From contig CAMWUR010000017.1 in the NCBI GenBank assembly GCA_947177485.1, positions 1-36,939 on the forward strand: a stretch of 36,939 nucleotides of DNA, read 5' to 3'. The notes beneath the pieces are model-generated. The model was given only the letters and a program-made list of their open reading frames with translations, had not been told where the DNA came from and searched no databases. Position 1 is the stretch's first letter. The number at the start of each line of letters is the position of its first letter. This DNA comes from an uncultured Helicobacter sp. GTDB taxonomy: Bacteria > Campylobacterota > Campylobacteria > Campylobacterales > Helicobacteraceae. Of this stretch, positions 1 to 36,939 are shown piece after piece. Both the position numbers and the translations under genes were made by a program.

Positions 1-56
1 TCGTGAATAAAATCGCTGATGATATTCTTGAAGATGTGAATAAGAAAAAGTTTTAA
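1..56 (+). CDS. C-terminal end of an unidentified plus-strand gene
   Basis: An open frame enters from the left edge and stops at TAA (54-56). The visible 17 residues read VNKIADDILEDVNKKKF, a charged Lys-rich tail. It converges with the glycosyltransferase on the other strand. Too little is present to name a family. Confidence 0.5.
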   Translation, partial: VNKIADDILEDVNKKKF

Positions 57-125
57 CAGATAATACATGCAACTCAATGGCGGTATCTTTTGGGGATTGC
101 AACAGGCTAGCAACGGCAAGGCGAG

Positions 126-1280
126 CTAGCAGAGGCGCAACTGCCGCTCATAGAGTGCAAGATGTTGTGCAACAATCGCATTTACCGAAAATTCGGCAAG
201 AATCTTCTTGCGTGATGCATGCCCAAAAGCCTCACGTAACGTGGAATCAGAGGCGAGTTCTGTAATTTTTTGTGCGAGTAATTCAGAATCGCCCACAGGG
301 ACAAGGAATCCATTGCGCCCATCATCGACAACCTCACGACAACCCACAGTGTCTGTCGTAACAATGGGTAATGCCATGCTGCCTGCTTCAAGCAATGTGC
401 GCGGGATTCCCTCGCGATAGCTGGGCAGCACGAAAATATCGGTGCACGCGAGCAGCTCACGAATGTCTTCGCGCTTGCCAAGCCAGCGCACAGCTGAATT
501 GGAGCGCAAAAACTCGTGTGAGAGCGGTGCGATGTTGCCATTATCAACATCGCCAACAAACAAAAAGCGCACATGAGGCAGGCTCGCTTGGAGTTTTTCT
601 GCAGCCTGATAATATTCCACGACGCCCTTATGCGCAATCGCGCGCGCAATCATGAGCACAACGACATCATCTGACGCAATTCCGAGCTCGTCTTTGTAGC
701 GCCGCACATCATCTGCGCTCACCGAATCGCGTGCAAAAAGAGCGGGGTCAATCCCCGAACCTTTAATCAGAACTGCTTTAGATTTTGAGACAAGCCCCTT
801 GTCATAATAAAGCTGCAAATCGTCCTTGTTTTGAAACACAACAGCTTTGGCAAAATGAAATGCAAGTTTATTGAGTGATTCTATCAACATACGCAATGCA
901 AAAGTCTTGAATCCTTGTTGGATATAGAAGCTGCCAAGCCCTGTAACGGTGCAAATCGTACAAGGAACGCCCGCAATCTTTGCAGCAATTGCGCCATAGA
1001 CATTGGGTTTCATCGTGAATGTTTGCATAATATCAGGACGAAGGACACGCAAACAACGGGCAATGCGATAGATTGTGGCAATCTCGCGGAATGGATTGAG
1101 GCTTTTGCGCGAAATGGCATAGCTCTGTGCCACAATTCCATGCGCAGCAAAACGTGCAAAATAGTCGCCCTCTGGGCAAAGCGCAACAACCTCATGCCCT
1201 TGCTTGACGAGCTCTTGCATAATCGGCAAACGAAAAAGATAGAGATTCATGTCAAGATGAGATAAAAAAACGATTTTCAT
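126..1280 (-). CDS. pglA: PglA-like glycosyltransferase (GT4 family)
   Basis: A 384-residue GT-B glycosyltransferase. The N-terminal half begins MKIVFLSHLDMNLYLFR, contains SRKSLNPF near residue 58 and VTGLGSFYIQQGFK near residue 115, all close in pattern to Campylobacter PglA. The C-terminal half carries the GT4 signature: MIARAIAHKGV, FVLPSYREGIPRTLLEA and the acidic EX7E region. PglA adds the first GalNAc in alpha-1,3 linkage to undecaprenyl-PP-bacillosamine on the cytoplasmic membrane face, building the glycan that PglB transfers. That donor and acceptor are inferred here. It starts at ATG with AAAGGAA just upstream, 9 bases after the methyltransferase stop, so it is the last gene of the minus-strand series. 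Its distance from pglB (three genes away) differs from Campylobacter. A related GT4 enzyme of another linkage is the main alternative. Confidence 0.8.
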   Translation of the reverse strand: MKIVFLSHLDMNLYLFRLPIMQELVKQGHEVVALCPEGDYFARFAAHGIVAQSYAISRKSLNPFREIATIYRIARCLRVLRPDIMQTFTMKPNVYGAIAAKIAGVPCTICTVTGLGSFYIQQGFKTFALRMLIESLNKLAFHFAKAVVFQNKDDLQLYYDKGLVSKSKAVLIKGSGIDPALFARDSVSADDVRRYKDELGIASDDVVVLMIARAIAHKGVVEYYQAAEKLQASLPHVRFLFVGDVDNGNIAPLSHEFLRSNSAVRWLGKREDIRELLACTDIFVLPSYREGIPRTLLEAGSMALPIVTTDTVGCREVVDDGRNGFLVPVGDSELLAQKITELASDSTLREAFGHASRKKILAEFSVNAIVAQHLALYERQLRLC

Positions 1281-1289
1281 GGGTTTCCT

Positions 1290-3722
1290 TTATTGCCAAT
1301 CTTCATCATCAAACAAGCTCGATTCTTCATCTTTCAGTCGCCATTTTCCACTACTTTTGTCTTCATAGGCAATCTCTTCTAAAAGTTCACGTATCATTTT
1401 TTTGTTTGCCTGAATGCCATTTTTTGAAAGCGGAATGATGTTTAAAACAATATCATAAAATGTGGCACTTTGATTGGATTCCTTTGTTCTACCTAAAAAT
1501 GCACGAATGAGATATTCCACTCTTTTTTCAAGTGGAATCGCATAATTTGTAAAGCTTGAATGCTCTTTGAGATGATATTTTTTATGCACATCGCATTCAA
1601 ATCGTTCATTGATAGCAGGGATAAAATTGGCAAACTTATTTGCAATTTCATGGAGATAGCCATGATTCATGGATTTGATAATCAATGAATTCCATATTTC
1701 CTCTAGGTTTGCACCATTATTTTCGATGATAATTTCTTCAATATCTTTAAACATCTGTTCCATAATATCGATTCCGACTTCAAGCTTTGCCCGCACTTTT
1801 GCATTATCGACTTTCTTGAAATAGATGATGATTTGTCCGCTCAATACCGTGCTTGGATTCTGCCTCTTCTTAAATGTCGTTTGTCCATTGTCCTGCCGCA
1901 CGCTGCCGACATATTCAAAACCAATATTCTCTGCACTATCCACAAGAATCTGCCAAAGTTTTGGGTCTTGGTGTTGGAATACAAACGCAAGCCAACGATT
2001 CCATTTAAGCACGCGATACATTTCTTTGAGCGAGGCTTTCATCAAGTCATAATATTCATAGCGACTCTTTTCGAGACTGCCTTTTTCGATACATTCTTTT
2101 TCTTTTAAAGTTGAATCCACAGGGAAATCAAGCCATGCGTTCCACATTGTACTTAAATCAAGATAGGGAATCTTCGCGCCATAGGGTGGGTCGGTGTAGA
2201 TAAAGTCCACACTCTCCGATTCAATTTCGCAGAGATTCGTTGCGTCCGCTTGGAAGATTTTTTCGCCATTGGTTTTTTGCAGACGGGAATCTTCTTTATC
2301 GAGATTCTGTCTTTGGGCAAGCATTGCGCCCTTAAAATCTTTGATGACATTCTCCAAAGGAGCAAAATAGCTCTGATAAAAAGAATCGCTTGGGGCATTT
2401 TCAAGTTCTTGTTTGCCCTTAGTCAATCTATCTATTTTACCTCTAAAAGATTCGATAACATCAACATATGTTGGATTTTTAGCGATACGATAACGATAAT
2501 ATATGAAAATCGCACTATTGCCAGCCTTGTTAGTTAAACCTTCATGTTTGGAAATATGGTATGTCAAATTAACAACATTTAACGTATTATAAAATGCCAA
2601 CATCAAAGCATAGCGCATTTCTCTTTGAATCTTTCTATAAAATGTATACCTAAAAATCAGTTTGCGCAAAAGCGCGAGCTCGGCAAGCTGAATCTTGCTA
2701 AAAAGCTGCGAGACAGAAGGAACATCGCTACCCTTTGGCAAAGCCTCATCTTTGGGAATCCAAAGTGTGGAATCTTGCAGCTTTTGTGTCGCAACCTCTC
2801 CAAATTCCAAATCAAGCGCATTGGGATAATACATTGCGTCTTTTAAGAGATTCCTTGCTTCTTTCTCGTTTTTGGGGCGCAAGGTCTCAAACTCGGCTAG
2901 AATCTCCTCACTTAGCGCATAGAGTGCGCCCAAATCCACCTTTGCGCTCAATGCCTTTGCCATAAACACACTCAAGGGATTCAAATCGACATGGATTCCA
3001 ATCCTGCCGTTCATCATCGCTTCAATCGCTGTTACACCGCTGCCACCAAAAGGGTCGAGCACGACATCGCCTTCACTTGTAAAATTCTTGATATTTTGCG
3101 TAACAATGTCCCAACTCTGCCGCGTGAAATATGCCAAACAGCCAAAATGCCGCGCCTTTTTTCTCTTTTGGGGTTTTAATATCGCCTTTGGCAATTCGCG
3201 GCTTAAATACCACTCCTCGCCCTTTTTCTCTCTCTTGCGACCTGCAATCTTTTCGCCGCACAAATACATGCGCAAAAGATTCCATTTCTCTTGCAATTCA
3301 TGTTCTAAATCCACATCGAGCAGAATCTCCTGCCCCTCGAGCCGAAAAAGAACCAAACGATACCCATTACACAACGCAAAACACTTTGCATTGAATCCCA
3401 CAGCATAACTCAAGGCTTGTTGATACGATTCGCTATTTTTATCCATCACCACACTCGGAGCTTTTGCATCGAGCACGCAATGAATCTTAGAATCCACATA
3501 AAGTGTATAATCAGGCATTAAATCCGCCGCAATCTTTTTATTGCTTCCAATCTGAAAATTGACTTTCTCTCTTTTAGAAAGAATCATTTCAAGCTTGCGA
3601 GGATTCTTATCATCTTTGAGCACAAATCCTAACTCTTTTAAAAGTGGCGCAACCACAAATTCTCGCACAGAATCTTCTTTGAAATCCTCGTTTTCTAAAG
3701 CCGAAAAATCAAAAGTCAGCAA
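1290..3722 (-). CDS. Fused PD-(D/E)xK nuclease-like and DNA methyltransferase protein
   Basis: About 810 residues. The N-terminal domain (roughly 5-170) resembles the HSDR_N type I restriction domain: PD at 70-71, then DAK at 85-87, matching a PD-(D/E)xK nuclease core. The methyltransferase follows: SAM-binding DPFGGSGVTAIEAM from residue 223 and catalytic DPPYG at 511-515 followed by IPYLDLSTMWNAWL, a pattern like the DUF1156/COG1743 class. This suggests restriction and modification in one polypeptide, but cutting is not shown. The open frame extends upstream to 3869 inside asnB. I chose TTG at 3722 because AAAGGA, overlapping the asnB stop, lies 6 bases upstream; TTG at 3728 is too close. 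It sits between asnB and pglA, separating glycosylation genes, which looks like a cargo insertion. Recognition sequence unknown. An orphan methylase with a dead nuclease domain is the alternative. Confidence 0.75.
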   Translation of the reverse strand: MLTFDFSALENEDFKEDSVREFVVAPLLKELGFVLKDDKNPRKLEMILSKREKVNFQIGSNKKIAADLMPDYTLYVDSKIHCVLDAKAPSVVMDKNSESYQQALSYAVGFNAKCFALCNGYRLVLFRLEGQEILLDVDLEHELQEKWNLLRMYLCGEKIAGRKREKKGEEWYLSRELPKAILKPQKRKKARHFGCLAYFTRQSWDIVTQNIKNFTSEGDVVLDPFGGSGVTAIEAMMNGRIGIHVDLNPLSVFMAKALSAKVDLGALYALSEEILAEFETLRPKNEKEARNLLKDAMYYPNALDLEFGEVATQKLQDSTLWIPKDEALPKGSDVPSVSQLFSKIQLAELALLRKLIFRYTFYRKIQREMRYALMLAFYNTLNVVNLTYHISKHEGLTNKAGNSAIFIYYRYRIAKNPTYVDVIESFRGKIDRLTKGKQELENAPSDSFYQSYFAPLENVIKDFKGAMLAQRQNLDKEDSRLQKTNGEKIFQADATNLCEIESESVDFIYTDPPYGAKIPYLDLSTMWNAWLDFPVDSTLKEKECIEKGSLEKSRYEYYDLMKASLKEMYRVLKWNRWLAFVFQHQDPKLWQILVDSAENIGFEYVGSVRQDNGQTTFKKRQNPSTVLSGQIIIYFKKVDNAKVRAKLEVGIDIMEQMFKDIEEIIIENNGANLEEIWNSLIIKSMNHGYLHEIANKFANFIPAINERFECDVHKKYHLKEHSSFTNYAIPLEKRVEYLIRAFLGRTKESNQSATFYDIVLNIIPLSKNGIQANKKMIRELLEEIAYEDKSSGKWRLKDEESSLFDDEDWQ

Positions 3723-3732
3723 TTCCAATCCT

Positions 3733-5547
3733 TTATTGGTTTCTCGCCCACACAGCGAGCGCAAAGAGGGTGAATAGCATCTTTGCACGCTTTTGTGTGG
3801 CAAAGTTTTGTGGTTTGTGCAAAAGCTCATGGACAAAGGAGCGCGGCAGAAGCTCGGGGAGCAGCGCACAATCGCTGATACGTTGCGTGATTATGTCGCG
3901 CAGCTCGTGCGTAACCCAATGCGCAAGCGGCACCTCAAAACCACGTTTGGGGGCAGAGACAAGCTCGGGCGGAAGATATTTTTTGGCAAGTTCGCGTAAA
4001 ATAACTTTCGTACGTCGATTCGAAATCTTTAGAGAATCGCTAAGATTTGTGCTCGATTCGAGCATTTCGCTACCCAAAAAGGGACTGCGCGCCTCAAGGG
4101 CATGCTGCATGGTGGCAATGTCCATTTTGGGCAACAAATCGCAAAGCAATAAGAGTTGGGAATCGAGATAGAGCCATTTCGAAAGTGGCGAAAGGGCGAA
4201 ATCGGCGCAAACATCACGTACAAAAGAATCGAGGCTTTGCGCTTGTGCGCAAGGTGCAAAGACAAAGACATCTTCAAACGAATCAATCGTTGCGCTCGCA
4301 TATAACGTAGCGCCCTGTTTGTGCGCCATTGCAAGCAATCGCAACGCATAGGTGTAGAGGGATTTTTGGTGATGACTTTTGGGTAAAAAGGGCGCAATCC
4401 ACGACACAGCGCGCGCAGCGCCGACCCAACCAAGCGCGAAAGGCACATAACGGCGGTATCCTCCAAACAGCTCATCGGCACCATCGCCATTGAGAATCAC
4501 GCTTACATGCTTCTTTGCCTCTTTGGCGATATAATAACTAGGGATTGCCGAGCTGTCCATAAACGGACGTCCATAGGCGCAAAGAATCTGCTCGATGTCG
4601 CTGGCAAGACATTGTGTGTCGATATGCAACACAGAATGTCGCGTGCCATATTTTTTTGCAACAAGCTCTGCAAGGGGGCTTTCGTCATACATTCCCTCAA
4701 ACGCAACGGTGAAGGTTTGCAAAGACGGGCAAAACTCGCTTGCGATTGCGACAATCAATGACGAATCGATTCCCCCGCTTAGAAAGCTGCCAACCTCAAT
4801 ACTCGAGGATTCGAGTCGTCTTTTGACACATACGCGCAACGCATCTTCGACATGCGCCATTGCAAGAGGCATGCTCGAAACTTTGGGGCGCGCAAACAGC
4901 GCGCGCAAATCAAAATAGCGCACAGGCTGCAAGGGCTGCAAAGAATCAAGCGCGAGTGTCGCGGTGTGTGCGGGAGGCAATGCAAATACATGCCGATAGG
5001 GCGCGCCATCGGAATAAAAAAAGCCAAAGCGCAAGAAGAATCGCAGCGATTCAAGCTCGATTTCAAGTGGCGCGCAATGTGCAAGGGTGGCAAGCTCGCT
5101 TGCAAAGGCAAAATGTGTGCCGTTGTGATAGAGAAACAATGGCTTTTTGCCCATTTTGTCGCGCGCAAATGTGAGCGTGCGCTCACTTTTGTCGAGGATT
5201 GCGAGTGCAAACATGCCATCAAAATCGGCAAAGATAGAATCACCAAAGGTAGCAAACAGCGCAAGAATCGTTTCGGTATCCGATTGCGTTTGGAACACAA
5301 AGTCTGGAATCCTCTTGCGCAGCTCATGATGATTGTAGATTTCGCCATTGAACACAATGGCAAGATTCCCCATTTCCATAGGCTGATTCGCGCTCGTGCT
5401 CAAATCTTGAATGCTAAGGCGCGTGTGAAACAGCGCGAGATTCTCAAAATAGAGACTGCCATTTGAATCAGGACCGCGATGCTGCAAACTCTGCAAGATT
5501 GCCACCTCATCGGGGGCTAGGTTGATTGTTCCGGCGATTCCACACAT
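3733..5547 (-). CDS. asnB: Asparagine synthetase (glutamine-hydrolysing)
   Basis: A 604-residue AsnB-family protein. It starts MCGIAGTINLAP, giving the Cys2 nucleophile of the N-terminal glutaminase domain (about 1-195). The synthetase domain carries the PP-loop SFLSGGIDSSLIVAIAS near residue 255, which binds ATP and adenylates the acceptor. The usual reaction is aspartate + glutamine + ATP to asparagine. Such proteins inside sugar clusters sometimes amidate other carboxylates, including uronic-acid sugars, so a role in the N-glycan is possible but not shown. Its ATG is one base from the pglB stop, so the two are co-transcribed. Length is normal and both active centres are present. Confidence 0.9.
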   Translation of the reverse strand: MCGIAGTINLAPDEVAILQSLQHRGPDSNGSLYFENLALFHTRLSIQDLSTSANQPMEMGNLAIVFNGEIYNHHELRKRIPDFVFQTQSDTETILALFATFGDSIFADFDGMFALAILDKSERTLTFARDKMGKKPLFLYHNGTHFAFASELATLAHCAPLEIELESLRFFLRFGFFYSDGAPYRHVFALPPAHTATLALDSLQPLQPVRYFDLRALFARPKVSSMPLAMAHVEDALRVCVKRRLESSSIEVGSFLSGGIDSSLIVAIASEFCPSLQTFTVAFEGMYDESPLAELVAKKYGTRHSVLHIDTQCLASDIEQILCAYGRPFMDSSAIPSYYIAKEAKKHVSVILNGDGADELFGGYRRYVPFALGWVGAARAVSWIAPFLPKSHHQKSLYTYALRLLAMAHKQGATLYASATIDSFEDVFVFAPCAQAQSLDSFVRDVCADFALSPLSKWLYLDSQLLLLCDLLPKMDIATMQHALEARSPFLGSEMLESSTNLSDSLKISNRRTKVILRELAKKYLPPELVSAPKRGFEVPLAHWVTHELRDIITQRISDCALLPELLPRSFVHELLHKPQNFATQKRAKMLFTLFALAVWARNQ

Positions 5548-7715
5548 CAGTCTATCCTTTTGCGCACTTTGAAAATGCGCCCGAGCGGATTGCTCGCCAC
5601 AAGCGCAAACGTTTCATTTTCGCCAAACACAAAGAGCTGCAAGGTTGTGCTATAAAACGAAAATTCATCGCACACAATGAGCTTGTTTTGGGATTCGAGC
5701 CACACGGCAAAAAGCCGTGAGGGAGTGGAGAAATCGACACGTTCTGCGTGCGGAATCGTGCGCACAAACGCGCTAGCAGAATCGGAATCGACGCTCACCT
5801 CGCGCATGCGCACAAACGCGCGCAATGGCACGCGCGATTCGCCATTGTGGAGCTCGCCTGTTTGGAGATTGAGCGCGAGGTTATTGTCGGCAAACAGCAC
5901 ATCATCGGCGACTCGATAGACATGGGCGACATGGAGCATGGAATCCTCGCGCAAGATTCCGCCCGCAAAGTCGATATTGCTAAAACTCGCAATCACATCG
6001 AAAATCTCGAACATTTGCAGCGGGAGATAGTAAAAAATGTCATGTTGCATAGGAGGCACATCGAGCATGCCATTTTCGAGGCGCAAGAGAAAATTGCGCG
6101 GCGAACTCGCAGGGGAGTCGCGCAAGAGCTGCTCGACAATCGCATTGTCTTCGCTGAAATTGCGATATTTTTCTGTGGTGTATGTCGTGAGGGCGGCGAG
6201 CGTGGCGGACGCTTTCATGTTCGGAGTGGCGAGCATAAGGCTCACGGGGTAATTCACGGCGCCAGAATGCTTGCCGCCATCGATGAGCGTCTTGACATCG
6301 CCATAATAGCGCGCACCATAGCCATAATCCCACCAAGTAATCAGATAATCAGTTGGCTTTGCAAGAGTTTTGAGCGCTTGGAGCAATTGCGCCTCGTCTT
6401 TGTGGAACACGCTCGGGACGTTGTAGTGCATGATGTGCGCAAAACTCGGCATGCACAAAAGCGTGGCAAGAGGCAGCGCGACAAACAAGCGCCATTTGGG
6501 CAACAGCGACAAACAAAAAAGCAGCACGAAGCCAAGCCCAAGCGCTAAGAAGGGTGTGGCAAAGAGATTGAAACGCAAGCCAATCTTTGCGCCCGCAAAG
6601 CCCAAGAGCACAAATGGCAAACCAAGCAAAAAATGCGGACGCTGCACACATAGCGCAATATAGCCCAACAACGACACCACAAACAGCGGCACGGTCGATG
6701 AGATTCGCTGCATGGCTTCAGTGAGCGAGACACTCGAGACTTCGCGGATTGTGCCAACGACATCATGGAACACAAGTGAGCTGTCTTGTGGAAGCTGCTG
6801 CAAAAAATAGGCTTGGAATGGATACAGAAGCGCAGAAAAGCCCCCAAAAAGCGCAGAGAGAAGCAACGACAATGCGATAAACACGCAATGTGCCTTTGGA
6901 TTCTGCACGCGCACAATCGCACCAGCAAGCAGAATCTGCAACCACCAAAACGGCACAAGCAGTACAGAGAATGCAGCGATAATGGGCAATAGCGCAAACG
7001 GAGCGCGCACAATCGCACAAAAGCGCCCAACAAGTGCCCAAACGACACAGAGAGCGAAAATGGCAAGAAACAGATTGGAAAGCCCCGTATGCCACTGCTG
7101 CGCGAGGATTGCAAAGACAAAAAAGGCACATAGCATGATGCGCGATTGCGTCTGCGTAAAGCGCAACAGGCAAAAGATGGCACAAAGCGGCAACACGATA
7201 ATGAGCATATCGGTGTCATAATAGCCTATCATCGTGCGGTTGTAATAGCTCACAACAATGCCGCCAAAAAAGGCGGCAAAGCACGCACAAAAGGTTTTGA
7301 GTCGCTCATCAAAACGGCTTGGAACAAAGGCAACAAAAAAGAAATAGAGAGGAAATGCCACAAGAGAGCCAAAAACTGCGGGCAAAAACAGCAGCAACCA
7401 ATCAAGAGGTAGCGGCAACACAAAGGCAAGCGCGGCGCTTAGAATCGACAATGGGGAATGCACAGGCGAGAGGTCGCCGTCTTGATGAAAGCCTGCGAGA
7501 ATATCGCGCGCGCCCTCTGCATAGTAGTAGCCGTCATTGTTGTTGAGCATAGGAATACAATCGAGCAGAAAGTCCGCATTGTCAAGCGCAAAAAAGAGCC
7601 AATGCAAGCGGACACAAAACAGCGCGACAAACACCAAAACGCTCAAGCACAGATGTTGTGCGCGCAAGAGGGGTTTAGGGTGTTGTGAGAGTGGTTTTAT
7701 ACACAAGTTTGCCAT
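5547..7715 (-). CDS. pglB: PglB oligosaccharyltransferase (STT3 family)
   Basis: Transfers the lipid-linked oligosaccharide to Asn in periplasmic sequons. About 722 residues from the chosen start, close to Campylobacter PglB. The N-terminal two thirds is multi-spanning. The first acidic motif reads NNNDGYYYAEGARD (Asp about 61) and the second GYYDTDML (Asp 167/169). The hallmark WWDYG sits at about 461-465, followed by YYGDVKTLIDGGKHSG, with a soluble periplasmic C-terminal domain beyond. The frame is open up to 7775, but that would overlap the binding-protein gene by about 100 bases. The ATG at 7715 leaves a 41-base overlap and a normal short N-terminus, though no good ribosome site is visible, so translational coupling is likely. 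It is followed immediately by asnB. Confidence 0.92.
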   Translation of the reverse strand: MANLCIKPLSQHPKPLLRAQHLCLSVLVFVALFCVRLHWLFFALDNADFLLDCIPMLNNNDGYYYAEGARDILAGFHQDGDLSPVHSPLSILSAALAFVLPLPLDWLLLFLPAVFGSLVAFPLYFFFVAFVPSRFDERLKTFCACFAAFFGGIVVSYYNRTMIGYYDTDMLIIVLPLCAIFCLLRFTQTQSRIMLCAFFVFAILAQQWHTGLSNLFLAIFALCVVWALVGRFCAIVRAPFALLPIIAAFSVLLVPFWWLQILLAGAIVRVQNPKAHCVFIALSLLLSALFGGFSALLYPFQAYFLQQLPQDSSLVFHDVVGTIREVSSVSLTEAMQRISSTVPLFVVSLLGYIALCVQRPHFLLGLPFVLLGFAGAKIGLRFNLFATPFLALGLGFVLLFCLSLLPKWRLFVALPLATLLCMPSFAHIMHYNVPSVFHKDEAQLLQALKTLAKPTDYLITWWDYGYGARYYGDVKTLIDGGKHSGAVNYPVSLMLATPNMKASATLAALTTYTTEKYRNFSEDNAIVEQLLRDSPASSPRNFLLRLENGMLDVPPMQHDIFYYLPLQMFEIFDVIASFSNIDFAGGILREDSMLHVAHVYRVADDVLFADNNLALNLQTGELHNGESRVPLRAFVRMREVSVDSDSASAFVRTIPHAERVDFSTPSRLFAVWLESQNKLIVCDEFSFYSTTLQLFVFGENETFALVASNPLGRIFKVRKRID

Positions 7716-8790
7716 TTTTGACTTCATTAAACACCGCATTACGTAAGCTTTCGCCATCTTTGAGGCTAAAGACACCGCTCACGCCTTCAAAAGAGTCTTG
7801 ATTGCGAATCTTATCATTGAGACAGATTCTATCGTCTTTGTCGCATGTCTCAAGCGCCTTGAGAACGAGCAGATAGGCGTCAGCAAACATGATGCTAAAA
7901 CTGCTCACGGATTCTTTATATTTCTCTTCGTATGCTTTGATAAATTTTTTACCAAGCTCGGTTTGTTCGCTGTTGGTCGAGTAGTAATCGGTTACAATCA
8001 CGCCCTCGCCCGCGTCTTTAGCGACATCAAAAAAGATGTCGCTGCCAGCGACTCCATCGCCACCCACAACGGGCATTGAGAGCCCTAACTGCTTGTATTG
8101 CACCATAATCAATGCGGCTTCGTTGTAGTAGATGGGGATAAACAGCACATCGGGATTTGCCGCTTTAATGCTCGAAAGCTGCGCCTTGAAGTCTTTGTTG
8201 CCTGCCTTAAATTCGGACTTGATGATGACTTTTCCGCCAAGCTTCTTGAACTGCTTCTCAAACGCATGGGTGAGCCCAATGGAATAATCGCTGCTGCTAT
8301 CAAACAGAATCGCCGCACGTCTTGCGCCAAGCTCGGAAAAGGAAAAGCTCGCACCCGCTGTGCCCTGAAAGCTATCGGCAAATGCGATTCGCGTTACAAA
8401 TTTTTTGCCTTTTGTGACTCTATCCCCTGTGGCAACAGCGGGAATCAGAGGCGTTTGGGAATCCTCGACTGTTTTAATCATTGCAAGAGTATTGGTGGTA
8501 ATCAGGGGACCAAAGACCACACTGACCTTATCAGTTGCTGTGAGCTTGCGAATGGCGTTTGCCGATTCGATTTTCTCACTTTTGTTGTCCAGCACAATGA
8601 ACTTGAGCGAATCGCCCTTTGCGTTTTGCGGCACGAGGCTTTGCATGACCTCTAATCCCCGAAAACCCGCCTGCCCAAAACCAGCAAGCGAACCGCTTAG
8701 AGGCATCACCACGCCGGCCTTGATTTCATCGGCACACAAAGGAGCGCAAAGAATCGCGCCTGCGAAGATAGAACAAAGAAACTTTTTCAT
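7675..8790 (-). CDS. livJ: LivJ-type branched-chain amino acid ABC transporter binding protein
   Basis: A 371-residue periplasmic binding protein with a signal peptide (MKKFLCSIF then an Ala/Cys-rich stretch ending near CADEIKAG). The mature part opens IKAGVVMPLSGSLAGFGQAG, typical of the Leu/Ile/Val-binding Peripla_BP_6 family, and continues with two Rossmann-like lobes. It should deliver an amino acid, or a related ligand, to a LivHMGF complex. Start: ATG at 8790 with AAGGAG eight bases upstream; the frame extends one TTG codon further. The only permease gene in this window is livH, 8.6 kb away, and livM, livG and livF are absent. Its 3' end overlaps pglB. Ligand unknown. Confidence 0.85.
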   Translation of the reverse strand: MKKFLCSIFAGAILCAPLCADEIKAGVVMPLSGSLAGFGQAGFRGLEVMQSLVPQNAKGDSLKFIVLDNKSEKIESANAIRKLTATDKVSVVFGPLITTNTLAMIKTVEDSQTPLIPAVATGDRVTKGKKFVTRIAFADSFQGTAGASFSFSELGARRAAILFDSSSDYSIGLTHAFEKQFKKLGGKVIIKSEFKAGNKDFKAQLSSIKAANPDVLFIPIYYNEAALIMVQYKQLGLSMPVVGGDGVAGSDIFFDVAKDAGEGVIVTDYYSTNSEQTELGKKFIKAYEEKYKESVSSFSIMFADAYLLVLKALETCDKDDRICLNDKIRNQDSFEGVSGVFSLKDGESLRNAVFNEVKNGKLVYKTTLTTP

Positions 8791-8811
8791 CAAATACTCC
8801 TTAAGATTGGT

Positions 8812-10740
8812 TTAGGGCAACAATTGTTGATTGTAGATTCCCTCTGTTTCTTTGGGAGCAGAAACATCGGTGTAGAAATACTGCTCGCCATCTTTGATGT
8901 CAGAATAGACGCCGCTTGGGATATTGAAATTGCGCTTGAGCCCCGGCTCAATTTGCAGCAGGCGCTCATAGAAATGCGAAAACACAGGAGCACTTGCCAC
9001 ACCGCCCGTTTCACGTGCGCCAAGCGGGGTGTTGTCGTCTCTACCATACCACACCACGGTTTGGATTGTGGGCGAAAAACCACAAAACCAAGCATCGACA
9101 TTGCCATTTGTGCTACCTGTCTTGCCCGCAATCTCGATTCCCTTGACGCGAGCGCGGCGCCCTGTGCCGCGGTTGACAGCATTGCGCAAAAGATCAATCA
9201 TCAAAAAGGCTTGACGTTCCTCGGTGATTTTGGTGGCACGTTCATAGAATCGAATCTCTTTGCCCCTCATGTCGGTAATCGAATCGATGAGCATAGGTTC
9301 CATAATCGTGCCATAATTGGAAAACATCGTATACGAACGACTCATTTCAAGCGGCGATGCGGCAAAGCTACCAAGCGCAATCGTGAGGTTGCGCGGCACA
9401 TCGATAAAGCCATATTGGTCGATTTTTTGCCAAATACGTTCAAATCCAACATCTTCGACAAGGTTGATTGTTGCGAGGTTGAGACTCTGTTCAAGCGCCG
9501 TTTTGAGCGTTACAAGCCCCTTGAATGCATTGGTATAATTTTTGGGCTGCCAAACGCGCTTTTCGCCATTGCTGAAATATTCATACGTGCGCGCAATATC
9601 CGCGAGCAAATCACTTTCAGAATAGCTATAATCAAGCGCTGCTTGGTAGATAAAGGGCTTAAAGCTGCTGCCGGGCTGGCGCTTTGCTTGTGTAACGCGA
9701 TTGAAATTACTCTTTTTATAATCCACACCGCCGACCATCGCGCGAATCCTGCCACTGCGATTCTCGAGCACGACAATCGCGCCATTGAGGCTTTCGTTGT
9801 CATAGTTGGGTTGTCGTTTGCGAATCTGTTCATAGCCATAGACAAGAGCCTCTTGTGCGGCTTCTTGGTAGTCTAAATCGAGATTGAGCTTAATCACATA
9901 GCCGCCTGTTTTGATGTCTTGTAGTTGCGCAAGCTGACGCAAAACTTCATTCACAACATAGGGAGCGACATTTGCACTCAATGTGTCGTTGTAGATTTTG
10001 GGTACTTCATCAATGCCTCTTTGCAGCTCATCGTCTGTAATCCAACCAAGCGCATACATACGTTGCAAGATGTTGTTGGCGCGCCCAAGCGCAAAATCAA
10101 GATTCTTCGTTGGGTCATAGAACGCTGGCGCACGCACAAGCCCTGCGAGTAGGGCAGATTCTTTGAGCGTGAGCCTGTCTAAATCTTTGCGAAAATAGCC
10201 CAAAGCCGCTGTGCGAATGCCATAATAACCATGCCCGAAATAGGCGCGATTGAGATAACGTTCAAGAATCTCCTCCTTGCTCAAGACTTGCTCGATTCGA
10301 ATCGCAAGCAGGGCTTCTTTAATCTTTCTATCAAACGTGCGCTCGGGAGTGAGGACAATATTTTTAATCAGCTGTTGCGTAATCGTGCTGCCGCCCTCAA
10401 GCATTTTGCCGCTCGCAAGATTCTTGACCATTGCGCGTGAAATCGCGTCTATATTAATGCCAGGGTGCTCAAAAAAGAGTGTATCTTCGACAGCAGCGAG
10501 TGCTTCGATGACACGTGCGGGAAAATCTTCAAAAGTTGCATAGAATCGAAATTCTTTATCATAGAGATTTGCCACGAGCCGCCCTTTGCGGTCGATGATT
10601 TGAGTCGTGAGCGGCGGGGTGTAGTGCACGACTTGGTCGAGGTCGAATCGAATGGAATTATAATAATGCACGAGAATAGCAACAATTCCAACACCGATGA
10701 GCAGGCAAAGCACCATAAAAATTTTAAAAAGTGTTCTCAC
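8812..10740 (-). CDS. pbp1A: Penicillin-binding protein 1A (class A)
   Basis: A 642-residue bifunctional peptidoglycan synthase. An N-terminal membrane anchor (FKIFMVLCLLIGVGIVAIL) is followed by a GT51 glycosyltransferase with VEDTLFFEHPGI and GGSTITQQLIKN, then a transpeptidase with the SxxK motif in PGSSFKPF, SLN, and the KTG motif in AGKTGSTNGN. It polymerises and cross-links murein in the periplasm. GTG at 10740 overlaps the bioF stop (GTGA) with GGAG seven bases upstream, so I prefer it over ATG at 10755. The gene order bioF then pbp1A matches the arrangement known in Helicobacter pylori. Confidence 0.92.
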   Translation of the reverse strand: MRTLFKIFMVLCLLIGVGIVAILVHYYNSIRFDLDQVVHYTPPLTTQIIDRKGRLVANLYDKEFRFYATFEDFPARVIEALAAVEDTLFFEHPGINIDAISRAMVKNLASGKMLEGGSTITQQLIKNIVLTPERTFDRKIKEALLAIRIEQVLSKEEILERYLNRAYFGHGYYGIRTAALGYFRKDLDRLTLKESALLAGLVRAPAFYDPTKNLDFALGRANNILQRMYALGWITDDELQRGIDEVPKIYNDTLSANVAPYVVNEVLRQLAQLQDIKTGGYVIKLNLDLDYQEAAQEALVYGYEQIRKRQPNYDNESLNGAIVVLENRSGRIRAMVGGVDYKKSNFNRVTQAKRQPGSSFKPFIYQAALDYSYSESDLLADIARTYEYFSNGEKRVWQPKNYTNAFKGLVTLKTALEQSLNLATINLVEDVGFERIWQKIDQYGFIDVPRNLTIALGSFAASPLEMSRSYTMFSNYGTIMEPMLIDSITDMRGKEIRFYERATKITEERQAFLMIDLLRNAVNRGTGRRARVKGIEIAGKTGSTNGNVDAWFCGFSPTIQTVVWYGRDDNTPLGARETGGVASAPVFSHFYERLLQIEPGLKRNFNIPSGVYSDIKDGEQYFYTDVSAPKETEGIYNQQLLP

Positions 10741-11852
10741 GTCAATGCTCCGCAAAATTTTTGCGCAATTATAGCAGAGAGTCTCTTGTGAGCTTTTTTA
10801 CTCGTGGCAAGCGAAACGTTGATACGCAACATAGGCTCGCTGACTGTGGGCGGGCGGATTGCCCCCACACAAAAGCCTTCTTTGGCAAGCAGCCTTTGAG
10901 CCGCAATCGCCTCGACACTGCTTGCAAGCGGAATCGAAACAATAGATGTGCGCAATGTACGTCCAAGCGCGGCGCTCCAAATTTCTTGACGCTTTTGCAG
11001 TTGCCTTGCAAGCCGAGTGCTGTGGCGCAGAATATAACAAAAATTCACAAATGCAAGCGCCGTATCAAACAACGAAAGGGCGGTGCTATAAATCAGCGGC
11101 TTGGCGCGGTTTGTGAGGAAATCGATAATGTCACTATGTGCAAGGATATACGCGCCATAACTGCCATAAGCCTTACTGAATGTGCCCATTTTGATGTAGT
11201 TGGGCGCAATAGGCAGATTGTGGTAGTCGAAATAGCCCAAGAGATTTTTGCCGATTGTGCCGCTTCCGTGCGCCTCGTCGACCAACAACAGCGCGTCATG
11301 CTCGGTTGCGAGCTCGGCAAACGCACGTGGGGCAATCTCGCCGCTCATCGAGTAGACCGATTCGATGGCAATCATCCATTGGGAATCTTTGGTGCGCGGC
11401 TCACGCAGCAAGAGCTCACGCAGGGAATCGGGGCGATTGTGTGCAAAAACGCGCACGCGCTCACCGAGCAAGCGCGTGGCGAGCTGTCCGCTGGCGTGGT
11501 AATGGCTGTCGATGAACAGCACATCACGCGTGCGCACGAGGGATTCAAGCAATGCGATGTTTGCGAGGAATCCCGAACCCAAAATTGCCCCACGTTCAAA
11601 GCCATTTGCTGCACAAAGCAGTTCTTCGCATTCATGATGCAATGCGTGGTAGCCATTGACAAGCATAGACGCACCGGGCGCGAAGACGCCGGCAGAACAT
11701 AGTTTGGCAAACGCACGTTGTGCCTGTTTTTTGTTGCGCCGCAAGCCTAGATAATCGTTACTCGCAAAGTCGAGCAGGGTGTGCGAAGCCACAGAACGTG
11801 CGCGCCACAAAGACGCCTTTTTGAGCGCACGAGTCGCATTGTCGTAGAACAA
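10737..11852 (-). CDS. bioF: 8-amino-7-oxononanoate synthase-like PLP enzyme
   Basis: A 371-residue fold-type I PLP enzyme of the alpha-oxoamine synthase family. DFASNDYLGL is near the N-terminus, VDEAHGSGTIG binds PLP near residue 192, and the PLP lysine lies in GTFSKAYGSYGAY near residue 225. BioF condenses pimeloyl-ACP with alanine in biotin synthesis. Kbl (2-amino-3-ketobutyrate ligase) is a close relative, so the substrate is not certain, but the pbp1A neighbour supports the Helicobacter bioF. The start is TTG at 11852, two bases after the response-regulator stop; no strong ribosome site is seen and coupling is likely. Confidence 0.82.
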   Translation of the reverse strand: MFYDNATRALKKASLWRARSVASHTLLDFASNDYLGLRRNKKQAQRAFAKLCSAGVFAPGASMLVNGYHALHHECEELLCAANGFERGAILGSGFLANIALLESLVRTRDVLFIDSHYHASGQLATRLLGERVRVFAHNRPDSLRELLLREPRTKDSQWMIAIESVYSMSGEIAPRAFAELATEHDALLLVDEAHGSGTIGKNLLGYFDYHNLPIAPNYIKMGTFSKAYGSYGAYILAHSDIIDFLTNRAKPLIYSTALSLFDTALAFVNFCYILRHSTRLARQLQKRQEIWSAALGRTLRTSIVSIPLASSVEAIAAQRLLAKEGFCVGAIRPPTVSEPMLRINVSLATSKKAHKRLSAIIAQKFCGALT

Positions 11853-11854
11853 GA

Positions 11855-12541
11855 CTATTCCATTGTGAGCTTATAGCCCACACCCGAAAGGTTGCGGATA
11901 ATGTTTTGGTGAGATTTTTTGCGAATGGAGTTGATGTGCATACGTAGTGTGTCAAGCGTCATCGGAGAATCGCCCCAAATGAGGGTTTGGAACTCGTCAT
12001 AGGACACCACGCCACCTTTGTATTGCAACAACAGCGAGAGAATCTGATTCTCTTTTTTGGTTAGCACAATCGGCATACCATTGAGATAGAGCATCATTTC
12101 GGCAGGATTGTAACTCAACTGCTTGCCGAGAGAAACAGTGGTTTTGGTGATTTTCTTGGGGCTATTGGCAAGCAGAATCATAAACAGCTCATCGAGGTCA
12201 ATGGGCTTTTTGAGAATCGAACATGCGCCCAAATCATAGCTATCGGCAAAATTTTCTTCAGTGCCATAAGCGGTAATGACGATAATCGCCACGCGCGGGT
12301 TCATCACACGTACTTCTTTGATAAACTCAAGCCCACTCATTTTGGGCAATTCAAGGTCTGTGATGATGACATGTGGGGCTTTTTCGCGAAATATTCTAAG
12401 CGCCTTTTTGCCTTCAGATGCCGTGTAGATTGCCTTTGTGTGGCGGCGAATGTTGCGTTCAATGAGGTTGCGCAGTTCTATATCATCTTCGACAAGCAAG
12501 ATTTCAGTATCTCTAAGGTCGTCAAGAATCTCTCGTTTCAT
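11855..12541 (-). CDS. OmpR/PhoB-family response regulator
   Basis: A 228-residue two-domain regulator. The receiver has VEDD near residue 18, phospho-acceptor Asp62 in ITDLELPKMSG, Thr in VITAYG and the conserved Lys in ILKKPID. The C-terminal winged helix (about 130-228) reads LTKKENQILSLLL and ends LRMHINSIRKK...SGVGYKL, typical for Trans_reg_C. It binds DNA as a phosphorylation-controlled regulator. Start: ATG with AAAGGA nine bases upstream. It heads the minus-strand series that includes bioF, pbp1A and the pgl genes and is divergent from the kinase-like gene at 12615, its probable partner. Its targets cannot be read from the sequence. The receiver has a full acidic pocket, unlike atypical HP1043. 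Confidence 0.88.
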   Translation of the reverse strand: MKREILDDLRDTEILLVEDDIELRNLIERNIRRHTKAIYTASEGKKALRIFREKAPHVIITDLELPKMSGLEFIKEVRVMNPRVAIIVITAYGTEENFADSYDLGACSILKKPIDLDELFMILLANSPKKITKTTVSLGKQLSYNPAEMMLYLNGMPIVLTKKENQILSLLLQYKGGVVSYDEFQTLIWGDSPMTLDTLRMHINSIRKKSHQNIIRNLSGVGYKLTME

Positions 12542-12614
12542 TGTTTATCCTTTATCGTGTTTTTTCGCATTCTAAGATAAAATTACAAACAAACCCTTAG
12601 GAGGTTTTACGTCT
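12542..12614. promoter_or_regulatory. Divergent promoter region between response regulator and kinase-like gene
   Basis: A 73-base AT-rich gap serves both genes. On the plus strand GATAAAAT can act as a -10 and TAGGAGG is a strong ribosome site before ATG 12615. On the minus strand a TAGAAT-like -10 and AAAGGA precede the regulator. A site for autoregulation is plausible but no clear repeat was seen. Confidence 0.45.
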
Positions 12615-13382
12615 ATGATTATCTCATATTTTAATAAAAATAAAATAATAAAACCAAAAAAATCTATAAGATTCAAAAAAAGCGCAAAGAATGGAGAGCA
12701 GGACGCTGCAAGATTTCATGAAACTAAGAATCAAGCATACACATTATTTCAGAAAACTAAAACTAAACTTTTAAAAAAGACTAGAGAACTCTATTGTCTC
12801 CATGAACAATTGCGACATTTTAAACATGACGCACGGCAACCCTTGAGTGTCGTTGGACTCATCGCACATGATTTAGAACATTGTCTCGAATATGATGAGC
12901 TCGACATAGAAACGATTGCCCAAAATGCACAGAGCCTGCACAACCAAGTGCAACGGCTCGATGGTATGCTCGATTCTATCGCGCAGCAAAACACACAAAA
13001 GGTGCAAAAAATCCAAATGGATAGCATTGTGCAACAATACGCAAATGATTTTGCCGATTCGCTTTCTGTTGCGCTAGACGAATCAGTGTCTCTTTTTGGG
13101 CAACCTGAATTGATAGAATGCCTATTCTATACATTCTTCGAGATGTTTGGACAAACAAGCACGCAGATTTCTATCGAGGCAAATGGCGCACATTTTACAT
13201 GTGAGTGTACGCCAAATCTGCCAAACAAGGAACTCCAAACACTGATGGATGCACACAATAGAATGGCACATAAACAAGGAATCGAAACATATTTTACACT
13301 CACAACAAACGCTAACAAGGGCTTTTTGGCTTTTTCGCAGCCTGCGCATACAAAACTTGCAATTCTCGCACAAAAGCGCTAG
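12615..13382 (+). CDS. Soluble sensor kinase-like protein with degenerate catalytic domain
   Basis: 255 residues with no signal peptide or membrane segment. A Lys-rich N-terminus leads into a helical segment and a HisKA-like H-box, FKHDARQPLSVVGL, with candidate phospho-acceptor His71. A long helical stretch follows (about 85-125). Where the HATPase domain should lie there is FGQPELIECLFYTFFEMFG at about 160-180, aligning with the N-box region but lacking its Asn, and I see no G1 or G2 boxes. It probably cannot bind ATP in the normal way and may act as a phosphatase or phosphotransfer partner of the divergent response regulator. Campylobacter BumS is a described sensor that works as a phosphatase without kinase activity, so there is precedent. 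The strong TAGGAGG site supports this start. The first 100 bases are unusually AT-rich. Confidence 0.65.
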   Translation: MIISYFNKNKIIKPKKSIRFKKSAKNGEQDAARFHETKNQAYTLFQKTKTKLLKKTRELYCLHEQLRHFKHDARQPLSVVGLIAHDLEHCLEYDELDIETIAQNAQSLHNQVQRLDGMLDSIAQQNTQKVQKIQMDSIVQQYANDFADSLSVALDESVSLFGQPELIECLFYTFFEMFGQTSTQISIEANGAHFTCECTPNLPNKELQTLMDAHNRMAHKQGIETYFTLTTNANKGFLAFSQPAHTKLAILAQKR

Positions 13383-13425
13383 AATCCATTATTGAGTTTT
13401 AATTTCACAATCTCAAGGATGGAAA

Positions 13426-13875
13426 ATGAGAAAATACAAAGACAGCTTCGAGACTATTTTAGAGCGCCTGCACCTAGCGATTCGCAAAAATGGATTGAAG
13501 AATTCACGTCAACGTGAGAACATTTTGAAAATCCTTTACGAGCATGGTGGACATCTTTCGCCTGATGAAATCTTTGCAATGTCGCGCCAAAACAACAAAG
13601 GTGCGAGCCTTAGCTCCATCTATCGCATTCTCGCGTTCTTGGAAAAAGAAGGCTTTGTACTCTCCATCGAAGTCGACACAAACGGACGCCGCTATGAGGT
13701 TGCAGGCGGATTCCATCATGACCATATCATCTGTATGGAGTGTCGCAATATTATCGAATTTTATGATGAAGAAATTGAAAGACTCCAAGAAAAGCTCACC
13801 GATTCCTATGGTGCACGACTTGTAAGCCACGACATGCGGCTTTTTGTGATTTGTAGTGATTGTCTTAAAGCATAG
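13426..13875 (+). CDS. fur: Ferric uptake regulator Fur
   Basis: A 149-residue Fur-family repressor. The winged helix (about 10-85) includes SRQRENILKILYEHGGHLSPDE cut by a recognition helix with SSIYRILAFLEKEG. The dimerisation and metal domain has GGFHHDHIICMECRNII with the His cluster and CxxC, and ends with a second CxxC (CSDC). Fur with Fe2+ blocks iron-uptake genes; Helicobacter Fur also acts without iron. The length matches H. pylori Fur. PerR is a paralogue with a similar fold, but the HHDHIICMEC pattern and length favour Fur. AAGGA precedes ATG. Iron and haem genes elsewhere in the window are natural targets, although no confident Fur box was found. Confidence 0.9.
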   Translation: MRKYKDSFETILERLHLAIRKNGLKNSRQRENILKILYEHGGHLSPDEIFAMSRQNNKGASLSSIYRILAFLEKEGFVLSIEVDTNGRRYEVAGGFHHDHIICMECRNIIEFYDEEIERLQEKLTDSYGARLVSHDMRLFVICSDCLKA

Positions 13876-13892
13876 AGATTTTAGGTTTTTGA

Positions 13893-15314
13893 GTGAAAAA
13901 AGTCGCCATTGTCGGACGCCCAAATGTGGGCAAAAGTTCGCTATTCAATCGATTGATTGCGACACGTAAAGCCATCACATCAGATGTCGCAGGGACAACA
14001 CGTGATGTCTGCATAGCAGACTGCAAGCTCGGTGATGCCGAGTTTTTGTTGAGCGACACAGGCGGTGTGAGCACAGAAAGAGAAAGCAGAGATTCACTAT
14101 TTGGCGCTGTGGCACAAGCGGCGCGGAGCGAAGCCACACATGCTGATATTTTGCTGTTTGTCGTCGATGGCAAGCTTGATGTGCAAGAAAGCGACATTGC
14201 GCTATTTCGCGAGCTGCAAAAGCTACATAAACCGATATTCCTTGTTGTAAACAAACTCGACAATGGCAAAGAAGAGCAGAGACTTTGGGAATATAGCGCA
14301 TTTGGAATCGAGGACATTTTTGGTATTTCTGTGGCACACAATCGCGGAATCGCGCGGCTTGTGAGCGCGATTGAAGCAACACTCACCAAACGTCAAGCAA
14401 ACATGCCGCAACAAACGTTTGATGAAGAGCTGCTCGCCGCTTTGGAAGCTCAAAGTCAAGATGTTGCATTTGATGAATCGCAAACAAACGACATTACGGC
14501 ACTGGATTTGCCTCTGCCTCCGATTAAAATCGCGATTATCGGACGTGTGAATGTCGGCAAAAGCTCGCTGCTCAACGCGCTTTTGGGGCAGCAACGCTCG
14601 GTTGTTTCGCCTGTTGCTGGGACGACAATCGACCCTGTCGATGCACAATGCAAATGGAAAGAGCATGATTTTTTGTTTATCGACACAGCGGGGCTAAGGC
14701 GCAAAAGTAAGATTGAGGGAATCGAAAAGTTCGCGCTGCTGCGCACAAAAGACATGCTACAACAAGCTGATATTGCCTTGCTCGTGCTCGATTCGTCCAC
14801 ACCTCTTGTCGAGCTTGACGAAAAAATGGGCGCGCTTGCGCTCGAGCACAAATTGGGTGTGATTCTAGTTCTCACCAAAACCGACATCAAGAATCAACCG
14901 CTCGAACAGCTGCAAAAAGAGATTCGCGAACGTTTCAAATATCTCGCGTTTGCGCCCATTGTGAGTGTTTGCGCACAAAGTGGGCGCAAAATCGAAACGC
15001 TTAAAGCAAAAATTGTAGAAGTTTTTGATAATCTCTCACGTAGGATTCCAACAGCAGTGCTCAATGATGTACTCTTGCAAGCATGCAGCAAGCACCCGAT
15101 TCCAAGTGACAGGGGCAAACTCGTGCGTGTGTATTATGCAACACAATACAAAAATAGCCCGCCGCACATCGCGCTGGTGATGAATCGCCCTAATGCGCTG
15201 CATTTTAGCTATAAACGTTATTTGGCAAACACCTTGCGGCAGCATTTCGCGTTTGAAGGCGTGCCGCTGTTTATTGAGACAAAAAAGAAAGAGAAAGAAA
15301 GAACGAGACCTTGA
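13893..15314 (+). CDS. der: Ribosome assembly GTPase Der (EngA)
   Basis: A 473-residue GTPase with two tandem G domains. The first has GRPNVGKSSLFNRL at residue 7 and the second GRVNVGKSSLLNALLG near residue 216, each followed by a switch (AGTTRD, AGTTID), DTAG/DTGG and an NKLD or TKTD G4 motif. The C-terminal KH-like domain follows. Der acts in 50S subunit maturation and is essential in most bacteria. It begins with GTG, 17 bases after fur. The tail is Lys-rich. Confidence 0.93.
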   Translation: MKKVAIVGRPNVGKSSLFNRLIATRKAITSDVAGTTRDVCIADCKLGDAEFLLSDTGGVSTERESRDSLFGAVAQAARSEATHADILLFVVDGKLDVQESDIALFRELQKLHKPIFLVVNKLDNGKEEQRLWEYSAFGIEDIFGISVAHNRGIARLVSAIEATLTKRQANMPQQTFDEELLAALEAQSQDVAFDESQTNDITALDLPLPPIKIAIIGRVNVGKSSLLNALLGQQRSVVSPVAGTTIDPVDAQCKWKEHDFLFIDTAGLRRKSKIEGIEKFALLRTKDMLQQADIALLVLDSSTPLVELDEKMGALALEHKLGVILVLTKTDIKNQPLEQLQKEIRERFKYLAFAPIVSVCAQSGRKIETLKAKIVEVFDNLSRRIPTAVLNDVLLQACSKHPIPSDRGKLVRVYYATQYKNSPPHIALVMNRPNALHFSYKRYLANTLRQHFAFEGVPLFIETKKKEKERTRP

Positions 15315-16327
15315 AAAATCTATTCGCAACCCTTGTGCTTGGTAGTATTGTCGCTGGGATTGTGTATGTGGGCTATCTATTGGTTTATCATGTCAGCTTT
15401 TCGATGCAGCCCAAAGATTTTGAAAAAGAGCTCAACACCCATTTTCGGACAATGCTTGCCGAGTTTGACGACCGCATGTATTATGGCGGGCTGCAAATCT
15501 TAAGCGCAGAACCCTTTGAATGCAGCGAGTTTTTGACATGCACAAGCAGCGAGATTGCGATTGGTTGGTATGACACACCCGAGCTCAAAATCCTCTTTTT
15601 GAACAACCAAATCTTTGTGAATGATTTGAGCGATTCGCGCCTAAGCCTGCGCTTCGCAACGAGCATTAGCCCGCAGATTGAAGTACGCAACCTTAGCGCA
15701 GCACAGCGTGAAGAAATCGCACGCATTCGTTCGATTTTGCCCACACAAATCACATGCGATTTTAGCACATACACATACGGCGCACAAAGCAGAATCGAGA
15801 AAGACGGCAGCTGCGAGATTGCCACGGCATCGGCGTTTTATCATCTTGCACTCAATATGAGCAGCAGCAATCCCGTCTTTGCGCAAACAAATATCCCCAT
15901 CATGCTCCATAACCACAAGGCAAGAGAGAGAGCCTACCAGTTCGCCCTCTCGATTCACTCCGCCTCGCTGCATATCACCTCAAATGGCTTAAACGACCGT
16001 ATCTTTGAGCTTTTTAGCCAGAGCAGACTCGGCAAGATGCTCTCGCGCGAGGCTTACGAAAGCGCCTACCCTGCGGCGATTCCGCTTGCATTGCAATCAC
16101 TCGCAACGGCGGATTCGCAAGAGATATTGAGCGAGCTTGCAAGCGCTGTGGTGCAGATTCTTCGGGGTGAAAACAAAAATCTTTCACTCTCTTTGCGACA
16201 GAAAGACAAGGGATTTTTCTTTGGCGAAGCCGAGATTGAAGAATTTGGCTATCTTTTCACAGAAAATCCCAAACAACTCGTGCGCCAAATCGTGCAAAAC
16301 TACGACGTCAAAGTCGAATCTTACTAA
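15311..16327 (+). CDS. Membrane-anchored periplasmic protein, paralogue A
   Basis: 338 residues, function not recognised. One N-terminal membrane segment (about 4-27) suggests a signal anchor with the rest in the periplasm. It shares an architecture with the next gene: Cys pairs in FECSEFLTC near residue 75, then LPTQITC near 138 and DGSCEI near 155, matching FTCDERLTC, LPNKFLC and WGDCII in the neighbour. Four conserved cysteines suggest disulfides. The start is TTG at 15311 overlapping the der stop, with only a weak ribosome site, so translation is probably coupled to der. The two genes appear to be an old tandem duplication. Confidence 0.7.
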   Translation: MKNLFATLVLGSIVAGIVYVGYLLVYHVSFSMQPKDFEKELNTHFRTMLAEFDDRMYYGGLQILSAEPFECSEFLTCTSSEIAIGWYDTPELKILFLNNQIFVNDLSDSRLSLRFATSISPQIEVRNLSAAQREEIARIRSILPTQITCDFSTYTYGAQSRIEKDGSCEIATASAFYHLALNMSSSNPVFAQTNIPIMLHNHKARERAYQFALSIHSASLHITSNGLNDRIFELFSQSRLGKMLSREAYESAYPAAIPLALQSLATADSQEILSELASAVVQILRGENKNLSLSLRQKDKGFFFGEAEIEEFGYLFTENPKQLVRQIVQNYDVKVESY

Positions 16328-16338
16328 AAAGGACAGAA

Positions 16339-17364
16339 ATGAGTAAAGGAATTGTAGCGATTATCGCTCTATTACTGATTGCAGGGGTTGCATATTTTGC
16401 AACATCTTATGGCAAACACGACGCACAATTTGTCAGCGCACAAGAATTACAAGACGCGCTCAATAGGCAGATTCTGACAATCATTCCACAAGACGATGAG
16501 CTTCGGATTGATGGCAGCTTCACATGCGATGAGCGACTCACATGCAAAGCCCAAAAGATTACAATCCTCGACACGGCAAGCGAAAGTGAATTTATCGTGC
16601 TGCAAAATCTCGTTCTACACTACCACATTACCCAAAAAACTAACAACACGACCATAAGCGGCGAAGTGAACTATGGGCAAAGCTTACTCGAGCAAATCGA
16701 ATTTGGTCATCCCGGAATCATCGAGGCGCTCACACCACTGCTGCCCAACAAATTTTTATGCAACGGAAACGGCACGCTCGATTCCGAAGAAGGAATCGAG
16801 ACGAACTGGGGCGATTGCATCATCAGCTCACCAAGTGCCGATTGGAAAATTGCGGGCAATATGGACATCGGGCTTGACCTATTCAAAAACACCACAATGC
16901 CCGAGATACTCCTCGACAAAGATGGCAAGTTTAGCCAATTCGAGTTCAGCGATGAGGCAATGGATTCATTTCGCTTTGGCTTGCGCGAAGTAACGCTTAC
17001 GCTTGTATCGCGCAATTTCTCTGACGCGCTCTTCGAGCTTGCGCGCATGAAAGAACCCAACATCACACGTAATGAGCTTGCGCTTGGCGTAGATATGGCG
17101 ATTGGCATGGGGATTATGGCGATGCGTGCAAATGAGATAGACGAGGAAGACGCGCGCACGAGCGAGCAGTTTGCTCAAGCACTCGAGAATTTTCAGCTCG
17201 GACTAAGGCAGCTACTTGCAAGCAATTCTGACATCACAAATATCAGTATCACATTACACGCGAAAGAACCGCAAAAGATTATCCTCTATTCACCCGCAAT
17301 GCTCGAGATGGGCAGCGTGTTTGAGTTTTTGCGGCACTACAACCTAAAAAGCAGTTACAAATAG
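16339..17364 (+). CDS. Membrane-anchored periplasmic protein, paralogue B
   Basis: 341 residues, function not recognised. A short N-terminus with a hydrophobic segment (GIVAIIALLLIAGVAYF) anchors it, leaving about 315 residues periplasmic. The four cysteine positions parallel those of the upstream gene. A ribosome site AAAGGACAG precedes ATG, 11 bases after paralogue A. The C-terminal part is Asn- and Glu-rich and helical. NIT and NTT tripeptides occur, but I saw no D/E-X-N-X-S/T sequon without proline, so PglB modification is not predicted by eye. Confidence 0.7.
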   Translation: MSKGIVAIIALLLIAGVAYFATSYGKHDAQFVSAQELQDALNRQILTIIPQDDELRIDGSFTCDERLTCKAQKITILDTASESEFIVLQNLVLHYHITQKTNNTTISGEVNYGQSLLEQIEFGHPGIIEALTPLLPNKFLCNGNGTLDSEEGIETNWGDCIISSPSADWKIAGNMDIGLDLFKNTTMPEILLDKDGKFSQFEFSDEAMDSFRFGLREVTLTLVSRNFSDALFELARMKEPNITRNELALGVDMAIGMGIMAMRANEIDEEDARTSEQFAQALENFQLGLRQLLASNSDITNISITLHAKEPQKIILYSPAMLEMGSVFEFLRHYNLKSSYK

Positions 17365-17371
17365 GCGCACA

Positions 17372-18268
17372 ATGGACAGCACAACACTCTTGCAGCAACT
17401 CGTGAATGCCGTGAGTCTTGGGAGCATGTATGCACTCATTGCAATCGGCTACACGATGGTGTATGGAATCTTGCGGCTCATCAATTTCGCGCATGCAGAT
17501 ATTATGATGGTCGGCGCGTTTTTGTGCTTCTTTTGCCTGCAGCTTGGGTTGCCCTTTTGGCTCGCATGCGTGCTTGCTGTTGTATTCTGTGCATTTCTTG
17601 GAATCGCAATCGACAGAATCGCCTACCGCCCATTGCGCTTCGCGCCGCGAATCTCCATGTTGATTACTGCCATTGGTGTGAGCTTCTTGCTCGAAAATAG
17701 CTTCAATGTCTTCTTTGGCAGCGGCGCGCAAAGCTTTAGCGCGCCTGCTATTTTCACGCATATCTTTTATTTTGGCGATGTGCATATCAGCTTTAGCACA
17801 ATCTTTGTCCCAATCCTTGCGTTATTTTTGTTTGCTGCCCTGTTGCTATTGCTCTACAAAACCAAACAAGGAATCGCCATTCGTGCCGTAGCATTCGATG
17901 TTCGTGCTGTGGCGCTTATGGGAATCGACCCGAACAAAATCATTGCACTTGTGTTTGCAATCGGGAGCGCACTTGGTGCTGTGGGCGGGATTTGCTATGC
18001 CATCTCCTACCCCACAATCGAACCACTCATGGGCGTGATGGTGGGGCTCAAAGCCTTTGCTGCAGCCGTTTTGGGCGGAATTGGCAGCATCGCAGGAGCA
18101 ATGCTCGGCGGGCTACTATTAGGCTTTAGCGAAGTTTTTGGAATCGTACTCTTCCCGAGCCTTAGTGGCTATCAAGACGCATTCGCCTTTTTGTTTTTGA
18201 TTGTTGTCCTGCTCGTGCGCCCTGTGGGAATCTTGGGCGATATTCGGCTCGAACAGAGTCGATTTTGA
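17372..18268 (+). CDS. livH: LivH-type branched-chain amino acid ABC permease
   Basis: A 298-residue inner-membrane permease of the LivH family. It starts QQLVNAVSLGSMYALIAIGY, the classic LivH opening, followed by YGILRLINFAHADIMMVGAF, and has about eight hydrophobic segments. The cytoplasmic ATPase-coupling loop contains RAVAFDVRAVALMGID near residue 170, matching the usual LivH EAA-like loop, and GGIGSIAGAMLGG follows. It would form the channel with LivM and be driven by LivG/LivF. Neither partner is next to it; the next genes are unrelated and AT-richer, suggesting the liv operon was split. The binding protein lies at 7675. Confidence 0.88.
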   Translation: MDSTTLLQQLVNAVSLGSMYALIAIGYTMVYGILRLINFAHADIMMVGAFLCFFCLQLGLPFWLACVLAVVFCAFLGIAIDRIAYRPLRFAPRISMLITAIGVSFLLENSFNVFFGSGAQSFSAPAIFTHIFYFGDVHISFSTIFVPILALFLFAALLLLLYKTKQGIAIRAVAFDVRAVALMGIDPNKIIALVFAIGSALGAVGGICYAISYPTIEPLMGVMVGLKAFAAAVLGGIGSIAGAMLGGLLLGFSEVFGIVLFPSLSGYQDAFAFLFLIVVLLVRPVGILGDIRLEQSRF

Positions 18269-18298
18269 AGCTGATACGGCGGATTCGAAGGAAAGGGT

Positions 18299-18928
18299 AT
18301 GCGCTTTACAATCAACGATGAACACAACTTTTTCAAAGATAAAGAGAGTGCCTATATAGAGCCGCCCAAAAAAATGCCATTTTTGCTAAAAATCGCCGTT
18401 TGGATAGCACAAAAAAGCGTCAAGAAAGAAGTGCTGATTGCGAAACTTTTGACGTGGTATCCTAAAGCGGCGGTGAGTTCTGCGGTTTTGGAAAGCCTTG
18501 TGGCACATGATGATATGGAAATCAACAAGCGGATTCTAAAAATCATTCGTGTGCAGGTTTCGATGCTGGTGGCTTGTCCATTTTGTATTGATATGAATGC
18601 CTTTGAGCATGAAAAATTTGGATTAAGCTTTGATGAAATCAATGCGATAGCCGATAAAAATTACACGTATCATACCTTTAGTGAAAAAGAAAGAATTGTT
18701 TTGCAATACACAGAAATGGCGACAAACACACCTGTTTTTATCTCGAAAGAAATTGTAACTCAACTCAAAGAGCATTTTTCTGAACGTGGCATTGTCATCA
18801 TTGCTTCAACCATTGCGCAGGTGAATTATTGGTCAAGACTTATCCGCACTCTTGGTGTGCCTGTCGCTGGATTTGGCAATCTCTGTCGCTTAGAGGAAAA
18901 AGAGGATAATTCCTCCTCATTGTCATAA
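18299..18928 (+). CDS. AhpD-like / carboxymuconolactone decarboxylase family protein
   Basis: 209 residues. The core VACPFCIDMNAFEHEKFG near residues 92-110 is the CxxC-x-x-x-H pattern of AhpD-type alkylhydroperoxidases, which reduce peroxides by a thiol relay. The following TFSEKERIVLQYTEMA and the C-terminal VNYWSRLIRTLGVP match the family fold. The N-terminal hydrophobic helix (about 21-40) is extra. It has AAAGGG before ATG. Base composition is AT-richer than livH or the haemoglobin operon, suggesting acquisition. It lies 33 bases ahead of the TSUP permease. Substrate unknown. Confidence 0.75.
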   Translation: MRFTINDEHNFFKDKESAYIEPPKKMPFLLKIAVWIAQKSVKKEVLIAKLLTWYPKAAVSSAVLESLVAHDDMEINKRILKIIRVQVSMLVACPFCIDMNAFEHEKFGLSFDEINAIADKNYTYHTFSEKERIVLQYTEMATNTPVFISKEIVTQLKEHFSERGIVIIASTIAQVNYWSRLIRTLGVPVAGFGNLCRLEEKEDNSSSLS

Positions 18929-18961
18929 AAGATTTTGATTTTTGCCAATATTAGGAGAAAT

Positions 18962-19750
18962 ATGAGCTTAGATTTATTCACAATGGCTACATTTGAAGGT
19001 ATAGCTCTATATTTCTATCCCCTCTTCTTTATTGCTTCTATTGTAGGCGGGGTTGTAGGCTCACTCTCTGGTGGTGCTGGAATGATAACAATGCCTTTAT
19101 TACTTGTAAGCGGGCTAAATCCTCTCCAAGCATTAGCCACAAATAAGCTTCAAGCCTGTGTAGGCTCATTCGTCAGCGCAGCACATTATTATCATCAAGG
19201 TTTGGTGGATATGAAAGAAAGTCGCACTTTAATGCTTATTGCTACATTTTTTGGAGCAATGGGCGCAATTTTAGTGCAGTTTGTAGAGATTGCTTTGCTC
19301 TCAAAGATCTTGCCTTTTGTGATGATAGCAGTGGGCGCATATTTCTTACTCTCTCCAAATATCAGCGACAAAGACAGGGCAAAAAATCCCCATAAAATCT
19401 TTTTATTTATAAGCATAGTGGTAGCAGGGCTATACGGGGGATTTTTAGGTATTGGCATTGGTTCATTTGTCTTAGCTTTGCTTGTGAGTATTGGTGGTTA
19501 TGGATTGAGCAAAGCCCTAGCACATTCGCGTTGGGTTGTGTTTAGCATCAATATCTCCTCCACTTTGTTTTTTATACTCGGGGGCAATGTGCTTTGGATT
19601 CTGGGCATTATAATGTGCGTGGGGCAGAGTATTGGTGCAAGCTTGGGAGCACGTCTTGCAATCAAGCACGGAGCAAGGATTATCCGCCCGATTGTAATAT
19701 GCGTGTGCTTTGTCCTCTCAACGCAGCTCCTTATCAAGGAGTTTTTTTAG
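18962..19750 (+). CDS. TSUP (TauE/SafE) family permease
   Basis: 262 residues with about eight membrane segments. The repeat core GGVVGSLSGGAGMITMPLLL near residue 24 and GGFLGIGIGSFVLALL near 155 are the two inverted TSUP/TauE-SafE repeats, used for export or import of sulfite, organosulfonates or sulfur species. The substrate cannot be read. Start: ATG at 18962, AGGAGA three bases upstream; a longer reading from 18935 lacks a ribosome site. It forms a two-gene AT-richer unit with the AhpD-like gene. Confidence 0.78.
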   Translation: MSLDLFTMATFEGIALYFYPLFFIASIVGGVVGSLSGGAGMITMPLLLVSGLNPLQALATNKLQACVGSFVSAAHYYHQGLVDMKESRTLMLIATFFGAMGAILVQFVEIALLSKILPFVMIAVGAYFLLSPNISDKDRAKNPHKIFLFISIVVAGLYGGFLGIGIGSFVLALLVSIGGYGLSKALAHSRWVVFSINISSTLFFILGGNVLWILGIIMCVGQSIGASLGARLAIKHGARIIRPIVICVCFVLSTQLLIKEFF

Positions 19751-19945
19751 AAGAGATTCTATGTTTAAGATTCAAAATAACATAAAGTTTGAAAGTCAAA
19801 GGCTATGCAAACGCATTTTGATTCAATCTTTGTTTGACCTCGTTAGGTTACTACGACCCTAACATCTCTCGCGCACGCTAGTACGCAAGCCAGCTGACTT
19901 GAAACTACTATCCCACCTTTAAGCATTGTATGATGTAGAGCAAGA
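19751..19945. other. Gene-free stretch with a hairpin, no clear product
   Basis: No convincing coding frame. An inverted repeat GTTAGG / CCTAAC near 19840-19865 is spaced by about 9 bases, and further short repeats follow (CGCACGC and TACGCAAGC). No T-run follows the hairpin, so it is not a classic terminator. I could not match it to a tRNA or a known RNA. Confidence 0.3.
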
Positions 19946-19955
19946 TTTTTTATGG

Positions 19956-20003
19956 TATAATGCGCCGCGCGGAATTTCTAAAAAGCGTAATTCAGGAGAC
20001 ACG
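19956..20003 (+). promoter_or_regulatory. Promoter and leader of the truncated haemoglobin operon
   Basis: TATGGTATAATGC gives an extended TGnTATAAT-like -10 at about 19953-19961. Transcription would begin near 19968 and leave a roughly 35-base leader ending in CAGGAGAC, the ribosome site of the haemoglobin gene. The leader contains a GCGCCGCGC cluster. No Fur box was evident. Confidence 0.6.
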
Positions 20004-20390
20004 ATGTATCACGAGATTAACGAAGAATCCATTGAAAAGCTTATGGATATTTTTTATGCCAAAGTGCGCACCGATAAAAGCGGGCTTGGCGAGATTTTCA
20101 ACAAAGCCGTTGGGCGCAAAGATGAGGCATGGGAAAAACATAAAGCAAAGATTGCGCTGTTTTGGAAAGGCGTGCTGCTCAACCTTCCCGGATATAATGG
20201 GCAGCCACTGAAGGCACATCTCGACCTGCCGCCTTTCCCTCGCGAGCTTTTCGATGTGTGGCTCACGTTGTTTGCACAGAGTTTGGAACAAATCTACACA
20301 AAAGAAGCGGCAGAGCCCTATTTTAGGCAGGCACAGATGATTGCACAACGATTCCAAATCATGCTATACGAATACAAACATTCATCATAA
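20004..20390 (+). CDS. ctb: Group III truncated haemoglobin
   Basis: 128 residues, 2-on-2 haemoglobin. Proximal His72 in KAHLDLPPF, Tyr18 at the B10 position in DIFYAKVR and Trp86 in FDVWLTLF match the key residues of Campylobacter jejuni Ctb. It binds O2 and is linked in Campylobacter to NO or O2 handling under microaerobic conditions. ATG at 20004 with CAGGAGA upstream; an upstream frame from 19926 would read through the promoter. It is directly followed by hugZ, 10 bases away. The gene name is by analogy with Ctb. Confidence 0.87.
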   Translation: MYHEINEESIEKLMDIFYAKVRTDKSGLGEIFNKAVGRKDEAWEKHKAKIALFWKGVLLNLPGYNGQPLKAHLDLPPFPRELFDVWLTLFAQSLEQIYTKEAAEPYFRQAQMIAQRFQIMLYEYKHSS

Positions 20391-20400
20391 AGGAAAACCA

Positions 20401-21153
20401 ATGAATCTCGAAGGCATTGTCGAACACATGAACAATGACCATAGCCATGCACTCTTGCGCCTTGCGCAAAAATATGGCAACAAGAACGCACAAAGCGCAA
20501 CAATGACTCATGTCGATGCGAGCGGCATAGAAATCAATTATGATGGCACAAAATTACATCTTAGCTTCCCTATGGCACTCTCCTCACGCGAAGATGTCAT
20601 CGCGGCAATCATTGCGCTTTGTCAGGATTCTACAGCAAATGGCAAAAACGATGGACAAAGCATCGCGACAGAAATCGCCGAGTTTCAAAACTCGCTTGGC
20701 AGCATTATTATTGCAAGCGTGAATTCAAAAGGCAATGCGGTATGCTCGACAGCGCCGCTCATTCGCTACCATGGCAACCACTACATCTACATCAGCGAAA
20801 TTGCCGAGCATTACGCGTCTATCGCCGCCAACCCCGATAAACTTCAGATTCTCTTTGTCGAGGACGAGGCAAAAGTCCAAACATTGCTCGCGCGCAAACG
20901 TATCACCTACCGCGCACATGCCGAGTTTGTGCAACGTGGCTGTGCCGAGTTTGAGAGTGCGCTCGATTCCTTTGAGCACAGCAAAAAAACAAGTGGCGCA
21001 AAAGTGGCACGACAGATGAGCGATTTTCACCTCGTACGCCTTGTTTTCACGAGCGGGCGCTTTGTCAAAGGCTTTGGGCAAGCTTATGATATTGACACAG
21101 AAGGCAATGTTGTGCATGTGGGCGGCGATGTGATGCCCCACAAGTCAACTTAA
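20401..21153 (+). CDS. hugZ: HugZ/ChuZ-type haem oxygenase
   Basis: 250 residues. It opens MNLEGIVEHMNNDHSHALLRLA, the HugZ/DUF2470-like N-terminal domain with the HMNxDH motif, followed by a split-barrel domain (about 85-240) with SLGSIIIASVNSKGNAVCS, and ends in MPHKST, giving a C-terminal His247 near the haem ligand His245 of the H. pylori and C. jejuni enzymes. HugZ breaks haem to release iron. Start ATG 20401 with AAAGGAA. It follows the truncated haemoglobin without a haem-uptake operon around it. The family includes pyridoxamine oxidase-like relatives, but the terminal His supports HugZ. Confidence 0.88.
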   Translation: MNLEGIVEHMNNDHSHALLRLAQKYGNKNAQSATMTHVDASGIEINYDGTKLHLSFPMALSSREDVIAAIIALCQDSTANGKNDGQSIATEIAEFQNSLGSIIIASVNSKGNAVCSTAPLIRYHGNHYIYISEIAEHYASIAANPDKLQILFVEDEAKVQTLLARKRITYRAHAEFVQRGCAEFESALDSFEHSKKTSGAKVARQMSDFHLVRLVFTSGRFVKGFGQAYDIDTEGNVVHVGGDVMPHKST

Positions 21154-21163
21154 AGGAAACACT

Positions 21164-21526
21164 ATGAAAATAGCGATTATGTGCGATTCTCCGCTCCTTG
21201 AAAAATGCCTCGAATACTATCTTCGTGATTTCATCGTGGGCTATCGGCAATGTGATTTTGTGATTGCAGATAAAAATATCGACATTGCAAAGCCGCTCTG
21301 CCTGATTAGCCTCTCTGAAGATGCCGCAATTATCAAGCCTTTCACGCGTACACAGCTGTTTTTAGGAGTACAAAAATTTTTCAAATCTTTGCGCATCAAA
21401 CCCAGCTTGCGCGAGATTGACGAAAGCCACCCCGACTACCCGCTCAAGAAAAAGATTGAAGATTTGGTCGCACAATTCACAGACGAGCTGTATTGGGCGG
21501 TCAGCGACCATTATGAGAAACGTTAA
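21164..21526 (+). CDS. Conserved-looking protein of unknown function
   Basis: 120 residues, not recognised. It opens MKIAIMCDSPLLEKCLEYYL and is predicted soluble and alpha/beta; the C-terminal third is helical and acidic (YPLKKKIEDLVAQFTDEL). AAAGGAAAC precedes ATG. Its stop lies inside rsmD (14 bases overlap), so the two are translationally coupled. A receiver-like fold is conceivable from the N-terminal pattern but the catalytic residues of a response regulator are not visible. Confidence 0.6.
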   Translation: MKIAIMCDSPLLEKCLEYYLRDFIVGYRQCDFVIADKNIDIAKPLCLISLSEDAAIIKPFTRTQLFLGVQKFFKSLRIKPSLREIDESHPDYPLKKKIEDLVAQFTDELYWAVSDHYEKR

Positions 21527-22121
21527 CACAGATGTCGCGCTACGCATTCTTGGAGGCAAGCTGCGAGGGCAGAAACTTCGCTTCGCCCAGACCAACACCA
21601 CGCGTCCCACAAAGGCGATTCTGCGCGAATCGCTGTTTGGCACACTCGCGGGCGAGATTGTCGGTGCTGTGTTTGTCGAAATGTTTGCAGGCAGCGGCTC
21701 TGTGGGATTTGAAGCATTGAGCCGCGGAGCACAAAAAGTTGTATTCATCGAGCAAAATGAAGCAAATATCTCTCAATTGCGCGCAAACTGCGCACGACTC
21801 AATCTCACCGAATCCGCACAGATTTGCTGTGGCGATTGTTTCGCGATTCTCGCGCCCCTGCTTGAGCAGCTGCGCGACTATGCTCGCCCCATTATGCTCT
21901 ATTGCGACCCGCCTTTTGCCATTCGCGAAGGGCAAGGCGGAATCTATGCGCGCTGTGCAGAGTTTTTGGGCAATCTCTGCCTTGATTGTGTGCAACACAT
22001 CATCTTCGAGACGATGAGCAGCGCGAGCCTCCCGCCGCATATCGCACATTTTGTGCAACGTAAAAAACGTGCATTTGGGAAAAGCGCGCTGCAATACTAC
22101 ACAAAGGAGACATTGTGCTGA
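21513..22121 (+). CDS. rsmD: 16S rRNA m2G966 methyltransferase RsmD
   Basis: 202 residues. LRILGGKLRGQKL at residue 8, RPTKAILRESLFGTL, SAM-binding VEMFAGSGSVGFEALSRGA near residue 50 and catalytic YCDPPF near residue 129 identify RsmD, which methylates G966 of 16S rRNA in the assembled 30S subunit. The start ATG at 21513 gives the standard N-terminus; an upstream frame extends to 21417 inside the preceding gene. Length is typical. Confidence 0.9.
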   Translation: MRNVNTDVALRILGGKLRGQKLRFAQTNTTRPTKAILRESLFGTLAGEIVGAVFVEMFAGSGSVGFEALSRGAQKVVFIEQNEANISQLRANCARLNLTESAQICCGDCFAILAPLLEQLRDYARPIMLYCDPPFAIREGQGGIYARCAEFLGNLCLDCVQHIIFETMSSASLPPHIAHFVQRKKRAFGKSALQYYTKETLC

Positions 22122-22474
22122 AAATCCTGCTTGGGCTTGCCTTGATTGCTGTGATTCTTTGGTTTGTACGCCGCCTTTCGCACCACGATGGGCTCAACAC
22201 ACTCTTGCATGCAGGAGAGATTGTCGTACTCATTGTGCTTGTGGGCGGAATCGCATTCTATTTCTTTGGCATTCTTGAACAAAAAAGCGCAAAAAAAGTC
22301 AGCGACAAGGTCCTCGCCTTTGAACAAGGCAAAACACTTATTTGCGGCGCACAAAAAGTCAGCAACCAAACCCACAATCTCGCACGCGGCACGCTCGTTT
22401 TTCTCGGCAAAACAGACGAAAACAGGGGCAACAAAATCGAGTTGCGCGCCTGCGAAATCGAATTGACAGAGTAG
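22115..22474 (+). CDS. Small membrane protein of unknown function
   Basis: 119 residues. Two N-terminal membrane segments (about 2-17 and 34-54) are followed by a polar C-terminal part with two Cys residues (LICGAQ, LRACEIE). GTG start at 22115 with AAAGGAGA five bases upstream, overlapping the rsmD end by 7 bases. It leads into mutS2 with a 4-base gap. Not recognised. Confidence 0.6.
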   Translation: MLKILLGLALIAVILWFVRRLSHHDGLNTLLHAGEIVVLIVLVGGIAFYFFGILEQKSAKKVSDKVLAFEQGKTLICGAQKVSNQTHNLARGTLVFLGKTDENRGNKIELRACEIELTE

Positions 22475-22478
22475 CACA

Positions 22479-24725
22479 ATGCACAACAACAAGCAGCACG
22501 TAAGTTTGCAAGCGCTCGCTCAAAAACTCGACCTCACCGAATATTTTCGCGATTTTTTGAGCTTTTTGGCACGTGAAAAGCCACCACATTTGGGCGGTGA
22601 TATTGCCCACAATGCGCTGTTGCTAGCGGAATTAGAGAATCTCGAGTTTGCACCACCGCCGCCTCTTGCGCCGCTTCATCGCGATATTGTGCATTTGCAA
22701 AAACATGGAATCTTGCACAAAGAAGAAATCTTTGAATGGGTGAAGCTCTTGCGCTACATGCGTTATTTGCAAACATTGGAATCGCCGCCAAAACTCAAAG
22801 CTTGGTGGGATAAAATCCGTTTCCCCGAGCCGCTGCTTAAGCTCGAAGCCGAGTATGATTCCAAAGGTGGCTTTGTGTCGGGGACATTCCCCGAGCTCGA
22901 CAGCCTCTATGCCGCGCTTGCGCACGCAAAACGTGAGATGACAGAGAAGCTCTATGCCACACTACATAGCGAAAAATTGCGCCCCTATTTGGTCGATTCA
23001 CAGCTACATCTGCAAGACAATCTCGAAACATTGCTCGTGCGCAATGGGTTTGCGGCTGTGCAAAAAGCCGACATCATCGCGCGCAGCAGCGGTGGCTTTT
23101 TCTATATCTTGCCCCACTCTGTCGCGCATTTGCAACAAAAATGCAGCGAGCTGCAAAACAAGATTCTGCTGCTTGAGCACAGAATCTGTGCGCAGCATTC
23201 GCAAACGATGAGCAAACACACACCCTTTTTGCGCTATCTCGATTCCGAGTTTGACAAATTCGACCATTTGCAAGCGCGCGTTTGCTTCGCCAAATCGCGA
23301 ACACTCTCGTTTTTGATTCCAACGCGTGAGAAGGGCAAGGACAATGTGATTGTCCTTGTGGACTTTGCACACCCGGCAATCGCGCACCCAAAACCCATTA
23401 GCATCGACTTTAGCAAGCCGATTCTACTCATCACTGGCGTGAATGCGGGCGGGAAAACAATGCTGCTCAAATCTTTGCTATCTGCTGCGCTGCTTAGCAA
23501 ACTCTTGCTGCCGATGGCGCTCAATGTACACAAATCCACGATTGGGCATTTTCGGCATATCGAGGCGATTCTTGACGACCCACAAGATGTCAAAAATGAC
23601 ATCTCGACATTTGCAGGGCGCATGCTCCTCTTTAGCGCACTCTTTTCTGCCGACAAGCAGGGCAGCCTCGTTGGTGTCGATGAAATCGAGCTTGGGACAG
23701 ATAGCGATGAGGCAGCGAGCCTCTTTAAGGTCTTGCTCGAGCGCCTCATCGAACGCAAACATAAGATTGTCCTCACCACGCACCATAAGCGGCTTGCCGC
23801 GCTGATGAGCTCAAACCCGCAGCTCGAGCTCATCGCCGCACTCTATGATGAAAAAAATCGCCGCCCAATGTTTTCTTTCTTGCAAGGCACGATTGGTAAA
23901 AGCTATGCCTTTGAAACCGCATTGCGCTATCAGATTCCGCCCGACATCGTCGACGAAGCGCGCAAGGTGTATGGCGAGGACAAAGAAAAACTCAACGAGC
24001 TTATCGAAAAAAGCGCACAGCTCGAGCTAGAATTGCAACGCAAAAACAAAACATTGGGCAATGAAATTGCAAAAGTAAAGCAAAAAACGCAATATTTGCA
24101 GAATCTCATCACCGAACAGCACGAGAACTTTGCCGCACGCAAACGTGAGCTAGAAATGGAATATGACCAAGCCATTGCGCTCGCAAAAGAGGCGGCAAAA
24201 AAGCAAAGCCAAAGCGAGATTCACCAAACGATGAGCAATGCAAACAAGATTTTGCAGAGTATCAAGAACCACGATGTGCAGCGCCCCAAAGCCGAGCGCG
24301 AATTTTGCGTGGGCGATTATGTCAAGGTGCGCAAAAATCGTGGCAGGATTGTTGCGCTGAAAAAAGACAAGGCGATTGTCGAGCTTGATTTTGGCGTGCG
24401 CATGCATTTTTTGTTGCATGAACTTTCGCTTTGCGACGTTGCGCCGATTGCACCCAAAACGAGTGTGCAAGTCAGCAGCAAGGCGAGCAATGTAAGCCTC
24501 GATTTGCATGGATTGCGCAGCGATGAGGCGATTGAACGGCTTGATAGCTTCCTGTCGGACGCGCTGATTGCTGGCTTTGACGAGGTGCTTGTTTATCATG
24601 GAATCGGCACGGGCAAGCTCGCCTTTGCCGTGCGCGAGTTTCTCAAAAGCCACCCAAAGGTGCGCGATTTTGCAGACGCCACGCCGCAGCTCGGCGGGCT
24701 TGGCGCAAAGATTGTACGGCTGTGA
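22479..24725 (+). CDS. mutS2: MutS2-family DNA/ribosome ATPase with Smr domain
   Basis: 748 residues. The MutS core has the Walker A GVNAGGKTMLLKSL at about 320-333, the signature ISTFAGRMLLFSAL and Walker B VGVDEIELGTDSDEA, followed by a coiled coil (about 510-600) and a C-terminal Smr nuclease-like domain (about 675-748) with SLDLHGLRSDEAIERLD and VYHGIGTGKLAFAVREFL. In H. pylori MutS2 limits homologous recombination; in Bacillus it also works in ribosome rescue. There is no MutS N-terminal mismatch-binding domain, as expected. Only 4 bases separate it from the upstream gene. Confidence 0.9.
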   Translation: MHNNKQHVSLQALAQKLDLTEYFRDFLSFLAREKPPHLGGDIAHNALLLAELENLEFAPPPPLAPLHRDIVHLQKHGILHKEEIFEWVKLLRYMRYLQTLESPPKLKAWWDKIRFPEPLLKLEAEYDSKGGFVSGTFPELDSLYAALAHAKREMTEKLYATLHSEKLRPYLVDSQLHLQDNLETLLVRNGFAAVQKADIIARSSGGFFYILPHSVAHLQQKCSELQNKILLLEHRICAQHSQTMSKHTPFLRYLDSEFDKFDHLQARVCFAKSRTLSFLIPTREKGKDNVIVLVDFAHPAIAHPKPISIDFSKPILLITGVNAGGKTMLLKSLLSAALLSKLLLPMALNVHKSTIGHFRHIEAILDDPQDVKNDISTFAGRMLLFSALFSADKQGSLVGVDEIELGTDSDEAASLFKVLLERLIERKHKIVLTTHHKRLAALMSSNPQLELIAALYDEKNRRPMFSFLQGTIGKSYAFETALRYQIPPDIVDEARKVYGEDKEKLNELIEKSAQLELELQRKNKTLGNEIAKVKQKTQYLQNLITEQHENFAARKRELEMEYDQAIALAKEAAKKQSQSEIHQTMSNANKILQSIKNHDVQRPKAEREFCVGDYVKVRKNRGRIVALKKDKAIVELDFGVRMHFLLHELSLCDVAPIAPKTSVQVSSKASNVSLDLHGLRSDEAIERLDSFLSDALIAGFDEVLVYHGIGTGKLAFAVREFLKSHPKVRDFADATPQLGGLGAKIVRL

Positions 24726-24729
24726 ATGG

Positions 24730-24756
24730 TATAATAAAATATGGTATCATGGCGAC
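24730..24756 (+). promoter_or_regulatory. Candidate promoter for the tiny membrane protein pair
   Basis: TATAAT (24730-24735) lies right after the mutS2 stop. A start near 24742 would give a leader of about 15 bases with no clear Shine-Dalgarno site. It would separate the small pair from the mutS2 unit. Confidence 0.4.
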
Positions 24757-24984
24757 ATGGGTAAAAAAGACAGGATTGATAAAAGTATTGCCTTCCACCA
24801 AGCGATTATGCTCGCGCTGTATGCGACGTTTGTGGGGTTGGTGGGATATATTTATGAAAATAGCAACAAAATGAGCGCGTTGACATTTTGGGGCTTGGTT
24901 GGTGGCTGTATTGCTTTTATTTTTATTATTGTCATTTTATATTTTATCATCTTACGCAAAATCAACGAATTGGAGGATTTATGA
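24757..24984 (+). CDS. Tiny two-TM membrane protein, partner A
   Basis: 75 residues. A charged start (MGKKDRIDKSIAFHQ) is followed by two membrane segments (about 16-34 and 45-66) and a charged end (ILRKINELEDL), consistent with an oligomerising inner-membrane protein. Its stop overlaps the start of the next tiny gene by ATGA. Not recognised. The pairing suggests they work as a unit. The start has no obvious ribosome site, so 24757 is chosen by frame. Confidence 0.55.
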   Translation: MGKKDRIDKSIAFHQAIMLALYATFVGLVGYIYENSNKMSALTFWGLVGGCIAFIFIIVILYFIILRKINELEDL

Positions 24985-25070
24985 CTGAGATTGGACTTGT
25001 CGCCATCACCATTGTGCCTATTTTAATGTTTCTCGCTGCGATTCTGTATGGAGCAAAAAAATATCCATAA
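24981..25070 (+). CDS. Very short single-TM protein, partner B
   Basis: 29 residues: MTEIGLVAITIVPILMF, then LAAILYGAKKYP. A single hydrophobic helix with a basic C-terminal end. GGAGG lies eight bases before ATG, a good ribosome site, and the ATG overlaps partner A's stop. Small size and coupling argue for a real gene rather than a chance frame. Function unknown. Confidence 0.5.
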   Translation: MTEIGLVAITIVPILMFLAAILYGAKKYP

Positions 25071-25101
25071 ACTTAATATAACTTGGCATAAAAGGAATCC
25101 C

Positions 25102-25557
25102 ATGCCACTTACGCCCGATGAGGAACAAAAGCTCGAAGAACTCTGCGCGATGTCGTTTGACTTTGCACGCCAAAACGATGCACAATCGCTCGCGATTCTG
25201 CTTCAAAATGGGCTCAATCCCAACCTAAGCAATCATCGCGGCGATAGCCTCATCATGCTTGCGAGCTATCACAATAGCATCGATTGCGTACGGCTGCTGC
25301 TGTCTCACAATGCCGATGTCGACAAGCCAAACGACAAGAATCTCACGCCGCTTGCGGGCGTTTGTTTCAAGGGTTATATCGAGGTTGCAAAACTTTTGCT
25401 GCAAGCCGGAGCAAATCCCGACAAGCCCAATGCAATGGGGCTAACGCCTGTGGATTTTGCTGTGATGTTTCGGCGCAAAGAGGTTTTGGAACTATTGCAA
25501 ACAACATCGCAAAAAAAGCTTGGCTTTTTCAAAAAATTATGGTTACGATTCTGCTAG
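25102..25557 (+). CDS. Ankyrin-repeat protein
   Basis: 151 residues with at least three ankyrin repeats: NGLNPNLSNHRGDSLIMLAS, HNADVDKPNDKNLTPLAGVC and AGANPDKPNAMGLTPVDFAV, each followed by a helix pair. It mediates protein contacts. Ankyrin proteins are often near catalase in this group; here catalase is 6.4 kb away. ATG at 25102 with AAAGGA upstream; an earlier frame start at 25048 overlaps the tiny gene. It converges on the ABC operon with only 4 bases between the two stops. Confidence 0.8.
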   Translation: MPLTPDEEQKLEELCAMSFDFARQNDAQSLAILLQNGLNPNLSNHRGDSLIMLASYHNSIDCVRLLLSHNADVDKPNDKNLTPLAGVCFKGYIEVAKLLLQAGANPDKPNAMGLTPVDFAVMFRRKEVLELLQTTSQKKLGFFKKLWLRFC

Positions 25558-25561
25558 GATT

Positions 25562-26302
25562 CTACACACCTGCAAGATAATCAAAAAATTCTTCCTCGAC
25601 CTCAAAACTCCTGCCCAGCTGCATACGATTGATAAGGCTTTTATCTCCTAAAACATGTGGCTTTTGCCTGTGCATTATCAACACCTTATCTGCAAGCTTT
25701 TGTGCATTTTGAGGATAGTGTGTATTGATAATGATACTCTTGCCATTATCTTTGAGTTGTTGTAGAGTATTAAGGATTTTATGCTGATTCTTAAAATCGA
25801 GATTCGACTCGGGCTCATCAAGAATCACCAACGATGGATTATTAATAAGCGCGCGAGCAAACGCAACCATTTGGAGTTCGCCACCACTTAAACAATCACA
25901 TGTTTGATGATGTAAATGAAAGATTCCAAGTGTTTCTAGTGTCAATTTTGCCTTTTCAATATGCTCTTTTTTTGGGCAAAAATGGATAGATGTATTGCAG
26001 CCAAGCAGCACCATATCTAAAACACTCAAGCCAATATTTAAATTTTTTGCTTGGGGAATATAGGCAATTTTTGAAAATAGTTCTTTGCTTGACATTAAAG
26101 AAATGGGTTGATTTTGTAAATAACTCTGCCCCTTTTTCCATTTTAAAAATCCCATGCAACATTGAATCAATGTTGTTTTACCCACACCATTGCAACCTAG
26201 AACAGCAAGAATCTCTCTATAATCTATTTCAAAAGTCATTTCTGAAAAAATAACCTTATTACCACGATAAAATGCACCATTTTCAACGCGAAAACATTTC
26301 AT
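25562..26302 (-). CDS. FecE-type iron/metal-chelate ABC transporter ATPase
   Basis: A 246-residue ATPase. Walker A GCNGVGKTTLIQ near residue 36, ABC signature LSGGELQMVAFARAL near 138 and Walker B VILDEPESNLDF near 160 are all present. It should power the FecD-type permease encoded just upstream (ATGA-type overlap). Transport ligand unknown: haem, siderophore, B12 and nickel chelates are the options for this family. It is the last gene of a six-gene operon. Confidence 0.88.
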   Translation of the reverse strand: MKCFRVENGAFYRGNKVIFSEMTFEIDYREILAVLGCNGVGKTTLIQCCMGFLKWKKGQSYLQNQPISLMSSKELFSKIAYIPQAKNLNIGLSVLDMVLLGCNTSIHFCPKKEHIEKAKLTLETLGIFHLHHQTCDCLSGGELQMVAFARALINNPSLVILDEPESNLDFKNQHKILNTLQQLKDNGKSIIINTHYPQNAQKLADKVLIMHRQKPHVLGDKSLINRMQLGRSFEVEEEFFDYLAGV

Positions 26303-27282
26303 AACTTAACCACTCCTTTTGAACGATAAAGAATCACAAGAAACAAAAATGCGCCAACAATAGCACTTAGAATTGAGATGGGAATCTCCTCGGCACTTAG
26401 TGAACGACTCATTGTGTCGATGAGGAGCATAAAAATTGCGCCAACAAAGAGGCTAAGGGGCATTACAGAAGCCATATTGCTCCCATAAAGAATCCTTGCA
26501 ATATGAGGGATAATGAGCCCAACCCAACCAATGATTCCGCAAATACTCACCACGCATGCAACAATCAAAGTTGAAGCAAAAATAAACAGAAGACGAATCC
26601 TTGCAACATTAAGCCCAAGACTTCGTGCCTCAAAGTCATCAAGCATTAAAAGATTGTGCTTCCAACGATAGACAAACAGCACCAATGCACCCAAAAACAT
26701 GCCTGCACAACAAAAGAGGCATTGTGTCAAGTCGCTGACCGTGAGTGAACCTAGAAGCCAATAGGTGATAGTTGGCAAAGAATCTTGCGGGTCGGCAAGA
26801 TATTTGAGCAAAGAAATCAGGCTTTGAAACAAGGCGGAAATGATAATCCCGCCTAAGATTATCATCATTCTATTACTTGAATCGCGAGCAACAAAAAGCG
26901 TCAGTACGAGTGTTAGGATGCCAAATACAAACGCAAAGAATGTGAGCAAAGTAGTACTCAACCCCAAAAGCAATGCCAAAGCCGCGCCAAAACCTGCTCC
27001 ACTCGCAACACCCAAAATATCGGGCGAAGCAAGAGGGTTGCGAAAAATTGCCTGAAATGATGCGCCCGCAATTCCCAAAGATGCGCCTACAAAAATGGCA
27101 AGAATGACGCGTGGGAGGCGCACATTTAAAATAATATAGGCAAGATTATCTTCAAGAACATCACCTTGAATTGTTTTTAGAAGAATCCCAAATATTTCTG
27201 CATAACTAATTGCATACCTTCCAAGTCCAAGCACCCAAAATCCTAATGCAATTAGGATTATCAAACAAACTAAATAGCGCAT
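26299..27282 (-). CDS. FecCD-type ABC transporter permease
   Basis: 327 residues, about nine to ten membrane segments. VRLPRVILAIFVGASLGIAG, FRNPLASPDILGVASGAGFG and GWVGLIIPHIARILYG are hallmark FecCD/BtuC-type stretches; the last is the coupling region to the ATPase. It would work as a homodimer. Its ATG overlaps the receptor gene stop by one base. No second permease is present, which is usual for BtuC-like dimers. Confidence 0.9.
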   Translation of the reverse strand: MRYLVCLIILIALGFWVLGLGRYAISYAEIFGILLKTIQGDVLEDNLAYIILNVRLPRVILAIFVGASLGIAGASFQAIFRNPLASPDILGVASGAGFGAALALLLGLSTTLLTFFAFVFGILTLVLTLFVARDSSNRMMIILGGIIISALFQSLISLLKYLADPQDSLPTITYWLLGSLTVSDLTQCLFCCAGMFLGALVLFVYRWKHNLLMLDDFEARSLGLNVARIRLLFIFASTLIVACVVSICGIIGWVGLIIPHIARILYGSNMASVMPLSLFVGAIFMLLIDTMSRSLSAEEIPISILSAIVGAFLFLVILYRSKGVVKL

Positions 27283-29360
27283 TAGTAATTATAAACAAAC
27301 TTCACAAACCCATTGATTCCGGGTTCAAGAAGTGGATTTGTCAATGCTTGTGCATAGCGAATATTCTCTTGTGTAGCAGGGTTGCGCCCTTTTTGATTAA
27401 ATAGGTTTTCAACACCAACAATCATATCCATATCCTTAAGACTAGAGTTAAAATATCCTAGATGAAATGCGAAGTTGACATCACTCATTGTATAAGATGA
27501 TGTCTTTCTTTCCTGTGTGGCATCAATCCTTGTTTTGCCTTGATAATATCTTTGAATCCATTTTGCACTTCCAAATGGGAGATGATAGGCAAATTGGATT
27601 CTACCTGCAAAAGGTGAGATATAACTTAGCGGACGATTTGCAGTTTTGTTCTGCCCATAAGTATACGCCCCACTCAATCCAAGCTCTATATCATAGAATC
27701 GATGCTTGCTTTCAAGCTCAATTCCTTGCACATAAGCTTCCCCAACATTTTGCGATTGCGTTTTTCCATTTGTTAAAAGAACACTTTGAATCATATCTGT
27801 ATAATTTGTGCGATAAAAAACCAAAGAAGCATAATGATTTTTATCATGGATTCTCCCGCCTATTTCATACGTTTGTGCCGTTTCAGATTTTAAATCCAGA
27901 TTTGCCTCTGTTGTTGCATTTGGAAACATACCACTTGTCCCCGGAGAAAGAAAGCTTTGCGCTGCATTTGCCACAAAAGAAAAACGATTGTTAATAAAAT
28001 ATGTCGCACCAACACTCCCTGTAAATGCACCCGTTATTTTATCAGAATTTGAATCAAGAAAACGGGTGATTTCACCTGTGGAATCTGCATCTTCAACGCT
28101 TGAATGTTTATCACCAATTTTGATGATGATATAATCATATCTCAATGCGCCCGATAAGATAAGACTTTTGGTAATAGCATAATCATCTTTAATGTAGGGT
28201 GCGATTTCGATTTGCATTGTATCGCGCGAGTTTTTTAACACTCTCGGATTTGGAGTGAGATATTCATCTGTCAATGATTTTGGACTAATAGCACTATCAA
28301 TATTGAAACCATAACTTAGCTCATGTCCAGAGATATTTTTATCAAAATGAATGCGCCCACCAGCACTATATGTATCATACACTTTTCTATGATAATACGA
28401 ACCACCAATTGCAAGTGTATCCACCCAAATATCGGTATTATATCGCCGTAAATAAGCAAAAGTATCTATCTTATCAGCAAAACCTATATCATAAATTTCT
28501 ACACCCGCTCGAAGATAATGCTCGGTGAGTGGATCTTCTTTCATGTGTGCATCATACGATGTCCCGGGGCGGTTAAAGACAGAGGCTGCGTCATGGGAGC
28601 TTGCGCTCTGAAATCGACCCTGTGCATAATAGCGTACTTTCCCTTTTGTGTAGCCAATATTAAAGTCTGCGCCATAACTTTGGTAATGCGAATCGGGAGC
28701 AACACCTTCAGGAGTGCGAAAATTTGACGCATTGCGCCCATGCGCTCCGAGCAAAATATCCCAACCATCGCCCCCACCAATCAGTTCTGCCCGTCCCGCT
28801 GTGCCATAATTGACCGTGTTATATTCCAAACTCCGCACACGTGCAACTATGCTAAATGGTGCATTCACATCACCTCTAAATCGCCTTGTTTTGAAATTGA
28901 CAACACCATTCATGGCACTTGAACCATAGATTGTCGAAGCAGCACCTCGAATGATTTCTATGCTATCGACAGCCATAGGGTCTATTAGGTTAAATTCAAG
29001 CGTGCTACGTCCACGCACCTTGACACCATCGATGGCGATAATCGAACGTGTATTGTTAGAATTCATACCACGAATGCTAATCTGCCCGCCTAAACCACTT
29101 GTGCGCGCATAGACAATACCCGGCACACTTTCAAGTGCGGCTTGAATTCCTCCTGTGCCATTATTGGTCTCAAGCAATGCACGTCTATCAATCAAGCTCA
29201 CACTTTTTGTAGGTTGCTCTGCTTGGAATTCAGAAATATTCCAAGAGATGTCATTCATATCAACAATATTTCCAGAAACAACAGATTTATCAAGAGTTTG
29301 TATCTCTTGAGCAAAAAGAAATATGGACGTAAGCCCACTCATTAGAACTATATTTTTCAT
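27282..29360 (-). CDS. TonB-dependent outer-membrane receptor
   Basis: A 692-residue receptor. A signal peptide (about 1-18) precedes a plug domain with AALESVPGIVYARTSGLGG, IRGMNSNNTRSIIAIDGV and IEIIRGAASTIYGSSAMNG, followed by a 22-strand barrel ending FVKFVYNY with a terminal aromatic residue. It imports a substrate too large for porins using TonB-ExbB-ExbD energy; no tonB gene is in the window. The gene lies between the binding protein and the permease. No FRAP/NPNL haem motif was seen, so the ligand is open. Confidence 0.9.
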   Translation of the reverse strand: MKNIVLMSGLTSIFLFAQEIQTLDKSVVSGNIVDMNDISWNISEFQAEQPTKSVSLIDRRALLETNNGTGGIQAALESVPGIVYARTSGLGGQISIRGMNSNNTRSIIAIDGVKVRGRSTLEFNLIDPMAVDSIEIIRGAASTIYGSSAMNGVVNFKTRRFRGDVNAPFSIVARVRSLEYNTVNYGTAGRAELIGGGDGWDILLGAHGRNASNFRTPEGVAPDSHYQSYGADFNIGYTKGKVRYYAQGRFQSASSHDAASVFNRPGTSYDAHMKEDPLTEHYLRAGVEIYDIGFADKIDTFAYLRRYNTDIWVDTLAIGGSYYHRKVYDTYSAGGRIHFDKNISGHELSYGFNIDSAISPKSLTDEYLTPNPRVLKNSRDTMQIEIAPYIKDDYAITKSLILSGALRYDYIIIKIGDKHSSVEDADSTGEITRFLDSNSDKITGAFTGSVGATYFINNRFSFVANAAQSFLSPGTSGMFPNATTEANLDLKSETAQTYEIGGRIHDKNHYASLVFYRTNYTDMIQSVLLTNGKTQSQNVGEAYVQGIELESKHRFYDIELGLSGAYTYGQNKTANRPLSYISPFAGRIQFAYHLPFGSAKWIQRYYQGKTRIDATQERKTSSYTMSDVNFAFHLGYFNSSLKDMDMIVGVENLFNQKGRNPATQENIRYAQALTNPLLEPGINGFVKFVYNY

Positions 29361-29369
29361 TCATTTCCT

Positions 29370-30341
29370 TTAATTTAAAATACCCGCTTTTGGGTTTGGG
29401 TTTAGAATCGCATTGATATCTTCTTCGTTCAAATCAATTCCATAGAATTTCTTGCTGTGTTTTCTGTATATCTCTCCAATATCCATGTCCTTAAAGAGTT
29501 CAGGGTGATTCTTCTGTGCCATAAACAAAAGCACAGGACTAATGTCAAGACTTGGAGCAAAGGGACGATAGGTTGCAAGCGGGAGCTTATAAACACGTCC
29601 ATTTTTCACAGCATCAATATTCTGCCATGCTTTTGATTCTAGAATATCCGTTGGTAACAGCGGTGTAAAATTAGAGATATAGATAATCTCCGGATTCATA
29701 CGATAGATTTCTTCCATTCCCACTTCGCCGCTTTGCATATAGCCCAAAGCATTCTCTGCGCCGCTATATTGCAATAGATAATCTGCAAAGATTCCTGCGG
29801 CAATATTCTTATCCATTCGATGAATTACAATGCCTTTAGGCTTTTTTGTGTCTTTGGTTGCTTCTAAAATCCTATCTTCTGTTTGGGTAATATCATTAAT
29901 GATGTCCCTATTTTTTTGCTCAATCGGAAAGTAGGGCGCGAGACTATCGAGCCAATGTTGCAAGACTTTTTTGGAATTATGCTTGTCCACATTTGTCGTG
30001 AGCTTCACCGTGCGCGCTCCCGCGTTTTCTAATCCATTGCAAATCTTGATATTTGATTTTGGGCAGATATAGAGATCTGCCTTGAGGCTTAGGAGCTCTT
30101 CGAGATTCTCGCTATTGCCTACTTTTGCTTCTTTATACTTCGGGGCATATTTGTTTGAAAGAGAATGTTCCATTGCGTTATAAGACGCCTTGGGGATATA
30201 GATAAGTCTTGCGTCCGTCCAAAAAGCAAGCACAGACGTGAGAGGCCAAAGCCCAATCACGGCAACTTTTTGCGCCGCATGCAAAGGCAAAGCCACCAAA
30301 CAAACAAGAAAAAATACGCGCAAGATATTTGTTTTTAGCAT
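29370..30341 (-). CDS. Periplasmic metal-chelate binding protein
   Basis: A 323-residue binding protein with a signal peptide (about 1-23, FFLVCLVALPLHA). The fold resembles FecB/BtuF class III proteins: two lobes linked by a helix, with IVIHRMDKNIAAGIFADYLL and AWQNIDAVKNGRVYKLPLATYRPF, the typical NG(R/K)VY signature. It captures the ligand passing the receptor and hands it to FecD. Its start overlaps the upstream gene by a few bases. Confidence 0.85.
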   Translation of the reverse strand: MLKTNILRVFFLVCLVALPLHAAQKVAVIGLWPLTSVLAFWTDARLIYIPKASYNAMEHSLSNKYAPKYKEAKVGNSENLEELLSLKADLYICPKSNIKICNGLENAGARTVKLTTNVDKHNSKKVLQHWLDSLAPYFPIEQKNRDIINDITQTEDRILEATKDTKKPKGIVIHRMDKNIAAGIFADYLLQYSGAENALGYMQSGEVGMEEIYRMNPEIIYISNFTPLLPTDILESKAWQNIDAVKNGRVYKLPLATYRPFAPSLDISPVLLFMAQKNHPELFKDMDIGEIYRKHSKKFYGIDLNEEDINAILNPNPKAGILN

Positions 30342-30958
30342 GCTCTCTCCTTTCTAATATCCGCTTCCACCCATCGCATAAACTTTTCTAAAAACGGAAT
30401 CGTTGTGGGCATAAACCCCTGTCCAATATGAAAATCTGGGTCAAGCGAGGTGATATACATCGTTCCTTTGAAATGGTAGCTATCCTTATACATAATATTG
30501 CGTCCAATCTCATCAACCAAGATTCTCTCACAACCTTCATCAACATCATAGACACCATGATAATGCCATTTGCATTCTTGAAGACTCAAAAAATTCCATA
30601 TCTCATTGCTCTCATCGAACGCATAAAGAGGTAAATCCGCTCCTTCATGAATCCACCACCAAAAATTCACTTCACTTTCACTAAAACGTACAAATGGTAG
30701 ATAGGGTTCGAGCACCTCACCAAAAGAAACGATATTGCCACCATTGCTAAGATAATCCTCAAATTTTTGCGCATTTTGCATAAGAAATTCGAGATTGAGA
30801 CGCGAGGCAATCACAACACAATCAAATCCTGAAAGATCGGTTTGATGTAACTTTGGGAGATAGATTTTCTCATCAAAAAGCAGCGCGAACTTTCCATTCA
30901 CCGCACTAAAAAGCCCCTCGTGATAACATGAACCACCTGTAATAATTGCCTTTTTCAT
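30335..30958 (-). CDS. Unknown protein with amidotransferase/ThuA-like look, copy 2
   Basis: 207 residues, no signal peptide, so cytoplasmic. It opens MKKAIITGGSCYHEGLFSAV, then FDCVVIASRLNLEFL and FEDYLSNGGNIVSFGEVLEP, the beta-alpha pattern of class I glutamine amidotransferase-like (ThuA) folds where a GG loop precedes a strand. Trp-rich EVNFWWWIHEGADLP and several His residues follow (WHYHGVYD). I see no assured Cys-His-Glu triad. ATG at 30958 overlaps the previous stop (ATGA) and has AAGGAGAAGGA upstream; a longer frame exists from 30988. It is upstream of the binding protein. Function unknown. Confidence 0.65.
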   Translation of the reverse strand: MKKAIITGGSCYHEGLFSAVNGKFALLFDEKIYLPKLHQTDLSGFDCVVIASRLNLEFLMQNAQKFEDYLSNGGNIVSFGEVLEPYLPFVRFSESEVNFWWWIHEGADLPLYAFDESNEIWNFLSLQECKWHYHGVYDVDEGCERILVDEIGRNIMYKDSYHFKGTMYITSLDPDFHIGQGFMPTTIPFLEKFMRWVEADIRKERAC

Positions 30959-31629
30959 TCCTTCTCCTTCAAAACTTTTGCAATCCATAGCATGAGATTG
31001 AGCCCCATGCGTTTTGCTGTGCTACTTTCATATAATCCATAGCCCAATAAGTCCGCTCCTGCTGTGCAGACTATCACACCTTTTGTGCTCTGTCTATCGA
31101 TATAGGCAACGCATTGTCCTTCGCTATCTTTCAAAAAAACACATGCATTGGGGGGCGGTAGAAAATAGCCACGACTAAAGAACCCCTTGACACCGCGGCG
31201 ATAGTTGATGTCATAATCTTTCACGCCATGCGTAATCTCATGTCCACATGTGCGCACTTCGCGCATGCGAATCGGCGTTTGACTCGCGATATAGAGCGAA
31301 TTGCCCGCGAGCCATTCCTTGCAATTCTGCGTGAAACTCAAAAGGATTCCACCCTTTTCCAAAAAAGCCGCGATTTTCTCGCGATTCTCATAAAGCAGAA
31401 TCTCGTCTATGCCCATCGGCACAAGCACAACATGGCAATCGAATAAATCATTTTTTGGCCCTGCTAGCGCATCATACGCATTGATTTTGCGAATCGTTTC
31501 TCGATAGAAACTTTTGCATGTGCCATTGCTCATAATCGACCTGCCTTGTGTATCGAGCTGTACGATACCACCACGTGATTGGAGATATGCAAAACAATCC
31601 CCTATCCTCTTATAATCCAACATTTCCAT
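30955..31629 (-). CDS. Unknown protein with amidotransferase-like look, copy 1
   Basis: 224 residues, first gene of the operon, cytoplasmic by lack of a signal. LFDCHVVLVPMGIDEIL then IAAFLEKGGILLSFTQNCKEWLAG parallels the DCVV/LSNGGNIVSF pattern of the next gene, so the two look like distant paralogues. The C-terminal half has AYIDRQSTKGVIVCTAGADLLGYGLYESS. It contains several Cys residues but no triad I can place. It may process a ligand-metal complex or support its export or insertion after uptake, but this is inference from position only. Confidence 0.65.
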   Translation of the reverse strand: MEMLDYKRIGDCFAYLQSRGGIVQLDTQGRSIMSNGTCKSFYRETIRKINAYDALAGPKNDLFDCHVVLVPMGIDEILLYENREKIAAFLEKGGILLSFTQNCKEWLAGNSLYIASQTPIRMREVRTCGHEITHGVKDYDINYRRGVKGFFSRGYFLPPPNACVFLKDSEGQCVAYIDRQSTKGVIVCTAGADLLGYGLYESSTAKRMGLNLMLWIAKVLKEKE

Positions 31630-31951
31630 AGAAACTCCAAAATAAATCTAGTTATCATAATTGATATTATTCCACAAAAAAACTTTTTTATGGCTTAAAA
31701 TATAAATAGGACTTATTTTTACTATATTTTTATAATAATGTAACCACGTGTAGTCTGCATGTCTGCAATGATGAAGGAATTGGGAGTTTTTTTAGTTGAG
31801 TTTGGGCAGCACAATTAAGGCAAGCAGCAACTATGGCACAAAATCTTGCCCCTATTGCACCGCGAACGCAAGCAATCGATGTCTCTCGCTTCTCATAGAT
31901 TGCTGCGTCTCATCATAAAATGCGTCTCGGAATAGGAATGAGCTACAATTC
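31630..31951. promoter_or_regulatory. Upstream region of the uptake operon and mosaic spacer to catalase
   Basis: The 322-base gap has no good coding frame. The part nearest the operon (31640-31740) is very AT-rich and holds the inverted repeat ATAATTGATATTAT (31657-31670) just before the first gene. This could be a repressor site, with Fur and NikR as candidates by AT-richness only. The part nearest catalase (31840-31945) holds inverted repeats AGCAATC / GATTGCT (31871-31877, 31898-31904), two GCGTCTC copies and TAGGAAT / ATTCCTA flanking 8 bases, the last possibly a catalase transcript end. Confidence 0.45.
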
Positions 31952-33385
31952 CTAGAGAACGAGCTCGGCAACCCGCTTGCCATACGCTGGGTCAGCCTTT
32001 TTGAAATGCTCGATTTGTCGCTTTTTAATCTCTGTTGGCACGCCTTCCATTGCGTCCTTGATATTTTGGCACAACGCTTCTTTTTGCTCCGCGCTCATTA
32101 AGCGATACAAATCCCCAGCTTGCACGAAGTAGTCGTCCTCTGTATCGCGGTGATTGTATCTATCCGCCACATCGCCGCCGTCTGTGCGCAATGCAGGCTC
32201 AAGCGCGTTAGAATCCTCCGCATAGTCATTATAAAAGCTTGGCTGATAATTGCGTGCACCACCAAATGCGCCTTGCTGCATGAATCCATCGCGATGCGTG
32301 TTGCTTATGGGCGCAATCGGTGCATTGACAGGGAGCTGCGTATGATTCACTCCCAAACGATAACGTTGCGTATCCCCATAGCTAAAAAGCCTGCCTTGCA
32401 ACATTTTATCGGGGCTATACCCTACTCCGGGAACGATGTTTGCAGGATTAAACGCCGCTTGCTCGACTTCGGCAAAATAGTTTTGCGGATTCTTATTGAG
32501 CTCCAAAATCCCTACTTCGATGAGCGGGTAATCTTTATGACTCCAGACTTTTGTCAAATCAAAAGGATTGAACCGATATTTTGGCGCATCGCTTTCGGGC
32601 ATAATCTGCACACAGAATCGCCACTTGGGATAATTCCCCTTTTCGATATTCTCGAACAAATCGCGCTGATGACTCTCTCTGTCGTTTGCGACAATGGCTG
32701 CCGCTTCTTTGTTTGTGAGGTTATGGATTCCCTGCAATGATTTGAAATGAAACTTCACCCAAAAACGTTCATTTTTCGCATTGATAAAACTATACGTGTG
32801 GCTTCCAAATCCATGCATTTCGCGGTAACTGCGTGGAATCCCGCGGTCGCTCATGAGAATCGTTACTTGATGCACACTCTCGGGGTGCAAGCTCCAAAAA
32901 TCCCATGCTGCCGTATTGCTACGCAAATTGGTCTTGGGGTCGCGCTTTTGTGTGTGGATAAAATCAGGGAATTTCACAGCGTCTTTGATAAAAAAGACAG
33001 GTGTATTGTTGCCAACAATATCCCAATTGCCCTCGTTTGTGTAAAGCTTGAGTGCAAACCCGCGCACATCACGTTCGGCGTCTGCTGCGCCCCTCTCGCC
33101 TGCAACGGTTGAAAAACGTAAAAGCGCTTTAGTTTTTTTGCCGACTTTACTAAAAAGTTCTGCTTTAGAATATTGCGTGATGTCATTGGTGATTGTCAGC
33201 TCGCCATACGCCGCGCTACCTTTGGCATGCACGACTCTTTCAGGGATTCTCTCGCGGTCAAAATGTGCAAGTTTTTCAAGCAACCATGTGTCTTGCAAAA
33301 GCGTTGGTCCTCGTTTGCCCGCTGTCATCGAGTTTTGGTTATCACCAATAGGTGTGCCTGTGGCAGTTGTAAATGTTTTAGCCAT
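31952..33385 (-). CDS. katA: Haem catalase KatA
   Basis: A 477-residue monofunctional catalase. Catalytic His53 is in [11 protein letters not shown], the distal Asn in [12 protein letters not shown] near residue 126 and the proximal haem Tyr in [14 protein letters not shown] near residue 336, with the small-subunit clade length. It removes hydrogen peroxide. In Helicobacter and Campylobacter it is regulated by Fur or PerR. The start is ATG with AAGGAG seven bases upstream. The sequence lacks the extended Lys-rich C-terminal tail that H. pylori KatA (505 residues) carries. Confidence 0.95.
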
Positions 33386-33439
33386 GTCATTTCTCCTTGT
33401 TTTAAAATAGAAATTTTATTATATCATAAAAGTTATTAA
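33386..33439 (-). promoter_or_regulatory. Catalase promoter
   Basis: On the minus strand TATAAT (33418-33423) lies about 33 bases before the ATG, giving a leader of about 26 bases with the AAGGAG ribosome site. Just upstream, TTATTAATTAT (near 33430-33441) is AT-palindromic and in the right place for PerR or Fur, but it is only a weak match. Confidence 0.5.
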
Positions 33440-33685
33440 TTATGAAATTTTCTCATTTATTTTGGGGATTTGCTTTTGAAATCTTTCGAATGGCAGATAG
33501 CAAATTAAACACGTTCGCTCGCTTTGGTTGGTTGTGAAGTTCGCCTCAAGATTTGTTGTATCGATTGCTTTGGGTTCTTGTGGTGTTGTCTCTGCCTCTG
33601 CGTTGGTCTCACTCGATTGCGCTTCAGACAACAACGATTCTGTTTCTGCTTTTGTCGGTTTTTTGGTTGGTTTTTTGGTGTCCAT
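33440..33685 (-). CDS. Small Lys/Thr/Glu-rich protein of unknown function
   Basis: 81 residues. Thr-Lys-Pro repeats open it (MDTKKPTKKPTKAETES), followed by an acidic Glu/Thr-rich middle and a CxxC near the end (RTCLICYLPF). AAAGGA precedes the ATG by six bases. Low-complexity content makes the family unreadable. Its start faces away from the small peptide gene 33827, with a shared AGAATATTCT palindrome between them. A longer frame on the same strand (33505-33888) is out of phase and weaker. Confidence 0.5.
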   Translation of the reverse strand: MDTKKPTKKPTKAETESLLSEAQSSETNAEAETTPQEPKAIDTTNLEANFTTNQSERTCLICYLPFERFQKQIPKINEKIS

Positions 33686-33727
33686 GTTTGTCCTTTGTGT
33701 GTGTTACAAAGGATTTTTAGGATTGTT

Positions 33728-33826
33728 TGGGTAGAATATTCTTGCAAGGTGCGAATCTCCCACAAGGAGTTGGCGCTCCTTGTGAGGTGGTTTGCAAATC
33801 CTCCTTGTGAAAGGGGGTGATGCAAT
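33728..33826 (+). promoter_or_regulatory. Leader with metastable hairpins upstream of the 25-residue peptide
   Basis: TAGAAT (33732-33737) is a candidate -10. The leader holds CACAAGGAG (33761-33769) pairing with CTCCTTGTG (33776-33784), a 9-bp perfect stem with a 6-base loop. CTCCTTGTG recurs at 33801-33809, so the same arm can pair with either copy. CCTCCTT (33800-33806) can instead pair with AAGGGGG (33811-33817) across a GTGA tetraloop, hiding the ribosome site 9 bases before ATG. This resembles metastable leaders of type I toxin mRNAs. Confidence 0.55.
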
Positions 33827-33904
33827 ATGAAAACAATTACACAACTTTTAGTTATAGCATATCTTGTCTTAAAGATTGCTTTAGCCATTAAACAATGGCT
33901 CTAA
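33827..33904 (+). CDS. 25-residue hydrophobic peptide, possible type I toxin
   Basis: ATG at 33827, stop TAA at 33902. It starts MKTITQLLVIAY, has a hydrophobic core and ends LAIKQWL, a single membrane helix with basic residues at positions 2, 16 and 22. AAGGGGG lies 9 bases before the start. An alternative ATG at 33820 gives a 23-residue polar frame with only 2 bases spacing. Hairpin leader, strong terminator and a possible antisense promoter inside the gene (TGCTATAAC on the minus strand) point to a regulated toxic or signalling peptide of the TisB/AapA type, but its sequence does not match any family I recognise. Confidence 0.5.
   Translation: MKTITQLLVIAYLVLKIALAIKQWL
33851..33859 (-). 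promoter_or_regulatory. Candidate antisense promoter inside the small peptide gene
   Basis: Minus strand TGCTATAAC is an extended -10. A start near 33844 would send an antisense RNA across the peptide start codon, its ribosome site and leader, like IsoA RNAs of Helicobacter. I did not find a T-run terminator for it. Confidence 0.3.
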
Positions 33905-33959
33905 AGGTGTTTTTGTTTGCACACCTCGCTTCCCCTACACATTGTAGGGGAGCTTTTTT
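33905..33959 (+). terminator. Rho-independent terminator after the small peptide
   Basis: CCCCTACA (33932-33939), loop CAT, TGTAGGGG (33943-33950), then AGC and six T (33954-33959). The stem can extend with GCT/AGC around one bulged T. A second hairpin AGGTGT / ACACCT (33905-33910, 33921-33926) stands just before. The stop codon is adjacent, so the whole transcript would be about 215 bases. Confidence 0.8.
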
Positions 33960-33978
33960 CTATCCACTCTTGCCACTC

Positions 33979-34260
33979 CTAGAAATCCTGATTATGCGTT
34001 GTTGGGTTGCTAAAGAGCACAATGATGTCGGATAGTCCGCTTGTGGGCTGTCCATTGAAATACACGCAAAGGTTCTTGCGCTCGTTTAAAATCATCGGCG
34101 TCTTGCACGCGCTTTCGCCCGCGCCCAAGAAAAAGCTCTCGTTTCCTTGCTCATCGCCAAGTGTGAATGGCACGTCGATTGCGTGGATAATGCTGCCTTT
34201 GTGCAATGCACCCACAGCACTACCGATGGCATTGCTGCCATGCTCGGGTGTGATGTGCAT
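33979..34260 (-). CDS. Orphan 93-residue protein of unknown function
   Basis: 93 residues with a Gly-rich middle (GSNAIGSAVGALHKGSII) and a central AIDVPFTLGDEQGNESFF. The protein is predicted soluble and looks coding by codon pattern. It starts at ATG 34260 with only a weak ribosome site. In-frame codons upstream read LYPHTECLK back to a stop at 34288, so a longer original start may have been lost. A TATAAT on the minus strand (34352-34357) may drive it, giving a leader of about 85 bases. Not recognised. Confidence 0.45.
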   Translation of the reverse strand: MHITPEHGSNAIGSAVGALHKGSIIHAIDVPFTLGDEQGNESFFLGAGESACKTPMILNERKNLCVYFNGQPTSGLSDIIVLFSNPTTHNQDF

Positions 34261-34324
34261 TTTGAGGCACTCGGTGTGTGGATAGAGCTAATACCCACCG
34301 CAAACAATGACTTGCCAATCGACA

Positions 34325-34343
34325 GCAAATGCAACGCATTTGC
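34325..34343. repeat. Perfect inverted repeat GCAAATGC/GCATTTGC in the intergenic leader
   Basis: GCAAATGC-AAC-GCATTTGC, 8-bp arms, between the orphan gene and nnrD. It lies just downstream of the minus-strand TATAAT (34352-34357) and could be an operator or a leader hairpin. Confidence 0.55.
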
Positions 34344-34405
34344 AATTCTATATTATAGATTACTTTAATTTTTTTATGTTAAAATGCAACGAAAGGACGA
34401 GTGAG
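34344..34405 (+). promoter_or_regulatory. Promoter region of nnrD
   Basis: AT-rich; GTTAAAAT (about 34378-34385) is a weak -10, and GAAAGGA (34391-34397) is the ribosome site for ATG 34406. Confidence 0.4.
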
Positions 34406-35914
34406 ATGATGAAGTTTTACCATGACATAAAACTCTTAGAACGTAAGGCTTGCGAGGAATATCTCCTCACGAGCGAGCTTTTGATGGAGAATGCTGCCCA
34501 TAGCCTCGCAAACTTTATCCGCAATATTGTGCGTGAGAGAAATATCCAACCGCGAGGCGAAGGCAGACATAAGCTGCTCATCGCTGCAGGACCAGGCAAC
34601 AATGGTGCCGATGGGCTCGCGCTTGCGCGCATTTTGCAGGGCGAATATGACATCGTGATTTACATGCCCTTCGGGACGTATAGTGAGCTTTGCACATTGC
34701 AGTTTGAGCGCGTGAGTGCGCTGCGAATCGAATATTGCAATGACCACCTAAGCCCCGATATTTCTATCAAAACTTTCTTGGATACTTTCGAGAATATCTC
34801 GTTGCGCGAATGGGCAAAAGATGTTGATATTATCGTTGATGCACTCTATGGCAGCGGGCTCAATCGTCCGCTTGATGACAAAGCATGCGAAGTGATTGAA
34901 TGGCTCAATAGCTTGAAGGGGCTCAAGATTGCATGCGATGTACCGAGTGGAATCGGTAATGATGGTGATGTGATGTGGATGGCATTTCGTGCTGAATATA
35001 GCTGTGTGATGGGCGTTTGCCGCGAGAGTTTACTCGGCGATAGGGCGAAGGATTATGTTGGCAAGATTCATATCTGCTCGATTGGAATCTCGCCCCAGAT
35101 GCTCGAGCTGCTCGACATGCCGCACGGCGTTTTGCTCGAAGAGAAAGATTTGCAGCTTCCAAGCCGCAGACAACGTAATTCCAACAGCCACAAAGGCAGC
35201 TTTGGACATTTGGTCGTGTTTATGGGACAAAAAGAGGGTGCGGCAATTCTCTCTGCCCTGTCGGCATTTCGCTTTGGCGTGGGCATCGTAACGATTATTG
35301 GTGATAAAAATGCCAACGTTCCTCCCGAGATGGTGCATACACAAAGCTTACCCAACAATCCTGCTGCGCTTGCCATCGGCATGGGGCTTGGCGATTTTGC
35401 ACTCCATGACCGCAAGGGCGTGCGCAATATTTTGCTTTCGCGCCCTGTGCTTCTTGATGCGGATATTCTCTATCAAGACATCACCAAAGAAATCCTCGAA
35501 AAAAATCCTAATGTTATCCTTACGCCGCACCCCAAAGAATTTGTCGCGCTCATGCGCTTGCTTGGGCTTGCTGATTGCGAGGTACTTGAGCTCCAACGCG
35601 ACAGATTCCGCTTTGTGCGGCTTTTTACGCATAGTTATCCTAATGCAACGTTGCTGCTGAAGGGCGCAAACCCCATCATCGCGCAAGGCAATAAAATCGC
35701 CGTAAATTATTTCGGCACACCAGCGCTTGCGAAAGCTGGCAGCGGTGATGTGTTAAGCGGGCTTGTGAGCGCATTACTTGCCCAAGGTCTTGAATGTTTT
35801 GAGGCTGCTGTGCAAGGCAGCCTTGCCCATACCCTCGCTGCGCGTCATATCACAAGCGCGAGCTATGCGCTCACGCCAATGGAGCTGATTGAGACGATTG
35901 GGCGATTGGAATAA
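34406..35914 (+). CDS. nnrD: Bifunctional NAD(P)H-hydrate repair enzyme NnrD/NnrE
   Basis: 502 residues, two repair domains. The N-terminal epimerase (about 1-215) has LLMENAAHSLA and AAGPGNNGADGLALARIL. The C-terminal ADP-dependent dehydratase (about 235-502) carries KGSFGHLVVFMG, LTPHPKEF and the GTPALAKAGSGDVLSGLVSALL nucleotide site. The protein repairs the hydrated cofactors NADHX and NADPHX. ATG at 34406 with GAAAGGA upstream fits; the frame extends to 34307 but lacks a ribosome site. Confidence 0.93.
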   Translation: MMKFYHDIKLLERKACEEYLLTSELLMENAAHSLANFIRNIVRERNIQPRGEGRHKLLIAAGPGNNGADGLALARILQGEYDIVIYMPFGTYSELCTLQFERVSALRIEYCNDHLSPDISIKTFLDTFENISLREWAKDVDIIVDALYGSGLNRPLDDKACEVIEWLNSLKGLKIACDVPSGIGNDGDVMWMAFRAEYSCVMGVCRESLLGDRAKDYVGKIHICSIGISPQMLELLDMPHGVLLEEKDLQLPSRRQRNSNSHKGSFGHLVVFMGQKEGAAILSALSAFRFGVGIVTIIGDKNANVPPEMVHTQSLPNNPAALAIGMGLGDFALHDRKGVRNILLSRPVLLDADILYQDITKEILEKNPNVILTPHPKEFVALMRLLGLADCEVLELQRDRFRFVRLFTHSYPNATLLLKGANPIIAQGNKIAVNYFGTPALAKAGSGDVLSGLVSALLAQGLECFEAAVQGSLAHTLAARHITSASYALTPMELIETIGRLE

Positions 35915-35931
35915 GTATTGCTCTTTTGTGG

Positions 35932-35942
35932 TATAATTTATC
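35932..35942 (+). promoter_or_regulatory. -10 box of the NYN gene
   Basis: TATAAT (35932-35937) lies 5 bases before the ATG at 35943. If used, the mRNA would begin at or near the ATG and be leaderless. Confidence 0.5.
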
Positions 35943-36733
35943 ATGAGCAGAAAAGACGAACTCGACAAGTTTTTTGAGACGTATGAATAGATGATACGAT
36001 TCGAAATGAAAGACTAGCTGTTCTGATTGATGCGGAAAATATTTCGTATGCTGCAATTGATGATATTTTTAGCGAAATCGCATCTTTTGGGACGGCATGC
36101 ATTAAGCGTGCGTATGGAGATTGGAAAGAGCTTAATGAAAAATGGAAAGAAATTCTACTAAAACATGGCATTAAAGCAGAGCAGAATTTCCATTTTACAC
36201 AAAATAAAAACTCAAGCGATATTGCTTTTGTGATTGAAGCAATGGATTTGCTACATGCAAAAAATCTTGATGGATTCTGTATTGTTTCATCAGATAGTGA
36301 TTTTACTCATCTTGCGCGGCGAATTCGTGAGAGCGGGCTTAAAGTTTATGGCTTTGGTGAAGGAAAAACACCAGAGGCATTAACAAATGCATGTGATAAA
36401 TTTATTTTTATTGAAAATTTAAGAAATGATATTGTTTCACAAAATGATAGCAATTTACAACTAGATAAAGATGAGCAAGAAAAATTGCACAAAATATTTC
36501 AAGAAGTTATTCTAGCAATAAATCCTGATGGTGAAGAGGTTTACTTGGGGAATCTTGGACATCATATTAACAACAAATACCCCTCATTTGATGTACGTAG
36601 CTATGGTTTCAAGGGGTTGGGAAAGTTGGTAGCTAAACTTCCATTTCTTGAGCTTATAGAGATTCCAGAAAAAAGCAAAGGTGCTGCTAAAGCATATAAC
36701 GTAAAACTTACACGTAAGACATTTAAGAAATAA
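35943..36733 (+). pseudogene. NYN-LOTUS RNase-like protein, split by a one-base deletion
   Basis: A short frame starts at ATG 35943 and stops after MSRKDELDKFFETYE at TAG 35988. The remaining protein is intact in another frame from 35987 to 36733 but has no start codon there. Restoring one A in GAATAGATG would join them as YEIDDT, giving about 263 residues. The joined protein has NYN nuclease acidic motifs VLIDAENISY, SSDIAFVIEAMD and VSSDSDF, and a C-terminal LOTUS/OST-HTH domain (about 175-255, GEEVYLGNLGHHIN). An ATG at 36230 alone would give 167 residues missing the first Asp. It follows nnrD after a TATAAT (35932-35937) only 5 bases upstream of the ATG. A programmed frameshift or sequencing error is possible. 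Confidence 0.6.
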
Positions 36734-36743
36734 TTTGCTGCAA

Positions 36744-36939
36744 TTATTTATAACAAAAAGAAATATTAGAATAACTCTCTATGATTTTATTTTGTGTGGT
36801 TAAAACCACACCTCCAATTCTACTATTGCCCATTAATTTTGATTCCCCAACCACAACGCACACGTCTCCATTCATGCCAAAGGCAATTTATGGAGACGCA
36901 GCGCTGTGGAGCATTGACATAGTCCGTGCGGAGCACAAT
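36744..36939 (-). mobile_element. Possible right end of an IS200/IS605-like element
   Basis: Weak call. On the minus strand an open frame ends at 36823 with TDYVNAPQRC, WHEWRR and GWGIKINGQ, which could be the end of a TnpB-like protein, cut by the window edge. Downstream lie a perfect hairpin GTGTGGTT-AA-AACCACAC (36794-36811) and AT-rich DNA, as at an IS605-type right end. The plus strand also has a 9-bp inverted repeat CGTCTCCAT / ATGGAGACG flanking 36870. On the plus strand a frame from 36781 stays open to the edge and looks like a shadow. Confidence 0.25.

Follow-up and report, generated by a model that had tools for sequence, protein, structure and literature searches.

What does a cell gain from a very small hydrophobic peptide whose mRNA seems made to keep it from being translated? 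The question is raised by a short element in a draft Helicobacter genome (2.04 Mb, 97 contigs), from which we analysed one stretch of 36,939 nucleotides, hereafter called the window. A first-pass annotation of this stretch had proposed that the element has the architecture of a type I toxin-antitoxin locus. That proposal is supported in most of the points that can be checked on sequence, namely the promoter, a leader with compensatory changes, masking of the Shine-Dalgarno (SD) sequence, coding selection and a minus-strand -10 box. The element is probably a prophage-borne type I toxin-antitoxin locus with copies scattered over this Helicobacter genome.

The locus and its phage context

The element sits between katA (31952-33385, minus strand) and a yjeF-type gene (34307-35914, plus strand). 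Comparison of the window by blastn with contigs C27, C40, C67 and C86 delimits a conserved unit, running from promoter to terminator and common to the dispersed copies, at 33708-33955 on the plus strand. The positions that the first-pass annotation gave for the -10 box, the stems, the open reading frame (ORF), the minus-strand box and the terminator were all correct on direct reading of the sequence. What it lacked were a 5′-end helix GCAAGG/CCTTGT, a 3′ anti-SD, the further genomic copies and the prophage context.

Contig C67 carries genes for a phage major head protein, a terminase large subunit and a DnaB-like helicase. Positions 33629-34263 of the window are 90% identical to it and contain pieces of the same phage genes. 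One is a truncated gene (33979-34260, minus strand) homologous to a 161-aa protein encoded beside the C67 major head gene; on the other side an ORF (33440-33685, minus strand) has a start, MDTKKPTKKPTKAETESLL, that matches a phage ORF beside the C67 copy. Since fragments of the C67 phage genes lie on either side of the window copy, we read its surroundings as a prophage remnant beside katA. The contig of a further copy, C86, encodes an Ant antirepressor.

Phage structural or regulatory genes surround two of the five copies, and a third lies in a phage remnant, so the product could also be a small phage membrane protein that is riboregulated and has no RNA antitoxin. It might then be a regulatory peptide, a holin-like lysis helper or a superinfection factor, with its SD masked until a phage signal arrives. 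The peptide itself, a single amphipathic helix, resembles small phage membrane proteins. That said, the C27 and C40 copies have housekeeping genes around them and no phage genes in the vicinity, which argues against such a protein; two further points that bear on this choice are given below with the RNA and its opposite strand.

Just 5′ of the promoter, at 33691-33718 (plus strand), visual inspection shows a terminator-like inverted repeat TCCTTTGT/ACAAAGGA followed by TTTTT, which may shield the element from transcription that comes from upstream.

Dispersed copies of the element

A search of the genome found five copies that encode three distinct peptides. The C27 and C40 copies share a 273-bp unit that is 99.6% identical (L067 259-531, L068 5539-5811) at unrelated chromosomal sites, and both encode MKKVKHVLIIAYLALKIALAIREWL; the C86 copy encodes MKNIKRLIIAYYVLQIVKTIVEWIGF. 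Three further copies occur in Helicobacter sp. Mgla_MAG_ref_184 (G002), which we take from the 'Mgla' in its name to be of vole-gut origin. Two of these are full and encode MNIIRPLIIAYLCLKIAKTMLELTSFFVG and MKKVKHIFIIAYLVLKIALAIREWF, and in one the leader is cut by the contig end. The family is thus known from two species only, one of them represented by a 61%-complete MAG. The first-pass annotation had pointed to conservation of the peptide and of the pairing arms in relatives as telling; the peptide and the pairing of the leader stem are conserved in the copies of the two genomes.

Strong matches to a model of the leader (R1) were found in no genome beyond these two, among 121 genomes of the Helicobacteraceae and 399 sampled from the order. 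The weak R1 matches at L016, L017 and L019 appear to be chance. Likewise, a peptide profile search over the family was convincing only in the source genome and G002, and its weaker matches elsewhere were judged to be chance. Neither IMG/VR, searched by pattern and by peptide alignment, nor the phages and plasmids searched by DNA yielded a relative of the window element.

The flanking phage genes of the window copy are truncated, and a related copy in Mgla_MAG_ref_184 (G2C79) has lost its promoter and gained an insertion. This might suggest that the locus was once a functional toxin-antitoxin system and that the window copy is now decaying and silent. We regard such decay as quite improbable: over 233 bp the window copy does not differ from that on the C67 prophage contig (100% identity), and it retains its promoter, all stems, the ORF, the antisense box and the terminator.

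When the window remnant is compared with C67 (33629-33992 versus L062 213 onward), the element and its near flanks are identical, while the alignment around them is about 90% identical overall. An identical element amid such flanks suggests recent recombination or gene conversion.

The peptide reading frame

The ORF starts with an ATG at 33827 and extends to 33904 on the plus strand. It encodes a hydrophobic peptide of 25 residues, MKTITQLLVIAYLVLKIALAIKQWL, with a GRAVY of 1.37 (0.86-1.26 in the homologues) and a net charge of +3. Across the copies the peptides are hydrophobic and 25-29 residues long, those of five distinct copies are 46-64% identical to the window peptide, and their C-terminal ends read KQWL, REWL, REWF, EWIGF and SFFVG.

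One might ask whether the short ORF is incidental and the element simply a mobile or structural non-coding repeat RNA. The leader is more conserved than the ORF, as such a repeat would predict, and a 273-bp unit that is nearly unchanged at two unrelated sites is also in keeping with it. However, the ORF evolves as a protein. When the distinct copies are compared, changes within it are in excess at third positions, and the coding score of the true frame is 2.69 against a null of 1.22 ± 0.40, a value reached in none of 2000 column shuffles. Moreover, none of the five distinct copies has lost the frame, which is preceded by an SD every time. A non-coding repeat is therefore a very remote prospect, and we return to the reading of a toxin-antitoxin locus.

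The first-pass annotation had judged the peptide to lie outside known families. Searches of Pfam, NCBIfam and PDB with the peptides gave only sub-threshold chance matches, and the Pfam and NCBIfam results, together with an AapA1 search and an hhalign comparison with AapA described below, bear this judgement out.

Structure of the RNA

The promoter is marked by a -10 box, TAGAAT (33732-33737, plus strand). The pattern TAGAAT-N6-GCAAGG occurs in five of six copies; its six-base spacer varies in sequence while box and spacing are kept. From this we infer a promoter with a transcript start at about 33744.

The annotation had also proposed folding the RNA from 33744 to 33960. These 217 nt are structured far above chance, with a minimum free energy of -90.4 kcal/mol (z -8.6) and none of 200 dinucleotide shuffles as good. 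Among 490 windows of the same length, tiled over both strands, this fold is the third-lowest, despite a G+C content of only 42%, and three diverged copies give z-scores of -6.0, -7.0 and -6.6. The RNA had no match in Rfam, either at the gathering threshold or at E<=1.

A long leader stem-loop occupies 33750-33796 (plus strand). Over six copies 92.5% of its cells are paired, with compensatory changes at four pairs (in G2C51, for instance, C-G is replaced by G-C), while pairing falls to 42-59% in register-shifted controls. Within it lies a 9-nt arm CACAAGGAG (33761-33769, plus strand) whose partner CTCCTTGTG (33776-33784) is repeated at 33801-33809. The first-pass annotation had proposed that CACAAGGAG can pair with both copies of CTCCTTGTG. 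This pairing is present in the window and is not conserved, since both the arm and the second CTCCTTGTG have diverged in other copies of the element (CCACAGGAG in C27, TTCCTTGTA in C86). The second copy is explained better by two other roles, those of anti-SD arm in the SD hairpin and of 3′ arm in the 5′-end helix.

The SD hairpin lies at 33800-33817 (plus strand) and consists of CCTCCTT (33800-33806), a GTGA loop (33807-33810) and AAGGGGG (33811-33817). Its consensus, CCTCCTT/AAGGRGG, is conserved among the copies, with one-side changes over six copies, and it would sequester an extended SD, AAAGGGGGTG (33810-33819, plus strand), that is conserved in all copies. The 5′-end helix joins GCAAGG (33744-33749) to CCTTGT (33803-33808, both plus strand), with the consensus GCAAGG/CCTTGY and 97% of cells paired over six copies. 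Because the CCTTGT arm overlaps the anti-SD arm, helix and hairpin are mutually exclusive. Downstream of the ORF, a 3′ anti-SD TGCACACCTC (33918-33927, plus strand; core 33922-33927) is followed by an intrinsic terminator at 33928-33959 (plus strand), read from the sequence. The CACCTC of the anti-SD is invariant in five copies and the remainder of the 3′ UTR is variable.

In all four intact copies the predicted folds agree. Nascent RNA holds the SD in the local hairpin; full-length RNA forms the 5′-end helix together with a long-range pairing of the SD, and of the region up to the start codon, with the 3′ anti-SD. The refolding from SD hairpin to long-range lock is thus a prediction of the folding models. 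Swapping partners between copies costs nothing overall (own versus swapped partners rank 46/120), and we saw no sign that the two partners have coevolved within each copy; the long-range pairing is therefore kept by conservation. We also looked for a hairpin of the aSD2 type, and in the window and C27 folds pairing between the SD and the ORF is weak and appears at intermediate transcript lengths. Truncating the 3′ end did not open the SD in the thermodynamic model, where it remains 68-88% paired because the local hairpin reforms; the model thus does not recapitulate the aapA activation step.

A putative antisense RNA

On the minus strand, the ORF contains a -10 box TGCTATAAC (33851-33859). In the five copies its core reads TATAAC, TATTAT, TATAAT, TATGAT and TATTAT, i.e. 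TATNAY throughout. This box is maintained because codon 10 stays ATA (Ile) in five of five copies, a rare codon that accounts for 18 of the 174 Ile codons in the window genes. We count this as support and not as proof, since at other positions too these ORFs use ATA more often than housekeeping genes do, and the copies are themselves related. A putative antisense RNA would start near 33844 on the minus strand and cover the SD and the leader. Reading of the sequence revealed no clear terminator for it in the leader.

These observations also bear on the idea of a riboregulated phage membrane protein. The putative status of the antisense RNA leaves some room for it; against it, a rare codon keeps the minus-strand box in every copy, and the SD is masked twice, which is typical of toxin mRNAs. 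We therefore hold the phage-protein explanation to be unlikely, and favour a type I toxin-antitoxin locus. For the latter, comparison of the copies at the sequence level establishes the architecture, the coding selection and the minus-strand -10 box.

A model for the locus

We propose that the promoter at 33732 would give rise to an mRNA of about 215 nt. As the RNA emerges, the local hairpin at 33800-33817 would cover the SD. Once the 3′ end is complete, this hairpin would yield to the 5′-end helix and to the long-range pairing of the SD with the 3′ anti-SD, which together would leave the full-length mRNA stable and silent. The minus-strand promoter in the ORF would meanwhile produce an antisense RNA that spans start codon, SD and leader and could block or destroy any mRNA that opens. 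Should the antisense RNA be lost, the amphipathic peptide would enter the inner membrane and harm the cell. Such harm would favour keeping the prophage, a role that the prophage link makes plausible. Transcription and toxicity, like the antisense RNA and prophage maintenance, are parts of the model that we infer. The dispersed copies provide natural variants for testing the handover from nascent SD hairpin to long-range lock.

Comparison with known type I systems

Type I loci of Helicobacter are, to our knowledge, known in detail only from H. pylori. The window locus adds a peptide family with an aapA-like mRNA logic in another Helicobacter lineage. The comparison with aapA/IsoA that the first-pass annotation had drawn is apt for the mechanism, i.e. 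for SD masking in the nascent and full-length folds and for the minus-strand -10 box, which likewise lies within the ORF. For aapA1 and aapA3 the silencing logic has been demonstrated experimentally, and for aapA3, whose full-length mRNA is 225 nt, the order of folding was worked out by genetics and footprinting (PMC6733600). The systems share a hydrophobic peptide of about 25-30 residues, an mRNA of similar length (about 215 nt in the window), several chromosomal copies, an upstream anti-SD hairpin in the nascent RNA and a 5′-3′ long-distance pairing that masks the SD, the last two being predictions for the window.

However, there are differences. The window leader is longer (about 83 nt) and has a 5′-end helix in competition with the SD hairpin, the family is prophage-linked, and its peptides lack the C-terminal Lys-Arg that is conserved in AapA (PMC10537873). 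An hhalign comparison of the window family with AapA gave a probability of 0.3%, and an AapA1 search that recovered several copies in a genome of the H. pylori group had no match in the source genome or in Mgla_MAG_ref_184. By these sequence comparisons the window family is not the AapA family; it is a new family of a known kind of system.

Several AapA-like peptides, with weaker AapA1 matches, were seen in another Helicobacteraceae genus (g3), in contigs C4 and C13 of genome G046 (L140). The one that was read ends in Lys-Arg.

Two further systems are worth considering. In hok/Sok the toxin mRNA refolds from a metastable to an inert, 5′-3′ paired form, as summarised in PMC6733600, and a metastable-to-inert refolding is also predicted for the window; the peptide and the leader are different, and the Pfam and NCBIfam searches gave no match to Hok. 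In the Ibs/Sib loci of Escherichia coli an antisense RNA lies over the ORF and the ribosome-binding site (PMC4147584). These loci resemble the window family in being multicopy and in encoding a very short hydrophobic peptide. The window peptide is longer and cationic, and we take it, by eye, to be unlike Ibs; the peptides of the class described next look more Ibs-like.

A broader class of similar loci

Two of the genomes with weak matches to the leader model, G101 and G106, have hydrophobic micro-ORFs directly after the match. A second model, R2, built from four leaders of these matches, finds loci in 32 of 121 Helicobacteraceae genomes, the weakest of which are probably chance, and in 11 of 13 genera, with up to 12 copies each. 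The R2 loci (L069-L138, e.g. L079 1501-1583, L072 1501-1583 and L074 1501-1585; alignment A10) combine structured leaders with hydrophobic ORFs of 22-25 residues. In a set of 65 distinct leaders, 94.9% of cells are paired, against 46-62% in slid controls. Two-sided changes affect 16 of the 18 pairs and 125 cells in all, compared with 27 ± 5 such cells in shuffles. An antisense TATAAT stands at a fixed ORF position (an example peptide is MSKIKTKILAVIILLCIIVVKCG), where it overlies two successive Ile codons. It is present in 45 of 58 distinct peptides, against 12.3 ± 3.0 when synonymous codons are shuffled. This excess supports the antisense-promoter reading for such loci. Most R2 SDs (39 of 58) pair with upstream sequence, a point in which R2 differs from the window element. 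Matches to R2 occur in 41 Helicobacter cinaedi prophage records; in one of these prophages, L147 (BK070071.1), the element lies unannotated between phage genes at 2501-2665.

R2 is thus the broader class. It is multicopy and occurs in a quarter of Helicobacteraceae genomes; its leaders covary very strongly, and its antisense promoter is constrained. It illustrates that a search by leader structure can reveal toxin-like loci that peptide searches miss. The literature searched, which left out T1TAdb, Fozo 2010 and Arnion 2017, held no description of R2, and we claim no novelty for it.

R2 resembles the window element in its promoter and 5′ stem, in a hairpin that sequesters the SD ahead of the start codon, in the hydrophobic peptide, in the antisense -10 box and in having prophage copies. 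The R2 model aligns to the window element over its full length and in register but scores only 15.2 bits (E 0.09), and hhalign found no match between the two peptide profiles (probability 16%, 6 columns). Given this modest score and the lack of a profile match, common descent of R2 and the window family is possible and unproven. A wider conjecture, which we hold only tentatively and with the balance somewhat against it, is that the window family, R2 and a Campylobacter plasmid locus belong, perhaps together with aapA/IsoA, as branches to a single mobile superfamily of type I toxin-antitoxin loci in the Campylobacterota. If it were true, an RNA architecture of 5′ stem, SD hairpin and antisense -10 box over Ile-Ile or Ile-Ala codons would persist while the toxin peptide diverges beyond recognition.

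The plasmid locus was seen in Campylobacter coli and C. jejuni, on plasmids that are mostly conjugative, and is a similar hydrophobic micro-ORF with a TTG start, MINKILVIIILLCIIIVKAY, a promoter and a leader stem. In L148 (NZ_CP017231.1) it lies at about 1415-1560, and it is unannotated in the PLSDB gene table.
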